Shown here piece by piece: positions 1 through 64,000 of a DNA stretch of 64,000 nucleotides (its first letter is position 1; each line of letters begins with the position of its first letter). The notes under the pieces were generated by a model. That model saw nothing but the letters and a program-made list of their open reading frames with translations. It was not told the origin of the DNA and did no database searches. This DNA comes from Roseovarius dicentrarchi (GTDB lineage Bacteria; Pseudomonadota; Alphaproteobacteria; Rhodobacterales; Rhodobacteraceae). The position numbers and the translations under genes were made by a program. The stretch spans positions 164,622 to 228,621 of the forward strand of contig NZ_QNQP01000004.1 of the NCBI RefSeq assembly GCF_003316635.1, in the 5' to 3' direction.

Positions 1-369
1 GGGGCAATGCCCATCTCTCGGCAAGCGGGCTGGTCAGGGGCGCCTGCCGAAACACGGGGCCTTCCTGAACGTCCGATCTATCCCGGTTTGAAGCGAGCTG
101 TTCGATACCTGTGTCATGCCCGCGTCCCTACGGTCCTTGTCGGGAAGCGACACGGTGCGCAAACGCGGCAATTCAATAAAAGGCCAAGATCACTGCTGTT
201 CCGGTGGGCTGGTATCGTGAAAGGTGTAGCGCCGGGCACTTCCTGGCGAAAGTCCGGAACGACGTGACTATTGATGCCCAATGCCCTGCCGGGCAGCGGC
301 GAGACGTCGCGACAGGATCAGACAGGATAGCCCCGCGCAGGGGTGTCCTTTGAACGATGGCAGGTGGCT
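1..369. other. Left-edge stretch without a supportable gene
   Basis: No frame here gives a protein I recognise. An open frame at 7-267 (+) has no Shine-Dalgarno sequence and an arginine- and proline-rich composition typical of chance frames in GC-rich DNA. The stretch may hold the end of a neighbouring transcription unit lying outside the window. Confidence 0.4.
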
Positions 370-395
370 CGCGCGCCCGGATGTGCGGGCGCGCG
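370..395 (-). terminator. GC-rich hairpin just after tyrS
   Basis: A perfect 10-bp inverted repeat (370-379 against 386-395) with a 6-nt loop lies 6 bases past the tyrS stop codon. It has no T tract, so it may be a weak or factor-assisted terminator or an mRNA 3' end stabiliser. Confidence 0.4.
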
Positions 396-400
396 GTTGT

Positions 401-1651
401 TCAGGCAACGCGGATGAGCGCGTGACGCTTTTTGCCGGCGCTGAGCTTGATCGGCTGGGCAAGGGCGGCGGCGTCGATCATCAGGCCCGGATCGTTGAGC
501 GGTGCATCATTGAGGCGCGCGCCATTTTCGGAAATAAGGCGCTTGGCATCCTTGCCGGATTTGGCAAGACCCGCGCGCACGATGAGTTGCACGATGGAAA
601 TGCCATCGGCAACTTCGGCAGGCTCCAGCGTGAGGGTGGGCAGATCGTCGCCAACGCCGCCCTTTTCGAACACTTCGCGCGCGGTGGCTTCGGCAGCCTC
701 GGCCGCGCCGGCGCCGTGCAGGAGGCGCGTGACCTCATTGGCCAGGATGATCTTGGCCTCGTTGATTTCCGCCCCGCCAAGCGCGCCAAGGCGTTCGCAT
801 TCCTCCAGCGGCAGCTCGGTGTAGAGCTTGAGGAAGCGGCCCGTATCCGCGTCTGTCGTATTGCGCCAGAATTGCCAGAACGTGTAGGGGCTGCACATCT
901 CGCCGTTCAGCCAGATCGCGCCATCGGCGGATTTGCCCATCTTGCGCCCGTCCGAGGTGGTCAGCAGCGGCGAGGTCAGGCCGAAAACCTGACCGTCGAC
1001 CACCCGGCGCGTCAGGTCGATGCCGTTGACGATATTGCCCCACTGATCCGAGCCGCCCATTTGCAGCGCGCAGCCGTAGCGGCGGTTCAGCTCAAGGAAA
1101 TCATAGGCTTGCAGGATCATGTAATTGAATTCAAGGAAGGACAGCGATTGCTCGCGGTCCAGCCGCGATTTCACCGACTCGAACGACAGCATCCGGTTGA
1201 CCGAAAAATGCCGCCCGATATCGCGCAGGAAATCGAGGTAGTTCAGCCCGTCCAGCCATTCGGCGTTGTTGACCATCATCGCGTCGGTCGCGCCATCGCC
1301 GTAGCTCAGGTATTGCGCAAAAACCTGCTGCATGCCGTCGATATTCTCGTCGATCACCTCGGGCGTGAGCAAGGGCCGCTCGTCGCTGCGAAAGCTGGGA
1401 TCGCCCACCTTGGTGGTGCCGCCGCCCATCAGCGTGATCGGCTTGTGCCCGGTCTTTTGCAGCCAGCGCAGCATCATGATGTTCAGCAGATGGCCGATAT
1501 GCAGCGATTTGGCGGTCGCGTCATAGCCGATATAGGTCGGCACCACGCCCGCCATCATTGCATCGTCCAGCGCCTGCATATCGGTGCAGTCCGCCAGATA
1601 GCCGCGTGTCTGCATCACGCGGAGGAAATCTGATTTGGGGTGATAGGTCAT
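401..1651 (-). CDS. tyrS: tyrosyl-tRNA synthetase
   Basis: Class I aminoacyl-tRNA synthetase that charges tRNA-Tyr with tyrosine in the cytoplasm. The 416-residue protein shows the HIGH signature at residues 51-54 and a KMSKS-type loop, KMGKS, at 237-241. A C-terminal S4-like RNA-binding segment follows from about residue 350. The length fits the bacterial TyrS family. The frame opens further upstream at 1696, but I start at the ATG at 1651, where similarity to TyrS begins. It diverges from anmK with only 63 bp between the two starts, so they share a promoter region. Confidence 0.95.
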
Positions 1652-1714
1652 GGTGCTTGTCCCGGTCTGGTTTGCGCGGCATGTATAGGCGCGCATCAGG
1701 CAAAGGAAAAGGCC

Positions 1715-2815
1715 ATGTTGAAAGCGGGGCGGGTATGGGCCTTGGGGGCGATGTCGGGCACGTCACTGGACGGGGTCGATGCGGCGATGATCGACACGGA
1801 CGGCGAGGCGATTTTCGGTTTCGGCGCCAGCCGATACCGTGCCTACAGCGCCGAGGAACAGGCGGTGCTGGCTGCTGCGTTGGGGCGTTGGCCGGGTGAT
1901 GATCTGGGCGCCGCCGCGCGCGTTGTGATGCAGGCGCATGTCGAGGGCTTGGGCGGATTTGACGGTGCCGAGCTGGTCGGCTTTCATGGCCAGACACTGG
2001 CGCATGAGCCGGACGGGCGCGGAACGCACCAGCTGGGCGATGGCGCGGCGCTGGCCGATGCGCTGGGTCTGCCTGTGGTCTGGGATTTTCGCAGCGCCGA
2101 CGTGCGGCTGGGCGGGCAGGGCGCGCCGCTGGCGCCGTTTTTCCATTTCGCTTGCGCGAAATATATCCGGGCGGATGCGCCGGTGGCGTTTCTCAATCTG
2201 GGCGGCGTTGGCAATCTGACATGGGTCGATCCCGGCGCGCGCCGCCCCGAGGATGACGGCGCGCTGATCGCGTTTGACACCGGGCCGGCCAATGCGCCGA
2301 TCAATGATTTGCTGATGGCGCGCCGCGGTCTGCCCTATGACGAGGGCGGCAGGCTGGCGCGCGCGGGCGAGGTGGCCGAGGGCGCGCTGGAGCTGTTTCT
2401 GGACGAGCCGTATTTTCTGAAGATGCCGCCGAAATCGCTGGACCGGGACGCGTTTGCCGACATGATCGGGCTGGTGGGAGAGTTGAGCGATGCAGACGCC
2501 GCCGCGACCCTCACCGCCATGTCCGCCGCCGGCGTGCTGCGCGGGATGGAGCATTGCCCGGTGCCGCCCGCGCGCCTGCTGGTCACGGGCGGCGGGCGGC
2601 ATAATCCGGTGATGATGGACATGCTGCGCGCGGCGCTGGATTGCGACGTGGCACCGGTCGAGGATGTCGGCCTTGATGGCGACATGCTGGAGGCGCAGGC
2701 GTTTGGCTACCTCGCGGTGCGCGTGGCGCGGGGGCTGCCCACCTCTTGCGCCAGCACGACGGGCGTGCGCGCGGCGGTGTCCGGCGGCACGCTCAGCACA
2801 CCGGGGGAGGGGTGA
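1715..2815 (+). CDS. anmK: anhydro-N-acetylmuramic acid kinase
   Basis: Phosphorylates and opens 1,6-anhydro-MurNAc, a product of peptidoglycan turnover, to give MurNAc-6-phosphate for cell-wall recycling. The 366-residue protein begins with the family's ATP-binding motif GTSLDGVD (residues 15-22). It also carries the VDVR-like segment, the FDTGPAN motif and a C-terminal VTGGGRHNP motif, all typical of AnmK. The ATG at 1715 follows an AAAGGAAAA ribosome site. Its stop codon overlaps the next start by one base (TGATG), so the two genes are probably cotranscribed. Confidence 0.93.
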
Positions 2816-3546
2816 TGGACTATGTTCTGAACGACGGCGCCGGGGGCGGCGCGCGGCTGGGCTTGATCGTGCTGGCGACGGACGAGACGCTGGAATATGA
2901 AGCGCGGCAGGTGTTCGCGCAGCGCGACATCCAGCTGTTGCACACGCGGATTCCGGTGGCGACAGACATCACGCCGGCGACACTGGCGCAGATGGATGCG
3001 GCCATGCCGGTGGCGGCGGGGCTGCTTCCCGCGGGGCTGGACGTGATCGGCTACGCCTGCACGTCGGGCGCCACCGTCATCGGTGCGGCCCGCGTGGCCG
3101 AGCAGATCCGCAGCATACATCCGGACGCCCGCGTGAGCGATCCGATCAGCGCGGTCGTGGCGGCTGTGGCCCATCTGGGCGCGCGCCGGGTTGGAATGGT
3201 CACCCCCTACCTGCCCAGCGTGACAGCGCAGATGCGGGCGCTTCTGACTGAAAACGGTGTTGAGATCGCCCATGAGATCAGCTTTGCCGAGCGTGATGAC
3301 CGCCGCGTGGCGCGGATTGATCCAGCCTCGACCCGTGCGGCATTGCTGGAGGCGGCAAAGGCGCCGGGGGTCGAGGCGCTGTTTGCCAGTTGCACCAATT
3401 TGCAGACATTCGAGATCATAGATGAGGTCGAGGCAATCACCGGGCTGCCGGTGGTGACGTCCAATCAGGCGCTGATCTGGCATATGCTGCGTCTGGCCGG
3501 GGTGGATGCGGCAGGCTGGGGTCCGGGGCTGCTGTTTCGGTCCTGA
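2815..3546 (+). CDS. Asp/Glu racemase superfamily enzyme, maleate isomerase-like
   Basis: A 243-residue protein of the Asp/Glu/hydantoin racemase fold, closest in pattern to the maleate isomerase and arylmalonate decarboxylase branch. The two cysteines expected for two-base catalysis are C82 (in YACTSG) and C193 (in ASCTN), with spacing close to that of maleate isomerases. The substrate cannot be read from sequence: maleate, aryl malonates and amino acids are all possible. It is translationally coupled to anmK through a one-base overlap, though no metabolic link to wall recycling is obvious. The fold is clear; the reaction is a guess. Confidence 0.8.
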   Translation: MDYVLNDGAGGGARLGLIVLATDETLEYEARQVFAQRDIQLLHTRIPVATDITPATLAQMDAAMPVAAGLLPAGLDVIGYACTSGATVIGAARVAEQIRSIHPDARVSDPISAVVAAVAHLGARRVGMVTPYLPSVTAQMRALLTENGVEIAHEISFAERDDRRVARIDPASTRAALLEAAKAPGVEALFASCTNLQTFEIIDEVEAITGLPVVTSNQALIWHMLRLAGVDAAGWGPGLLFRS

Positions 3547-3615
3547 CGCGGGCATTCTTTGCGATTGTCGGCCACGGCCCCATATAGGGGCGAACATAAG
3601 GGACAGGAACAGCAC

Positions 3616-4896
3616 ATGACCAAACGCGAGGCACAGATCACACGGGCCGAGGCGCAGGGCGTGCGCTATGCCGCCGAGCTGGAGGGCCATGTGCGCTGGC
3701 TGGACGGGATCACCGGCGCGGCGCTGGGGGTGCTGGCGACGGCCTCGGGGATCTACACCTATCTGGGGGTGTCGTCCCTGCTGGACGACAATGGCGCGCT
3801 CAGCTTTTTTGCCGCCGCGTCCTATTCGATTGCCGTGTCGGTCGGGATCTTCGTCTTTTGGTCGTACCTGATGCGGCTTTTGCCGTCGGTGCGCACGATG
3901 GCGTCGCGCATCGGGCTGCTGGTGTCGATGGGGATTGGATCGCTGGCGATCATCGCCATGTCGTCATGGCTGAACGCCGCCGCGCTGGCCGGGTCTGCGG
4001 CGGTCGAGCAGCATCTGGCCAAGACGGTGCAGGAGTATCAAGCCTCGCTGGAGCAGGCCAATCTGATTGCCGTATCGGCGCAGGGGTTGGAGCGGGACGT
4101 GGCCCGCGTGCGCCAATCCTTCGAGGATCTGGGCGCGCAGGAGGCCAGCGGCGATCTGTCTGGCCTTGCCGGGCGCGGCGCGGTGTTTCGCGTGCTGAGC
4201 CAGAAATCGGACGAGCTGCGCGGGCTGGAGGCGCAGATCGCCACGCAGCAGCCGCTGGTCGATGCGGCCTTTGCCGAAGGCAACGCGACCCTGTCGCGCA
4301 TGCGCGCCCTGACGGTGGAGCCGGGGCCGGTCGAGCCGCGCTCGGTCCAGTTCTCCGAAGAGGCGGTGCGGCTGGCCGGGCTGATCGCGCAGCTGCGCCA
4401 GCTGTCGGTCGCGCCGCTGGTGTCGCGCGCGGCGCAGGATCTGGCCGCGGCGGTGGTTTTGCCGGAGCTGGACGGGCGCTCGGATGCCGCGCGCGGCGAC
4501 CAGCAAAGCACGATCACCTCGGTGCTGGAGGTGCTGGGCCAGCGCGCCACGACGCTGCGCAGCGCGGCCGATGCGGTGGTGGCGATGCCGCCGCCGAGCG
4601 ATACGACCTATACGCCGATTTCCACCGCCGATGCGGTGATCCGCTATGCCGGAAATTTTGCCCCTTCTTGGGCGGGGGCCATTGCGATTGACTTGCTGCC
4701 GGCCGTGCTGGTGTTCATCCTGATGGTGACGCAAGCGGCCATCAGATCGGGGCGCGAGGGCGTGGGCATCGAGCAGACGTTGACGCTGTCGGAGCTGCGC
4801 GCGGCAATGGTGGTGCTGCATGAGATGGACGAGGTGCGCCGCCCCGTCCCGGTGGAGAGTGCGGATCCACCAAGCGGCCCGGATACAAAACTATGA
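3616..4896 (+). CDS. membrane protein with long coiled-coil domain, function unknown
   Basis: A 426-residue protein I cannot assign to a named family. Three hydrophobic helices lie near residues 35-60, 62-90 and 98-125. About 220 residues rich in Ala, Gln, Glu and Leu follow, likely coiled coil, and a fourth membrane helix spans about 353-377. A charged tail ends the protein. Even membrane crossings put the coiled coil and the tail on predictable sides, but I cannot fix which. The start ATG at 3616 follows GGACAGGAAC. The last four bases overlap the next gene (ATGA), so the ClpP-like protein is almost certainly made with it and may be its partner. Confidence 0.75.
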   Translation: MTKREAQITRAEAQGVRYAAELEGHVRWLDGITGAALGVLATASGIYTYLGVSSLLDDNGALSFFAAASYSIAVSVGIFVFWSYLMRLLPSVRTMASRIGLLVSMGIGSLAIIAMSSWLNAAALAGSAAVEQHLAKTVQEYQASLEQANLIAVSAQGLERDVARVRQSFEDLGAQEASGDLSGLAGRGAVFRVLSQKSDELRGLEAQIATQQPLVDAAFAEGNATLSRMRALTVEPGPVEPRSVQFSEEAVRLAGLIAQLRQLSVAPLVSRAAQDLAAAVVLPELDGRSDAARGDQQSTITSVLEVLGQRATTLRSAADAVVAMPPPSDTTYTPISTADAVIRYAGNFAPSWAGAIAIDLLPAVLVFILMVTQAAIRSGREGVGIEQTLTLSELRAAMVVLHEMDEVRRPVPVESADPPSGPDTKL

Positions 4897-5666
4897 GCGA
4901 CAGGCTCAAAGGCTGGGACGCGCGGCGCGTTCTCTATGCGGTTCTGGGATTGCAACTGATCATGGCGGGGCTGCTGGCGGGGTCCGACGTGCTGGGGGCG
5001 CTGCCGCGTTTGGCGTGGCCATCGAGCGCGCCGGGGTTCGATGCGCCCCTGGCGCCCGGCGATCAGACCCGCCGCTACGCGCCGCGCGACACGCCGCTGC
5101 CGCCGCGCGCACCCGGCGCGCCGGAGCGCCCCTATGAGAACAGTGGCGACATGCCGAGGCGGCTGGAGTTTTTGCGGACCGGCGACACCTTGCATGTGAC
5201 CGGCGAGATTGCACCGGGCGATGATGCGCGGTTTGCCCAGCGGTTGGAGGATGAAGACGGCCTGACCCTCGCGGCCATCAACAGCCCCGGCGGGTCGGTG
5301 CGCGATGCGCTGGCGATCGGGCGCGCGTTGCGCGAAGCGGGCCTGAACACGCACATTGCGGCGGGCGACATCTGCTTTTCCGCCTGCCCCTATGTTCTGG
5401 CCGGGGGCGTGCTGCGCGCCGTGGGAGAGGGCGCACAGGTGGGCGTGCATCAGCATTATTTCGGCAAGAACACCGTGCTGCCGGCGTTCATGGCGGTGTC
5501 TGACATCCAGAGTGGCCAAGGCGACGTGATGGAGTTTCTGGACGACATGGGAATTGATCTGCGCCTGATGCGGCCCGCGCTGGCAACGCCGCCGGAGGAG
5601 ATTTACGTGCTGGTCGAAGAGGAGTTGCGCGCGTGGCGCGTGGTCACCGAGGGCAGCGCGGATTGA
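4893..5666 (+). CDS. membrane-anchored ClpP-like serine protease homologue
   Basis: A 257-residue protein with one N-terminal hydrophobic segment (about 13-32), then a Pro/Ala-rich linker, then a ClpP/crotonase-fold domain from about 95. The NSPGGSV loop (130-136) matches the ClpP substrate-binding strand. S163 sits where the ClpP nucleophile lies and H186 (GVHQH) fits the catalytic histidine. This resembles periplasmic or membrane-anchored ClpP-like proteins related to SppA and NfeD peptidases rather than cytoplasmic ClpP, since no Clp ATPase is nearby. The start overlaps the upstream membrane protein by four bases. Family placement is good; substrate is unknown. Confidence 0.75.
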   Translation: MSDRLKGWDARRVLYAVLGLQLIMAGLLAGSDVLGALPRLAWPSSAPGFDAPLAPGDQTRRYAPRDTPLPPRAPGAPERPYENSGDMPRRLEFLRTGDTLHVTGEIAPGDDARFAQRLEDEDGLTLAAINSPGGSVRDALAIGRALREAGLNTHIAAGDICFSACPYVLAGGVLRAVGEGAQVGVHQHYFGKNTVLPAFMAVSDIQSGQGDVMEFLDDMGIDLRLMRPALATPPEEIYVLVEEELRAWRVVTEGSAD

Positions 5667-5729
5667 AAGTGCGGGAGCGCTCCGCGCGGGGATATTTAAG
5701 GCAAAAAGAAAGAGGGGGGGCGCGGCGCG

Positions 5730-6914
5730 TTATCGGCTGAGGCTGCGCATGCCGCGGTCGAGCCCGTCGAGTGTCATCGGCACCATGCGGCCCTCGAAAA
5801 TCTGGCCGATCATCTGGGTGGATTGCGTGTAGGGCCAGTATTTTTCGGGAACGGGGTTGATCCACAGGTTCAGCGGCCATTGCGCGCGGGCGCGCTCCAG
5901 CCATGTCTGGCCGGCTTCTTCGTTCCAGTGTTCATTGGCGCCGCCGACATAGGCGATCTCGTACGGGGACATGGCCGCATCGCCGACGAAGATGCAGCGG
6001 TAATCCGGCCCGTAGGTATTGAGGATGTCCCAGGTGGGGGTCTTTTCGCTCCACCGGCGGCGGTTGTCGCGCCAGACGCCCTCGTAGAGACAGTTGTGGA
6101 AATAGAAATGTTCAAGATGGCGAAATTCGGCGCGGGCGGCGGAAAAGAGTTCCTCGACCAGCTGGATATGGGCGTCCATCGAGCCGCCAACATCCAGAAA
6201 CAGCAGCACCTTGGCGCCGTTGCGCCGCTCGGGCTGGGTGCGGACGTCCAGATAGCCCTTTTGCGCCGTGCTGCGGATCGTGCCCGGCAGGTCGAGCTGT
6301 TCGGTGCCGCCGTCGCGGGCCCATTGGCGCAGGCGGCGCAAGGCCATCTTGATGTTGCGCGTGCCCAGTTCGACGTCACCCGCCAGATTGGCAAATTCGC
6401 GTTTGTCCCAGACCTTGACCGCGCGTTGGTGGCGCGATTTGTCTTGGCCGATACGCACGCCTTCGGGGTTGTAGCCATAGGCGCCGAAAGGCGAGGTACC
6501 GCCCGTGCCGATCCATTTGTTGCCGCCCTGATGGCGACCCTGCTGGTCCTTGAGCCGCTGTTTGAGCGTCTCCATCAACTGCTCGAACCCGCCGAGGGAC
6601 GCGATTTCGGCCTGCTCTTCGGGGGTCAGATGCTTTTCGGCCATCTTGCGCAGCCAGTCTTCGGGCAGATCGACGGCGTTGAGCACATCGGCGGGCGTGA
6701 TCGCTTCGATCCCGGCAAAGGCGGCGCTGAAGGCGCGGTCGAACCGGTCGATCAGGCGTTCGTCTTTGACCATGGCGGCGCGGGCGAGGTAGTAGAAGCC
6801 TTCGGTGTCATAGGTGACGAGATTTGCGCCGACCGCTTCGAGAAAGGTCAGGTATTCGCGCAGGGACACGGGCAGGCCGGCATCGCGCAGGTGGTGAAAG
6901 AAGGGCAGGAACAT
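5730..6914 (-). CDS. VWA domain protein, CoxE-like
   Basis: A 394-residue protein with a C-terminal von Willebrand A domain. The MIDAS metal motif DVGGS is at residues 241-245, and the N-terminal helical part fits the CoxE-like family (DUF of VWA partners of MoxR ATPases). MoxR-VWA pairs act as chaperone systems that insert metals or remodel enzyme complexes. Here the MoxR ATPase is encoded upstream on the same strand (8661-9500), separated by a lipoprotein gene and a tiny membrane protein gene. The client is not evident from the window. Confidence 0.85.
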   Translation of the reverse strand: MFLPFFHHLRDAGLPVSLREYLTFLEAVGANLVTYDTEGFYYLARAAMVKDERLIDRFDRAFSAAFAGIEAITPADVLNAVDLPEDWLRKMAEKHLTPEEQAEIASLGGFEQLMETLKQRLKDQQGRHQGGNKWIGTGGTSPFGAYGYNPEGVRIGQDKSRHQRAVKVWDKREFANLAGDVELGTRNIKMALRRLRQWARDGGTEQLDLPGTIRSTAQKGYLDVRTQPERRNGAKVLLFLDVGGSMDAHIQLVEELFSAARAEFRHLEHFYFHNCLYEGVWRDNRRRWSEKTPTWDILNTYGPDYRCIFVGDAAMSPYEIAYVGGANEHWNEEAGQTWLERARAQWPLNLWINPVPEKYWPYTQSTQMIGQIFEGRMVPMTLDGLDRGMRSLSR

Positions 6915-6921
6915 CGGTGGC

Positions 6922-7089
6922 TCAGGTAGCTGCGCGTGTGACGAGGATCAGCACAAAGACCCAGATGATCGCGAAAATCATGGCGAACACGGCGGCATAT
7001 TGCGCAATATCGGCGCGGCGGCCCTTGCGGCGGTAGGCGATGAAGCCGCCAAGCGTGGCGCCGATCAGCGCCGCGATGAGGATGGTCAT
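6922..7089 (-). CDS. 55-residue membrane protein
   Basis: A small gene starting at the ATG at 7089 and stopping 7 bases before the VWA gene. The protein has a glycine-rich hydrophobic N-terminus (residues 1-19), a short basic and polar loop (RRKGRRADIAQ), and a second membrane helix at about 32-50. It ends TRAAT. It has no known domain that I can name. Its tight placement between a DUF2927 lipoprotein and a CoxE-like protein, with 4-7 bp gaps, supports it as a real gene of that operon. Confidence 0.7.
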   Translation of the reverse strand: MTILIAALIGATLGGFIAYRRKGRRADIAQYAAVFAMIFAIIWVFVLILVTRAAT

Positions 7090-7093
7090 TGTG

Positions 7094-8458
7094 CTACCCG
7101 TTTCTACCCTTGAGCGGGTTAAGGCGTGAAATCTCGCGCAGTTTTGCCCGCACGGCCCAATCTGCGCCGTATCCGTACCGCGCCCAGCCGAGGCTGTCCA
7201 TACGCACCTGCCGCGCCTCGGACGCGCGGCTCGACAGCTCCAACGCTTCGGCGCGCATCATCATGAGCTGCGCCAGAAGGGCCGCATTTTCATAGCGGTC
7301 TGCAACCGCGATCTGCGGGCCAAGAAGCGCCAGCGCGTCATTCCCGCGCGCCTGGCTGATGGCATAGGCCGCCAGTTGCGCCACCGCGTGGGCGCGGTGC
7401 AGTTCGGTTGCGGGATTGCGGCGGTAATACGCGTCGGCGGCGGCAAAATGGTTCTGGGCGCGCGCCGGATCGCTGCTTTGGATGATGCGGCCAATGGCGT
7501 AGTGGCTGAAGGCGCGGCGATGATCGGTCCAACCGACGGATTCGGCGATGGACAGCGCTTTTTCGGCGGCACTGCGGCGCTGCTGAGCGGCGGCGCCCGG
7601 TCCCAATGCGGTCTGTATCGCGCGGATCCATGCGCGCGGCGTGTCGCTGGCGGGCCGTGGGGCGATGGTCCGGCCGGCTGGGTTCAGACGGGCGAGAATG
7701 CCGGGCAAACGGGCCGAAACGGCGCTGCGCGACATGCCGGAGTGCAGTTCGGGCGCATAATAAGCGCGCAGGATCAGCATGTCGAAGCCGGTCAGAACCG
7801 TATGCACATTGTCGTCATTAAAGACCGAATCGGGCAGTCTGTAGAGATCGTTCAGCGGTCCGAGCGCCTGTGCCAGTTCTTCGTGCAGGCAATCGCGCAC
7901 CTCTTGCGGGCTGGTGTCGTTGGGCAGAAACACGGCCGCGCGGGTGCGGGTTTCCAGCGCGCTCCACGCGGTGGCGCGGCTACGCTTGGCCGTGCGGTAT
8001 TCGCTGAGCTGCGAAATGTTGGGGACGACGAAACAGGCCGCCTGCGGCAACTCGCGGCGTATTTCGGCGCGGCTGACTGCCTGAATGGTGATATTGGCCG
8101 GGCCGTTCACCTGCCGTATGTCGATGCCTGCCTCGGTGCGCAGGCGGTGCAGCAGCCGGCTGAGGTCCGATTGCAGCGTCGGTGGCGGCGCGCCGGTGAT
8201 CTGCACGGTGATCGGTGTTTCAAACCGGGTCAGGATGGGCAGGTTGCGACCCGATTCCAGCTTCATCGACAGGTCCAGAAAATCGCGGGCGATGTCGCTG
8301 TTGGCCCGGCTGGGCGCGTGGGGGCGCGGGACCGCGAACGTATTGATGCTGGGCATCGTGGACAGGTCCGGCATGGCCGCACGCGTCGCCACATCGCCCG
8401 ACGTGCCGGGCATGCAGGCGCCCAGCGTCAGGGCCAAAGGAAGGATCAATCTGCGCAT
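7094..8458 (-). CDS. DUF2927 family lipoprotein
   Basis: A 454-residue exported protein. The N-terminus is a lipoprotein signal with lipobox LGAC, giving lipidation at C15. The middle carries the DUF2927 signature with the sequence CLHEELAQALG, where HEELAQ looks like half of a zinc-protease motif lacking the second histidine. The C-terminal part (about 270-440) is alanine-rich and helical, TPR-like. The protein probably faces the periplasm. It lies between MoxR and the VWA protein on the same strand, so an envelope role for the cluster is possible. Molecular function is unknown. Confidence 0.75.
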   Translation of the reverse strand: MRRLILPLALTLGACMPGTSGDVATRAAMPDLSTMPSINTFAVPRPHAPSRANSDIARDFLDLSMKLESGRNLPILTRFETPITVQITGAPPPTLQSDLSRLLHRLRTEAGIDIRQVNGPANITIQAVSRAEIRRELPQAACFVVPNISQLSEYRTAKRSRATAWSALETRTRAAVFLPNDTSPQEVRDCLHEELAQALGPLNDLYRLPDSVFNDDNVHTVLTGFDMLILRAYYAPELHSGMSRSAVSARLPGILARLNPAGRTIAPRPASDTPRAWIRAIQTALGPGAAAQQRRSAAEKALSIAESVGWTDHRRAFSHYAIGRIIQSSDPARAQNHFAAADAYYRRNPATELHRAHAVAQLAAYAISQARGNDALALLGPQIAVADRYENAALLAQLMMMRAEALELSSRASEARQVRMDSLGWARYGYGADWAVRAKLREISRLNPLKGRNG

Positions 8459-8660
8459 AGTACCCCCAAGACGTTCATAAAACGTGCATGTCCTCCGATG
8501 GGTATATCACCACCGGCACAAGATCGCGCTGCTCAAAGCGCGATCCTGGTCAGGGTCGGCTGGCAAATGGACAACCGTAAGGTGCGTTCTGGGTCAAATT
8601 GCGGCAAGTTTTTCCGATTGTGACGGGTGGGCGGCATCGCTGCGTTGCCGCCCGCGCCGC

Positions 8661-9500
8661 CTAGCGCTCGCGCCGCGCCATGAAGGCCAGACGTTCGAAC
8701 AGATGCACGTCCTGTTCGTTTTTCAGCAGCGCGCCATGCAGCCGGGGCAGGGCGTTTGCGCCGTCTTTTTTAAGGTCATCGGCGGTCAGATCCTCGGCCA
8801 GAAGCAGTTTCAGCCAGTCAAGCACCTCGGAGGTTGACGGCTTTTTCTTCAGGCCCTGCTGGCCGCGCAATTCGTAGAATTGTGTCAGCGCGGTGGTCAG
8901 AAGCGCGTCCTTGATGTTGGGGTGATGCACCTCGACGATGCGGCGCATCGTGTCCATGTCGGGAAACTGGATATAGTGAAAGAAACAGCGCCGCAGGAAC
9001 GCATCCGGCAGTTCCTTTTCGTTGTTCGAGGTGATGATGACGATGGGGCGCTGGGCCGCGCGAATCGTCTCGCCCGTTTCGTAGACGTGAAATTCCATGC
9101 GGTCGAGTTCTTGCAGCAGATCGTTGGGAAACTCGATGTCGGCCTTGTCGATTTCGTCGATCAGCAGCACCACGCGTTCCTGCGCTGCGAAGGCCTGCCA
9201 CAGCTTGCCGGGGCGGATGTAGTTGGCGATGTCATGCACGCGCGCATCGCCCAGCTGGCTGTCGCGCAGGCGCGACACCGCGTCATATTCATAGAGGCCC
9301 TGCTGCGCGCGCGTGGTGGATTTCACGTTCCACTCGATCATCGGCAGACCCAGCGCCGCGGCGACCTGCCGGGCCAGCTCGGTTTTGCCGGTGCCCGGCT
9401 CGCCCTTGACCAGAAGGGGGCGCTCCAGCGTGACCGCGGCGTTCACGGCGATGGTCAGATCGCGCGGGGCGACATAGCTGTCGGTGCCTTCAAATTTCAT
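8661..9500 (-). CDS. MoxR family AAA+ ATPase
   Basis: A 279-residue AAA+ protein with Walker A GEPGTGKT (residues 33-40), Walker B LLIDEID (112-118) and a sensor-1 region ending in TSNNEKELPDAFLRRC. This places it in the MoxR branch of chaperone-type ATPases that work with VWA proteins. I start at the ATG at 9500, where family similarity begins; an in-frame ATG at 9533 is possible. Two hundred bases separate its stop region from the lipoprotein start, so the downstream genes may also have their own promoter. The VWA protein at 5730-6914 is the likely partner. Confidence 0.9.
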   Translation of the reverse strand: MKFEGTDSYVAPRDLTIAVNAAVTLERPLLVKGEPGTGKTELARQVAAALGLPMIEWNVKSTTRAQQGLYEYDAVSRLRDSQLGDARVHDIANYIRPGKLWQAFAAQERVVLLIDEIDKADIEFPNDLLQELDRMEFHVYETGETIRAAQRPIVIITSNNEKELPDAFLRRCFFHYIQFPDMDTMRRIVEVHHPNIKDALLTTALTQFYELRGQQGLKKKPSTSEVLDWLKLLLAEDLTADDLKKDGANALPRLHGALLKNEQDVHLFERLAFMARRER

Positions 9501-9641
9501 AGAAGTTTCAGTCCTTTTTCCGCCAAAGCTCATTCGGGAGTTAACGCATGATAATGCGCGCCGCCTGACACATCAATGCAGTGTAATTGGTTCGTGACAA
9601 AGCGGACCTATTGCAGTAAACGCTGCCGAAAGGGGAGCCAG

Positions 9642-10115
9642 ATGACACAGCATCCTGACGCCTTGGACCTTGATGAAAAAGAGGATCAACGCTTGAAATC
9701 CGAAATTTTTCTGCCCGACGATTACCAGCCCGTCGAAGACGAACCCTTCATGAACGAGCGTCAGAAAGAATATTTCCGCCGCAAGTTGATTGACTGGCGC
9801 GAGGATCTTCTGGCCGGTAGCCGTGACACGATCGAGGCGCTTCAGGATGGCACGCGCGCCATTCCAGACGTCGCCGACCGCGCCAGCGAGGAAACCGACC
9901 GCTCGCTGGAACTGCGCACCCGTGACCGCCAGCGCAAGCTGGTGGCCAAGATTGATCAGGCGCTGCGCCGGATCGACGATGACGAGTTTGGCTATTGCCA
10001 GATGACGGGCGACCAGATCAGCCTGAAACGGCTGGACGCGCGCCCCATCGCCACCATGACGCTGGAGGCGCAGGAGCGTCACGAGCGCCGCGAGAAGGTG
10101 CACCGCGACGATTAA
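9642..10115 (+). CDS. dksA: RNA polymerase-binding transcription factor DksA
   Basis: A 157-residue DksA, which binds the RNA polymerase secondary channel and works with ppGpp in the stringent response. The coiled-coil arms span about 35-110. The globular zinc-finger region keeps only C119; the other three cysteine positions read T122, T140 and A143, so zinc cannot be held in the usual way. This non-canonical finger is known from alphaproteobacterial DksA proteins, including that of Rhodobacter. The ATG at 9642 follows a strong AAGGGGAG site. An intrinsic terminator ends the unit. Confidence 0.92.
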   Translation: MTQHPDALDLDEKEDQRLKSEIFLPDDYQPVEDEPFMNERQKEYFRRKLIDWREDLLAGSRDTIEALQDGTRAIPDVADRASEETDRSLELRTRDRQRKLVAKIDQALRRIDDDEFGYCQMTGDQISLKRLDARPIATMTLEAQERHERREKVHRDD

Positions 10116-10143
10116 GCGCGCATCCATCTGCTGTAATACAGAT

Positions 10144-10170
10144 CGCCGGGGCTATCGCTCCGGCGTTTTT
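10144..10170 (+). terminator. Intrinsic terminator after dksA
   Basis: Inverted repeat CGCCGG (10144-10149) and CCGGCG (10160-10165) followed directly by five T residues. It lies between the dksA stop and the monooxygenase start. Confidence 0.75.
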
Positions 10171-10187
10171 CGTAGGATCAAGGGTGC

Positions 10188-11324
10188 ATGGATATAAAGA
10201 CGCTGAATATTGCCGTAATCGGGGCCGGAATCGGCGGGCTGGCGGCTGCGTGCGCCTTTGCGCTGCGCGGGGCGCGGGTCACGGTCCATGAACAGGCCGC
10301 CGCAATCACCGAGGTGGGCGCCGGCTTGCAGATCAGCCCGAACGGCTTTGCCGTGCTGCGCGGTCTGGGTCTGGGCGGCGCGGTTGAAAAGGTCGGCGGC
10401 CGGGCAGGGACGGTGGCCTTGCACGACTACCGCAAGGGGCCGGTGCTGCGGCTGGATCTGAAACGGCTGGACAGCCGCGATTACTGGTTTTTGCATCGGG
10501 CCGACCTGATCGATCTGCTGCATCGGGGCGTCAATGATACGGGCGTCACCATCGAGGTAAATACGAGGATTACCGATCCGGGCGCGCTGACCGCGGATCT
10601 GGTGATTGGGGCGGACGGGCTTCATTCGGTGCTGCGGCCGCGGCTGAACGGAACGCTGGCGCCGTTTTTCACCCGGCAGGTGGCGTGGCGCGCCCTCGTG
10701 CCGCATGACGGCACCCGCACGGATGAGGCGCGCGTTTACATGGCGCCGCGCCGCCATCTGGTCAGCTATCCGGTGCGCGGCGGCGAACTCTTGAATCTGG
10801 TCGCGGTCGAGGAACGCAGCGCCTGGGCCGAAGAAAGCTGGAGCGCTGAGGGCGATCCCGACGATCTGCGCGCGCGCTTTTCGGATTTTGGCGCGGCCGT
10901 TCAGGGCAAGCTGAAGCGCATCCGCAAAGTTGGTAAATGGGGTCTGTTCCGCCACCCGGTTGCGCCGGTCTGGGCCGACGGGCGCTATGCCCTGCTGGGC
11001 GATGCGGCACATCCGACGCTGCCCTTCATGGCGCAAGGCGCCTCACTGGCGCTGGAGGATGCTTGGGTGCTGGCCGCCGCCACCGCAGAGGCCCCGGATC
11101 TGGATGCCGCGCTGGCGGCCTATCAGGCCAGACGGATCGGCAGGGCGACGCGGGTGGTTGATGCGGCCAGCGGCAATGCCTGGAAATATCACATCAGTTC
11201 CAAGCCCTTGCGCTTTGCAGCTCATGCAGCTTTGCGGCTGGGCGGGGCTGTGGCGCCCGAGCGTATGATGCGCCAGTTCGACTGGATCTATGGCCATGAC
11301 GTCACGGCGGGCGAAACGCTCTGA
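10188..11324 (+). CDS. FAD-dependent monooxygenase, salicylate hydroxylase-like
   Basis: A 378-residue group A flavoprotein monooxygenase. The N-terminal dinucleotide fold shows GAGIGGLAAA at residues 12-21. The second FAD motif, LLGDAAHP, lies near residue 267 and is followed by the PFMAQGASLALEDA stretch typical of this family. Such enzymes hydroxylate aromatic substrates with NAD(P)H and oxygen. The natural substrate is unknown; 3- or 6-hydroxybenzoate/salicylate-type enzymes and ubiquinone-ring hydroxylases share these motifs. It runs convergently toward the Fur-family gene with three bases between stops. Confidence 0.82.
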   Translation: MDIKTLNIAVIGAGIGGLAAACAFALRGARVTVHEQAAAITEVGAGLQISPNGFAVLRGLGLGGAVEKVGGRAGTVALHDYRKGPVLRLDLKRLDSRDYWFLHRADLIDLLHRGVNDTGVTIEVNTRITDPGALTADLVIGADGLHSVLRPRLNGTLAPFFTRQVAWRALVPHDGTRTDEARVYMAPRRHLVSYPVRGGELLNLVAVEERSAWAEESWSAEGDPDDLRARFSDFGAAVQGKLKRIRKVGKWGLFRHPVAPVWADGRYALLGDAAHPTLPFMAQGASLALEDAWVLAAATAEAPDLDAALAAYQARRIGRATRVVDAASGNAWKYHISSKPLRFAAHAALRLGGAVAPERMMRQFDWIYGHDVTAGETL

Positions 11325-11327
11325 CGT

Positions 11328-11768
11328 TTACTTTTTCTTCAGGGGCTTGCCGTAAAGCTCCATCTTGTGACCTTTCAGACGATAGCCCAAACGTGCCGCG
11401 ATCTTTTCTTGCAGGCGTTCGATCTCGGGATCGAAAAACTCGATCACATCGCCGGTGTCGAGGTCGATCAGGTGATCGTGATGATCGCGCTGGGCATCCT
11501 CATAGCGGGCGCGGCCATCGCCAAAGTCGACCTTGTCGAGAATACCGGTTTCCTCGAACAGCTTGACCGTGCGATAGACTGTCGCGATCGAGATTTTGGG
11601 ATCGCGCGCGGATGCGCGGGCGTACAATTCGTCCACATCCGGATGGTCGTCGGATTCCTCCAGAACCGCGGCAATGACCCGCCTTTGGCCTGTCATGCGC
11701 AATCCGCGCGCCTCGCAGCGGTCGGTGATGGTGTCGGGCATCGGTCTGTCCATGATGGCAATCGTCAT
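11328..11768 (-). CDS. Fur family metalloregulator (Fur/Mur-like)
   Basis: A 146-residue ferric-uptake-type repressor. The winged helix reads through ISIATVYRTVKLFEETGIL, and the regulatory metal site contains the HHDH cluster before LIDLDTGDVIEF. In alphaproteobacteria proteins of this branch often sense manganese (Mur) rather than iron, and the sequence alone does not decide. The structural CxxC zinc motifs of many Fur proteins are absent, as in that branch. Starts at 11768, 11753 and 11741 are all in frame; the last has the best ribosome site (GGACAG). Confidence 0.85.
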   Translation of the reverse strand: MTIAIMDRPMPDTITDRCEARGLRMTGQRRVIAAVLEESDDHPDVDELYARASARDPKISIATVYRTVKLFEETGILDKVDFGDGRARYEDAQRDHHDHLIDLDTGDVIEFFDPEIERLQEKIAARLGYRLKGHKMELYGKPLKKK

Positions 11769-11813
11769 GTGCTTAATGCGGGTGGCGGCGAAATTCCACC
11801 GCCGATGCGTAGC

Positions 11814-13106
11814 CTATCTGGCCGCCACGCGAAAGGCATGCTCCAGCGCGACGATCAGATCAGCGGAATGTTCCAGCCCGACGGACAGGCGGATCAGACC
11901 CTCGGTCACGCCCGCCAGCGCCCGCGCCTCGGGCGGCACGCCCGAATGGGTGGTCGACGCAGGATGACAAACCAGCGATTCCGTCCCGCCCAGGGACACG
12001 GCCAGTTTGAAAATGGGCAGCGCATTCAATATGCGAAAGGCCAGCGCGCGGTCATCTGCCACAACGAAGCTGAAGGTCGATCCCGGCCCGGTGCATTGCG
12101 CATCATGCACGGCGCGGGCGGCGCCGGTGCCATGCTCCGGGTGCAGAACGGTGCAGGGGATGATGTCATTTTCGGCCAGCCATTTGGCCACGTCGCGCCC
12201 GGAATTTGCCGCCCGCTCCATCCGCAGCCCCAGTGTTTCCATCGAGCGGGATATCATCCAGGCCGAATGCGGATCCAACTGAAACCCAAAGGCGGACCGC
12301 GTCGCGCGAACAGGCTTCAGCGCGGCCTTCGATCCGGTGATGCCGCCGGCCACCAGATCAGAGTGGCCACCGACATATTTGGTCAGCGAATAGACACAAA
12401 TGTCGATGCCATGAGTCAGCGGTTTTTGAAACACCGGGCCAAGCATGGTGTTATCGCAGACGATTATCGGCGTATCCGCGCCTTGCGCCGCCGCCCAGTC
12501 ATCGACCGCCCGGCGCACCATGGCAAGCTCGATCACCGCGTTTGTGGGGTTTGCAGGCGTTTCGATATAAACCATCCTTACCGGACCGCGTGCCGCCGCC
12601 TTCTTGAGCGCCTGGGTCAGATCATCGGGCGACAGCCCGTCGGTGAAGGGTGATGGGTGCAGGTCCCATTCGGCCAGCACCTTGGCGAACAGGGTTTCGG
12701 TGCCGCCATACAGCGGTGTGTAATGAACATAGGCGTCCCCCGGCCGCAAATAGCTGAGCGCGACGGCGCTGATCGCCGCCATGCCGGACGCTGTGACCAG
12801 CGCCGCCTCGGCACCGTCATAGAGGGCCAGGCGATCCTCGACGATTTCCACGTTGGGATTGTTGAACCGGCTGTAGACCAGACCGCCGGCGCCCATCCCC
12901 GCAGGCGCAGGGGCGCGCCCGGCCACCACATCGAAAAACTCGGCGCCCTGCTCGGCCGTCTCGAACGCAAAGGTCGAGGTCAGAAAAACCGGCGGCTTGA
13001 CCGAACCTTCGCTCAGCGCGGGATCAAATCCATAGGCGGTCATTTGCGTCGATGCATCCAGCTTGTGATCGCCCAGATGTGTGCGCCGAAAATTGCGTTT
13101 CCTCAT
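11814..13106 (-). CDS. Cys/Met metabolism PLP enzyme (cystathionine gamma-synthase family)
   Basis: A 430-residue fold-type I PLP enzyme. The cofactor lysine is K243 in YSLTKYVGGHSD, and the YSRFNNPN motif near residue 78 is typical of the cystathionine gamma-synthase / methionine gamma-lyase family. The subgroup is annotated variously as cystathionine gamma-synthase family protein or methionine gamma-lyase-like; the exact reaction is not decided here. It stands alone on the minus strand, 45 bp from the Fur-family start, with a 340-bp gap to the divergent helicase gene. Confidence 0.85.
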   Translation of the reverse strand: MRKRNFRRTHLGDHKLDASTQMTAYGFDPALSEGSVKPPVFLTSTFAFETAEQGAEFFDVVAGRAPAPAGMGAGGLVYSRFNNPNVEIVEDRLALYDGAEAALVTASGMAAISAVALSYLRPGDAYVHYTPLYGGTETLFAKVLAEWDLHPSPFTDGLSPDDLTQALKKAAARGPVRMVYIETPANPTNAVIELAMVRRAVDDWAAAQGADTPIIVCDNTMLGPVFQKPLTHGIDICVYSLTKYVGGHSDLVAGGITGSKAALKPVRATRSAFGFQLDPHSAWMISRSMETLGLRMERAANSGRDVAKWLAENDIIPCTVLHPEHGTGAARAVHDAQCTGPGSTFSFVVADDRALAFRILNALPIFKLAVSLGGTESLVCHPASTTHSGVPPEARALAGVTEGLIRLSVGLEHSADLIVALEHAFRVAAR

Positions 13107-13448
13107 GGTAGCCTCCGGATGGGTCGCGTTGCGCCCACCTTAGCGCAGGAAAACGCAAATCACAGGGCTATCTGGGCGGCAAAGGTTGACTTGTCCGGGC
13201 AGAGCCGTCATATCGCCCTTAACCGACACTTCCTGCCGCGTGAGCAGCCGGACCGCCACTGCGCAGTCCATCGAATACCGAAGTGTTGTCTATTGATCCC
13301 AAAATCACGCGTGGGGCCAGCCGCCGGATCGGCGCGACGGGCAATCCAGCCTGTGCGTCAGGGCTTTGGCGGAACCACGAAACGGGCCCTGATGCGGCCC
13401 GCATGCGGCATGGGATCCTCCCGTGTCCGAAAGGATATAAATTTGAAT

Positions 13449-14747
13449 ATGTTTGAAGAAATGGGTCTGCCGTCGGTTCTCGTGCGCAAGCTGGGGAACA
13501 TGGGCATTACCGAGCCGACACCGATCCAGAGCCATGCGATCCCGCACGCGCTGAATGGCCATGACGTGATGGGCCTGGCGCAGACCGGCACCGGCAAGAC
13601 GGCGGCGTTCGGCCTGCCGCTGCTGGCGCAGATGATGGAAGTGGACGAGCGTCCGCTGCCCAAAACCGCAACCAGCCTGATCCTTGCGCCGACGCGCGAA
13701 CTGGCCAACCAGATCCGCGATACGCTGCTGCCGCTGGTCATGGATACGCCGATGAAGATCAATGTCGTGGTTGGTGGATCGTCGATCGGCCCGCAAATCA
13801 AGCGACTTGAGAAGGGTACGCATATCCTGGTGGCGACACCGGGCCGTCTGCTGGACCTGATTGACCGCCGCGCGATCCGTCTGGATGCGACGCGGTTTCT
13901 GGTGCTGGACGAGGCGGACCAGATGCTGGACATGGGATTCATCCACGCCCTGCGCAAGATCGCGGCGCTGCTGGCCAAGGAGCGCCAGACAATGCTGTTT
14001 TCGGCAACGATGCCCAAACAGATGGAAGAGATCGCCAGCAGCTATCTGGTCAACCCCAAGCGGGTGCAGGTCAGCCCTCCGGGCAAGGCCGCCGACAAGG
14101 TCACGCAGGCGGTGCATTTCATCGCCAAGGCGGAAAAGCCGAACCTGCTGATCGAGCTTTTGGGCGATCACAAGGGCGAGTTGGCGCTGGTCTTTGGCCG
14201 CACCAAACACGGCTCGGACAAGCTGGCGCGCAAGCTGGAAAGCGCCGGCTTCAAGGTGGCCGCGATTCACGGCAACAAAAGCCAGGGCCAGCGCGAGCGG
14301 GCGCTGAAGGCGTTCCGTGACGGCCAGGTCAAGGTGCTTGTGGCAACGGATGTGGCCGCGCGCGGTCTGGATATTCCGGATGTGAAACACGTCTATAACT
14401 TCGATCTGCCGAATGTGCCGGAGAACTACATTCACCGCATCGGCCGGACGGCGCGGGCGGGCAAGGATGGCGCCGCCATCGCATTCTGCGCCCCTGACGA
14501 GATGGGAGAACTGAAGGACATCCAGAAGGTAATGGGCATTTCGATCCCTGTCGCCTCAGGCCGCGCTTGGGAAGAGCTGCCCGATCCCAAGGCGAAATCC
14601 GGCGGTGGCGGTGGTCGCGGCCGGGGCCGGGGCGGCGCAGGCCGATCCGGTGGCGGCCAAGGTGGGCCGGGTGGTGGCGGCGCACCGTCAAAGGCGCCGC
14701 GGCGCCGGCGCAGCGGTGGCGGTGGCCGGAGCAGCCAGGCGGCTTAG
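13449..14747 (+). CDS. DEAD-box ATP-dependent RNA helicase
   Basis: A 432-residue RNA helicase of the RhlE/CsdA type. All core motifs are visible: the Q-motif region FEEMGLP, AQTGTGKT, PTRELANQ, DEADQMLDMGF, SAT, and the C-terminal HRIGRTARAG. The tail after residue 380 is a Gly/Arg-rich run (GGGGRGRGRGG and similar), a typical non-specific RNA-binding tail. The ATG at 13449 lies 13 bases after AAGGA. A TTG two codons upstream (13443) is spaced better from it and may be the true start. The reading frame stays open far upstream, but that part overlaps the gene on the other strand and is not coding. Confidence 0.92.
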   Translation: MFEEMGLPSVLVRKLGNMGITEPTPIQSHAIPHALNGHDVMGLAQTGTGKTAAFGLPLLAQMMEVDERPLPKTATSLILAPTRELANQIRDTLLPLVMDTPMKINVVVGGSSIGPQIKRLEKGTHILVATPGRLLDLIDRRAIRLDATRFLVLDEADQMLDMGFIHALRKIAALLAKERQTMLFSATMPKQMEEIASSYLVNPKRVQVSPPGKAADKVTQAVHFIAKAEKPNLLIELLGDHKGELALVFGRTKHGSDKLARKLESAGFKVAAIHGNKSQGQRERALKAFRDGQVKVLVATDVAARGLDIPDVKHVYNFDLPNVPENYIHRIGRTARAGKDGAAIAFCAPDEMGELKDIQKVMGISIPVASGRAWEELPDPKAKSGGGGGRGRGRGGAGRSGGGQGGPGGGGAPSKAPRRRRSGGGGRSSQAA

Positions 14748-14780
14748 GACCGCTATTGCGTCACAATTCACGATGCTTTT

Positions 14781-14810
14781 AACCCCGTCGCCCAATCAGG
14801 CGGCGGGGTT
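14781..14810. terminator. Bidirectional terminator between helicase and antiporter genes
   Basis: Inverted repeat AACCCCGtCGCC against GGCGgCGGGGTT with an 8-nt loop. The A and T ends on both sides allow it to serve both convergent genes. Confidence 0.7.
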
Positions 14811-14821
14811 TCATCTTTCGA

Positions 14822-16072
14822 TCACAAAAGATCCGGCTGCTGGCTGACCCGGCGCGCCAGCGGCGCCACTGTCAGCCCCTGCACGATAATTGAAAATACA
14901 ACGATCATATATGTGGCTGTCAGGATGACGGGGCTCCATTCACTGGCGGGCAGGCTGAGCGCCAGCGCGACCGAAATCCCGCCTTTCAGCCCGCCCCATG
15001 TCATGATCCGCACCACACCAGGATTGAAATTTCGGAACGGGCGCAGAATGGCCACCGGCACCGCAACCGCCGTCAGCCGCCCGATCAGTGCAATTGCGAT
15101 CGATGCCGCGCCGACCATCAGATAATCTGCGCTGAAGGCGACTGCGAACACCTCGAACCCGATCATCAGGAAAAGAACGGCGTTCAGGATCTCGTCAATC
15201 AGCTTCCAGAAGGCATCGACATAGCGGCGCGTCTCATCGCTCATCCCGTGTTTGGCGCCCACATCGCCGATCAGAAGCCCGGCACAGACCGCCATGATCG
15301 GGGCCGATATATGCAGATACACGGCCAGCTCGTATCCGCCAAAGGCGAGCCCCAGCGTCAGCAAAACCTCCAGCGAATAATCGTCAATCAGACGCATGAC
15401 GCGGAAGACCAGCCAGCCCAGCACCACGCCCAGCAAGGCGCCGCCGCCCGCCTCGCGCAGAAACAAAAGCCCCGCGTCCAGCACGCCGTTGTCGGAATGG
15501 GCCGCACCGCCGGGAAAGGCCAGCCCGACCAGCACGAGGAAGACGACATAGCCGACGCCGTCATTGAACAGCGATTCGCCCGCGATCTTGGTCTCCAGCG
15601 ACTGGGGCAGGTTGGCTTGTCGCAGAACGCCCAGAACGGCAACCGGATCAGTGGGCGAGATCAGCGCGCCGAACACCAGCGCAATCATCAGCGGCATACC
15701 TGTCAGCCAGCTGAATGCACCGCCCACGACCAGCGTGCTGAGACCAACTCCGATTGTTGCCATCAACACCACCGGCAGCCACTGCGCGCGCAGGTCCGAC
15801 AGTTTGACATGCAGCGCGCCGGCGAACAGCAGCAGGCCCAGCATCCCCTCCAGCAGCGCATCGGAGAAATCTATGCCGGTGACGATGTGCCGGGTCTGGT
15901 CCGCGATGCCAAGCGTCGGCATCAGCACATCCAGCCCCATCAGCGCCAGCGATGCCGCCAGCGCCACGACCATGATGCCGATGGAGGAGGGCAGTTTCAG
16001 AACGAGGTAGTTGATCGCGCCAAAGACACCCGCCAAGACAATCAGCAGGGATGTGATTTGCAAAAATGTCAT
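14822..16072 (-). CDS. Na+/H+ antiporter, CPA1 (NhaP) type
   Basis: A 416-residue polytopic membrane protein with about 12 hydrophobic segments. The ALISPTDPVAVLGVL motif carries the TDP signature and GESLFNDGVGYVVFLVLV carries the FNDG(V/I) signature, both characteristic of CPA1 sodium/proton exchangers. It would export Na+ (or K+) in exchange for protons at the inner membrane, fitting a marine or saline habitat. I start at the ATG at 16072, where the first membrane helix begins; the frame extends upstream only as an Arg/Pro-rich stretch. Confidence 0.9.
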   Translation of the reverse strand: MTFLQITSLLIVLAGVFGAINYLVLKLPSSIGIMVVALAASLALMGLDVLMPTLGIADQTRHIVTGIDFSDALLEGMLGLLLFAGALHVKLSDLRAQWLPVVLMATIGVGLSTLVVGGAFSWLTGMPLMIALVFGALISPTDPVAVLGVLRQANLPQSLETKIAGESLFNDGVGYVVFLVLVGLAFPGGAAHSDNGVLDAGLLFLREAGGGALLGVVLGWLVFRVMRLIDDYSLEVLLTLGLAFGGYELAVYLHISAPIMAVCAGLLIGDVGAKHGMSDETRRYVDAFWKLIDEILNAVLFLMIGFEVFAVAFSADYLMVGAASIAIALIGRLTAVAVPVAILRPFRNFNPGVVRIMTWGGLKGGISVALALSLPASEWSPVILTATYMIVVFSIIVQGLTVAPLARRVSQQPDLL

Positions 16073-16137
16073 GGCTGCCCCATTCTGCCGCGCGCAAGGG
16101 TGTAGCATTGGGCAAATATCACCCACATGGCAAGGAT

Positions 16138-16905
16138 TTAGCGGCCCGCGGCCACAAAGTCGGCCCAGATCGGCAGATGGTCCGAGGCGATCCGCGCGGC
16201 GCCGGGCGCGGCGCCGCCACCCGTGGCTGCAACATGCAGGTCCGGGCTGTGCAGGATCCGGTCCAGCCGCGCGACAGGGCGCGGCGAAGGGTAGCTGAGC
16301 GGCGTGGACGCCAGTGTGAGGCCGGGCGATCCGCCGCTCATCGCGGTGCCAAAGGCGCCCCATTCGTTGAAGTCGCCCGCCAGCACGGCGGGGGCGTCGG
16401 GCAGTCGGTTCAGCTCTTCGCGGATATGGGCCAGCTGCGCCTGCCGGTAGCGGCGGATCAGGCCCAGATGCACGCCAATCGCGCGCAACGGGCCGATCGG
16501 GGTCATCAGATCGGCGCGGATCGCGCCGCGTGGCTCCAGCCCCGGCAGATCAATACGTGCGGTGTCCAGCAACTCAACATCGCCCCGCATCAGCATCGCA
16601 TTGCCGTGCCAGCCCAGCGATACGCCGCCATCCGCGTCACTGCCAAAGGGGATCACCTGCCAGCCTGCGTCCCGCACCATATCCGCAGGCAATGCGGCAG
16701 GACGCGGCGCAAGGCGCTTGTCCGCCTCCTGCAAGATGACCAGATCGGCGTCCAGCCCGTCAATGATGGCCATGATGCGCTCGGGCCGGCGGCGCAAGTC
16801 CAGTCCGACGCATTTTTGCAGGTTGTATGTGGCGATCCGAAAGATGGCCTTGTCCTCGCTCGATGAATTTTCAGGTGCCGCAAAACGTGGCGCGGACCAC
16901 CTCAT
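16138..16905 (-). CDS. endonuclease/exonuclease/phosphatase (EEP) family protein
   Basis: A 255-residue protein of the EEP fold. The metal and catalytic motifs are in order: ATYNLQ (Asn), LQEAD (Glu), GVHLGL, GDFNEWG, and the terminal SDHLPIW. Members cleave phosphodiesters in nucleic acids, lipids or small molecules; the target here cannot be told. The ATG at 16905 overlaps the end of selO by 35 bases, which implies cotranscription. There is no clear signal peptide. Confidence 0.83.
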
Positions 16906-18292
16906 GGGGTGCGGGTGGCTGGGTCAGATCGGCTGCATCCGGCTGATCCGTATAGGGGCGCGACAGCACGTCCAGCAATCGATGAAACGGGGTGAAATCG
17001 CCCGCGACGGCGGCGGCAATCATTTCCTCGATCCGGTGATTGCGCGGGATGATGGCCGGATTTGCCGCGTTCATACGCGCCCGCCAATCGCCCTCGCGGG
17101 TCAGCCGCGCCTGCCAGCGGGCATGCCACGCATCAAAACCGTCGATTTGTTCAAACGTATCGCTTGCATCGGTGCGGGCCAGCGCGCGGAACGTATTGGT
17201 GAAATCAACCTCTGCCGCCTGCATCAATCCCAGCAGATCGTCGATCAACGGGCGGTCCTCCTGCGATGGATCGGCCAGCCCGATCTTGGCGCCAAAGATG
17301 CGCAGCCATTCAGCCTCGATCAGGGCGGGCATGGCGTTGACGGCTTCGGTAAATTCGGCGATGGCGCGGTCCTGATTATCCATCAGCGGGATCAGCGCGC
17401 TGGCAAACTGCGCCATGTTCCACACGATGACGGCCGACTGATTGTCGTAGGCATAGCGCCCGTTGCGGTCGATCGAGCTGAAGACGGTTTGCGGGTGCCA
17501 CACATCCAAAAAGGCGCAAGGACCGTAATCGATTGTCTCGCCCGACAAGGACGTGTTGTCGGTGTTCATCACGCCGTGGATAAACCCGATACCCAGCCAC
17601 TGCGCCACCAGCGCGGCTTGCCGCCCGATGACCGCGCGCAGCAGATCGCCCGGCGTTTGCGCCTCGGGGTAATGGCGCGCACGGGTGTAATCGTAGATCT
17701 GGCGAAGTGCCGCAACGTCTTGGCGCGCTGCGAAAAACTGGAAGGTGCCAACACGCAAATGGCTGGCGGCAACGCGCGTCAGGACAGCGCCCGGCAGTTT
17801 GCCCTCCTGCCGGTGGACAGGATCGCCGGTGCTGGCCGCGGCGAGGGCGCGCGTGGTCGGAACACCCATCGCGTGCATCGCCTCGCTCAGCACATATTCG
17901 CGCAGAACCGGCCCCAGCCATGCGCGCCCGTCGCCATTGCGCGAAAACGGCGTCGGGCCTGATCCCTTGAGCTGAATATCGCGGCGCTGGCCGTGTGTAT
18001 CGACAACCTCGCCCAAAAGAACCGCCCGGCCGTCGCCCAGCTGCGGCGAAAAGCCTCCGAACTGGTGCCCCGCATAGGCCTGAGCAATCGGTTGCGCGCC
18101 GTCCGGCACGGCGTTGCCGGCAAAGACCTGCGCCATCTGATCATCATCGCCCAGCGTGATGTTCAACTCGGCCGCAAGGGGGCGGTTGACCGCGATCAGT
18201 TGCGGGGCGCTGACCTTTACGGGCGCCTGGGCGGCAGAAAAACCGGTGCCAAGGCGCGCATAGGAATTATCGAATGGGAAAATCATGCTCAT
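16871..18292 (-). CDS. selO: protein adenylyltransferase SelO (YdiU)
   Basis: A pseudokinase-fold enzyme that transfers AMP from ATP to protein Ser, Thr or Tyr residues, in bacteria linked to oxidative stress. The 473-residue protein shows the family signatures [18 protein letters not shown], the [12 protein letters not shown] loop and [10 protein letters not shown]. The C-terminus ends FCGT, with a cysteine where eukaryotic homologues carry selenocysteine near the end. The start is the ATG at 18292; a second ATG lies two codons later. The next gene on the strand overlaps it. Confidence 0.93.
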
Positions 18293-18432
18293 GTGCCAAA
18301 TGTAAGCATGCCGCTCGGAATTGCCAATGCTGTGCGGGGCGCTCAAGACGCGTATCGGTGACTGGATCAAAATCCAGGCACCGATAGTATCAAACAGTCC
18401 GGGGGGCGTGTCGGAAACCGCAAGTCGCTCAG

Positions 18433-18454
18433 AAAAAAAGCGGGCGCTTTTTTT
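18433..18454. terminator. Symmetric intrinsic terminator
   Basis: Nine-base arms AAAAAAAGC and GCTTTTTTT with a 4-nt loop. It lies 25 bases past the end of the RTX gene on the minus strand and gives a T run in both directions. Confidence 0.75.
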
Positions 18455-18478
18455 GCGGAAGATGGTTAACGGCGGACC

Positions 18479-21400
18479 TCACACCAAAATCATGTCATCC
18501 GTGATCTGCGCCAGCAGCGTATTCTCAAACGTGATCTGCACGCCTTGATCGTCAAAGACGACGCTGTTGCCGGCCTGGCTCATCTCGGCGCGGGCCTGAC
18601 CTGCGTCGCTGTAGCCAAAGTTCTGCAGCTCGATGAAATCCCACGCTTCCAGATCGCGCACCACGGTTGCGCCGTCGTCCAGGGCATTGAAGATGAAGAT
18701 GTCCGCGAACTGCCCGCCTGCGACCACGTTGTTGCCTGCGCCCGGCGTGATGTCATCCTGAATGCCCTGCGCGCGCATCCAGTCCTTCAGCGGGCCTCGG
18801 GTTTCGGTATTGAATTGCGGGCTCTCGGAGAAGCCCAGCAGCACCTCGGCCCGGCTTTTGCCTGCCGCCAGCTCGCCGGTCCAGCGGGCCAGGCCGTTGG
18901 CATCGGGCGTGCTGTCCAGCACGTTGTCATAGAGCAGCGTGACAAACTCGCTGTCGCTCAGATTCTTGTAGGTGTTCTGGAATTGCGGCGACCCGACAAA
19001 GCCCTCGGCCACCTCCAGCAGCGTCTTCTCGCCGCGGGCCAGGCGCCCGGCCCAGTTGGTCTGGCCCATCACATCGGGCGCATTGTCGAACGACGCCTGA
19101 TAGAGCCGGAACACCTCGTCGCTCCAGGTGGTGGACAGGCTGCGCGCGGCAAACCCGTTGGCGGCGGCGGTGGTTTCGGCAACGAATTGCGGGCTTTCGG
19201 CAAAGCCGACCACCACCTGCGCGCGGCTGACACCATTTGCCAGATCGCCGGTCCAGCGGGCCAGGCCCTGCGCATCGGGCGTGCTGTCCAGCACGTTGTC
19301 ATAGAGCAGCGTGACAAATTCGCTGTCGCTCAGATCCTTGTAGGTGTTCTGGAATTCGGGCGAGCCGACAAAGCCCTGGGTGACTTCCATCAACGTCTTC
19401 TCGCCGCTGGCGATCCGCCCTGACCAGGCCGCATGACCGGCCACATCGGGCATCCGGCCCAGCGTCGCCTGATACAGCCGGTAGACCTGATTGGCCACGC
19501 CCGCACCGTAATACACCGCCGCCGCGCCATCGCCAAAGATCCAGTCGTTGCCGCCCCGGCCATATATCACGTCGCTGCTACCCCCGCCGACCACCGTGTC
19601 ATTGCCTGCCAGACCGTCAATTCGCTCCGGATTCGCAGTGCCGACCAGAAAATCCGCCTGCGGAGTGCCTGTAAGATCGCTACGTCCCTTGATCGCGGTG
19701 GTCTTGGCTGACGTTACTGTTTCGACCGTGCCGCGCGCGTCTGTGTAGGACGCTTTTACAGAAATTCGCGCGCCGACGTCGCTGCTCGAAGGCATGTATG
19801 ACGCAGCGGTCGCCCCGGTGATTTCAGTCCCGTCGCGCAGCCACTGGTAGCTGAGCGGCCCCATGCCATCTGCATCCGCAAGCGTCGATGCTACACCCAA
19901 TCTGGCGCCTTCGTCCGTGAATCCCATGATTTTCAGGCTGCCGGTGGGCGCATCGTTGTGATCCTCGACGGCAAACGCAACTTCGGCATAGGTCATGGTT
20001 TTATCGGCGAATTGAAACAGCTCGACATCATCATGGACAATATCGGTGCCGTCTGTGGTGGTGATTTCGATCCGGCCATCCAAATCGCGGCCCTTGATGG
20101 CCGTGCTGGATGCGCCGAACGCTGCGGTGTCACGGCCCGCGCCGCCGTGCAGCACATCGTTGTCCGCGCCGCCGATCAACAGGTCATCGCCGCCTTCTCC
20201 CCTGAGGGTGTCATCGCCGGCCCCGCCACGCAGGGTGTCGTTACCGTAATCGCCGATCAGCAGATCAGCGCCGTCGGTGCCGATGAATTCACGGTTACGG
20301 ATCTCCAGAATTTCGGCAAGCGTCAGGACTTCGACCGGAGTGCCGTGCGGCCGGAATTCAAATTCCTCGATGTTGCGGACCAGATTGCTTTCGGTGTGGT
20401 AGTAACTGCTGTAGGTAATGGTCAGCGCATCGTCAGGACCGGTCACGACAACCGACGCGGGGCTGAAGCCGGAGATTACCGCCCTGTCATTGCCGTTGCC
20501 GCCGTCCAGCGTGTCGTTGTTGTATCCACCTTGCAGGACGTCATCGCCGTCGCCGCCGTTCAGGATATCGTTGCCCCTGTTGCCAATCAAGATATCATCA
20601 CCGTCGCCCCCCTCCAGCAGATCGTCGTCGTAGCCGCCATCAAGGGTGTCGTTGCCTGCTTCGCCGTAAAGGGTGTCATCTCCGCCGGCGCCGCTAAGCC
20701 TGTCATTGCCGTAATCGCCGCGCATGAGGTCGGCCTCGTTTGTGCCGTACAAAACCATGTTTCGAAGCGGAAGCATCTCGGCAAAGCTGCGCGTGTCGGT
20801 AAAGTTGGCGTCCTTGAATTCAAAATTCTCGAAGCCCTGAACGATATTGCTGTTGCCGTCATATGAGATAATCAGCGCATCTTCCGGCCCCCTGACGGTC
20901 ACATCGGCAATACGGGCGCCGAAGACGGCGGTATCGCTCCCCGCGCCGCCGATCATCGTATCGTTCCCAGGACCTTCGATGACGACATCGTCGCCGTCGC
21001 CTCCGTCCATCATGTCGCAGCCTGCGCCTGCAACCAATGTATCGTTGCCCTGGCCGGCGATCATCGTGTCATCGCCATTTTCGCCATCCAGGTAATCGGC
21101 CGCGTCGCTGCCCAGCAGCATGTCATCGCCATCGCGTCCGAAAATGGCGGTGCCGCCATCGGCCGCGGCCAGATGGTCGTCGCCCGCCGTGCCCAGCAGA
21201 TCCGGCAGGTAAAGCTGCACCAGCACGTCGTCGACAATCTCGTTCGAAAACGCACGCCCTTCGATCAGGGCCATGACATTGCCGTTGCCAAGTCTGACGA
21301 AATCAGGCGATTTATGATAAAAATTGATTTCACTGTCGGGGGCGCTGCGTGACGTGATGACAAACATATCGCCCACCGCGTTGTTGTTGTCATCGAACCG

Positions 21401-22450
21401 CTGGCCGTATGTGCTGTATCCGACGGACCCGCCGGAGACGTATCTGGCCGAGATCAGAAAACCGCCATCTTCCATCGCGAAGACATTTGTATCCCGATAC
21501 TGATAATCCAGCGCTTGATCGGTGGTGACCGGATTGCCGTCCGCGTCGAACCGGCGCCACTGCGATGCGCCGCCGCTGCGCCATGTCACAACATAGCCGC
21601 CATCGGGCAGGGCGGCCACGGCGGCGTTGTCCTTCCAGCCGCTCACGTCCTCGTTGATCATAAAGCTGGGCGTCTGCGCCGTGCCGGTCTGATCGTAGAT
21701 GCGGCCCAGGATCGAGGTGTGTTCACTGGTATTTCCGGGCGCGTCCTTGCCGCCGCGAGTGATGACGATGTAGTTCCCATCCGCAAGCGCGGCGGAATCG
21801 TAGATGACATTCGCGTAATCCCACGAATATGATCCGGTTCCGACCCAGGGCGTGACCTGGCTGGGTGATCCGTTGGCCGCAGCGTTGGCGGTAAAGGTCT
21901 GCGAATAGATCGTAGCGGCTCCGACATATTGCGCCAGAATGCCACTGTAATACGCGCCCCATGTCAGGGAAAATCCCCCTGTATCCAGCGCGGTGATCGT
22001 GTAGGTGCCGCTGCCGGCGGAAACGTCGATGTCCCGGCCTTCGGGGTAGCGGTTTGGCAGGTCGATCATGGTTTCGCCGCGTGCGGTGCCGTCCGCGTCG
22101 TAGCTGCGCACGCGCATGTTATAGGTGTCATGATCGCGCCATGCCACAGCGTACCCGCCATCGGCCAGCCCATCCACAACGGCTTGGTGGCTTCCGCCAT
22201 CACTGCTGCGCACGGCTTCTTTCGTTTCGATCACGACATGCGCACCCATGGGCGCGCCGTCTGCATCATAACGCTGTGCCCGTATTTCATAGTTGAACGC
22301 ATAGACATCAGGATCGGGCCGCCAGGATTGCGTGTAGACAACGACCGCGCCGCCGTCAGACAGCGACGTTATGTTCGATCGGTACTGCGCGTCGAGGCGA
22401 TCGGCGCTGATCAGGGAAACATCAGAAAATGGAACAAGATTATAAGTCAT
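18479..22450 (-). CDS. large RTX-type secreted protein with DUF4214 modules
   Basis: A 1,323-residue acidic protein built as a secreted modular polypeptide. Residues 1-420 hold repeated blocks with LxDGGYVVxW-like motifs, probably a beta-propeller. GGxGxD calcium-binding (RTX) arrays follow at about 425-510, 560-660, 730-785 and 935-985. An Ig-like SYQWLRDG domain lies at 835-925. Two DUF4214 modules follow at about 990-1240. The C-terminus ends ITDDMILV, like the uncleaved signals read by type I secretion systems. No N-terminal signal peptide and no type I transporter genes are seen in the window. Adhesion or surface-layer roles are known for relatives; here it is inference. Confidence 0.88.
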   Translation of the reverse strand: MTYNLVPFSDVSLISADRLDAQYRSNITSLSDGGAVVVYTQSWRPDPDVYAFNYEIRAQRYDADGAPMGAHVVIETKEAVRSSDGGSHQAVVDGLADGGYAVAWRDHDTYNMRVRSYDADGTARGETMIDLPNRYPEGRDIDVSAGSGTYTITALDTGGFSLTWGAYYSGILAQYVGAATIYSQTFTANAAANGSPSQVTPWVGTGSYSWDYANVIYDSAALADGNYIVITRGGKDAPGNTSEHTSILGRIYDQTGTAQTPSFMINEDVSGWKDNAAVAALPDGGYVVTWRSGGASQWRRFDADGNPVTTDQALDYQYRDTNVFAMEDGGFLISARYVSGGSVGYSTYGQRFDDNNNAVGDMFVITSRSAPDSEINFYHKSPDFVRLGNGNVMALIEGRAFSNEIVDDVLVQLYLPDLLGTAGDDHLAAADGGTAIFGRDGDDMLLGSDAADYLDGENGDDTMIAGQGNDTLVAGAGCDMMDGGDGDDVVIEGPGNDTMIGGAGSDTAVFGARIADVTVRGPEDALIISYDGNSNIVQGFENFEFKDANFTDTRSFAEMLPLRNMVLYGTNEADLMRGDYGNDRLSGAGGDDTLYGEAGNDTLDGGYDDDLLEGGDGDDILIGNRGNDILNGGDGDDVLQGGYNNDTLDGGNGNDRAVISGFSPASVVVTGPDDALTITYSSYYHTESNLVRNIEEFEFRPHGTPVEVLTLAEILEIRNREFIGTDGADLLIGDYGNDTLRGGAGDDTLRGEGGDDLLIGGADNDVLHGGAGRDTAAFGASSTAIKGRDLDGRIEITTTDGTDIVHDDVELFQFADKTMTYAEVAFAVEDHNDAPTGSLKIMGFTDEGARLGVASTLADADGMGPLSYQWLRDGTEITGATAASYMPSSSDVGARISVKASYTDARGTVETVTSAKTTAIKGRSDLTGTPQADFLVGTANPERIDGLAGNDTVVGGGSSDVIYGRGGNDWIFGDGAAAVYYGAGVANQVYRLYQATLGRMPDVAGHAAWSGRIASGEKTLMEVTQGFVGSPEFQNTYKDLSDSEFVTLLYDNVLDSTPDAQGLARWTGDLANGVSRAQVVVGFAESPQFVAETTAAANGFAARSLSTTWSDEVFRLYQASFDNAPDVMGQTNWAGRLARGEKTLLEVAEGFVGSPQFQNTYKNLSDSEFVTLLYDNVLDSTPDANGLARWTGELAAGKSRAEVLLGFSESPQFNTETRGPLKDWMRAQGIQDDITPGAGNNVVAGGQFADIFIFNALDDGATVVRDLEAWDFIELQNFGYSDAGQARAEMSQAGNSVVFDDQGVQITFENTLLAQITDDMILV
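18873..19422 (-). repeat. Two near-identical DUF4214 repeats, period 372 bp
   Basis: Copy one at about 18873-19050 and copy two at about 19245-19422, inside the RTX gene. They differ by scattered substitutions only, with the unit equal to 124 codons in frame. The central part, coding for SEFVTLLYDNVLDSTPDA or nearly so, is the most alike. Confidence 0.8.
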
Positions 22451-22695
22451 GCTGTACTCTCTCCGCTTGGGTCAAAATCGGCTGCCCTAAGTCGCGGCGC
22501 GTCTGAGCGAGACCGTGACAGTCACGAAGATTTTATTTGCGCCAAGGCAAGCCTGACTTTGACGCAGGTTAAATTCACAAAGAAGAATGCGTCTGCGCGT
22601 GATTTTCGATCATCGCACTGGGGTGATGCCCGCATCGGGTATGCGCTGCGCTGCAAGGGGCGGTTTCACCACCCGGATAGATCAGCCCCGCCAAA
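22451..22695. promoter_or_regulatory. Upstream region of the RTX gene
   Basis: A 245-bp non-coding stretch before the RTX start. A GGAGAGAG ribosome site lies just upstream of the ATG at 22450. I see no clear operator. Confidence 0.4.
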
Positions 22696-22723
22696 GCAAA
22701 AGACCGCCCGAAGGCGGCCTTTG
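22696..22723 (-). terminator. Terminator after tRNA-Gly
   Basis: On the minus strand a hairpin with arms CCGCC and GGCGG closed by a UUCG tetraloop, followed by a T-rich run. It lies about 30 bases after the tRNA 3' end. Confidence 0.75.
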
Positions 22724-22751
22724 ATATCCTGCTGGGGTTGCAGGGCTTTAC

Positions 22752-22826
22752 TGGAGCGGGCGAGGCGATTCGAACGCCCGACCCTAACCTTGGCAAGGTT
22801 ATGCTCTACCCCTGAGCTACGCCCGC
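22752..22826 (-). tRNA. tRNA-Gly (anticodon GCC)
   Basis: A 75-base cloverleaf on the minus strand: acceptor 5' strand GCGGGCG, D-arm GTAGCTCAGGGGTAGAGC, anticodon loop CTTGCCAAG with GCC, T-arm with GTTCGAATC, and an encoded CCA end (22752-22754). A UUCG terminator follows. Confidence 0.95.
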
Positions 22827-23024
22827 ACCGATGGTGCTGATGTGCAATTTTCGCGCGCTGGCTACAAGGGCAAATTTCAGGTTTTCCGCAGAAACTTCGG
22901 GTTGATCGCTTTTGCTCCGGACCGAAGCTCAAAGCGTTCCGCGCGAAACCCTACAAGGTGCGCCGCGTCCCGCATTTACCCTGTCTCAGGTATGGGGCGG
23001 GATGCTTCGATAGCTTTGCACTGC

Positions 23025-23543
23025 CTACAGTTTGCGCGACATCACAATGATATCTTCGCGCGCTGTGAAATGCATACGCTCGTAAAATGCGCGGGGGCGG
23101 GCATCGTCGCGCGCTGTTTCCAGATGCAGAACGCGCAGGCCGGCACCGGCCAGGGCGCGGGGCAGGGTCGACAGGATGTCCGATGCGATGCCGCGCCCGC
23201 GCACGCCGGGGCGAATGTAGATTTCCGCCAGCTTGCCCTCCAGTCCGCCAAATTGCAGTGACCAACCAAAGCTGATGACCGCGTAACCGATGGGCGCGCG
23301 CACCGGCCCGGCCATATAGATCGCGCCATGCGGCGATCCGTCCAGCAGGGGGGCCACAGCGGCGCGAAGCGCGTCATCGTCCTGCATCACGCCGGCCTCA
23401 CTGTGGAAGGCGGCGATCAGCGGCAGGATCGTATCAAGGTCGCCGGGCTTGGCGAGGGTCAGGGCGGTCACGAGGGGCAGGAGCCTTTCATTCGGGGGCG
23501 TCGCAGTACCGCAAACATGGCCCCGCGCGGCGGGCTTGTCCAT
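23025..23543 (-). CDS. GNAT family N-acetyltransferase
   Basis: A 172-residue acetyltransferase of the GNAT fold. The acetyl-CoA binding motif A reads EIYIRPGVRGRGIASDIL near residues 108-125, and the C-terminal HLETARDDARPRAFYERMHF is typical of the family. The acceptor substrate is unknown. The first 24 residues are not family-like, so the GTG at 23471 may be the real start. It is the last gene of the fumC - DUF4169 - ribbon-helix-helix run. Confidence 0.82.
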   Translation of the reverse strand: MDKPAARGHVCGTATPPNERLLPLVTALTLAKPGDLDTILPLIAAFHSEAGVMQDDDALRAAVAPLLDGSPHGAIYMAGPVRAPIGYAVISFGWSLQFGGLEGKLAEIYIRPGVRGRGIASDILSTLPRALAGAGLRVLHLETARDDARPRAFYERMHFTAREDIIVMSRKL

Positions 23544-23552
23544 GCAGGCAGG

Positions 23553-23789
23553 CTAGGGCGATGTTTTTTCTGCCGCTGTGCGGTAGTGGCGCAGCACGTG
23601 CAGGCGAATGGCCGAGGCAAGGCCCAGATCCGTGGGGCGCGCCGCGTCTATCTGCGCGGCCAGTGCGTTGATCGGCATGCCGCTGCTGTCCGCGATGGCG
23701 CGGAATGCCTGCCAGAATTCCGGCTCCAGCGACACCGACGTGCGATGCCCGCGCAAGGTAAGCGAGTGTTTGGCCGGGCGGTTTGTCAC
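23553..23789 (-). CDS. ribbon-helix-helix domain protein
   Basis: A 78-residue protein starting at a GTG at 23789, seven bases after the upstream stop. It begins VTNRPAKHSLTLRGHRTSVSL, the conserved opening of a small family of alphaproteobacterial ribbon-helix-helix proteins. The fold suggests DNA binding. The open frame continues upstream, but that part overlaps the DUF4169 gene and is not family-like. Target genes are unknown. Confidence 0.8.
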   Translation of the reverse strand: MTNRPAKHSLTLRGHRTSVSLEPEFWQAFRAIADSSGMPINALAAQIDAARPTDLGLASAIRLHVLRHYRTAAEKTSP

Positions 23790-23796
23790 GCGGGAC

Positions 23797-23976
23797 TCAC
23801 GGTTCGCGCTTATGACTGTCGACAGCCTTTGCGGCCTTGTCTGAGCGGGCTTTCTCCAGCTGTTTCTGCGCCTTGGTCCGCCCGAAACGGACGGCGTTTT
23901 CGTCCGACAGCTTTTTCGCGTCATCCCGCGCGCGCTGTTTGCGCGCGCGGTTCAGATTGATCGGGGCGTCCGTCAC
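23797..23976 (-). CDS. DUF4169 family small protein
   Basis: A 59-residue, highly basic and alanine-rich protein. It contains [12 protein letters not shown] near the start and [14 protein letters not shown] in the middle, both marks of DUF4169. The GTG start at 23976 overlaps the fumC stop (GTGA), which implies coupled translation. Function is unknown. It travels with the ribbon-helix-helix gene next to fumC. Confidence 0.8.
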
Positions 23977-25376
23977 TTGGGCCCGACCATGTTTTCGGGG
24001 CGCACGACGCGGTCAAATGTTTCGGCATCCACAAAGCCGAGCGCAATCGCCTCTTCTTTCAGTGTCGTACCGTTTTTATGCGCGGTTTTGGCAACCTTGG
24101 TCGCGTTATCATAGCCGATTTCGGGCGCCAGTGCAGTGACCAGCATCAGCGATTCGCGCATCAGCTTGTCAATGCGCGTCTCGTCCGCCTCCAGCCCGTC
24201 AACCAGATTATCGGTGAAGGCGCTGGCCGCGTCGCCCAAAAGCTGCATGGATTGCAGCACGTTATAGGCCATCATCGGCTTGTAGACGTTCAGTTCGAAA
24301 TGGCCTTGGCTACCTGCGAAACCGACGGCGGCATCATTGCCCATGACATGGGCGCAGACCTGCGTCAGCGCCTCGCATTGCGTCGGGTTGACCTTGCCCG
24401 GCATGATGCTGCTGCCCGGCTCATTCTCCGGCAGGATCAGCTCGCCCAGACCGCAGCGCGGGCCGCTGCCCAGAAACCGGATGTCGTTGGCGATCTTGAA
24501 GAGGCTGCCGGCAACAACGCGCAGCGCGCCCGAGATTTCGACCATCGCGTCATGGGCGGCCAGCGCCTCAAACTTGTTGGGAGCGGTGACGAAGGGCAGC
24601 CCGGTGATTTCGGCCATGTTGGCAGCGACCATTTCGTCCCAGCCGCGTGTGGTGTTCAGGCCGGTGCCGACGGCGGTGCCGCCCTGTGCCAGCTCGTAAA
24701 TGCGGCCCAGCGCGTCCTTGATCCGCTCGATTCCCATGGCGACCTGATGCGTGTAGCCGGAAAATTCCTGCCCCAGCGTCAGCGGGGTGGCGTCCTGCGT
24801 GTGGGTGCGGCCGATTTTAATGATGTGGTCCCATTCCTGGGATTTCTTCTCCAGCGCGTCATGAAGTTTCTCAAGGCCGGGCAGGGTGACGCCATGGGCA
24901 GACATGGCGGCCGCCAGATGCATGGCGGTGGGGAAGGTGTCGTTCGAGGATTGGCCCATGTTGACGTGATCGTTGGGATGCACCGGATCTTTCGATCCGA
25001 TCTCGCCGCCCATGATTTCGATCGCGCGGTTGGCGATGACCTCGTTCGCGTTCATGTTGGACTGCGTACCCGATCCGGTCTGCCAGACCACCAGCGGGAA
25101 ATTGTCATCCAGCTGGCCGGTGATCACCTCGGTCGCGGCCTCGATGATCGCATCGGCGCGGGCCTGATCCAGCTTGCCCAGCTCCAGATTGGCCTGCGCG
25201 CAGGCTTTCTTGATCACGCCGAGGGCGCGGACGATGGCGATGGGCTGGCGTTCCCAGCCGATAGGGAAATTGTGAATGCTGCGCTGGGTCTGGGCGCCCC
25301 AATACTTGTCCGATGGCACCTCCAGCGGGCCAAAGCTGTCGGTTTCTGTGCGGGTTGTGACTTCTGTCCGGCTCAT
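23973..25376 (-). CDS. fumC: fumarate hydratase class II
   Basis: Catalyses the reversible hydration of fumarate to malate in the TCA cycle. The 467-residue protein carries the superfamily signature [11 protein letters not shown] and also [12 protein letters not shown] and [16 protein letters not shown], which form the active site. Class II enzymes lack iron and tolerate oxygen. Length and motifs match FumC. Three small genes follow on the strand with overlaps or gaps under 10 bp, so they likely share its transcript. Confidence 0.95.
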
Positions 25377-25457
25377 GCGGGGGCTCCTCAGGTCAGGTTT
25401 GCCCTCTGTCTTACCGTTTGGTGCAGGAATTTCAATGTGCGGTGCGCGCCGCCGGGC

Positions 25458-25904
25458 CTATGGCTTGCGAAAACTGTCGAGGCTGACGATATCGGCGGCG
25501 GGCTGCAGATCATCCACGTCGTCGTCATCTGCTTCATCCTCGTCCTCGACCTCCTGCTTTTCAAAGCGCAGGCCGAATTCGACGGATGGATCGACAAAGG
25601 TACGCATCGCATCATACGGCACAAAAAGCGTCTCGGGCGCGTCGCCAAAATTGAGCGTGATGCCGAACCCCTGATCGGTGACGTCCAGATTGTCGTACCA
25701 GTGCTGCAAGACAACGGTCATCTCATTCGGATAACGCTGTTTCAGCCAATCGGCCAGCTCGGCCTCGGGGTGATTGGTGTCGAACGTGATGAAAAAGTGG
25801 TGCGCGCCGGGCAGCCCGTTTTCCTGAACGCCCTCCAACACTTCCTGAATCAGGCCGCGCATGGCCCTGTGCATCAGATTGCCGTAGTCGATTGTGCCAG
25901 ACAT
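25458..25904 (-). CDS. sspB: SspB-type ClpXP adaptor protein
   Basis: A 148-residue protein matching the alphaproteobacterial SspB family, which tethers ssrA-tagged proteins to the ClpXP protease. The N-terminal substrate-binding domain runs from IDYGNLMHRAMRGLI to about residue 110 and includes HHFFITFDTNHP and FGITLNFG. An acidic linker (EDEDEADDDD) follows, then the short C-terminal tail VSLDSFRKP, which fits a ClpX-binding end. It lies 220 bp from the tmRNA gene, its functional partner. Confidence 0.9.
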   Translation of the reverse strand: MSGTIDYGNLMHRAMRGLIQEVLEGVQENGLPGAHHFFITFDTNHPEAELADWLKQRYPNEMTVVLQHWYDNLDVTDQGFGITLNFGDAPETLFVPYDAMRTFVDPSVEFGLRFEKQEVEDEDEADDDDVDDLQPAADIVSLDSFRKP

Positions 25905-26124
25905 CCCGCGCCCTCATTTTCCACGCCCTCACAATAGGGGATTCGGAGGAAAGTAAAAGACCCTGCGGCGCAGCATCGGCGCGCCCGTGAAAGCCACCGG
26001 CTCACCGCATTGCGTCCGGCCGCCGCGATCGCCGCTGCTGGTGTGAGCGCTGCAGATGTCGTCCCCCCAAAGCGCCGTGATGCGCTTCGCAAGGCATGTA
26101 GATGCGTGTTTTATGAGGAGATTA

Positions 26125-26455
26125 AAGTGCAGGCTTCTGTTGCCAGGTGCCTGCGGACCCCGCCTTACGCGGCTAGGCGCAAGGACTTAAGTTTCAGTCT
26201 CTCCGACCGCTTACGCGGCCATCGCTACTGGAGCACGATTGTCATTTGCAATTGTACTTTTCGGGCCGATACGGTGGCACCCCGCCGAGACAAAGCAAAA
26301 CCCCTTTAGACGTTCGTCGATCCTGTTTCGACCCCGATCCGCCCCCAAATGAAGGGTGATTGGTGGAGTCGCCGGGTACCGCCCCCGGGTCCGATCCGCT
26401 TATTACGAGCGCGTTTATGTCCATAGTCCCCGAGGGGACAAGTGGAACATAGGGC
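26125..26455 (-). ncRNA. ssrA: tmRNA, circularly permuted two-piece form
   Basis: Rescues stalled ribosomes and tags their products for ClpXP. On the minus strand the acceptor piece comes first: a stem-loop region, a T-arm-like hairpin (CCGGG / CCCGG) and a CCA end at 26361-26363. A 14-nt intervening segment follows, then the coding piece from about 26346. The tag frame at 26211-26249 reads ANDNRAPVAMAA and stop. The order acceptor then coding is the permuted arrangement known in alphaproteobacteria. A terminal GCAGGC/GCCTGC helix marks the end near 26129. Outer limits are estimates. Confidence 0.9.
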
Positions 26456-26677
26456 GCTTTGAACTGCGATTAAAGGGGTGTGTAGGGGCGAAGCACGATT
26501 TATTTTAGCCCACCGGCCCCGCTGTCATATTGGGGTTGAGATTTACCAGGTCAAAAAGCCACTCATCCGCCAGACGTGGCGGTCGATGCTACGAGGGCAA
26601 ATTTAAGACAAGATTTCGTATAATCAACCTTGTCCCTGCCGCCAATTCGATCTAAACGGCCCCCACCAGACCCCCGC

Positions 26678-26767
26678 GGAGAGGTGCCGGAGTGGTCGAA
26701 CGGGGCGGTCTCGAAAACCGTTGAGGGTGCAAGCCTTCCCAGGGTTCGAATCCCTGTCTCTCCGCCA
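26678..26767 (+). tRNA. tRNA-Ser (anticodon CGA)
   Basis: A 90-base class II tRNA: acceptor GGAGAGG, D-arm, anticodon loop CTCGAAA giving CGA, a long variable arm, T-arm with GGTTCGAATCC, and an encoded CCA end. It reads the UCG codon. Confidence 0.95.
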
Positions 26768-26821
26768 CTTGTCCTTGATTTCAGTGATAAATTTGGCAGG
26801 TAGCGAAACCTACCAATCAAA

Positions 26822-27070
26822 TTACTGCAAGTTTGACGGCGTTGAATTCGGTGTCAGGTTGGCGATACGTGCAGCGGGCCAGTAGTAGCCCACTTTGTAA
26901 ACGACACGTCGTTTAGACACGATAATCAACAGGTCTTCGGCCTTGAACGGCCCTTCTGAGGTCAGTTCTTTGAACCGCTTTGAATACTTCCAGAACCTGC
27001 CGCTGTAGTTTTCTTCGCCCCAATCGGAAAACCACGTCGAGTCTTCGACGTGGGTTGGGTGCCCTGTCAA
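26822..27070 (-). CDS. small hypothetical protein, possibly a remnant
   Basis: An 82-residue reading frame of lower GC content than its surroundings. The composition is protein-like (WFSDWGEENYSGRFWKYSKRF, VVYKVGYYWP), with many aromatic residues and few Arg/Pro runs. I do not recognise a family. It lies 55 bp beyond the 3' end of tRNA-Ser, a usual site for integrated elements, so it may be a piece of acquired DNA. It could also be a chance frame. Confidence 0.35.
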   Translation of the reverse strand: MTGHPTHVEDSTWFSDWGEENYSGRFWKYSKRFKELTSEGPFKAEDLLIIVSKRRVVYKVGYYWPAARIANLTPNSTPSNLQ

Positions 27071-27096
27071 GCGACCTAACCGCGACAGATCCCCAC

Positions 27097-27744
27097 TCAG
27101 AAATGCTTGGGGAAGAAGCTTTTGGCGACGTAGAGACAGGTGCGTTCGGCGTCATCACGGTCGAAATCGTCCGTGTGCAGGTGGAAATCGGTCCATATCC
27201 CTTCGAGAAGTGCGACAAAGCTGTTGGCGGCCAGGATCGCGTCCGCGCCCTCGTACACGCCTTCGCGGATCAGGGTCTGGCAAATCTCGATGATCGTGCG
27301 GCGGAAGCCGGCATCGCGGGATGCGATGAATTGATGGTATTCGGGGTTCGAGCTAACCTCTGAACGGAACGCGAACCAGATGGCGACATCGCGCGCGTTC
27401 AGGACCGCCGGTGACAGATCGGCCTGAAAGATGCGCCGCAACCTGTCTGCGGCGGGCAAATCGGCGGATGTCGCCGCGCGCTCCCAATGGGCGCGGTAAT
27501 GTCTGGACAGATCCGCGGCAACGGCAAGCAGCAGGTTCTCCTTGGTCTGGAAATGCAGATTGATCAATCCGCGCGACAGCCCCGATTCCTGCTGGATCGC
27601 GGCAATCGTGGCGCCGCGAATACCTGATTTGAAAATCACGTTTGCTGCCGAATCGAGCAGGTGGCGCCGATTCCGCGATTTCGCCGCCTCCCGCGCTGTT
27701 TTGGGCGCCGGTTTGTTTTCATCCTGGGTCAAGGGGCCTGCCAT
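27097..27744 (-). CDS. TetR family transcriptional regulator
   Basis: A 215-residue regulator with an N-terminal TetR helix-turn-helix (about 22-68: AANVIFKSGIRGATIAAIQQESGLSRGLINLHFQTKENLL) and a helical ligand domain similar to BetI/AcrR types. The ATG at 27744 starts the conserved part; the frame extends upstream into the promoter. It diverges from the aminotransferase gene, and a perfect-armed palindrome lies between them, so it probably represses both that gene and itself. The inducer is likely the amine or peptide handled by the neighbours. Confidence 0.88.
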   Translation of the reverse strand: MAGPLTQDENKPAPKTAREAAKSRNRRHLLDSAANVIFKSGIRGATIAAIQQESGLSRGLINLHFQTKENLLLAVAADLSRHYRAHWERAATSADLPAADRLRRIFQADLSPAVLNARDVAIWFAFRSEVSSNPEYHQFIASRDAGFRRTIIEICQTLIREGVYEGADAILAANSFVALLEGIWTDFHLHTDDFDRDDAERTCLYVAKSFFPKHF

Positions 27745-27798
27745 CCTGCTGTATTTTCCGGGTTTTCCACGCAGGCACAATATCGTGCAACAGAGCCA

Positions 27799-27825
27799 TT
27801 GACAATGAATGAACGTCCGTTCATT
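27799..27825 (+). promoter_or_regulatory. Promoter and TetR operator
   Basis: A TTGACA box (27799-27804) is followed by an inverted repeat with 8-bp arms AATGAACG / CGTTCATT and a 2-bp centre (27808-27825). The repeat occupies the spacer before a probable -10 near 27822-27830. Position and shape fit TetR repression of the aminotransferase gene. Confidence 0.7.
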
Positions 27826-27859
27826 TTGTGACAAATGTTACATCAAGGGAGATGAGACG

Positions 27860-29254
27860 ATGACACTGCTCAATTCCAACTTTGACGCGCTGCGCGATTG
27901 GGACAATCAGCACTTCGTTCACCCTTGGGAGGGTATGAGCGATATCGGCGCGAATGAGCGAACCTTTACCGAAGGGGGCGAGGGGATCTACGTCACCACC
28001 GAAAAGGGCGAGCGTCTGATCGACGGCCCCGCCGGAATGTGGTGCGTCCAGGTCGGTTACGGCAATACCGAGATCGCCGACGCAATGGCCAAGCAGGCCA
28101 AGGAAATGGCGTATTTCTCGCCTTTCAACAACACCAACTCGACGCCTGCGAAGCTGGGCAGGGAAATTGCGCGGCGCACGCCCGGCGATCTGAATCGCGT
28201 CTTTTTCACGACCGGCGGCTCGACCGCGGTCGATACCGCGCTGCGCTTTGTCCAGTTCCGCAACAACGTGCTGGGGCGCCCCGAGAAGAAAATGGTCATC
28301 TCGCGCCAGAAGGCCTATCACGGCTCGACCTATCTGGCCGCGTCGGTGTCGGGCAAGGAGCGTGACAAGGGCTGGATGGATCAGGCCACGCATCTGACGC
28401 ATTTCCTGCCCAACGTGAACCCGTATGTGCGCAGCGCCGGCCAGAGCGTCGATGACTTCCTTGAGGAGAAAATCGCCGATCTGGAAAACGCGATCCTCAC
28501 ACTGGGCGCGGACAAGGTCGCGGCCTTCATCGCCGAGCCGATCCTGTGCTCGGGCGGGGTGATCGTGCCGCCCAAGGGCTATCACAAGCGCTGCCTTGAG
28601 ATCTGCCACAAGCATGACGTGCTGTATATCTCGGACGAGGTCGTGACCGGCTTTGGCCGCCTCGGGCATTGGTTCGCCTCCGAGGAGGTGTTCGACATCG
28701 TTCCCGATATCATCACCTGCGCCAAGGGCATGACTTCGGGCTATGCGCCGATGGGGGCCTGCATCATCTCCGACCGGCTGATCGACAGCGTGTCGGGCGC
28801 GCATTCGCAGGACGCCGTTTTCTCGAACGGGTTCACCTATTCGGGCCATCCGGTCAGCGCGGCCGCCGCGCTGAAGAACATGGAGATCATCGAGCGCGAG
28901 GGCATCCTTGAGCATGTGCGCAAGGTCGCACCGGTGTTCGAGGCACGCCTGAAATCGCTCGGCGATCTGCCGCTGGTCGATGACACGCGCGGGCAGGGCC
29001 TGGTCGGATGCGTCGAATGCGTCGCGGATGCGTCGGCGGACAATACGCTGGACGTGGAGAAATCCATCGGCGCGATGATCGACGCGCATTGCCAGGAAAA
29101 CGGCCTCATCCTGCGCCCGATTATCGGCATGTGCGTATTCTCGCCGCCGCTGATCATCAGCGAAGACCAGATCCACCAGATGTTCGACATCCTTGAGGAT
29201 GGCATTCGCAAGACAACCGACGATCTGACCCGTCAGGGCGTCGAAATCAAATAA
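27860..29254 (+). CDS. class III PLP-dependent aminotransferase
   Basis: A 464-residue aminotransferase of the omega-amino acid/amine : pyruvate type. The PLP lysine is K289 (TCAKGMTSGYAPMG), preceded by ISDEVVTGFGRLG, where the aspartate binds the pyridine ring. Substrates of this group include beta-alanine, putrescine, taurine and aryl amines; the sequence does not single one out. The ATG at 27860 follows GGGAGATGAG. It is the first gene after the TetR operator and is followed 72 bp on by a solute-binding protein gene. Confidence 0.88.
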   Translation: MTLLNSNFDALRDWDNQHFVHPWEGMSDIGANERTFTEGGEGIYVTTEKGERLIDGPAGMWCVQVGYGNTEIADAMAKQAKEMAYFSPFNNTNSTPAKLGREIARRTPGDLNRVFFTTGGSTAVDTALRFVQFRNNVLGRPEKKMVISRQKAYHGSTYLAASVSGKERDKGWMDQATHLTHFLPNVNPYVRSAGQSVDDFLEEKIADLENAILTLGADKVAAFIAEPILCSGGVIVPPKGYHKRCLEICHKHDVLYISDEVVTGFGRLGHWFASEEVFDIVPDIITCAKGMTSGYAPMGACIISDRLIDSVSGAHSQDAVFSNGFTYSGHPVSAAAALKNMEIIEREGILEHVRKVAPVFEARLKSLGDLPLVDDTRGQGLVGCVECVADASADNTLDVEKSIGAMIDAHCQENGLILRPIIGMCVFSPPLIISEDQIHQMFDILEDGIRKTTDDLTRQGVEIK

Positions 29255-29326
29255 GCGCCGCGCGCTGCCCGAGGCCGAAGCACCGGGCAGCGCACACAAG
29301 AGCGCAATCCAGGACGGAGGAAAAAA

Positions 29327-30883
29327 ATGTCCCTTTTGACCGCCAGCAGACTCAACCGACGCGGATTTCTCAAGGCAACGGCGGCCACGGCCATCGCCAC
29401 GTCATTCGCCGCAGGCGGCGCCATCGCCGCGCCCAAACGCGGCGGCCATCTGCGTATCGGCTTCGGCCACGGCCAGACGACCGACACGCTCGACCCCGCG
29501 ACACTGGACAATGATTTCATCGTCGGGCTGTCCTTTGCGGTTCATGGCCGGCTGGTCGAGGTCGCGCCGGACGGCGATTTCGTACCCGAACTGGCCGAAA
29601 GCTGGGAGGCGTCGGCCGATGCGGCAACCTGGCGCTTCAAACTGCGCAAGGGCGTGACGTTCCACTCGGGCAAGCCTGTCACGGCAGGCGATGTCGTCGC
29701 ATCGATCAGATATCACCGGGATGAAAACTCCACATCCGCCGCCGCCCCCCTGGTCAGCGAGATCGAGACCATCACCATCGAAGGCGATGACACGATCATT
29801 TTCGAGCTGGCGGGCGGAAATGCCGATTTCCCCTTTACCCTGACCGACTATCATCTGGTGATCCTGCCCCTTCGCGACGGCGCGCTTGACTGGCAGTCCG
29901 GGGATGGCTGCGGCAGTTACATTCTGAAGGATATCGAGTTTGGCGTTTCGGCCCTGCTTGAACGCAACCCCGATCACTGGCGCGATGATGTCGCCTGGTT
30001 CGACAGCATCGAGATGTTGGCGCTGGTGGACCAGAACGCGCGCACCTCTGCGCTGGTGTCGGGCGATATCGATGCCGCCGACCGGCTCGATCGCAAGACG
30101 CTGAACCTGCTTGCGCGCAGCCCGGCAATCGACATTTCCGAAGTGGCAGGCACGCAGCATTACACATTCGCGATGTCCACCAACCAGACCCCGTTTGACG
30201 ACAACAACGTTCGGCTGGCGCTGAAACATGCCGTCGACCGGCAGGAACTGGTGGACAAGATCCTGTTCGGCTATGGCTCGGTCGGCAATGACATTCCGGT
30301 TGGCCCGAACCAGAAATACTACAACACCGAGTTGGAGCAGCGGGTCTATGATCCGGACAAGGCGCGCTGGCATCTGAGGCAGGCGGGCCTGGACAGTCTG
30401 ACGGTCAGCCTCCACGCCGCCGATGCCGCCTTCACCGGGGCCGTGGACGCCGCGCAGCTGTTCCAGAACACGGCCAGCAAGGCGGGCATCACCATCAAGC
30501 CGGTGCGCGAGCCCAATGACGGCTACTGGTCCAGCGTCTGGATGAAGAAACCGTTCTCGGCCGTCTACTGGGACGGGCGCCCCGTGATGGACAAGATGTT
30601 TGCCAGCGCCTACACCTGCGGCGCCTCGTGGAACGACACCTTCTGGTGCCACGAGCGGTTCGAGAAGCTGCTGGTCGAGGCACGCGGCGAACTGGACGAG
30701 GCCAAGCGCCGCGAGATGTATTTCGAGCTCCAGGAAATCGTCCACGATCAGGGCGGCGCGATTATTCCGATGTTCGCCAGCTATGTATTCGGCACCTCCA
30801 AAAAGGTGGGCAAACCCGACGTCATGGGATCGAACCTGGGTCTCGACGGCTCCCGCTGGGCCGAGCGCTGGTGGTTCGTGTAG
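29327..30883 (+). CDS. ABC transporter substrate-binding protein, family 5, Tat-exported
   Basis: A 518-residue periplasmic binding protein of the peptide/nickel/opine type. The N-terminus has a twin-arginine signal, NRRGFLKA, then an alanine-rich hydrophobic stretch ending AIAAPKRGG. The body shows the family pattern VPELAESWEASADAATWRFKLRKGVTFH. It probably delivers a peptide or amine to a permease, but no permease or ATPase gene follows; the downstream DNA is non-coding with transposase debris. The set may have lost its transporter here or use one encoded elsewhere. Confidence 0.9.
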   Translation: MSLLTASRLNRRGFLKATAATAIATSFAAGGAIAAPKRGGHLRIGFGHGQTTDTLDPATLDNDFIVGLSFAVHGRLVEVAPDGDFVPELAESWEASADAATWRFKLRKGVTFHSGKPVTAGDVVASIRYHRDENSTSAAAPLVSEIETITIEGDDTIIFELAGGNADFPFTLTDYHLVILPLRDGALDWQSGDGCGSYILKDIEFGVSALLERNPDHWRDDVAWFDSIEMLALVDQNARTSALVSGDIDAADRLDRKTLNLLARSPAIDISEVAGTQHYTFAMSTNQTPFDDNNVRLALKHAVDRQELVDKILFGYGSVGNDIPVGPNQKYYNTELEQRVYDPDKARWHLRQAGLDSLTVSLHAADAAFTGAVDAAQLFQNTASKAGITIKPVREPNDGYWSSVWMKKPFSAVYWDGRPVMDKMFASAYTCGASWNDTFWCHERFEKLLVEARGELDEAKRREMYFELQEIVHDQGGAIIPMFASYVFGTSKKVGKPDVMGSNLGLDGSRWAERWWFV

Positions 30884-31630
30884 GCGGCAGCCTTGCGATC
30901 ACATCCCGCGCGTCCGAAACGTCCCCGGCGATCGCTCACCTGTGGGGCCGCGTGGCCAGGATAGGTGGTGAATTGTGCCATCACCTTTTCTGGGCCGCTC
31001 CAACGGCATGAGCCGCGGCCAATGACACGGCAAATGTCAAAAATATCCGGCTGAATGTGGTCATCGCCATTTTTTCCTATCTCGGCGTGGCGTCGCTTCT
31101 GACTTTTGGGACGCTTGGGATCAGGGCGACCTGTGCCGTCCCCTCACCGGGGGGAGGCGCAGTTAATTGAAAGCTGCGGAGCGTGCCGATGACCTTAGCA
31201 GGTGGCGCTGTTTCGCAAGAGTGTCGCGTTCAACAAGACGACACTCAGGAGATCACAAATATCCACACGATCTTGACCCAGCATCTTGAAAGAGAGTGAA
31301 CGGCGCGCTGGCGATCCTGTCGTTCCGCGTCTGGCCAATGTGTTTGATACCACGGTTTGACGGTGCGATCCGTTCCCGGTGATCACTGCAAGAACGCACG
31401 CTTCCACGAGAGCCTGCGGAACGTTGCACCCGCCGGCGCCTATTTCGGGCTGGAAAAGCCATTCCACAAAAAAGGGAAAAGATCGGACGAAAGCCGCTCG
31501 AAACGCGCCGCGCGCAAGACAGCGAGCGCACGGCGTCATCAACCGAACCAGACGCGCCAGACTCTCTCCGAAATTAAGCGGTTATTGGCCTCGCAATCCC
31601 TGACGACGGGCAGCTAACGACGTGCCGAAG
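30884..31630. other. Non-coding stretch with mobile-element debris
   Basis: About 750 bases without a supportable intact gene. The first 300 bases show nothing I recognise. The right part includes a transposase-like fragment given separately. No clear terminator for the solute-binding protein gene is visible. Confidence 0.5.
31385..31510 (+). pseudogene. Fragment of an IS3-family transposase C-terminus
   Basis: Translation gives ARFHESLRNVAPAGAYFG, close to the (R/Y)YHESLxNxTPADVYFGR motif near the end of IS3-type integrase-core transposases. The part before it is missing and what follows diverges, so only a scrap remains. Assignment rests on this short motif. Confidence 0.45.
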
Positions 31631-31777
31631 TTATTCTTGAGGGTGTTCAGGAATCAATACCCGCTCTGCATTGCCTTGTGGATCGTCAAACTGATCATGA
31701 CGCAGCGCCCAGGCAAAGGCGGCGAGCCCGATCAGACCCATGCCGATCGATAGCGGGATGAGGACGAGCAAACTCAT
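31631..31777 (-). CDS. ccoS: cbb3 oxidase maturation protein CcoS
   Basis: A 48-residue membrane protein needed to put cofactors into cbb3-type cytochrome oxidase. One helix spans about residues 2-22 and is followed by ALRHDQFDDPQGNAERVL, the typical FDDPxGxAxRIL region of CcoS. The ATG at 31777 overlaps the DUF2189 stop (ATGA). It closes the ccoNOQP operon. Confidence 0.9.
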   Translation of the reverse strand: MSLLVLIPLSIGMGLIGLAAFAWALRHDQFDDPQGNAERVLIPEHPQE

Positions 31778-32571
31778 GTGTCGAACCGGCGTATCGCCGT
31801 GTAGGCATGCCATGTGCCGTGGCCGAGAACCGGAAACACCAATGCCAGCCCAAGCAGGCCGGTCAATACGCTAAGGGTCAGTCCGATTGCGACAATCGCG
31901 CCCCATGCGAGCGCCGGGGCCAGGTTCTGGGTCGTCATGGCAAAGCTGAGGCCAAGCGCCGTCAGCGCATCGCGCCGTTCCGCCAGTATCATGGGGATCG
32001 AAAACAGGCTGAGCGCAAATCCGAAAGCAGCAAACAGGCCGCCTATGGCGGTGCCGGTCAGGATCAACGTCCAGCCGCGCGGCGTGGTCAGCACGTTGAC
32101 AAAGGCATCTTCGGCCCCCGGAAACGGCGTCAGGCCAAAAAACAGCGCGTAAAGCAGATCCGCGACCCGGATCCAGAACAGCACCAGCATCCCCAGCATG
32201 AGCCCGGCAAAGGCCAGTTGCCCCAGCGGAACGCCCCGCACCAGCAGCATCCGGCCGAGGCCGATCCTCTCACCCTCTTCGCGCGCACGGCTTTTCTCAT
32301 AAAGGCCGATTGCAAAGAACGGTCCCACGATCAGAAACCCCGATATCATCGGAAGTGTGAGATAGAGCAGGCCCGCCCAATAGAGCGCCCCAAGGATAGC
32401 GTAGGACAGCAGGGCGATGAAAATTCCGTAGGCAAGGCTGGGCAGCGGGTTGGCGCGAAAATCGGCCCAGCCAGATGAAAGCCAGTCCATCGCCGCGCGC
32501 GCAGGCAAGGATCGCGCAAGCGCCGGTGCCGGCCTGTCAGGAGCGCGAAGCGTTGGGAGAGGTTCGAGCAT
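31774..32571 (-). CDS. DUF2189 family membrane protein in the cbb3 operon
   Basis: A 265-residue polytopic membrane protein with about six hydrophobic segments. The GPFFAIGLYE motif near residue 85 and the closing VFPVLGHGTWHAY mark DUF2189. Function is unknown for the family. It lies in the cbb3 operon between a 52-residue protein and ccoS, with an ATGA overlap on ccoS, which suggests a part in oxidase assembly or in membrane quality. A second DUF2189 protein is encoded at 55059-55865. Confidence 0.8.
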   Translation of the reverse strand: MLEPLPTLRAPDRPAPALARSLPARAAMDWLSSGWADFRANPLPSLAYGIFIALLSYAILGALYWAGLLYLTLPMISGFLIVGPFFAIGLYEKSRAREEGERIGLGRMLLVRGVPLGQLAFAGLMLGMLVLFWIRVADLLYALFFGLTPFPGAEDAFVNVLTTPRGWTLILTGTAIGGLFAAFGFALSLFSIPMILAERRDALTALGLSFAMTTQNLAPALAWGAIVAIGLTLSVLTGLLGLALVFPVLGHGTWHAYTAIRRFDT

Positions 32572-32581
32572 ATCAGACCTT

Positions 32582-32740
32582 TCAGCAGGCAGGCTTGGCC
32601 GCGGCGGCCTGCGCGGACAAGGTGCAATCGGGCTGCGAATTGATGGCGACCGTAATCAGATGCGCATTTGCGGCGACGAAGACGCCCGCGGCCAACAACG
32701 CGCCGGTGATGGCCAGTCTGCGCTGGGTGAAAACGGTCAT
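32582..32740 (-). CDS. 52-residue membrane protein after ccoP
   Basis: A tiny gene whose ATG at 32740 overlaps the ccoP stop (ATGA). The protein has one hydrophobic helix (about 9-30, ITGALLAAGVFVAANAHLI) followed by VAINSQPDCTLSA and ends in cysteine (KPAC). The two cysteines, C39 and C52, would face the same side. I know no name for it. Coupling to ccoP supports a real gene, perhaps an oxidase-associated small subunit or assembly helper. Confidence 0.65.
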   Translation of the reverse strand: MTVFTQRRLAITGALLAAGVFVAANAHLITVAINSQPDCTLSAQAAAAKPAC

Positions 32741-33657
32741 TGCTGGCCCTCCACATCGTCCTGGGTCAGGTTCGCGACATAGAGAGCGAGAAGGTTTATC
32801 TCGGCTTCGGTCAGGCGATCTGACCATGCCGGCATCACGCCCTGCCGCCCGCGGCGCAGCGTCTCCAGCACGCTGGCGCGATCCTGACCGTAAATGACCG
32901 CCCGGTCCGTCAGCGCAGGCGCGCCGTTTTCCATTCCGCCGATGCCGCCCTCGGCGTGGCACGCGCTGCAATTTTCGGCAAACAGCACGCCGCCCTCGCT
33001 GTCTGCATCCGCATTGCCCTGCGGCAGCGCCGTGACGTAGTCGGCCAGCGCGCCCAGCTCGCCGCGCTCCATCCAGTCAAAGGCGGGCATCTGGCCAAAC
33101 CGTGTGTCGGCGCCGGTGGCATTGATCCCGACATGCAGAGTTTCGGCAATCGTTTCGGGATCGCCGCCCCACAGCCAATAGTCATCGTTCAGCACCGGAA
33201 AGCCTGGGCCGCCACCGCCATCGGCGCCATGGCAGGCGGCGCAGTTGTCCTGAAACAGACGGTCCGCCGCCGCCATTGCGGGCAACATCAACATGTCATC
33301 TGCCTGCAACGCGGGGAAATTCGCTGCCTCGAACTTCGCCATCCAGTCGCTGCGATCCGCCGTGAGGGCGCGGTAGCCTTCAACCGCCATTTCCGTCTGA
33401 TCAAGGCCCAGCAGGCCGCGCGTGAAATCCTTGCCATAAGGCCAGGCCGGCAGCAGAATCCAGGCGATCACGGAATACGCGAACGTCAGGATCATTGCCC
33501 AGAGCGCCACTTTGGGAAAGGGCGTGTTAAGCTCGCGGATGCCGTTCCAGTCATGTCCGGTGGTGTCGTATCCGGTAACGGGGTCGACCTCGCGATGGCC
33601 GGTATGCGCGTCGATCTCGTGGTCAGGGTCGGGATTCAGGCGGGGATCGTCGCTCAT
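32737..33657 (-). CDS. ccoP: cbb3-type cytochrome c oxidase subunit III
   Basis: The diheme cytochrome c subunit that passes electrons to CcoO in the high-affinity oxidase. The 306-residue protein has a transmembrane helix at about 51-71 and two heme c motifs, CAACH at 139-143 and CSACH at 230-234, in two cytochrome domains. The ATG at 33657 overlaps the ccoQ stop. The frame runs on upstream through ccoQ out of phase and is not coding there. Confidence 0.95.
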   Translation of the reverse strand: MSDDPRLNPDPDHEIDAHTGHREVDPVTGYDTTGHDWNGIRELNTPFPKVALWAMILTFAYSVIAWILLPAWPYGKDFTRGLLGLDQTEMAVEGYRALTADRSDWMAKFEAANFPALQADDMLMLPAMAAADRLFQDNCAACHGADGGGGPGFPVLNDDYWLWGGDPETIAETLHVGINATGADTRFGQMPAFDWMERGELGALADYVTALPQGNADADSEGGVLFAENCSACHAEGGIGGMENGAPALTDRAVIYGQDRASVLETLRRGRQGVMPAWSDRLTEAEINLLALYVANLTQDDVEGQQ

Positions 33658-33821
33658 CGCGGATCCTCCCCGGACTGGTCGGGCAGGATCGAGCGGGCGA
33701 TCCTTTCCTGCTCGGCGCGGCGCTTGGGGTTGTAGGCGCGGATCGCGACGATGATGAAAAACCCCATCATCCAGATCGGTCCCAGCGTCTTGGCCAGATA
33801 AACGAGGGTGTCGTGGCTCAT
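33654..33821 (-). CDS. ccoQ: cbb3-type oxidase small subunit CcoQ
   Basis: A 55-residue protein with one membrane helix (IWMMGFFIIVAIRAY, about 16-30) and a basic cytosolic tail starting NPKRRAEQE, as usual for CcoQ/FixQ. It stabilises the oxidase complex. Both ends overlap its neighbours by four bases. Confidence 0.92.
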   Translation of the reverse strand: MSHDTLVYLAKTLGPIWMMGFFIIVAIRAYNPKRRAEQERIARSILPDQSGEDPR

Positions 33822-34546
33822 TGCGCGCCCTCCGCAAACAGCTCGTATGGCGCATTGGTCAGGGTTCCGAGCGATTGCAGATAGGCCACAACCGCATCCA
33901 TTTCCGTCAGCCGCGCCGGATCGCCGTCAAACGCGCGCACGGCGACATCCGCGCCATAGCGTTCGCGCACGGCGTCGCCCGCCTCCGTCTCGGGCTGGCT
34001 TTGTCCCATGGCATCGGTGATGGCCGCCTCAATCATTTCGGCGTCATAGGGCACACCCAGTCTGGCCAGTGTCGCCAGTTGATCGCTCAGGATTTCGGTG
34101 TCCAGCGGCCGGGCCAGCCAGGGATAGGCCGGCATGATCGACGCAGGCACCACGCTGCGCGGGTCGATCAGGTGCTGACTGTGCCAGTCGTCGGAATACT
34201 TCTCGCCCAGGCGCGCCAGATCGGGGCCGGTGCGTTTGGAGCCCCAGAGCATGGGGTGATCATAGGCGCTCTCGGCGGCCAGCGAATAGGGGCCGTAGCG
34301 GTCCAGTTCGTCGGCAAGGCTGCGTACCATCTGGCTGTGGCAGGCATAGCAGCCCTCGCGAATATAGATCTCGCGCCCGGCCAGTTCCAGAGGGGTATGG
34401 GGGCGCATGTCGTCGGGAATCTCGACCGTCTCGTCAATGGTGAAGAGTGGCGCGATCTCGACGATACCGCCGATGGAGGCGGCAACGATTATGCCCACCA
34501 CCAGACCCATCGACAGCTTTTCCAGATTGTAATGAAGTCTGAGCAT
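33818..34546 (-). CDS. ccoO: cbb3-type cytochrome c oxidase subunit II
   Basis: A 242-residue monoheme cytochrome c subunit anchored by an N-terminal helix (about 14-32). The heme c motif CYACH is at 66-70 and the distal methionine is probably in the PASIMPAYPWL segment. It accepts electrons from CcoP and feeds CcoN. It lies three bases after ccoN. Confidence 0.95.
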   Translation of the reverse strand: MLRLHYNLEKLSMGLVVGIIVAASIGGIVEIAPLFTIDETVEIPDDMRPHTPLELAGREIYIREGCYACHSQMVRSLADELDRYGPYSLAAESAYDHPMLWGSKRTGPDLARLGEKYSDDWHSQHLIDPRSVVPASIMPAYPWLARPLDTEILSDQLATLARLGVPYDAEMIEAAITDAMGQSQPETEAGDAVRERYGADVAVRAFDGDPARLTEMDAVVAYLQSLGTLTNAPYELFAEGAQ

Positions 34547-34549
34547 ATC

Positions 34550-36190
34550 CTACTCCGCCGGTGTCGGTCTGAGGGGTACGTCGCGCGGTTCGGTCATGTA
34601 GGGTGCGCTGCGGAAGGTCGCATAGCAATTCAGCGCACAGACAATCGCGCCGGTCAGGAACATGCCCCCACCGATGGTGCGGATCAGGTAATAGGGTGCC
34701 ATTGCCTGCACGGATTCGACAAAGCTGTAGGACAGCGCGCCGTTCAGGTCATAGGCGCGCCACATCAGCCCTTGGGTGATGCCCGCGTTCCACATCGAGA
34801 CCACGTAGACCAGCGTTCCGCCGACGGCGAGCCAGAAGTGCCACTCGATCGCGCGCGGCCATGCCATCGTCTCGCGCCCCGACAGCTGCGGCACCATGGT
34901 GTAGATCGCGCCGAAGATGATCATCGCCACCCAGCCCAGCGTGCCGGAATGGACATGGCCAACCGTCCAGTCGGTATAATGGCTCAGCGAGTTGACGGGC
35001 CGGATCGCCAGGAACGATCCCTCGAATGTGGACAGCCCGTAGAACACGGCGGCGACAAACATGAACCGCAGGGTCGCGTCATCGCGCACCTTGTGCCACG
35101 CGCCATTCAGCGTCGCGATGGCGTTTCCCGCCGACGCCCAGCTGGGCACCAGAAGCATTACCGAAAAGGTCATGCCAAGCGTCTGAACCCAATAGGGCAG
35201 GGCGGTATAATGCAGATGGTGCGAGCCGACCCAGATGTAGAAGAACACGATCCCCCAGAAGCTGATGATTGACAGGCGATAAGACCAGATCGGGCGCCCC
35301 GAGCGCACCGGCAGATAATAGTACAGCATCCCCAGAAAGCCCGACGTCAGGAAGAACGCGACGGCGTTATGCCCATACCACCACTGGATCATCGCATCCT
35401 GCACGCCCGCCCAGATGGTAAAGCTGTCAGCGCCGTTCCAGCGCACCGGGATTGCCAGATTGTTGACGATATGCAGCATGGCGACCACCAGAATGAAGGC
35501 CATGTAATACCAGTTCGCCACGTAGATATGCGGCTCGTGCCGACGTGCCAGTGTGCGGATGTAGACGGTGAAATAGACCACCCAGACGATCACCAGCCAG
35601 ATATCGGCATACCATTCCGCCTCGGCGTATTCCTTGGACTGGGTGCTGCCCATCAGATAGCCGCTGACCGCCCAGAGGCAAAACAGGTTGAACCCGATCA
35701 GCACGAACCATGGACTGATCGCATCGGCCAGCCGGGTCCGGGCGGTGCGTTGCAGCACATAAAACGACGTTGCGATCAGCGCATTGCCACCAAAGCCAAA
35801 GATGATGCCGGTGGTATGGACGGGCCGCAGGCGCCCGAAACTGGTCCAGGGCAGGGCAGGCGTGCCTTCGGGCCAATAGAGTAGCGCAGAGACCCACACG
35901 CCGATGCCCATCGCAAAGATTGCCCAGACCAGTGTCATCATTACGCCAAAGCGTGTCGGGCCGTCGAAATAGCGGTCATGCCGTTCTACGCCCGGCGCGC
36001 TGTCATAGAGCCCGCCACCAACGCGGAAGACCAAAAACAGACCCAATATCAATGCCATCGCGCCATGCACTGCCATTACGCCCTTGCCGGCGAAGGCTGC
36101 CATTCCAAACCCCAGAACCGCCAGCGCGACAGACAGGCCAAAGGCGATCTGGCGCTCATTCCGGCTGAGTGTTCCGGCAGGTGTCATCAC
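34550..36190 (-). CDS. ccoN: cbb3-type cytochrome c oxidase subunit I
   Basis: The catalytic heme-copper subunit, reducing oxygen at low concentrations and pumping protons. The 546-residue protein has about 12 membrane helices. Histidine ligands are visible in RPVHTTG, QWWYGHNAVAFF, VGSHHLHYTALP (copper B) and VGHVHSGTLGW (hemes). The ATG at 36190 overlaps the regulator's stop (ATGA). ccoG, ccoH and ccoI are not in this operon. Confidence 0.96.
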   Translation of the reverse strand: MMTPAGTLSRNERQIAFGLSVALAVLGFGMAAFAGKGVMAVHGAMALILGLFLVFRVGGGLYDSAPGVERHDRYFDGPTRFGVMMTLVWAIFAMGIGVWVSALLYWPEGTPALPWTSFGRLRPVHTTGIIFGFGGNALIATSFYVLQRTARTRLADAISPWFVLIGFNLFCLWAVSGYLMGSTQSKEYAEAEWYADIWLVIVWVVYFTVYIRTLARRHEPHIYVANWYYMAFILVVAMLHIVNNLAIPVRWNGADSFTIWAGVQDAMIQWWYGHNAVAFFLTSGFLGMLYYYLPVRSGRPIWSYRLSIISFWGIVFFYIWVGSHHLHYTALPYWVQTLGMTFSVMLLVPSWASAGNAIATLNGAWHKVRDDATLRFMFVAAVFYGLSTFEGSFLAIRPVNSLSHYTDWTVGHVHSGTLGWVAMIIFGAIYTMVPQLSGRETMAWPRAIEWHFWLAVGGTLVYVVSMWNAGITQGLMWRAYDLNGALSYSFVESVQAMAPYYLIRTIGGGMFLTGAIVCALNCYATFRSAPYMTEPRDVPLRPTPAE

Positions 36191-36615
36191 GCGGCTCCTT
36201 CAAGGTCGGCCATGGGGGCAAGCGCCACCTCGGACAGGCTGGTGCGGTCCAGATCGGCCAGAAACGCCGCCTCGGCCGAACGCAGCCGTGACTTGAGCTT
36301 GCAGCGGCCACTGATCGAGCATGCGCCGCCATCTGCGGCAAAGCATTCCACCAGCGCCTGACCCTTTTCTAAAACCCGCACGATCTGGCCCAGACTGATC
36401 TCATCCGCGCCGCGTGCCAGCATCGCGCCCCCACCGCCACCGCGGCGCGTCACGACAATTCCGGCCCCGGACAGGCGCTGCACGATCTTGGCCAGGTGAT
36501 GGCGCGAAAGGCCGAATTCATAGGCAAGCTCGGAAGTGGAAAACCCACGTTCGGGCGCGCTGGCCATCCGCATCAGCATCCGAAGACCATAGTCTGTGAA
36601 CGAAGTAAGGCGCAT
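36187..36615 (-). CDS. Rrf2 family regulator, NsrR-like, heading the cbb3 operon
   Basis: A 142-residue Rrf2 protein. The winged helix covers residues 1-80 (MRLTSFTDYGLRMLMRMA, LSRHHLAKIVQRL). Three cysteines with spacing C-x7-C-x5-C (CFAADGGACSISGRC) fit an iron-sulfur cluster site as in NsrR, which senses nitric oxide. The ATG at 36615 begins the conserved part. An imperfect dyad at 36630-36646, just upstream, could be its own operator. Translational coupling to ccoN suggests direct control of the oxidase by redox, NO or iron state. Confidence 0.85.
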   Translation of the reverse strand: MRLTSFTDYGLRMLMRMASAPERGFSTSELAYEFGLSRHHLAKIVQRLSGAGIVVTRRGGGGGAMLARGADEISLGQIVRVLEKGQALVECFAADGGACSISGRCKLKSRLRSAEAAFLADLDRTSLSEVALAPMADLEGAA

Positions 36616-36775
36616 TTCGACCCTTAAACCTGAATAAGTATTTGAGTTACCATTTAGCATGTCCACCCGTAAATACCAACCGAAACTTTGCCGACCGCCA
36701 GCCATGCGGCATGCGCTGGGGTGTTGATCCTTGGGTCGAGTTGACCCGTTTTTCATTTGGCGCTGATCCGCCTGA

Positions 36776-36960
36776 AACACGATAATCTCATGGAAAGTCG
36801 GCGGAATTCAGCAATCCAAAGATCTGGATGACTGGCTGCATCACTGCAACTGCGGGCGCCGACATCGGGGCAAAATGTGTAGCGGCAGAGCGTCCATCGA
36901 AACTGTCCTCGACGGGAAAGACGTGATCACGGCGCTTGTCGCACTGCGCGATCGGGCCGA
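36776..36960 (+). pseudogene. Transposase C-terminal remnant (IS3/IS481-like)
   Basis: A reading frame without a start gives DLDDWLHHCNCGRRHRGKMC followed by SGRASIETVLDGK. This matches the end of integrase-core transposases, where DLDxWLxxYNxxRxHQGKxCxGRTPxxT is typical. The catalytic core is missing. It lies just upstream of the rrf2-cco operon on the other strand. Confidence 0.6.
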
Positions 36961-37488
36961 TAGCTTTATTCAATTTATATTAAATACAGGCCCGCCGGGA
37001 TGTTCCGTCTGCTCAGATCTGGTCGGGAATGGGTCGCGCCCGCGCGTTCCACCTTGGCCCGCGCATGTCGCGTGAATTGTGGCAGGAGCAGGTTATCCGG
37101 ATACCGGCATCTTCAAGCGTGAGGGTGGCTGCCTGCTTTTGGAGCTTGCAGATTTCCGGCGCTAGGAACTTCAGAAAGACCGGACACAGCAGGAGTGGTT
37201 GGATATTTCTCCACTCGGTGCCCAAAGACCGCTTGAAATGCGCTGATCGTGCAAACCTTGACCTGCATGACATGCAAGGGGAAGGGCGCGCCGTGCTGCA
37301 TGCGACGGTTTGCAGAATCAAACCGTCGCATGCAGCACGATTCCTCGCATGTGTTCGCCTGCGATCGACCGGCGGCACCGCTGGACATGCCCGAAGCCTC
37401 CCTACGGTCGAACCTGTGGAGAGGCCACATATCCAGCGTGATATGGTGTGGCGGCTGGTTGCCAGGAGCGAGCCGTTTCTCTTTCGGC
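36961..37488. other. Non-coding, probably decayed DNA
   Basis: No supportable gene on either strand between the transposase remnant and the AhpD-like gene. It includes a perfect inverted repeat (separate entry). Confidence 0.5.
37292..37339. repeat. Perfect 21-bp inverted repeat with 6-nt loop
   Basis: Arms at 37292-37312 and 37319-37339 are exact reverse complements; the centre is CAGAAT. No T tract follows, so it is not a normal terminator. No transposase is attached. Confidence 0.85.
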
Positions 37489-37824
37489 TCAGGCCGTCAG
37501 CTCGTCGTAGCATTCCATCGCCTTGGCCGCGTACATCATGGCCGGGCCACCGCCCATCTGGATGGACATTGCCAGAACGTCGCCGATTTCCTCGCGCGTG
37601 GCGCCCGCTTTGACCAGCGCTTCCACGTGCAGGCTGATGCACGGCTCGCAGCGGATGGCGACAGAAATGCCAAGCGCCACGAACTCCTTGGCTTTGAAAT
37701 CCAGCGTGCCGCCTTCCTTGACGGTCTTGCCCATCGCGTTGAAGGCGCGCATCGTGTCGGGGATCACGCCATTCAGGTTGCGAAGCCCATTGCGCGTTTC
37801 GTCCAGCTTAGTTTTCCAGGCCAT
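37489..37824 (-). CDS. carboxymuconolactone decarboxylase / AhpD-like protein
   Basis: A 111-residue helical protein of the CMD family. The redox motif CEPCISLHVE (C-x2-C-x3-H) matches the AhpD-type alkylhydroperoxidase active site. Such proteins use the cysteine pair to reduce peroxides or act as thiol carriers. The ATG at 37824 has GAGAA upstream; another ATG lies at 37836. It diverges from the GMC oxidoreductase gene. Confidence 0.85.
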   Translation of the reverse strand: MAWKTKLDETRNGLRNLNGVIPDTMRAFNAMGKTVKEGGTLDFKAKEFVALGISVAIRCEPCISLHVEALVKAGATREEIGDVLAMSIQMGGGPAMMYAAKAMECYDELTA

Positions 37825-38098
37825 AATGTTTCTCATGCTAAGGTCAGTTGCCGCTGCTTACCTTGGCCGCCTGCGGCGCGCTTTGATCCGCATCAATGAT
37901 CGACGCATCTGGTGTGACCGGCATTGATGCCCGGCTGCGCATTGCCGGAGGCGGTCAGGGCAGCGGCGGCGCTGTTAATGCCTGTTTGCTCTTGTCGCCA
38001 AACGTGACAGACACGGGCAACCCGACAATCACCGGTCGTAGAAGACATTCACTTGGGGGATACCGCGTTGCAGCGGGCCGGATCCAGAAGAGGCAAGA

Positions 38099-39715
38099 AT
38101 GGCAGATCACGCGCAGCTCGATGGCGAGTATGACTATATCATAGTGGGGGCCGGTACGGCTGGATGCGTGCTTGCCAATCGTTTGTCGGAGAACCCCAAG
38201 ACGCGCGTGCTGCTGCTGGAGGCGGGCAAATCGGACAATTACCACTGGGTGCGCATCCCGGTCGGGTATCTGTACTGCATCGGCAATCCGCGTACGGACT
38301 GGATGATGAAAACCGCGTCCGAGCCGGGGCTGAACGGGCGCAGCCTTGTGTATCCACGGGGCAAGGTGCTGGGCGGCTGTTCGTCGGTCAACGGCATGAT
38401 CTACATGCGCGGGCAGGCGGCCGATTACGACCACTGGCGGCAGTTGGGCAATACCGGCTGGGGCTGGGATGACGTGCTGCCGTATTTTCTGAAATCCGAG
38501 GATCATCATGGCGGCGACAGTGACATGCACCGCGCGGGCGGCGCGTGGAAGGTGACCAGGCAGCGGCTGCACTGGGACATCCTGAAGGCTGTGCAGGCGG
38601 GCGCGCAGGAATTCGGCATCATGCCGCGCGCCGATTTCAATGACGGCGATAACGAGGGGTCCGGATTTTTCGAGGTCAATCAGAACAAGGGCCGCCGCTG
38701 GAGCACGGCGAACGGATTTTTGCACCCGGCAATGAAGCGGCCCAATCTGCGGGTGATCACCCAGGCGCATACCGATCATCTGATCCTGGATGGCCGCACC
38801 GTTCGCGGCGTGCGGTTCCGGCGCAAGGGGCAGTCCTTTGACGCAGTGGCCAAGGCCGAGGTTGTGCTGGCGGCGGGTGCCATCAATTCGCCCAAGATCC
38901 TTGAGCTGTCGGGCATTGGCCGACCCGAGGTGCTGCAGGCGCAGGGCATTGAGACGCAGCACGAAAGCGCGGGTGTCGGCGAGAATTTGCAAGATCACCT
39001 GCAAATTCGGACGGTCTTCAAGGTTCAGAACGCCAAGACCTTGAACACGATGACGAACAGTCTGCTTGGCAAGGCCAAAATCGCGTTGCAATACGCCGCA
39101 ACGCAATCGGGGCCGATGTCGATGGCGCCCAGTCAATTCGGCATGTTCACCAAATCTGACCCATCGCTGGACACGCCCGATCTGGAATATCATGTGCAGC
39201 CCCTGTCCACTGACAGGCTGGGCGATCCGTTGCATGCGTTTCCGGCGATCACGGTGTCGGTCTGCAACCTGCGGCCCGAAAGCGTGGGCTCGTGCCATAT
39301 TGCGGCGCCCGGCAGCGACGTTCAGCCAGACATAGCGCTGAATTACCTGTCGGCAGACAAGGACCGGCGCGTCGCGGTCGAATCGGTCAAGCAGGCCCGC
39401 AGGATCATGACCGCCAACGCCCTCAAGCCCTACCAGCCGGAAGAAATTTTGCCCGGTCCCGCCTGCCGCGAGGATGCCGATATCGTGCGCGCCATCGGCG
39501 ATATTGCGACGACCATTTTCCATCCGGTCGGCACCTGCAAGATGGGGACCGACGACCGCGCCGTTGTCGGCGCGGACCTGCGGGTGCATGGTCTCGATGG
39601 GCTGCGCATTGTCGATGCCTCGATCATGCCGAAAATTGTATCGGGCAACACCGCCTCGCCGGTCGTGATGATCGCAGAGAAGGCCGCTGACATGATTGCG
39701 CAGGGCCGCGGATGA
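38099..39715 (+). CDS. GMC family FAD-dependent oxidoreductase (choline dehydrogenase-like)
   Basis: A 538-residue flavoprotein. The FAD fold reads [17 protein letters not shown] near residues 13-29, and [20 protein letters not shown] is the first GMC signature. The C-terminal HPVGTCKMG...[23 protein letters not shown] carries the active-site histidine. It oxidises an alcohol; choline, polyethylene glycol and other alcohols are all possible. No betaine genes are adjacent, so a choline role is not supported by context. The ATG follows AGAGGCAAG. Confidence 0.88.
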
Positions 39716-39766
39716 GCGGCGGCGGCCCGTCGCAACCCGTCGCCTGACAGAAGCCAGAGGAACAGC

Positions 39767-40993
39767 ATGCAGAAAATCACCCTTCCCGAACGGCCAGATT
39801 GGCGCGACCATGCCCGCGAGGTCGGCTTTACCTTTGCCGACATGCATGGCGAGCCGTACTGGGACGAGACGTCGGCCTACGCCTTTTCGCTGGAGCAGAT
39901 CGAGGCGGATCTGGAGGATCCTGCGACCGAATTGCACGCGATGTGCCGGGAGGCGGCGGCGCATATCGTCGCGGACGAGGGGCTGATGGATCGCCTTGCC
40001 ATTCCCGAAAAGCACCGCGATCTGATCGCCGAAAGCTGGCGCCGGGGCGATCCGGAAATCTACGGACGCTTTGATTTTGCCTATGACGGCACAGGCCCGG
40101 CCAAGCTGCTGGAATATAACGCAGATACGCCAACATCGCTGTATGAAAGCGCCGCGTTTCAGTGGCAATGGCTGGAGGATCAGCTGGCCGCCGGCGTCCT
40201 GCCCGAGGGGGCGGATCAGTTCAACGGCATTCACGAGGCGCTGGTCGCGCGGTTCGGCGCGGTGTTCGAGCCGGGCAGTGATCTGCATTTCACAGCCGTT
40301 GCCGGAAACCCCGAAGATTACGGCACGGTCGAGGCGATGGGCTGGGCCGCGCGCGAGGCCGGGCTGGGCGCGCATTATTGCGATCTGGACAAGATCGCGC
40401 TCAGCGACGAGGGCCAGTTTCTGGATGACGAAGACCGCGTGATGGGCGTTTTGTTCAAGCTATACCCGTGGGAGGATCTGCTGCGCGACGATTACGCGGA
40501 TCACATCACCGCGTCGGGCTGCCTGTTTCTGGAACCGGCATGGAAGGCGCTGCTGTCCAACAAGGGGCTGTTGCCGGTGCTGTGGCAGATGTTCGAGGGG
40601 CATCCAAACCTGCTGCCTGCGTTTTTCGAGCAGGACGTAGCTCAGGCGATCGCGGGGCAGGGGCCGGCAGCGGCGCCTGTGGCAGAGGCCTTTGATCGCG
40701 CCTCGGCGCAGCTGATTGCGGGCCATGTGTCCAAGCCGATCCTGTCGCGCGAAGGGGCGTCGGTGACTATCATTGAGGCGGGCGAGATCGTGGAGCAGGC
40801 CCAGAACACCGAGTATTCCCAGCACCCCCGCATCGTTCAGGCCTATGCGCCCCTGCCCGAGTTTGATGGCTTTCGCCCCGTCATTGGGGCATGGATCGTG
40901 GGCGAGGAATGCGCCGGTATCGGCATCCGCGAGGATCGCTCGCGCATCACGCAGGATTTGTCGCGGTTCAAGCCGCATTATATTACCGGGTGA
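39767..40993 (+). CDS. glutathionylspermidine synthase family protein (YgiC-like)
   Basis: A 408-residue protein with a preATP-grasp/ATP-grasp fold like the synthetase half of glutathionylspermidine synthase and E. coli YgiC. Conserved pieces include YGRFDFAYDGTGPAKLLEYNADTPTSLYE, LFKLYPWE and KPILSREGASV. It probably ligates an amine or amino group to a peptide-like acid; the true substrate is unknown. The gene pairs with a DUF1190 lipoprotein gene 33 bp on, as ygiB and ygiC do in enterobacteria, though in the other order. Confidence 0.88.
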   Translation: MQKITLPERPDWRDHAREVGFTFADMHGEPYWDETSAYAFSLEQIEADLEDPATELHAMCREAAAHIVADEGLMDRLAIPEKHRDLIAESWRRGDPEIYGRFDFAYDGTGPAKLLEYNADTPTSLYESAAFQWQWLEDQLAAGVLPEGADQFNGIHEALVARFGAVFEPGSDLHFTAVAGNPEDYGTVEAMGWAAREAGLGAHYCDLDKIALSDEGQFLDDEDRVMGVLFKLYPWEDLLRDDYADHITASGCLFLEPAWKALLSNKGLLPVLWQMFEGHPNLLPAFFEQDVAQAIAGQGPAAAPVAEAFDRASAQLIAGHVSKPILSREGASVTIIEAGEIVEQAQNTEYSQHPRIVQAYAPLPEFDGFRPVIGAWIVGEECAGIGIREDRSRITQDLSRFKPHYITG

Positions 40994-41026
40994 AACACCC
41001 CCGTTTTCGCCACTTGCCTGAAAGGT

Positions 41027-41617
41027 ATGAACGCCATGACCAAACGCTCGAAACATGTTGCCATTATGATCCTTGGCGCCGCGGCCTTTACCCTTGCCGG
41101 GTGCCGGGAGGAACAGGTGGATGCCGCCGCCTATCCGGACGTGCAAAGCTGCACGGATGAGGCGATGAATGGCGGGCTGTTCACCGTTCAGGATTGCGAA
41201 ACAGCCTTTGCCGAGGCGCAGGCGCTGCATGTCGAAGCGGCCCCCCGCTATGACAGTTTCGAGGTCTGCGAGGAACAGCACGGCGTTGGCGCCTGCGGGT
41301 CCGAGCAGGAGGTCGCGCAGGGCGGGTCCAGCGGCATTTTCATGCCGCTTCTGGCCGGGTATCTGATCGGCAACATGCTGGGCGGACGGTCCGGCATGGC
41401 GGCGGCGCAGCCGCTTTACAAAACGGCTGGCGGGCGTTTCACAAATGCGGCAGGCTCCAGCACCTTTTCCAGCAACAAGGGCGCGGCAAAACTGAATACC
41501 TCGCAATTCACCCGCCCCGCCACAACCGCCGGCAAGGCCCCGATGAGCCGCGCCGCCGCCGCGTCGCGCGGCGGGTTTGGCAAGGCCGGCGGCGGTCGCT
41601 CGGGCTTTGGCGGGTAG
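41027..41617 (+). CDS. DUF1190 (YgiB-like) lipoprotein
   Basis: A 196-residue lipoprotein with lipobox LAGC, giving lipidation at C26. The mature part has four further cysteines (SCTDE, DCETA, VCEEQ, ACGSE). The stretch FMPLLAGYLIGNMLGG is followed by a Ser/Gly/Ala-rich, low-complexity tail. It matches DUF1190/YgiB. An ATG at 41036 fits the GAAAGG ribosome site better and may be the start. It is likely the envelope partner of the preceding synthetase-like enzyme. Confidence 0.82.
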   Translation: MNAMTKRSKHVAIMILGAAAFTLAGCREEQVDAAAYPDVQSCTDEAMNGGLFTVQDCETAFAEAQALHVEAAPRYDSFEVCEEQHGVGACGSEQEVAQGGSSGIFMPLLAGYLIGNMLGGRSGMAAAQPLYKTAGGRFTNAAGSSTFSSNKGAAKLNTSQFTRPATTAGKAPMSRAAAASRGGFGKAGGGRSGFGG

Positions 41618-41623
41618 GGCGCG

Positions 41624-43015
41624 TTAGCGGGCCGCGGTCAGCGCGTCCAGAATGCGCGCCCAGCTGCGCGTGCCTTTGTGAAAGCTTTCCATATCGTATT
41701 TTTCGTTGGGGGAATGGATCGCGTCGTCATCCTTGCCAAACCCGATCAGCATGGCCGTCATGCCCAGAATTTCGCCGAAATGCCCCGCGATGGGGATGGA
41801 TCCGCCGCAGCCGACATAGGCGGCCTCTTCGGGCCATTCATCCGACAGCGCGGCGCGCGCGGCCTCGAATGCGGGGTCCGAGATATCCATGATGCCCGCG
41901 CTGCTGGCGCCGTGGCCGGTGAATGTGGCGGTGCAATCCACCGGCAGGGACGCCGTGACATAGGCGCGAAACGCGTCGCGGATGGCAATCGGGTCCTGCC
42001 CTTCAACCAGACGGAAACTGATCTTGGCGCTGGCCTGGCTGGGCAGCACCGTCTTGAACCCGTCGCCGGTATAGCCGCCCCAGATCCCGTTCACCTCGGC
42101 GGTGGGGCGCGACCAGATCATCTCCAGCGGCAGGCGCCCATCCTCGCCCGCGGGCTGGCTGAGGCCGACATCGCCCAGAAACGTTGCGTGATCGAATCCC
42201 AGCCCCTCCCACTGGGCGCGCACTTCGGGCGCAAGGTCAGGGATATTGTCGTAAAAGCCGGGAAGCGTGACGCGGCCCGCATCATCGTGCAGACCTGCCA
42301 GCACCTTGGACAGAACGCGGATCGGATTGGCTGCGATCCCGCCGAAAAACCCAGAATGCAGATCCTTGTCCGGGCCGGTAATCGTGACCTCCTCGCCGGT
42401 CATGCCGCGCAGCATGGTGACGATGGCGGGCGTTTTGGACTGAAACAGACCGGTGTCGCAGATCAGCGCGATATCGGCGCGCAGCTCGTCCGCGTTTTCC
42501 TGCATGAACGGCACCAACGAGGGCGAGCCTGATTCCTCCTCTCCCTCGAAGAAAAATGTGATGCGGCAGGGCAGGGTGCCGTTGACGTCGCGCCAGGCGC
42601 GGCACGCCTCGACAAAGGTCATCAGCTGGCCCTTGTCGTCACTGGTGCCGCGGCCGCGGATCACCTCGCCCTTGGGCGTCTGCTCGACCGCCGGATCGAA
42701 CGGATCGCGCGCCCACAGCGCCAGCGGATCGACCGGCTGCACGTCGTAATGGCCATAAAACAGCAGATGCGGCGCGTATTCGGGTGCATCCTGTCCGGCA
42801 TGGCCAACCACCATGGGGTGTTTCGGCGTGGCGCGTTTTTCGGCAGTGATGCCAATGCTTTGCAGATCCGCCACCAGCCAGTCGGCGGCGTCCTGGCAGT
42901 CCTTTGCATAGGCCGGATCGGTCGAAATCGACGGAATGCGCAGAAACTCCAGCAGGCGCGCGGTGGCCTCCGGCATCTGCGCGTCAATACGGTCCAGAAC
43001 GGCGGTCAGGGACAT
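41624..43015 (-). CDS. M20 family metallopeptidase (dipeptidase)
   Basis: A 463-residue zinc peptidase of the M20/CNDP type. Metal and catalytic motifs are FYGHYDVQPVDP (His and Asp), GRGTSDDKGQL, FFFEGEEESGSPSL (Glu pair), and a late HSPNEKY histidine. It hydrolyses dipeptides or related amides in the cytoplasm. The ATG at 43015 follows GAGGTG. It ends six bases after the DUF1190 gene on the other strand. Confidence 0.9.
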   Translation of the reverse strand: MSLTAVLDRIDAQMPEATARLLEFLRIPSISTDPAYAKDCQDAADWLVADLQSIGITAEKRATPKHPMVVGHAGQDAPEYAPHLLFYGHYDVQPVDPLALWARDPFDPAVEQTPKGEVIRGRGTSDDKGQLMTFVEACRAWRDVNGTLPCRITFFFEGEEESGSPSLVPFMQENADELRADIALICDTGLFQSKTPAIVTMLRGMTGEEVTITGPDKDLHSGFFGGIAANPIRVLSKVLAGLHDDAGRVTLPGFYDNIPDLAPEVRAQWEGLGFDHATFLGDVGLSQPAGEDGRLPLEMIWSRPTAEVNGIWGGYTGDGFKTVLPSQASAKISFRLVEGQDPIAIRDAFRAYVTASLPVDCTATFTGHGASSAGIMDISDPAFEAARAALSDEWPEEAAYVGCGGSIPIAGHFGEILGMTAMLIGFGKDDDAIHSPNEKYDMESFHKGTRSWARILDALTAAR

Positions 43016-43110
43016 GGGGCACCTCGATTTTGGATTTTCCCGCACCCTAACAGGCCGCGCCGCCCTGTCCAGATGCGTGCCGGGTGACGCGCGGAAAAGG
43101 ACCGTTTCGA

Positions 43111-43124
43111 TTGATGCATATCAA
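43111..43124. promoter_or_regulatory. FNR/FnrL box upstream of hemA
   Basis: TTGATGCATATCAA is a perfect match to the FNR consensus TTGAT-N4-ATCAA. It lies 134 bases before the hemA start. FnrL activation of hemA at low oxygen is known in Rhodobacter. Confidence 0.85.
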
Positions 43125-43257
43125 TGCGGGGCGCGGCAATCTGTAGCCTGTTGCAAGAAAATGCCTCCGGCTATATTAGAATACATGTAGATCAGGCGGT
43201 GACCCATACCGCGAGGCCCGCGTTTCCTGCCGGCCACGACCAAGGAAAGGAAACCCG

Positions 43258-44493
43258 TTGAATCAGCCCATTGATTACACGGCGAAGCTGAGCGAAGCGC
43301 TGGATCGTCTGCACGGCGAAGGCCGTTATCGCACCTTCATTGATATCGAGCGGCGCCGCGGCCAGTTTCCGCATGCCGTATGGAATTGCCCCGACGGCAC
43401 CGAAAAGGCGATCACCGTCTGGTGCGGCAATGATTATCTGGGCATGGGCCAACACCCCGAGGTTCTGGCCGCCATGCACGAGGCGATCGACGCCACAGGC
43501 GCCGGATCGGGCGGCACGCGCAACATTTCCGGCACCACAATCTACCACAAGCGGCTGGAAGCCGAGCTGGCCGATCTGCATGGCAAGGAGTCGGCGCTGC
43601 TGTTCACCAGCGCCTACATCGCCAATGACGCCACGCTGTCGACCCTGCCCAAGCTGTTTCCGGGGCTGATCATCTATTCCGACGCGCTGAACCATGCCTC
43701 GATGATCGAGGGCGTGCGCCGCAATGGCGGGGCCAAGCGCATCTTTCGTCACAACGATGTGCAGCATCTGCGCGAATTGATGGCAGCAGACGACCCGGCA
43801 GCGCCCAAGCTGGTCGCGTTCGAATCGGTCTATTCGATGGATGGCGATTTCGGCCCGATCGAGGCGATTTGCGATGCCGCCGATGAATTCGGCGCGCTGA
43901 CCTATATCGACGAGGTCCACGCCGTCGGCATGTACGGCCCCCGCGGCGGCGGCGTCACCGAGCGGGACAATCTGGCGCACCGGATTGATATCATCAACGG
44001 CACGCTGGCCAAGGCATATGGCGTGATGGGCGGCTATATCGCCGCATCCGAACGGATGTGCGATGCGGTGCGCAGCTACGCGCCGGGGTTCATTTTTACC
44101 ACGTCGCTGGCCCCTGCCATCGCCGCCGGGGCGGCGGCGAGTGTTGCGTTTCTGAAACAGGATCAGACCCTGCGCGCGCAACATCAGACCCAGGCAAAGA
44201 TCCTGAAGCTGCGGCTCAAGGGGCTGGGCCTGCCGCTGATTGACCATGGCAGCCACATCGTGCCGGTCATCGTGGGCGATCCCAAACACACCAAGAAGCT
44301 GAGCGATATGTTGTTGGAACGGCATGGTATTTACGTGCAGCCGATCAACTTCCCCACCGTGCCGCGCGGCACCGAACGCCTGCGCTTTACCCCGTCGCCG
44401 GTACACGGACCCGGCGAGATTGATCAGCTGGTACGCGCCATGGATGACCTGTGGAGCCACTGTGCGCTGAATCGCGCCGAGATGAGTGCGTGA
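43258..44493 (+). CDS. hemA: 5-aminolevulinate synthase
   Basis: Condenses glycine and succinyl-CoA to 5-aminolevulinate, the first step of heme and bacteriochlorophyll synthesis by the C4 route. The 411-residue PLP enzyme has its cofactor lysine at K252 ([13 protein letters not shown]), [18 protein letters not shown] for the ring-binding aspartate, and [12 protein letters not shown] early on. The start is a TTG at 43258, eight bases after a strong AAGGAAAGG site; no ATG fits. An FNR box upstream suggests induction when oxygen falls, in step with the cbb3 oxidase. Confidence 0.95.
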
Positions 44494-44605
44494 CGCCAAG
44501 ATTGGTGCAAATGCGCTTGCGGTATGCTAGTTTGCCTGAAAACAAAGGGCACGGTCGAATCGAGATCTATCGGCCAAGGCTTATCGACATTGAGGGGCAG
44601 CTTGC

Positions 44606-45877
44606 ATGATTTTGCGTCGGTTTTCGCGAGGCACCGCAACCACGGAGGCGGAGCCGCGCGGTTTTGACTCTTTCGATCTGCGCCTTGGCGATCTGATGCG
44701 CGGCGAACGGGCAACCATGGGCAAATCGCTGCTGGATGTCGAACGCGAATTGCGGATCAAGGCCAGCTATGTGGCCGCGATCGAAAATGCCAATCCCGAT
44801 GCCTTTGATACGCCCGGCTTCATCCCCGGTTACGTGCGGTCCTATGCGCGTTACCTGGGCATGGACCCCGACCGCGCCTTTATCACGTTCTGCAACGAAA
44901 GCGGGTTTTCCACGGCGCATGGCATGTCTGCCGCCGCATCCTCGGTCCGGCGCAGCGATGCGCCCGTGCCGCGCGCGGCGGGGCGGGGCGATGCGCGTCT
45001 GACTTCGCCCAGCATGCCGTTTGTTCCCGCCAGCGAAAGCATTCTGTCACGGATCGAGCCGGGTGCAATCGGATCGGTTGCGGTGCTGATCGCGCTGATT
45101 TCGGCCATCGGCTATGGCGGGTGGAGCGTGCTGAACGAGGTGCAGCGCGTTCAGGTGTCGCCCGTCGAAAATACGCCCGACGTACTGGCCGATCTGGACC
45201 CGCTCGCCGATGCGCGCGGCGGCAGCCGGGCAGGGCCGGGCGACGGCGCGGACGTGATTGCCGGTGCCGGCATGACATCGCCCGAAGGTGATACGCTGGA
45301 CCGGCTTTACCGGCCCGAGGCGCTGGATGTGCCGGTGCTGATTGCGCGCGACGGCCCGATTTCCACATTGGACCCGATGGAGGGCGGCACGCTGCCCGGC
45401 GCGATTATGCCCGACACCTCGCGCGCGATTGCCGAGGCGCCCAGCAGCGCCCAGCCGAATGCGATCGATGCGGTCATTGCGTCCATCGTCAGCCCGCAGG
45501 TTGTCCAGCAGCCCGCCGAGGGCGTGCAGATGGTCGCCGTGCGCCCGGCATGGGTGCGCGTCCGTGCCGCCGACGGCAGCGTGATCTATGAGGGTATCAT
45601 GAACGCCGGCGACACCTATGATGTGCCGCAAACCGAAGTGCCGCCGACACTGCGCGTTGGCGAATCCGGTGCGATTTATTTCAAGGTGGCGGGCCAGCAT
45701 TACGGCCCCGCCGGCCCGCGCGGCTCTGTCACCTCCAGCCTGGCGCTGGCGCCCGAGGGGCTGACCGGACAGCTGACCGTGGCCGACCTGACGCAGGATT
45801 CCGATCTGGAACGCTATGTTGCCGAGCTGGGCAATCTGGCCGAGCGTTTGCCGGGCGAACAGCCCGCCGCCGAGTAA
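44606..45877 (+). CDS. RodZ-like helix-turn-helix membrane protein
   Basis: A 423-residue protein with a cytoplasmic HTH domain (about 25-95: LGDLMRGERATMGKSLLDVERELRIKASYVAAIEN), one membrane helix at about 151-172, and a periplasmic part. The C-terminal DUF4115 domain lies at about 310-390 (AWVRVRAADGSVIYEGIMNAGDTYDVP). This is the RodZ layout, a protein that links MreB to the wall elongation machinery. It comes 107 bp before ispG, as in many alphaproteobacteria. Confidence 0.85.
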   Translation: MILRRFSRGTATTEAEPRGFDSFDLRLGDLMRGERATMGKSLLDVERELRIKASYVAAIENANPDAFDTPGFIPGYVRSYARYLGMDPDRAFITFCNESGFSTAHGMSAAASSVRRSDAPVPRAAGRGDARLTSPSMPFVPASESILSRIEPGAIGSVAVLIALISAIGYGGWSVLNEVQRVQVSPVENTPDVLADLDPLADARGGSRAGPGDGADVIAGAGMTSPEGDTLDRLYRPEALDVPVLIARDGPISTLDPMEGGTLPGAIMPDTSRAIAEAPSSAQPNAIDAVIASIVSPQVVQQPAEGVQMVAVRPAWVRVRAADGSVIYEGIMNAGDTYDVPQTEVPPTLRVGESGAIYFKVAGQHYGPAGPRGSVTSSLALAPEGLTGQLTVADLTQDSDLERYVAELGNLAERLPGEQPAAE

Positions 45878-45983
45878 TGTGATCCGGCGCGGCCTCACCG
45901 CGATTGAAGCCGGCGCCGGTTCGTCCTATCTGACAAGCTGACATGATTACCGGCGCGCCCGCCCGCCGGAGGAAGGACCGCTA

Positions 45984-47111
45984 ATGTCGATCAATCCCAT
46001 TCGCCCGTGGCGCAACATCGAACGCCGCCAAAGCCGCCAGATCCATGTGGGCAACGTCCCCGTCGGCGGCGGCGCGCCGATTTCCGTGCAAACCATGACC
46101 AATACCGCCACGACGGATGTGGCCGGGACCGTGGCACAGATCCAGTCGGCGGCGGATGCGGGCGCTGATATCGTGCGCGTTTCTGTCCCGGACGAGGCTT
46201 CGGCCAAGGCGCTGAAGGACATCGTGCGCGAAAGCCCGGTGCCCATCGTCGCCGATATCCATTTTCATTACAAACGCGGGATCGAGGCCGCCGAGGCGGG
46301 CGCCGCCTGTCTGCGCATCAACCCCGGCAATATCGGCAGCCCCGAGCGGGTGCGCGATGTGATCGCCGCGGCGCGCGATCATGGTTGCTCGATCCGGATC
46401 GGTGTCAATGCCGGATCGCTGGAAAAGCATCTGCTGGATAAATACGGCGAGCCGTGCCCCGATGCGATGGTCGAGTCGGGGCTGGAGCATATTCGCATCC
46501 TGCAAGACAATGATTTCCATGAATTCAAGATCAGCGTGAAAGCGTCCGACGTGTTCATGGCCGCCGCCGCGTATCAGCAACTGGCCGAGGCGACGGACGC
46601 GCCCATCCATCTGGGCATCACCGAGGCGGGCGGGCTGATCAGCGGCACCATCAAATCGGCCATCGGCATGGGCAATCTGCTCTGGGCCGGGATTGGCGAC
46701 ACGATCCGCGTCAGCCTGTCGGCCGACCCGGTGGAAGAGGTCAAGATGGGGTTCGAGATCCTCAAATCGCTGGGCCTGCGGCATAGGGGTGTCAACATCA
46801 TCAGCTGCCCCAGCTGCGCCCGCCAAGGCTTTGACGTGATCAAGACGGTCGAGGCGCTGGAGCAGCGGCTGGAGCATATCAAGACCCCGATGAGCCTGAG
46901 CATCATCGGCTGCGTCGTGAACGGGCCGGGCGAGGCGCTGATGACGGATGTGGGCTTCACCGGCGGCGGCGCCGGGTCGGGCATGGTGTATCTGGCGGGC
47001 AAGCAGAGCCATAAGCTGAGCAATGACCAGATGATCGACCATATCGTCGAGCAGGTCGAAAAGCGTGCCGCGCAGATTGATGCGCAGGCCGCGCTGGACG
47101 CCGCCGAATAG
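45984..47111 (+). CDS. ispG: 4-hydroxy-3-methylbut-2-enyl diphosphate synthase
   Basis: The seventh step of the MEP isoprenoid route, converting MEcPP to HMBPP with a [4Fe-4S] cluster. The 375-residue protein has the TIM-barrel N-terminus with [12 protein letters not shown] and the cluster cysteines in [12 protein letters not shown] and [10 protein letters not shown]. All three needed cysteines are present. The ATG follows GGAGGAAGG. Length fits the short bacterial form. Confidence 0.95.
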
Positions 47112-47141
47112 CGCCGCCCCGATACGGGACGGCGCCAGAGT

Positions 47142-47942
47142 TCAGCCGCGCAGGTCCGACACAATCTCGCGCATGCCGTCCAGCGGGACGTAGCCGCGCA
47201 GGATCTGGTCCTGCATGATGAAAGACGGCGTGCCGGAGATCTGCAACCGCTGACCCAGCGCGCGGTTTTTCGCAATGACGCGGCTGACCTCGTCGCTGTT
47301 CATGTGCGCGGTGATTTTATCCGCGTCCAGATCCAGCGTTTGCGCAAGGCTGGTCAGCCCGCTTTCGGACATGTCGCCCTTGTAGGTCATCATCGCGTCG
47401 TGCAGCATTTTGTAGGGCGCGTCGCCCAGAACCTGCTGCGCGGCAATGGCAAAACGGGCGGCCGTGATGGATTCTTCGCCCAGAATGGGGAATTCCTTGA
47501 TGATGACGCGGATGTTGCCATCGCTTGCGATCAGCTCTTCGACCTCGGGGAAGGCGCGGCGGCAATAGCCGCAGCGGTAATCCATGAACTCGACGATGGT
47601 GATGTCGCCGTCCGGATTGCCGCCAACCCATGAATGGCCATCGTCAAAGATCGCCTCGGAATTGGACGCAATCAGATCGCCGTCATTGGCGCTTTGCAAT
47701 TCCTGCTGGCGCTGCTCCATGATGGCCGCGGCCTCGAAGATGACTTCGGGATTTTCCAGCAGATAGGCGCGCACGCGCGCGCCGAATTCGGCATCGCTCA
47801 GCTGGCCGATCTCGCGGGTGTCGCCCTGCTGTGTCTGGGCCGAGGCCGCAAAGGCGGGCGGGGTTTTGTCAGACACAAGCGCGGTAAACGCGGCGCCGAC
47901 GGCGATAATGCCGGCCCCGGTCAGAATAGCGGTTCGGTTCAT
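47142..47942 (-). CDS. DsbA family periplasmic thiol-disulfide protein
   Basis: A 266-residue thioredoxin-fold protein with an N-terminal signal or anchor (about 5-24). The active site CGYC (in DYRCGYCRRAFPEVEEL) and the cis-proline loop SGTPSF mark the DsbA/BdbD-like group. An N-terminal helical extension (QLSDAEFGARVRAYLLENPEVIFEAA) is shared with the ScsC/DsbA oxidoreductases of this class. It forms or shuffles disulfides in the periplasm. It lies 47 bp after the M48 protease gene and is probably cotranscribed. Confidence 0.9.
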   Translation of the reverse strand: MNRTAILTGAGIIAVGAAFTALVSDKTPPAFAASAQTQQGDTREIGQLSDAEFGARVRAYLLENPEVIFEAAAIMEQRQQELQSANDGDLIASNSEAIFDDGHSWVGGNPDGDITIVEFMDYRCGYCRRAFPEVEELIASDGNIRVIIKEFPILGEESITAARFAIAAQQVLGDAPYKMLHDAMMTYKGDMSESGLTSLAQTLDLDADKITAHMNSDEVSRVIAKNRALGQRLQISGTPSFIMQDQILRGYVPLDGMREIVSDLRG

Positions 47943-47989
47943 TTGGAGTACTCCGTTATGGGATGGCCGGTTGTTCGGGGGGTGCCGGG

Positions 47990-49339
47990 TTATTTCCGGG
48001 CGGCTTTGGCGGCAGAAAGCACATCCTGCGCCCGTTGCCAACCACCGGACCCGTTTGGCAGCAGGCCCAGGGCGCGGCTGGCGTGAATTTCGGCATCCTC
48101 CAGCTTGCCGATCATTGCATAGCGTTCGGCAGTGACCAGCGATGCCATGCCGTTCTGACCGGTTTTTGCGTAGGTGACGGCCAGATCGCGCATCACGCGG
48201 GCATCGCGCCCGTCGCGCGCCACCGCCTTTTGCAGGACCGGCATCGCCTGATTGTACTGCCCCTGCGCGACCAGCGCGCGCCCGTATGATCCCAGCACCA
48301 GCGCATGATCGGGCGCGGCGTTGACCGCGCGCGCATAGGCCGCCGTGGCGGCGGCAAACTGCCGGTTTTCCATCAGGATCTGGCCGCGCAGCTCGTGATA
48401 GAACGCATCACCGGGGCGCAGGGCTATGGCGCGGTTCATCTCCGCCAGAGCGTTTTGCAGGTTCGACTGGCGATGCCACGCGATGGCCGCGCGCATATGT
48501 CCCACATCGGCAAAGCCGGAACTGCCTGCGTGGCCCAGCGTCCATTTGGGGCCGCGCGTGAACGCCGACAGCTTGCCCTTGGCGCGGGCAAACCAATAGA
48601 GGTCTTCGTTGCCCGGTGGAAACCGTCCTGCATATTCCGCCGTCTGGCGTCTGAGCACACGCACACGATCCGCTGACAGCGGGTGGGTGCGCGCATAAGG
48701 ATCCTGCCGCGTGTCCGGCAGCGCCTCTTGTCCGCGAAAGATGTCCATCACGGCCACCGCGCCGCCCGGATCGCGGCGCGCGCGCACCATATAGGCCACG
48801 CCGGCGCTGTCGGCGCTGCTTTCCTCGGCGCGGGTATGGGCAAAAAACAGGCGTTGCGCGCTGCCCTGCGCACCCAGCGCGATACCCGCCGCCGCCTGCG
48901 CATTGCCCGAGGCGGCCCCCGCGGCCGCAGCCAGCGCAAGGCCCAGCCCGGCAGCGGTGCGCGCGTTGCGCATGTTCAGCGGGCGGCGCACCAGATGGCC
49001 GTTGGCGATATGAGCCGCCTCATGCGCAATGACCGATTGCAGCATCTGAGGCGTCTCCATCTTCAGAAGCAGGCCCGAATGGACGAATATCGTGTCGCGG
49101 TCCACGACAAAGGCGTTCAGGCGCCGGTCATCTATCACCAGCACATTCATGCGATTTGCGTTCAGGCCGGCCTGTTGCAAAATGGGCTGGGCCAGCTGCA
49201 TCAATGCGTATTCAATATCCGGATCGCGCAGCAGGGACAGCGCGCGGGCGGGCTGCGCCACCGTCGCCCCCAGCAGCGCCAGCGCCAGCGCAAGACGTGC
49301 CAGCAGGGGCGGGAACGTGTAGGTGCGGCGGTGTCGCAT
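47990..49339 (-). CDS. M48 family metalloprotease with TPR region (BepA-like)
   Basis: A 449-residue exported protease. A signal peptide covers about residues 1-34. The zinc motif HEAAH lies in SVIAHEAAHIANGHLVRR, and the third ligand is probably the Glu in ESSADSAGVAYM. The C-terminal half contains TPR repeats (ALAEMNRAIALRPGDAFYHELRG and similar). This is the BepA/YfgC type that assists or degrades outer-membrane proteins such as LptD. The ATG at 49339 has GGAG seven bases upstream. Confidence 0.9.
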   Translation of the reverse strand: MRHRRTYTFPPLLARLALALALLGATVAQPARALSLLRDPDIEYALMQLAQPILQQAGLNANRMNVLVIDDRRLNAFVVDRDTIFVHSGLLLKMETPQMLQSVIAHEAAHIANGHLVRRPLNMRNARTAAGLGLALAAAAGAASGNAQAAAGIALGAQGSAQRLFFAHTRAEESSADSAGVAYMVRARRDPGGAVAVMDIFRGQEALPDTRQDPYARTHPLSADRVRVLRRQTAEYAGRFPPGNEDLYWFARAKGKLSAFTRGPKWTLGHAGSSGFADVGHMRAAIAWHRQSNLQNALAEMNRAIALRPGDAFYHELRGQILMENRQFAAATAAYARAVNAAPDHALVLGSYGRALVAQGQYNQAMPVLQKAVARDGRDARVMRDLAVTYAKTGQNGMASLVTAERYAMIGKLEDAEIHASRALGLLPNGSGGWQRAQDVLSAAKAARK

Positions 49340-49518
49340 GGGCAATCTCCGGATCAGGCAGCGCAAAGCTTAGAGGGTAGGGACACTGCACTTCAACCCG
49401 GCGCGGCGGGGGCCTGCGCGATTGTGATCGCCGCGGCGTTGCGCGTAGCGATCCGGGCGGGACAGTGGGCAAAGCCGCTGTTAAGGTGCGCCGAAAAACC
49501 GCCGGAGCCGAACAGACC

Positions 49519-50745
49519 ATGATCAGATTTTGCCTTGCCCTTGCGGCTGTTTTCATCAGCGGCGCAGCGCCATCGGCCGCGCAGGAAGGCTTTGGCGGGT
49601 TGGCGCGGCTGAACGCCGAGGCCAGCGCGATCACCGCAAAGCGCGGCGAGCTGCGCATTCAGCTGGCGCTAAGCCAGGGCGTGCCGTTCCGCATCTTCAC
49701 GCTGGACGCGCCTGCGCGCTTTGTCATCGACTTCCGCGAGGTGGACTGGGCCGGCACGCTGGGGCCGGAACTGGTGCAGACCGATCTGGTGCGCGCCGCG
49801 CGTGTGGGCGGGTTTCGACCCGGCTGGTCGCGCATGGTGCTGGAGCTGGCCGGCCCCTTCGCGCTGGTCCATGCGGTGCTGAATACCGGCGCCGCCGATG
49901 GCAGCGCCGATCTGGTCCTGACGCTGGCCCATACCTCGCCCGAGGCATTCGCCGAAGGCGCCGGCGTGCCGGATCCGCAGCCCGGCTGGGATCTGCCGCC
50001 GCCTGCCGATGTGGGCGCGGCGCCCGCCCGCGCACCGGGTGCGCCGCTGGTCGTGGTGCTGGACCCCGGCCATGGCGGGATCGACCCCGGCGCCGATGCG
50101 GGCGGCACGCTGGAGAAAGATCTGATGCTGGGTTTCGCCCGCGAATTGCGGGAGGCGCTGCTGCGCGCGGGCGACATCGACGTGGTGCTGACGCGCGATG
50201 ACGACAGCTTTGTCTCGCTGGAGCGGCGGGTCAGCATAGCGCACAGCGCGCGCGCGGATCTGTTCCTGTCGCTTCACGCGGATTCGCTGGGCGAGGGGTC
50301 AGCAAGGGGCGCGACCATCTACAAACTCAGCGCCGATGCCAGCGATGCCGCCAGTGCCGCGCTGGCCGAACGGCACAACCGCGCCGATATGCTGGCCGGG
50401 ATCGACCTGTCGGGCACCGATGACGTGGTGGCCGACATGCTGATGGATCTGGCCCGGATGGAGACGCAGCCGCGCGCCGATCTGATGGCGCGCGCGCTGG
50501 TGGTCGGGCTGAAGGATGCCGGCCTGCCGGTCAATTCGCGGCCCCTGCGCAGCGCCAGTTTTTCGGTGCTGAAATCGCCGGACATCCCGTCGATCCTGCT
50601 GGAACTGGGATTTTTGTCAAATGGCCGCGATCTGGGCAATTTGACGGACCCCGCATGGCGCGGAAATATGGCGCAGGCGATCACCGATGCAATCAAGGCG
50701 TGGATGATTGCGGACGCGGCCAATTCGCGGCTGGTGCGCCAGTAA
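49519..50745 (+). CDS. N-acetylmuramoyl-L-alanine amidase, AmiC type
   Basis: A 408-residue periplasmic amidase that cuts the stem peptide from MurNAc in septal peptidoglycan. A signal peptide (1-22) is followed by an AMIN domain (about 30-140) that targets the septum. The Amidase_3 catalytic domain follows with zinc ligands in LDPGHGGIDPGA, LEKDLML and LSLHADS, and the late Glu in ILLELGFLSN. It stands 96 bp before the PBP1a gene, a common pairing. Confidence 0.92.
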   Translation: MIRFCLALAAVFISGAAPSAAQEGFGGLARLNAEASAITAKRGELRIQLALSQGVPFRIFTLDAPARFVIDFREVDWAGTLGPELVQTDLVRAARVGGFRPGWSRMVLELAGPFALVHAVLNTGAADGSADLVLTLAHTSPEAFAEGAGVPDPQPGWDLPPPADVGAAPARAPGAPLVVVLDPGHGGIDPGADAGGTLEKDLMLGFARELREALLRAGDIDVVLTRDDDSFVSLERRVSIAHSARADLFLSLHADSLGEGSARGATIYKLSADASDAASAALAERHNRADMLAGIDLSGTDDVVADMLMDLARMETQPRADLMARALVVGLKDAGLPVNSRPLRSASFSVLKSPDIPSILLELGFLSNGRDLGNLTDPAWRGNMAQAITDAIKAWMIADAANSRLVRQ

Positions 50746-50840
50746 TCTGTGCGCGATTGGGCGGATATTGGCGCGCTTGTGTTTTGACGGCGGCAGCGCG
50801 GGTGCATATATGACCCTTGGGACCATAAAGGTGGGCGTGC

Positions 50841-53357
50841 GTGCTTAGATTCATATTGACGTTTTTCGGGTCGATTTTCAGCCTGATCACCATGGGTATC
50901 ATGGTTGTCGCGCTCAGCATCGGCGCGATTTTCTATATCTATGGCCGCGACTTGCCCAGTCACCAGAGCCTTGCCAACTACACCCCGCCGACCATCAGCC
51001 GGATTTTCTCGGGCGAGGGGCGGATCATTGACGAATTCAGCCGCGAGCGGCGCCTGTTCACTCCCGCCGAGGATATCCCCCAGCTGGTGAAAGAAGCGTT
51101 CATTTCCGCCGAGGACAAGAATTTCTATTCTCACGGCGGCTATGATGCGCGCGGTATCGCGGCGGCGGTGATCGAGGCGGTGCAGACACGCGGGCGCACC
51201 GTGCGCGGCGCCTCGACCATTCCGCAGCAGGTTGTGAAAAACTTCCTTCTGTCCGGCGACCGCAAGATCGAGCGCAAGATCAAGGAAATCATCCTTGCCA
51301 CCCGCATCGAAGAGGCGCTGACCAAGGAAAAGATCCTTGAGCTATACCTGAATGAAATCTTTCTGGGTCAGAACAGCTATGGCGTGGCTGCGGCTGCGCA
51401 GACCTATTTCAACAAATCCTTGCGCGATCTGGCCCCGCACGAGGCGGCGTTTCTGGCCTCCATGCCCAAGGCGCCCAGCGATTTCCATCCGGTGCGCGCC
51501 AAGGATGCGCTGCTGGCCCGGCGTAATTTCGTGCTGCGGGAAATGAAACAGAACGGCTATCTCACTCAGGCCGTTTTCGAGCAGGAGGTCGCCCAACCGC
51601 TGCAAAGTGTCCAGAACGGCGATTTTGAGCCGTTTTCCGCCGCGCTGCCGCCCCGCGACTATTTCACTGATGAAATCCGCCGCCAGCTCAGCCGTGATTT
51701 CGGCGAAGGGGAGTTTTTCTCGGGCGGGTTCACGGTACGCGCGACGATTGATCCTGAAATGCAGGCCGAGGCAGCCGTGGCATTGCAAGGCAAGCTGGAG
51801 CAGTATGACCGCAATCTGGGCCGCTGGCGCGGCACCGGCAAATCGCTGCCACCCGAGGCGCTGGAGAGCGAAGAAGCCTGGCGCGCCGCCCTGTCCGAGG
51901 TCAGCGTCGCGCGCGACATCAATCTGGACAGCCATTGGTTTCCTGCGGTGATCCTTGAAATCGGCGATCAGCGGATGCGCATCGGCGTTGAGGGTATCAA
52001 GGAATCCGAGGCAGAGCCGCAGGTGATCCCGCGCGAGGATATCAGCTGGCTGCCGAAGAATTTTCAGGACACGTTCAAGGTGGGGCAGGTGGTGCATGTG
52101 CGCCGCATGACCAAGGACGGCGCCTTTGTCCGCTGGACCCTGCGACAGGTGCCGCAAGTGCAGGGCGGGTTCATGGCGATGGACGTCAACACGGGCCGCG
52201 TTCTGGCCATGCAGGGCGGTTTTTCCTACCAGAATTCGGTGTTCAACCGCGCCACGCAGGCCAAGCGTCAGCCCGGCTCCAGTTTCAAGCCGTTCGTTTA
52301 TGCGGCCGCGCTGGACAGCGGCTATAGCCCCGCCACCATCGTGGTTGACGCCCCGATCGAGGTGAACACGCCGCAGGGCCTGTGGCGTCCGCGCAACTCT
52401 TCCAACCGCTATTATGGCCCGACGCCGCTGCGCACCGGGATCGAGCAGTCGCGCAACCTGATGACCGTTCGCCTTGCGCAGGAGGTGGGCATGGATACCG
52501 TCGCCGCCTACGCCGAACGCTTTGGCGTTTATGACAACATGGGGCCCTATCTGGCGAACGCGTTGGGGTCCGAGGAATCGACCGTTTACAAGATGGTGGC
52601 CGCCTACGCGATGTTCGCCAATGGCGGCGAGCGGGTAGAGCCGACGCTGGTGGACCGGGTGCAGGACCGCTACGGGCGCACCGTGTACCGCCATGATGAG
52701 CGCATCTGCACCGATTGCGACGATCCGACCATCGCGCCGGGGCGCAGTCCGCGCATCGTGTCAAACCGCGAGCGGGTGATCGACGCGATCACCGCCTATC
52801 AGCTGACCTCGATGATGCGCGGCGTGGTCGAGCGCGGCACGGCTGCGGGCAACGTCAACCTGCCGGTCCCCGTCGCGGGCAAGACGGGGACGACCAACGA
52901 CGCGCGCGATGTCTGGTTTATCGGCTTTACCAGCAATATCGTCGCGGGATGCTATATCGGCTATGACCAGCCGCGCAGTCTGGGGCGCAGCGCCTATGGC
53001 GCGGGCATGTGCGGGCCGGTTTTCACCCAGTTCATGCGCAAGGCGACGGCCAAATATGGCGGCGGCGAATTTGCCGTGCCGCCCGGTGGCCATTTTATCA
53101 AGATCGACCGCCGCACCGGTGCCCGCCTGCCCGATGACGCCTCGGGCGCGACGGTCGTGGCCGAGTATTTCCGCGACGGCGAGGATCCGATGTTTGGCCT
53201 GATGTATGATGGCGGTTTTGCCATGGGCAACGATCTGGAGCTGTTCCGCGAGGGCGAGGACGAGCAGGTGCGCAACGTCACCACCTCCAGCGGCCAGACC
53301 GGCCAGGTGGGCAAGAAGGCGACGTTCGGCTCGATGTCGTCGGGCGGATTGTACTGA
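50841..53357 (+). CDS. mrcA: penicillin-binding protein 1A
   Basis: A bifunctional class A peptidoglycan synthase of 838 residues. After the membrane anchor (about 8-32) comes the glycosyltransferase domain with FISAEDKNFYSHGG and GASTIPQQVVKNF. An OB-like insert is followed by the transpeptidase with KRQPGSSFKPFVYAAAL (SxxK), an SRN triad and GKTGTTND (KTG). It polymerises and crosslinks the wall at the inner membrane's outer face. Confidence 0.95.
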   Translation: MLRFILTFFGSIFSLITMGIMVVALSIGAIFYIYGRDLPSHQSLANYTPPTISRIFSGEGRIIDEFSRERRLFTPAEDIPQLVKEAFISAEDKNFYSHGGYDARGIAAAVIEAVQTRGRTVRGASTIPQQVVKNFLLSGDRKIERKIKEIILATRIEEALTKEKILELYLNEIFLGQNSYGVAAAAQTYFNKSLRDLAPHEAAFLASMPKAPSDFHPVRAKDALLARRNFVLREMKQNGYLTQAVFEQEVAQPLQSVQNGDFEPFSAALPPRDYFTDEIRRQLSRDFGEGEFFSGGFTVRATIDPEMQAEAAVALQGKLEQYDRNLGRWRGTGKSLPPEALESEEAWRAALSEVSVARDINLDSHWFPAVILEIGDQRMRIGVEGIKESEAEPQVIPREDISWLPKNFQDTFKVGQVVHVRRMTKDGAFVRWTLRQVPQVQGGFMAMDVNTGRVLAMQGGFSYQNSVFNRATQAKRQPGSSFKPFVYAAALDSGYSPATIVVDAPIEVNTPQGLWRPRNSSNRYYGPTPLRTGIEQSRNLMTVRLAQEVGMDTVAAYAERFGVYDNMGPYLANALGSEESTVYKMVAAYAMFANGGERVEPTLVDRVQDRYGRTVYRHDERICTDCDDPTIAPGRSPRIVSNRERVIDAITAYQLTSMMRGVVERGTAAGNVNLPVPVAGKTGTTNDARDVWFIGFTSNIVAGCYIGYDQPRSLGRSAYGAGMCGPVFTQFMRKATAKYGGGEFAVPPGGHFIKIDRRTGARLPDDASGATVVAEYFRDGEDPMFGLMYDGGFAMGNDLELFREGEDEQVRNVTTSSGQTGQVGKKATFGSMSSGGLY

Positions 53358-53435
53358 CGTCCTCGGCGCGCGCTGCGCGCTTGCCGGGCAAGCCATGCTG
53401 CGCTATCACGCGAACGAACCACCGGGAAAGCATAC

Positions 53436-54560
53436 ATGCGCGCTGAAATTCAGACCATCACCAACGAGATTCAGACATCGCTGGAGCTGCTGCGCCAGCG
53501 GCTGGGCTGGGAGACGGCCCAGCACCGGCTGGAGGAATTCAACGCGCGCGTTGAGGATCCGACGCTGTGGGATGACCCGGCCAATGCGCAAAAGGTGATG
53601 CGCGACCGGCAGGCGCTGGTCGACGCGCTGGAGACGCATGACAGCATTCAAGCCGATCTGTCGGACAATCTGGAGCTGATCGACATGGGCGAGGCCGAAG
53701 GCGACACCGACGTCGTGGCCGAGGCTGAAGCCGCCCTGAAGGCGCTGAAAAAACGCGCCGCCGCCAAGGAGCTGGAGGCGCTTCTGGACGGCGAGGCCGA
53801 CGCAAACGACACGTTCCTGGAAATCAACGCAGGCGCGGGCGGGACCGAATCCTGCGATTGGGCCAGCATTCTGGCGCGCATGTATGTGCGATGGGCTGAA
53901 AAGCGCGGCTATTCTGTCGAATTGCAATCCGAACAGTCGGGCGACGAGGCGGGCATCAAATCGGCGGCGTACAAGATCAGCGGGCACAACGCCTATGGCT
54001 GGCTGAAGTCGGAATCCGGGGTGCATCGCCTTGTACGGATCAGCCCGTTCGATTCGGCGGCCAAGCGGCACACGTCCTTCTGCTCGGTCTGGGTTTACCC
54101 GGTGGTTGACGATAATATTGATATCGAGGTGAACCCGTCGGACATCCGTATCGACACCTATCGCAGTTCCGGCGCGGGCGGGCAGCACGTGAACACGACC
54201 GATTCCGCCGTTCGCATCACGCACCATCCCACCGGAATCGTCGTGACGAGTTCGGAAAAATCGCAGCACCAGAACCGCGATATCGCCATGAAGGCCCTGA
54301 AATCACGGCTCTACCAACTGGAGCTGGACCGCCGGAATGCAGCCATCAACCAGGCGCATGACGCCAAGGGCGATGCGGGCTGGGGCAACCAGATCCGCAG
54401 CTACGTCTTGCAGCCCTACCAGATGGTCAAAGACCTGCGTACCCTGCACGAGACGTCCGATACCAAGGGCGTGCTGGACGGCGATCTGGACCCGTTCATG
54501 GCGGCCACATTGGCGATGAATGTCAGCGGCAAGAGCCGGGCAGAAGCGCAGGGCGACTGA
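53436..54560 (+). CDS. prfB: peptide chain release factor 2
   Basis: Recognises UGA and UAA stops and triggers peptide release. The 374-residue protein has the SPF anticodon-like tripeptide in [14 protein letters not shown] and the GGQ motif in [15 protein letters not shown]. The frame is uninterrupted from the ATG at 53436, so the autoregulatory programmed frameshift found in many prfB genes is absent here. Confidence 0.95.
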
Positions 54561-54637
54561 ACCATCTGCGGACACGTGATGACCTGCGCCGCAGAATGCG
54601 TATTTTCAGCAGGATGAAAGTACGCCTGCGGCCTGCG

Positions 54638-54973
54638 TCACTTTAACGGGTCATGCCCCCAATTCATCAGGGAGTATCGCCAGTCAGAGTGCTGCTTGTC
54701 CTCGTCCGGGCCGCCCTGGGCGGTGTGACGGTTGATGTAGCCCACGACCTTGGCCATGTGATCCCACTGGCTGTCCGTCAGCTGATCCTTGTTCGTGCGC
54801 TTGATGTCGATGATACGGCGCCCGGAGGCGTGGCCGGTGGATTCGCCGGAATCGCTGTCGCCGACTGATTTGGAGTCGTCTGTTTGCAGCCACTCCTCCA
54901 GCTCTTGCGGGGCCATATTGACCAGATCGCGCCATTCGCGCCAGATGTCGTCACGGGATTTGGACGATGACAT
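54638..54973 (-). CDS. DUF3140 family protein
   Basis: A 111-residue hydrophilic protein matching DUF3140. Conserved parts are [19 protein letters not shown], the [16 protein letters not shown] segment, and [16 protein letters not shown]. Function is unknown; members are often linked to DNA-binding or stress contexts, but nothing here shows that. The ATG at 54973 follows GGACCCT. It diverges from the DUF2189 gene 85 bp away. Confidence 0.8.
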
Positions 54974-55058
54974 GGGTAGGGTCCTTTCGCTATGCTTACG
55001 GCTTGATAACCGCGCCGCGCAGGATTGGTTGCGCAGGCGCCTCACGGGGAGGGCAGGG

Positions 55059-55865
55059 ATGCAAGACACAAAGCTGGCGGGCGCCGGGATATCGCAGGCG
55101 GGGCCAGAGCTGGGCGTGCCGGAAATGGGCACGCCGACATTTGCCATGCTGGCAGAGGCCCTGCGCCGTGGGTGGCGCGACATGCGCCGCGCGCCGGGCT
55201 ATGCGCTGATTTTCGCGGGGGTCTATGTCGCGATTGGCTGGCTGATGGTCTGGGTGACTGCCGCCACGGGACACACCTATTGGCTGACATTTGCGGCGGT
55301 CAGTTTTCCGCTGATCGGGCCATTTGCGGCGGTTGGTCTGTACGAGGTCAGCAACCGTCTGGAGCAGGGATTTCCCCTGCAACCGGGCGCTGTGTTTGGT
55401 GTGATCCGCAGCCAAGGACAGCGTCAATTACCGTCGATCTGCGTGATCATCGTGATGATCTTCCTGTTCTGGTTCTTCCTGGCACATATGATTTTCGCGC
55501 TGTTCCTGGGTTTTTCCACGATGACAAATGTGTCGACATCCTTTGCGATATACCTGACATCCGAGGGGATCGGGATGCTGACCGTGGGCACCATCGTGGG
55601 CGGATTGTTCGCGCTTTTGATTTACATGATCACCGTGATCGCGCTGCCGCTGCTTCTGGACCGGGAGGTGGATTTTGTCACCGCCATGATCACCAGTTTT
55701 GGTGTGGTCACGGCCGATCCGGTGCCGATGCTGGCATGGGCGCTGTTTATCGCCGGGGCGACGTTTCTGGCGCTGCTACCCGGTTTCCTGGGGCTGTTTC
55801 TGGTGCTGCCGCTTCTGGGGCATGCGACATGGCATCTGTACCGTCTGCTTTGTGAGGCGGCCTAA
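55059..55865 (+). CDS. DUF2189 family membrane protein
   Basis: A 268-residue membrane protein with about six hydrophobic segments. The [18 protein letters not shown] motif and the closing [14 protein letters not shown] mark DUF2189. It is a paralogue of the protein at 31774-32571 in the cbb3 operon. The ATG at 55059 follows GGGGAGGG. Function is unknown. The frame runs further upstream into the promoter shared with DUF3140. Confidence 0.82.
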
Positions 55866-55882
55866 TCTGCCCCCGGCTTTGA

Positions 55883-56743
55883 TCAGCGAAATGGCTGGTC
55901 CAGCCGCAACAGGCGGGCATGAAACGGCGGCACATCGTGCAGCCCGATCAGGCCCGCGGTGCGCGCGGCCGACAATATGGCGCCGGTATTGCTGCCCAGA
56001 TGTTCGTACACCATGCGCGCGGCGCGGATGCCGCTGATCTTTTCGCGGACGGTCCGGGTCACGTAGCCCTCCCACAGGTTGCGCTGGAACGACGTTTCCG
56101 GCGCCAGAAAGTTGAACGAGCAGGCCATCGAATTGCGGTGGGTCACGATGATCATGATCCCCTCTTCCTGCCGCATGACGATGCCGCGATATTCGCGGTC
56201 GCGCGGCGATGTGGACAGACCTTGCGCGCGCATCGCCTCACGCGGCTCGTAGCCGCGCAAAAACGTATAGCCATCCTCGCGGTGGATCAGCACCAGTCCC
56301 ATCACAAACTGCGCCTCGTCAATGAAGCTGCGCCGCACGAATCGGTAGATACCATTGGGAAACAGATCCTCGGGCACCGCGATCGGCTCGGCGCCGAAGA
56401 ATCCGGCAACAACGGGGTGGCCCAGCAAATCGAATGACGAACTGCGCAGATCATCGACCGGCTCCAGCAGGATGCGGGCATCGGTATCAAAGAACTGGCA
56501 GATCCGGTGCAGCACGTCCGGACGCGGGAAGCTTTCGCCACTGAGGTAGCGATTGAACTGGGTGCGGTTAATGCCCAGATCGCGGCACAGCCCGGCAACT
56601 GACGGATAATCGGCGCTGAGCGCCTGAAGGTTTTCGCCAAAGATCGCCCGCAGTCGGGCGGGGTCCATCTGGCGATCGGATGAAACTGTCATGGACCCGG
56701 CCACTGGGGCAGCGCCCTGCACAGACCTGTACGGATCGGGCAT
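55883..56743 (-). CDS. helix-turn-helix transcriptional regulator
   Basis: A 286-residue protein with an N-terminal XRE-type HTH (about 30-75: LSADYPSVAGLCRDLGINRTQFNRYLSGESFPRPDVLHRI). A long C-terminal part of about 190 residues resembles no ligand domain I can name. The C-terminal part includes YRFVRRSFIDEAQFVMGLVLIHREDGYTFLRGYEP. In-frame ATGs at 56692 and 56668 are alternative starts and the latter begins the HTH region closely. It ends 17 bp after the DUF2189 gene on the other strand. Confidence 0.75.
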   Translation of the reverse strand: MPDPYRSVQGAAPVAGSMTVSSDRQMDPARLRAIFGENLQALSADYPSVAGLCRDLGINRTQFNRYLSGESFPRPDVLHRICQFFDTDARILLEPVDDLRSSSFDLLGHPVVAGFFGAEPIAVPEDLFPNGIYRFVRRSFIDEAQFVMGLVLIHREDGYTFLRGYEPREAMRAQGLSTSPRDREYRGIVMRQEEGIMIIVTHRNSMACSFNFLAPETSFQRNLWEGYVTRTVREKISGIRAARMVYEHLGSNTGAILSAARTAGLIGLHDVPPFHARLLRLDQPFR

Positions 56744-57088
56744 GCTGCGGCGGCGCGCAGAGGCGTCACGCAGGTTCGGTTTGCGGTCGACCGTGTCATG
56801 GCGAACTCCCGTTAAACTCTTGCTTTGTCTCTGTCATATCCAGTCCGTCGTGGATTGGACAGGGTGTCACGAGATGTGACGCTGGTTGGCGTCAGTTTTT
56901 GCACAATATGACACAAATACCAAGCAGCAGACGCGAATACAAACATGGTCGACTGCCTGATAACACGACATTTTGATTAACGGGATGACCCTGAGTGAGA
57001 CGGTGATGACGCACCGCGCGGATCAGGACAATCGGCTGGCGCTGCATTTCAGGGCGCTATGGAATTTTGAAATTTTGGGGGATTATGC
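56744..57088. promoter_or_regulatory. 345-bp intergenic region with inverted repeat and terminator-like hairpin
   Basis: The region between the HTH gene and the next gene holds no supportable reading frame. It contains an inverted repeat GTCAC-N5-GTGAC near 56866-56880, then a hairpin with T run (separate entry). An A/T-rich stretch with a GGGGGAT ribosome site precedes the ATG at 57089. Confidence 0.45.
56877..56900 (+). terminator. Orphan intrinsic terminator-like hairpin
   Basis: Arms TGACGC (56877-56882) and GCGTCA (56889-56894) followed by G and five T residues. No gene on the plus strand ends just before it, so it may end a small RNA or an attenuated leader of the 57089 gene. Confidence 0.5.
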
Positions 57089-57472
57089 ATGTACGGAGTC
57101 GTTCTTTGGACTGATCAACGCGAAAACAAGGCCGTGATATGGTGCGAGGATCATGGAGATCTGGCATTCTATCATGGTGCGGCAGGCGGCGATTCTGCAA
57201 TGGCGGCGGGTGATCTGATCGAGTTCGAAGTGAGCGACAAAGGCGACATGCGCCTTGCGGATCTGCCGCGACTGGTGACGCGCCGCAGTCATCCCGCACT
57301 GGCCGCCGAGCTGAAGCGGGCGGGGGCGCGGACCGGCCGCATCAGCGATGCCTTTGGCGGCGAAATGCCAAAATTCAATCACAGCTCCGACGCCAAATAT
57401 ACCCAGTCGCAAGGCGACCGGGCCGCGAACGTCATTCCGTTCAGCCGGGCGCCGCAGGCCGCATACGCCTGA
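57089..57472 (+). CDS. hypothetical protein of 127 residues
   Basis: I do not recognise a family. The N-terminal 60 residues look like a small beta-rich domain (MYGVVLWTDQRENKAVIWCEDHGDLAFYHG, LIEFEVSDKGDMR). A basic linker follows, and a polar tail ends FNHSSDAKYTQSQGDRAANVIPFSRAP. The opening resembles cold-shock or OB-like proteins only in a general way. It has a good ribosome site (GGGGGAT) and a strong terminator downstream, so it is very likely a real single-gene unit. Confidence 0.7.
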   Translation: MYGVVLWTDQRENKAVIWCEDHGDLAFYHGAAGGDSAMAAGDLIEFEVSDKGDMRLADLPRLVTRRSHPALAAELKRAGARTGRISDAFGGEMPKFNHSSDAKYTQSQGDRAANVIPFSRAPQAAYA

Positions 57473-57503
57473 TTTCAGGGCGGCGAAGCTTTGCAAGTTT
57501 TAG

Positions 57504-57537
57504 AAAAGCGGGCCGTTTAAACGGCCCGCTTTTTTTG
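57504..57537 (+). terminator. Strong intrinsic terminator, usable both ways
   Basis: A perfect 15-bp-arm palindrome (57504-57518 and 57519-57533) followed by T residues. It separates the 127-residue gene from the convergent ilvN. Confidence 0.85.
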
Positions 57538-57575
57538 TGTTAATTGAGGTTTCAGCGCGCCCGCACGCGCGGCGA

Positions 57576-58136
57576 TCAAACGCCGCGCGGCAAGGCGGCG
57601 ATGCCGGTGCGCGCCAGATCGGACAGGCCAAGCGGGCGCATCAGATCAGCGAAAGCGCCGATTTTTTCGGACGTGCCGGTGATTTCGAAGGTGAAGCTGT
57701 CCAGCGTGCTGTCGACGACATTGGCCCGGAAGATATCGGCAAGGCGCAGCGCCTCGACGCGTTTGTCGCCTTCGCCGACCACTTTGAGCAGTGCAAGCTC
57801 GCGTTCGACGGTCGGGCCTTCGACCGTCAGGTCGTTGACCCGGTGAACCGGCACAATGCGGCCCAGTTGCGCCTTGATCTGTTCAATGACCTGCGGGGTG
57901 CCGGTGGTCACGATTGTGATGCGGCTGGTATGTCCTTCGTGGTCGATTTCGGCCACGGTCAGGCTGTCGATATTGTATCCGCGACCGGAAAACAGGCCGA
58001 TGACGCGGGCCAGCACGCCGGCCTCGTTATCGACGATGACGGCGAGCGTGTGACACTCCTCGATATCCGAAAAGGTGGTGCGCAGGTTATAGGCCGAATG
58101 TTTGTTCGAGCCTTTTTTGATGTTCAGTGCAGACAT
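57576..58136 (-). CDS. ilvN: acetolactate synthase small (regulatory) subunit
   Basis: The 186-residue regulatory subunit of acetolactate synthase. An ACT domain opens the conserved part (HTLAVIVDNEAGVLARVIGLFSGRGYNIDSLTV, about 29-62), which binds valine for feedback inhibition. The C-terminal ALS_ss_C part follows. It lies 83 bp after the large subunit gene and is under the same leader. Confidence 0.94.
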   Translation of the reverse strand: MSALNIKKGSNKHSAYNLRTTFSDIEECHTLAVIVDNEAGVLARVIGLFSGRGYNIDSLTVAEIDHEGHTSRITIVTTGTPQVIEQIKAQLGRIVPVHRVNDLTVEGPTVERELALLKVVGEGDKRVEALRLADIFRANVVDSTLDSFTFEITGTSEKIGAFADLMRPLGLSDLARTGIAALPRGV

Positions 58137-58219
58137 GGCCTGTCTCCTTTGCAGCAGCGCCGCGGGGGCGCGATTTTTCTGCGAAAAATCTTGGGTTTGG
58201 CGGATGTTGCGCGCCGTTC

Positions 58220-59974
58220 TTAAACCATCACCGCGCCTTTGGAGCCGATGGCGCCCTTGGTCGATGCCTCGCCCAGCAGCATTTTGTTATGCGGCTCGCC
58301 CGACGGGATCATGGGGAAGCAGTTTTCATGCTTTTCCACCAGACAATCAAAGATCACCGGGCCGTCATAATTGATCATTTCCATGATCGCATCGTCCAGA
58401 TCGGCGGGGTCCGAGCAGCGGATGCCCTTGGCGCCGAAGGCTTCGGCCAGTTTGACAAAATCGGGCAGGGCCTCGGACCATGAGTGCGAGTAGCGCTCGC
58501 CGTGCAGAAGCTCCTGCCACTGGCGCACCATGCCGAGGCGTTCGTTGTTCAGGATGAACTGCTTGACCGGCAGGCGGAACTGGATCGCGGTGCCCATTTC
58601 CTGCATGTTCATCAGCCAGCTTGCCTCGCCCGCGACGTTGATGACCAGCGCATCGCGGTGGGCCATCTGCACGCCGATGGATGCCGGAAAGCCGTAGCCC
58701 ATGGTGCCAAGGCCGCCCGAGGTCATCCAGCGGTTCGGATCCTCGAAACCCAGATATTGCGCCGCCCACATCTGATGCTGGCCGACTTCGGTGGTGATGT
58801 AGCGATCATGGCCCTTGGTCAGCGCCTCCAGCCGTGCAAGTGCATGCTGCGGCTTGATCGTCGGACCATCCTGTTTGAAACTGAGGCAATCGACCTTGCG
58901 CCACTCATCGATGCGGGCAGTCCATTTGGCGATGGCTTCGCTGTTGACCTTGCGGCCGCGCGACGTCCAGATCTTCAGCAGATCCTCCAGCACGTTGGCA
59001 ATGTCCCCGACGATGGGAATGTCGGCCTTGATCACCTTGTTGATCGAAGAGGGATCGATGTCGATATGCGCCTTTTTCGAGCCGGGGCTGAACGCGTCCA
59101 GCCGCCCGGTGATCCGGTCGTCAAAGCGCGCGCCGATATTGATCATCAGATCGCAATCGTGCATCGCCATGTTCGCCTCGTAAAGGCCGTGCATGCCCAG
59201 CATCCCCAGCCAGCCCTTTCCGCTGGCCGGATAGGCGCCAAGGCCCATGAGGGTGGAGGTGATCGGGATGCCGGTCGCATCGACCAGCTCGCGCAGCAGG
59301 CGGCTGGCCTCGGGGCCGGAGTTGATCACGCCGCCGCCGGTGTAGAAAACCGGACGCTTGGCTGTCTCCATCGCGGCGACCAGTTCGGTGATGGCGTCGG
59401 GGTCGCCTTTGATCTGCGGCTGGTAGTGGCTGGTGCGCACCTTTTGCGGCGGCGTGTAGGCGGCGCTGGCGAATTGCACGTCCTTTGGGATATCGATCAG
59501 CACCGGGCCGGGGCGTCCGGCCGTGGCAACGTGAAAGGCCTCGTGGATGACCGCAGACAGTTTGGCCGTGTCCTTGACCAGCCAGTTATGTTTGGTGCAG
59601 GGGCGGGTGATGCCGACCGTATCCGCCTCCTGAAAGGCATCGGACCCGATCATGAAGGTCGGCACCTGGCCGGTCAGAACGACGATGGGAATGCTGTCCA
59701 GCAGCGCATCGGTCAGGCCGGTGACCGCGTTGGTCGCGCCGGGGCCGGACGTCACCAGCACCACGCCCGGTTTGCCGGTCGAGCGGGCGTAGCCTTCGGC
59801 AGCGTGGACGGCGCCCTGTTCATGGCGCACCAGAATGTGCTGGATGTCGTTTTGCTGGAAAACCTCGTCATAGATCGGCAGGACAGCGCCGCCGGGATAC
59901 CCAAAGACGACGTCCACGCCCTGATCCTTGAGGGCCTGAACCACCATTTTCGCTCCGGTCATCTGACGTGTCAT
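58220..59974 (-). CDS. ilvB: acetolactate synthase large subunit
   Basis: Thiamine diphosphate enzyme joining two pyruvates, or pyruvate and 2-oxobutyrate, at the head of branched-chain amino acid synthesis. The 584-residue protein shows GYPGGAVLPIYDE and the catalytic glutamate region HEQGAVHAAEGYARSTGKPG near the start. The C-terminal TPP motif lies in the VINVAGEASWLMNMQE segment; note GEAS rather than the usual GDGS. A valine-codon leader and terminator lie upstream. Confidence 0.94.
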   Translation of the reverse strand: MTRQMTGAKMVVQALKDQGVDVVFGYPGGAVLPIYDEVFQQNDIQHILVRHEQGAVHAAEGYARSTGKPGVVLVTSGPGATNAVTGLTDALLDSIPIVVLTGQVPTFMIGSDAFQEADTVGITRPCTKHNWLVKDTAKLSAVIHEAFHVATAGRPGPVLIDIPKDVQFASAAYTPPQKVRTSHYQPQIKGDPDAITELVAAMETAKRPVFYTGGGVINSGPEASRLLRELVDATGIPITSTLMGLGAYPASGKGWLGMLGMHGLYEANMAMHDCDLMINIGARFDDRITGRLDAFSPGSKKAHIDIDPSSINKVIKADIPIVGDIANVLEDLLKIWTSRGRKVNSEAIAKWTARIDEWRKVDCLSFKQDGPTIKPQHALARLEALTKGHDRYITTEVGQHQMWAAQYLGFEDPNRWMTSGGLGTMGYGFPASIGVQMAHRDALVINVAGEASWLMNMQEMGTAIQFRLPVKQFILNNERLGMVRQWQELLHGERYSHSWSEALPDFVKLAEAFGAKGIRCSDPADLDDAIMEMINYDGPVIFDCLVEKHENCFPMIPSGEPHNKMLLGEASTKGAIGSKGAVMV

Positions 59975-60014
59975 TGCTTTGCTCCGTTCATGACATCATT
60001 CCGCTTGCGCGCAT

Positions 60015-60114
60015 AAAAAAACCCCCGTCTGGGCGGGGGCGCATGGGGTACCTTTAGGGTGTCCGCCTAGCGGCCCATGCGCATTTTCCGGTGTACTACT
60101 ACCACATGTCCCAA
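60015..60114 (-). promoter_or_regulatory. ilvB attenuator with valine leader peptide and terminator
   Basis: On the minus strand a short frame (60067-60114, TTG start, AAGGA eight bases upstream) encodes GHVVVVHRKMRMGR and stop, with four valine codons in a row. An ATG at 60147 is in frame but overlaps a probable -10. GCGCATGGG (60074-60082) can pair with CCCATGCGC (60039-60047). A terminator follows at 60015-60039: CCCCCG / CGGGGG plus seven T residues. Stalling at valine codons would favour read-through into ilvB. Confidence 0.75.
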
Positions 60115-60151
60115 GGGGCCATTCCTTATTGCGTGCGAGGCAGACATTATG

Positions 60152-60172
60152 AGGGCCCGTGCGCAGGGTCAA
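60152..60172 (-). promoter_or_regulatory. Possible ilvB promoter
   Basis: On the minus strand TTGACC (60167-60172) is followed, after a shorter than usual spacer, by CATAAT (60146-60151). The spacing is 15 bases, so this is a weak call. Confidence 0.35.
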
Positions 60173-60410
60173 GCCGATCCGCCGGATAAAGTGTCGCAGG
60201 GTTGTGAAAATCTTTGCGATTGTTGCGCCACATGCGTCAAGTTTGATGTTTTTCTATGGTGGCTGACCCGGAAACGCGTAATTTTGAGAGGATGAAAGTT
60301 GACGCCGCGCGAATATCACCTGTCTGTGACGAAACGGCGAAGCGGGCGTGCGGCCTTCGGCGCGCATTTGGGGGCGCACTGTGTCAAGTTGTGGTTCAAC
60401 TCTATCCTGA

Positions 60411-61907
<1,497 letters not shown>

Positions 61908-61958
61908 TTTCAACGTGTTGCGGCGGGTGTTTAAAGTGATCGGCGCCGGGGTGCGCGC

Positions 61959-63122
61959 GTGACGCCGGGCGCCCGCGTTCAGGCGGCGATCGAGGTTCTG
62001 GATCAGATCGCAAGCGGCGAGGCGGCCGAGAAGGCGCTGATCGGCTGGGCGCGGCGATCGCGCTTTGCCGGATCGGGCGACCGGGCGGCGGTGCGGGATC
62101 ACGTTTTTCAGGCGCTGCGCTGCTGGCGGTCCTACGCCTGCCTTGGTGGCGGGGAGACTGGCCGCGCGCGCATGATCGGCGCGCTGCGCGCCTCTGGCGT
62201 TGATCCAACCACGGTCTTTACCGGCGAGGGCCATGCACCTGCGCCGCTCGGCGCAGCGGAACAGGATGCGGGGTGCGTGCCGACCGGGGCGGATGCCTGC
62301 GACATGCCGGAATGGCTGCTGGAGCAGTTTCGCGCATCCTTGGCAGACAAGGCCGAAGCGAACGCGCACGCGCTCAAGCAGCGCGCACCTGTGATGCTCC
62401 GGGTAAACCGGCGCAAGACGGATCGCAGTAGCGCAATCGCCTTGCTGGCCGGTGAGGGCATCGAATGCGCTGCGCACCCTGTCGCGGATATGGCCCTGAT
62501 CGTGACGCAGGGCGCGCGGCGCGTGGCCCGCAGCGCAGCCTATCTTGAGGGGCATGTCGAGCTACAGGATGGATCAAGTCAGGCGGCCATGGACGGCGTT
62601 GACCTGCACGGTGTGACACGGGTGCTGGATTATTGCGCCGGTGGGGGTGGCAAATCGCTGGCGCTGGCGGCGCGCAGTGACGCCCGGTTTTACGCCCATG
62701 ATGCAGATCCCGCGCGCATGCAGGATCTGCCGGAGCGGGCGACGCGGGCCGGTGCGCGCATTTGCGTCCTGAAAACGCTGCCTGAACCGCCCGAGTCATC
62801 CTATGACATCGTCTTGTGTGATGTGCCCTGTAGCGGCTCGGGTACATGGCGCCGCACGCCCGAGGCGAAATGGCGCCTGACGCCCGAGCGGCTGGCGGAT
62901 CTGACGCAACTTCAATCGCAGATTTTGACCACGGCGGCGCGATACGTGGCGCCGGGCGGGCAGCTGATATACGCGACCTGTTCGGTTCTGACGGTCGAAA
63001 ACGAGGCCCGGATTGAGGCATTTTTGTCTGAAACACCCGGCTGGGTGCGGCGCAAAATCCACAGATTCGATGTGAGCGAAGGCGGGGATGGCTTCTTCGT
63101 GGCGCATCTTGGCCGCGACTGA
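61959..63122 (+). CDS. 16S rRNA m5C methyltransferase family protein (RsmB-like)
   Basis: A 387-residue SAM-dependent RNA methyltransferase. The SAM loop DYCAGGGGKSLALAA lies near residue 224, the first catalytic motif CDVPCSGSGTWRRTPEAKW near 286, and the second, IYATCSVLTVENE, near 340. Both cysteines of the m5C mechanism are present. The N-terminal part is helical, like the NusB-like domain of RsmB. The start is a GTG at 61959. The exact target base is not proven by sequence. Confidence 0.88.
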   Translation: MTPGARVQAAIEVLDQIASGEAAEKALIGWARRSRFAGSGDRAAVRDHVFQALRCWRSYACLGGGETGRARMIGALRASGVDPTTVFTGEGHAPAPLGAAEQDAGCVPTGADACDMPEWLLEQFRASLADKAEANAHALKQRAPVMLRVNRRKTDRSSAIALLAGEGIECAAHPVADMALIVTQGARRVARSAAYLEGHVELQDGSSQAAMDGVDLHGVTRVLDYCAGGGGKSLALAARSDARFYAHDADPARMQDLPERATRAGARICVLKTLPEPPESSYDIVLCDVPCSGSGTWRRTPEAKWRLTPERLADLTQLQSQILTTAARYVAPGGQLIYATCSVLTVENEARIEAFLSETPGWVRRKIHRFDVSEGGDGFFVAHLGRD

Positions 63123-63228
63123 TACGCCCGTAGTCAACCCTGACGTGCAAACCGCAAGGCGTTAAGCCGAACTTAATTGGTTTGATCCAAAGATTGGGGC
63201 ATCGAGTCGCAATTCAGGGCAAACAGGT

Positions 63229-63886
63229 TTGACACATCCCTCACTCACTCTCGAGCCGATCAAGCGCGCTGCAACGCAGATGCGCCCGCATGCGGGGCTG
63301 GTCTTCTGCTCTGCAATCCTTTTCGCGGTGACGGCCTTTTTGCTTCCTTCGGGGGTGGAGCAACAGGGGGTCATCCTTGTCGCCCTGATCCTGGGATGTT
63401 CGGCGGGATGGATATTGCTGATGTCCTGGCTGGACAGGGCAGCGACGGTCAAGGCGGCCGAGGCGCGAGGCGGTACATTTATTGATCGAACATGACGCTG
63501 CTGCCAGCATTGTCACGGGTCCGGACGGCGCGATTTTGTGTTGCAATGCGGCCGCGCAGCGCAGCTATAATGCGCAGCAGTTTGACACGCTTGGGGGGGC
63601 CTTGCAGCCGCTGATTGCCAATCCCGGCGCTCTTCTTTTTCGGCTGCAAACCCGCGCCGGCGTGCGCGGTTCGGCCCACGAGGACGTGGTCACTGGAACA
63701 GGTCACGTGCGATTGTCCGTCCATCGCACGGGTACGGGCAACCTTCTGTGGCGGATAGAAAAGTCTGCGGATCTGGCCGCACGGCGCAGTGATGCGGTGC
63801 CCTTGCCGATGCTGACAGTCGGGCGAAACAACGCAGTTTTGTTCATGAACGACGCCGCTCGCACCCTGATCGGTGCGGATTTCAAA
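63229..63886 (+). pseudogene. CckA-like hybrid sensor kinase, N-terminal part, frameshifted and truncated
   Basis: From a TTG at 63229 the first frame gives two membrane helices (about 23-43 and 47-67) and ends at 63495 shortly after EARGGTF. The next frame continues from LIEHD (63482) through a PAS-like region to GADFK near 63885. Removing the A at 63481 joins them into EARGGTFLIEHD. The protein then stops where an IS-like end begins, before the second PAS, HisKA, ATPase and receiver domains. Two helices plus PAS match CckA of Rhodobacterales, but I rely on layout and short motifs (LPMLTVG, VLFMN). Confidence 0.65.
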
Positions 63887-64000
63887 AATACCGGACAGCG
63901 ATTACGCTAATTCCCGGACAGCCGTTTCAGTAATTCCCGGACAGCTCGGGCACGGCTGATCATCTGCCTGCGATCATGTTTCGGTTCGGATAGTTTCGGT
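63887..64000. mobile_element. Probable IS21-family left or right end
   Basis: Three repeats with core CCGGACAGC start at 63891, 63914 and 63937, exactly 23 bp apart. The second and third share the longer TAATTCCCGGACAGC. Multiple terminal transposase-binding repeats are a mark of IS21-family elements. The transposase genes lie beyond the window, so the family is inferred. Confidence 0.55.

Follow-up and report, generated by a model that had tools for sequence, protein, structure and literature searches.

Two lesions in cckA and a frameshift in chpT point to recent inactivation of the CckA-ChpT relay in Roseovarius dicentrarchi

We found that the rsmB-linked cckA gene of Roseovarius dicentrarchi carries two lesions, an exact tandem duplication of 7 bp and an insertion of an IS21-type element, and that chpT is split over two frames in the same genome. 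Since cckA and chpT are both broken, the CckA-ChpT relay to CtrA is probably non-functional. The explanation which we consider probable is that the two lesions have inactivated cckA, that chpT is frameshifted, and that the relay to CtrA was lost most likely after the flagellum. On the sequence evidence, the loss of motility and of the relay is best read as recent and partly IS-driven. The DNA analysed (referred to as the window) is a stretch of 64 kb corresponding to C44:164622-228621, where C44 is the contig. The coordinates of the features are given in Table 1.

Table 1. Positions of the features in and around cckA and of chpT. Numbers without a contig name refer to the window.
Feature	Position	Strand	Remark
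rsmB	61959..63122	+	intact, upstream of cckA; order rsmB-cckA common to relatives
cckA 5' part, first frame	63229..63495	+	from the ORF list; matches the CckA of a relative in tblastn as the first of two pieces
Tandem duplication CGAGGCG-CGAGGCG, 7 bp, exact	63459..63472	+	frameshifting lesion
cckA 5' part, second frame	63482..63873	+	N-terminal PAS region; the ORF itself extends to 63910
Target-site duplication CTGATCGG, 8 bp, first copy	63866..63873	+	second copy at C6:128-135
IS21-type element, one end	63874..64000	+	to the contig end; other end is C6:1-127
chpT, split over two frames	C44:99210-99807	-	approximately 65 kb before the window, same genome

The assignment of the broken gene as the rsmB-linked orthologue of cckA, already proposed in the sequence-only reading, is supported. 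Two hydrophobic stretches in the first frame were recognized by eye as membrane helices. Thirteen loci encoding relatives of the second-frame part were collected from public genomes, and in the three inspected in full (L009, L011 and L013) cckA also follows rsmB and forms one uninterrupted reading frame (772, 765 and 781 aa, respectively). PAS matches in the second frame are weak and below the Pfam cut-offs, and no PAS domain was matched at E 0.001 by the remaining part of the gene, which is located on contig C6; in the CckA of an intact relative, PAS_8 is above the cut-off at 282-335. At the level of whole-protein families, the best two NCBIfam matches of the broken CckA are the CckA models NF046020 (516 bits) and NF046026 (430 bits), both below the cut-off of 1000 bits. 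The names of both models refer to other orders (Bruc and Caul), and the CckA of an intact relative also stays under both cut-offs, with 514 and 436 bits. A search of the genome with the CckA of a relative for another cckA revealed no intact or second close copy elsewhere, the next best match being 38% identical in the kinase and receiver part only, and the interrupted gene is the sole close cckA match in the genome. Further, the closest homologue of the part encoded on C6 (551 aa, own sequence excluded) is only 90% identical among the best 120 of 7799 homologues, and thus no intact conspecific copy was seen among these 120.

The first lesion is the 7-bp duplication. In the DNA alignment a gap of 7 bases lies opposite to it in all eight relatives. 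Past the duplication the first frame is out of frame and runs into a stop at 63493-63495. The ORFs 63229-63495 and 63482-63910 correspond to two frames of one gene, which is a single frame in the three relatives inspected, and the protein of the related genome G092 matches the two sides of the break in two different frames. This bears out the frame break that had been noticed earlier from the sequence, but not its attribution to one extra base at 63481, as there are seven extra bases, the tandem repeat which they form lying at 63459-63472. Since the repeat is exact, present in two copies and located early in cckA, its expansion and contraction could be thought of as a reversible switch leading to phase variation of the relay. 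This we hold to be hardly credible: there are two copies only, a single unit is present in each of the eight relatives aligned, and the element together with the chpT frameshift would leave the relay switched off whichever state the repeat is in.

The second lesion is the insertion, the junction of which is at 63873/63874. It had been noted before that an IS-like end cuts the gene, and this stands, since the terminal repeat recurs at nine contig ends and an 8-bp target duplication is present; the junction proposed at 63886 had to be moved. Base 64000 is the final base of contig C44, and the window stops there because the contig assembly stops. The remainder of cckA, for which a search beyond the element had been suggested, follows the first 127 bases of C6, which belong to the element; it begins at C6:128 and contains no premature stop, and CTGATCGG flanks the element on both sides, in C44 and in C6. 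IS21-family elements are known to produce short target-site duplications of 4-8 bp. A second pair of element ends, on C20 and C9, also shares a common 8 bp; for the other seven of the nine left ends, no 8-bp partner was found among the six right ends. Downstream of cckA, the gene order on C6 is unlike that of the relatives examined, and therefore the joining of C44 and C6 is based on the target duplication and on the continuity of the reading, not on synteny. In this region of C6 (L054:1857-6000) we named by eye genes for an ABC transporter ATPase and permease, an alanine-racemase-like ORF and a dnaB-like ORF.

The element is spread in the genome and forms the end of many contigs: the end at 63874-64000 was detected with 99-100% identity at nine contig ends, including the one described here, and the other end (127 bases) at six. 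The best plasmid match of the element end is in pRIdsm_01 of Roseovarius indicus (NZ_CP031599.1), with 90.6% identity over 127 bases. In this relative of the element, istA and istB are located between both types of end, and its size suggests a length of about 2.6 kb for the element in cckA. While the two genes characteristic of the IS21 family can be read in the R. indicus copy, the copy in cckA is known from its ends only, its interior being absent from the contigs examined; perhaps it lies on another short contig. The short contigs C43 and C48 (L127 and L128) contain other istB genes of the IS21 type, intermingled with genes for further transposases.

The part of cckA on C6 deserves separate consideration, since it is open from an ATG to a stop (C6:149-1804, 551 aa) and its HisKA, HATPase_c and receiver domains are all above the Pfam cut-offs. 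The insertion could accordingly have turned cckA into a gene for a shorter, cytoplasmic kinase, which would be expressed from the element or from an internal start and would have these three domains without the membrane helices and the first PAS region. The dN/dS value of 0.04 for this 3' part would fit such a product, and Caulobacter CckA constructs without the membrane part are described to show kinase activity in solution (PMC4853435). However, according to the available part of the same source, Caulobacter CckA without PAS-A is diffuse and has lower activity on membranes, and the low dN/dS is equally well explained by a recent lesion. Scanning of the first 400 bases of C6 did not reveal a sigma-70-like promoter, and neither the promoter scan of the C6 start nor RNA folding at the C6 junction gave a signal above chance. 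Moreover, chpT, the next step of the relay, is broken. A shorter working kinase is thus improbable in our opinion, and inactivation of cckA is preferred.

Searches for the downstream members of the relay, which had been suggested along with the first description of the gene, showed a frameshifted chpT and an intact ctrA. The first piece of chpT is 84% identical to residues 1-103 of the ChpT of G092 in one frame, and the second is 73% identical to residues 103-199 in another frame. In line with this, the HPTransfase domain is not contained in one frame: a frame of 140 aa matches from profile position 27 only, the N-terminal part being elsewhere. The break is located at a short run of C, a context in which an error of sequencing can be imagined. 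The ctrA gene encodes 238 aa with 97% identity to G092, and its product passes the NCBIfam model for CtrA of Rhodobacterales (NF045991) with 419 bits at a cut-off of 350. The adjoining sciP is also intact and above its own NCBIfam cut-off. A gene transfer agent (GTA) cluster is present on C66; we scanned 12 ORFs of this cluster, the scan being confined to ORFs outside the g6-g8 region, and 10 of them pass their family cut-offs, while a terminase-like ORF is below the cut-off and one short ORF has no match.

To judge whether the broken genes reflect a noisy assembly, 113 genes from 170 kb of G092 were compared at the protein level with stretches of the R. dicentrarchi genome. Matches were obtained for 79 genes, 73 of them with at least 50% identity (74.6 kb aligned). 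Among these 73, no gene except chpT was flagged as being split over two frames within a contig. The other broken gene is cckA, which was checked by hand; the comparison did not flag it because its parts are on two contigs. Altogether five genes were flagged, namely chpT, hisF (a stop before the likely start), one gene cut by the end of the stretch, and two genes with partial coverage and unchanged frame. A composition-based frame model of the window was rejected, as it labelled the 5' part of cckA non-coding and its eight same-strand switches, when inspected, resembled small ORFs or ordinary borders between genes; the comparison with the G092 proteins was used instead. A version of this comparison with stop-to-stop queries was noisy and was not used.

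These data bear on the possibility of an assembly or sequencing artefact, in which errors would account for the frame breaks and a mis-join at a repeat for the contig break. The contigs indeed end in repeats of 127 bases and no single contig spans the insertion, and the change in chpT is in a C run. On the other hand, base errors do not usually take the form of an exact 7-bp tandem repeat, the same 8-bp repeat is found on both flanks of the insertion, and just cckA and chpT are broken among the 73 genes compared. An artefact is therefore very improbable, and the exact tandem repeat and the IS element with its target-site duplication make both cckA lesions look genuine.

To what extent such losses occur in the genus was assessed in a sample of 84 genomes, the own genome included. 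Frames of 767 aa or more are present for cckA in 76 of them and frames of 195 aa or more for chpT in 81, showing that loss of these relay genes is exceptional in the genus. A match to ctrA at E 1e-80 was obtained in 81 genomes (three of these matches are partial). The cckA frame is partial in three genomes (G074, G035 and G088), and no match to a cckA orthologue was found in G071, G059 and G017, the first two of which are just 65-66% complete. Seven cckA entries with one internal stop were not counted as broken: five reach the natural end, one aligns in a single frame, and one is G043. The search for ctrA at E 1e-80 gave no match in the relative G003 (100% complete, two contigs), in which the cckA and chpT frames are of full length, nor did approximately 80 kb around its cckA yield ctrA or sciP.

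The age of the inactivation was addressed by comparison with G092. The three pieces of cckA have dN/dS values of 0.13, 0.05 and 0.04, and the two pieces of chpT have values of 0.05 and 0.20, which is inside the range of intact genes (0.11 for rsmB and 0.02-0.04 for ctrA were used for comparison); with dS of about 1 to 2, near saturation, all these estimates are coarse. For the two 5' pieces of cckA, dN on the own branch is higher than on the sister branch, with 0.108 versus 0.035 and 0.080 versus 0.023 if G072 is used as outgroup, and 0.113 versus 0.030 and 0.059 versus 0.044 with G056, in a test which is weak because of the near-saturated dS. The simplest reading is that cckA and chpT were inactivated recently relative to the species split, with no sign of long decay. 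The sequence-only reading had taken the two lesions in cckA as suggesting real decay. Both do appear genuine, and "decay" should be understood as recent inactivation, the pieces having still low dN/dS.

A possible reason for the dispensability of the relay is offered by the flagellar genes. At the start of contig C55 (L229:1-736) the same IS21-type element interrupts a flgE-type hook gene, which is followed by motB. The flgE-type gene matches the flagellar rod domain above the cut-off and the FlgE/F/G D1 domain below the cut-off. In one family search, fliF had no match in the genome at E 0.001; the same search matched four of 14 control genomes, all four above the cut-off. Because of the element in the flgE-type gene next to motB and the lack of a fliF match, the flagellar cluster beyond flgE is likely to be lost, the absence being judged from one family, fliF. 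In Rhodobacterales, the order motB-flgEKLI next to a fliFHNP operon has been described, along with sporadic losses of the flagellar cluster (PMC12363192). Our case resembles these losses in that the motB-flgE edge is kept and fliF was not found, and differs in that the upstream part of the relay is broken too, which is not reported in the accessible part of that study. According to the same source, control of the flagellum is central to what the relay does in Rhodobacterales. If the cluster beyond flgE was lost, and lost first, this would have removed the main reason to keep CckA and ChpT, and the relay would have become dispensable.

Following this explanation, no active CckA or ChpT would be made, and CtrA would stay unphosphorylated as far as the normal route is concerned. 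In the model for Rhodobacter capsulatus, unphosphorylated CtrA activates the GTA structural genes and CtrA-P is needed for maturation (PMC6363796). Accordingly modelled, the GTA structural genes of R. dicentrarchi could still be expressed, while the particles would not be matured or released normally. In Phaeobacter inhibens, the GTA cluster is silent in all three relay mutants (PMC12363192), which argues against free GTA expression and against a simple transfer of the model to this strain. CtrA may still work as a regulator in its unphosphorylated form, or it may be the member of the system that disappears last. The first of these, persistence of CtrA and SciP as a relay-independent, unphosphorylated regulator after loss of the flagellum and of both upstream relay genes, is a tentative and rather doubtful idea; such a CtrA might, for instance, hold the GTA genes on but unreleased.

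By homology, the genes described here are those of the CckA-ChpT-CtrA relay of Dinoroseobacter shibae, P. inhibens and R. capsulatus (rsmB-linked cckA, chpT, ctrA with sciP, and the GTA cluster). The strains studied in these species have an intact relay, which was disrupted by laboratory mutation, whereas in the deposited genome of R. dicentrarchi cckA and chpT are broken and ctrA and sciP are kept. Relay members are also missing to a varying degree in other alphaproteobacterial orders; for example, CtrA and CckA are present in some Rickettsiales in which ChpT was not found (PMC2877005). The absences covered in the available part of that work are old and based on orthologue searches, in contrast to the fresh double inactivation in a clade otherwise keeping the relay. 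Among the papers retrieved from the open-licence literature, none describes natural disruption of cckA or chpT in a member of the Rhodobacterales. Thus, this is a case of gene loss in a known pathway, the parts of which are known and which does not represent a new system, and the combination is of note as a natural double knockout.

The relay has been studied mostly by means of laboratory knockouts. A natural strain without CckA and ChpT and with CtrA, SciP and the GTA cluster would allow the role of unphosphorylated CtrA to be addressed directly, and it bears on the question whether the flagellum is lost before the relay. It also raises the comparative question whether cckA or chpT is broken in other Rhodobacterales without flagella. 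Two more frame breaks were observed in the genus sample, one in cckA of G072 (nine contigs; L176), which lies in a run of G and could be due to erroneous sequencing, and one in chpT of G004 (L175).
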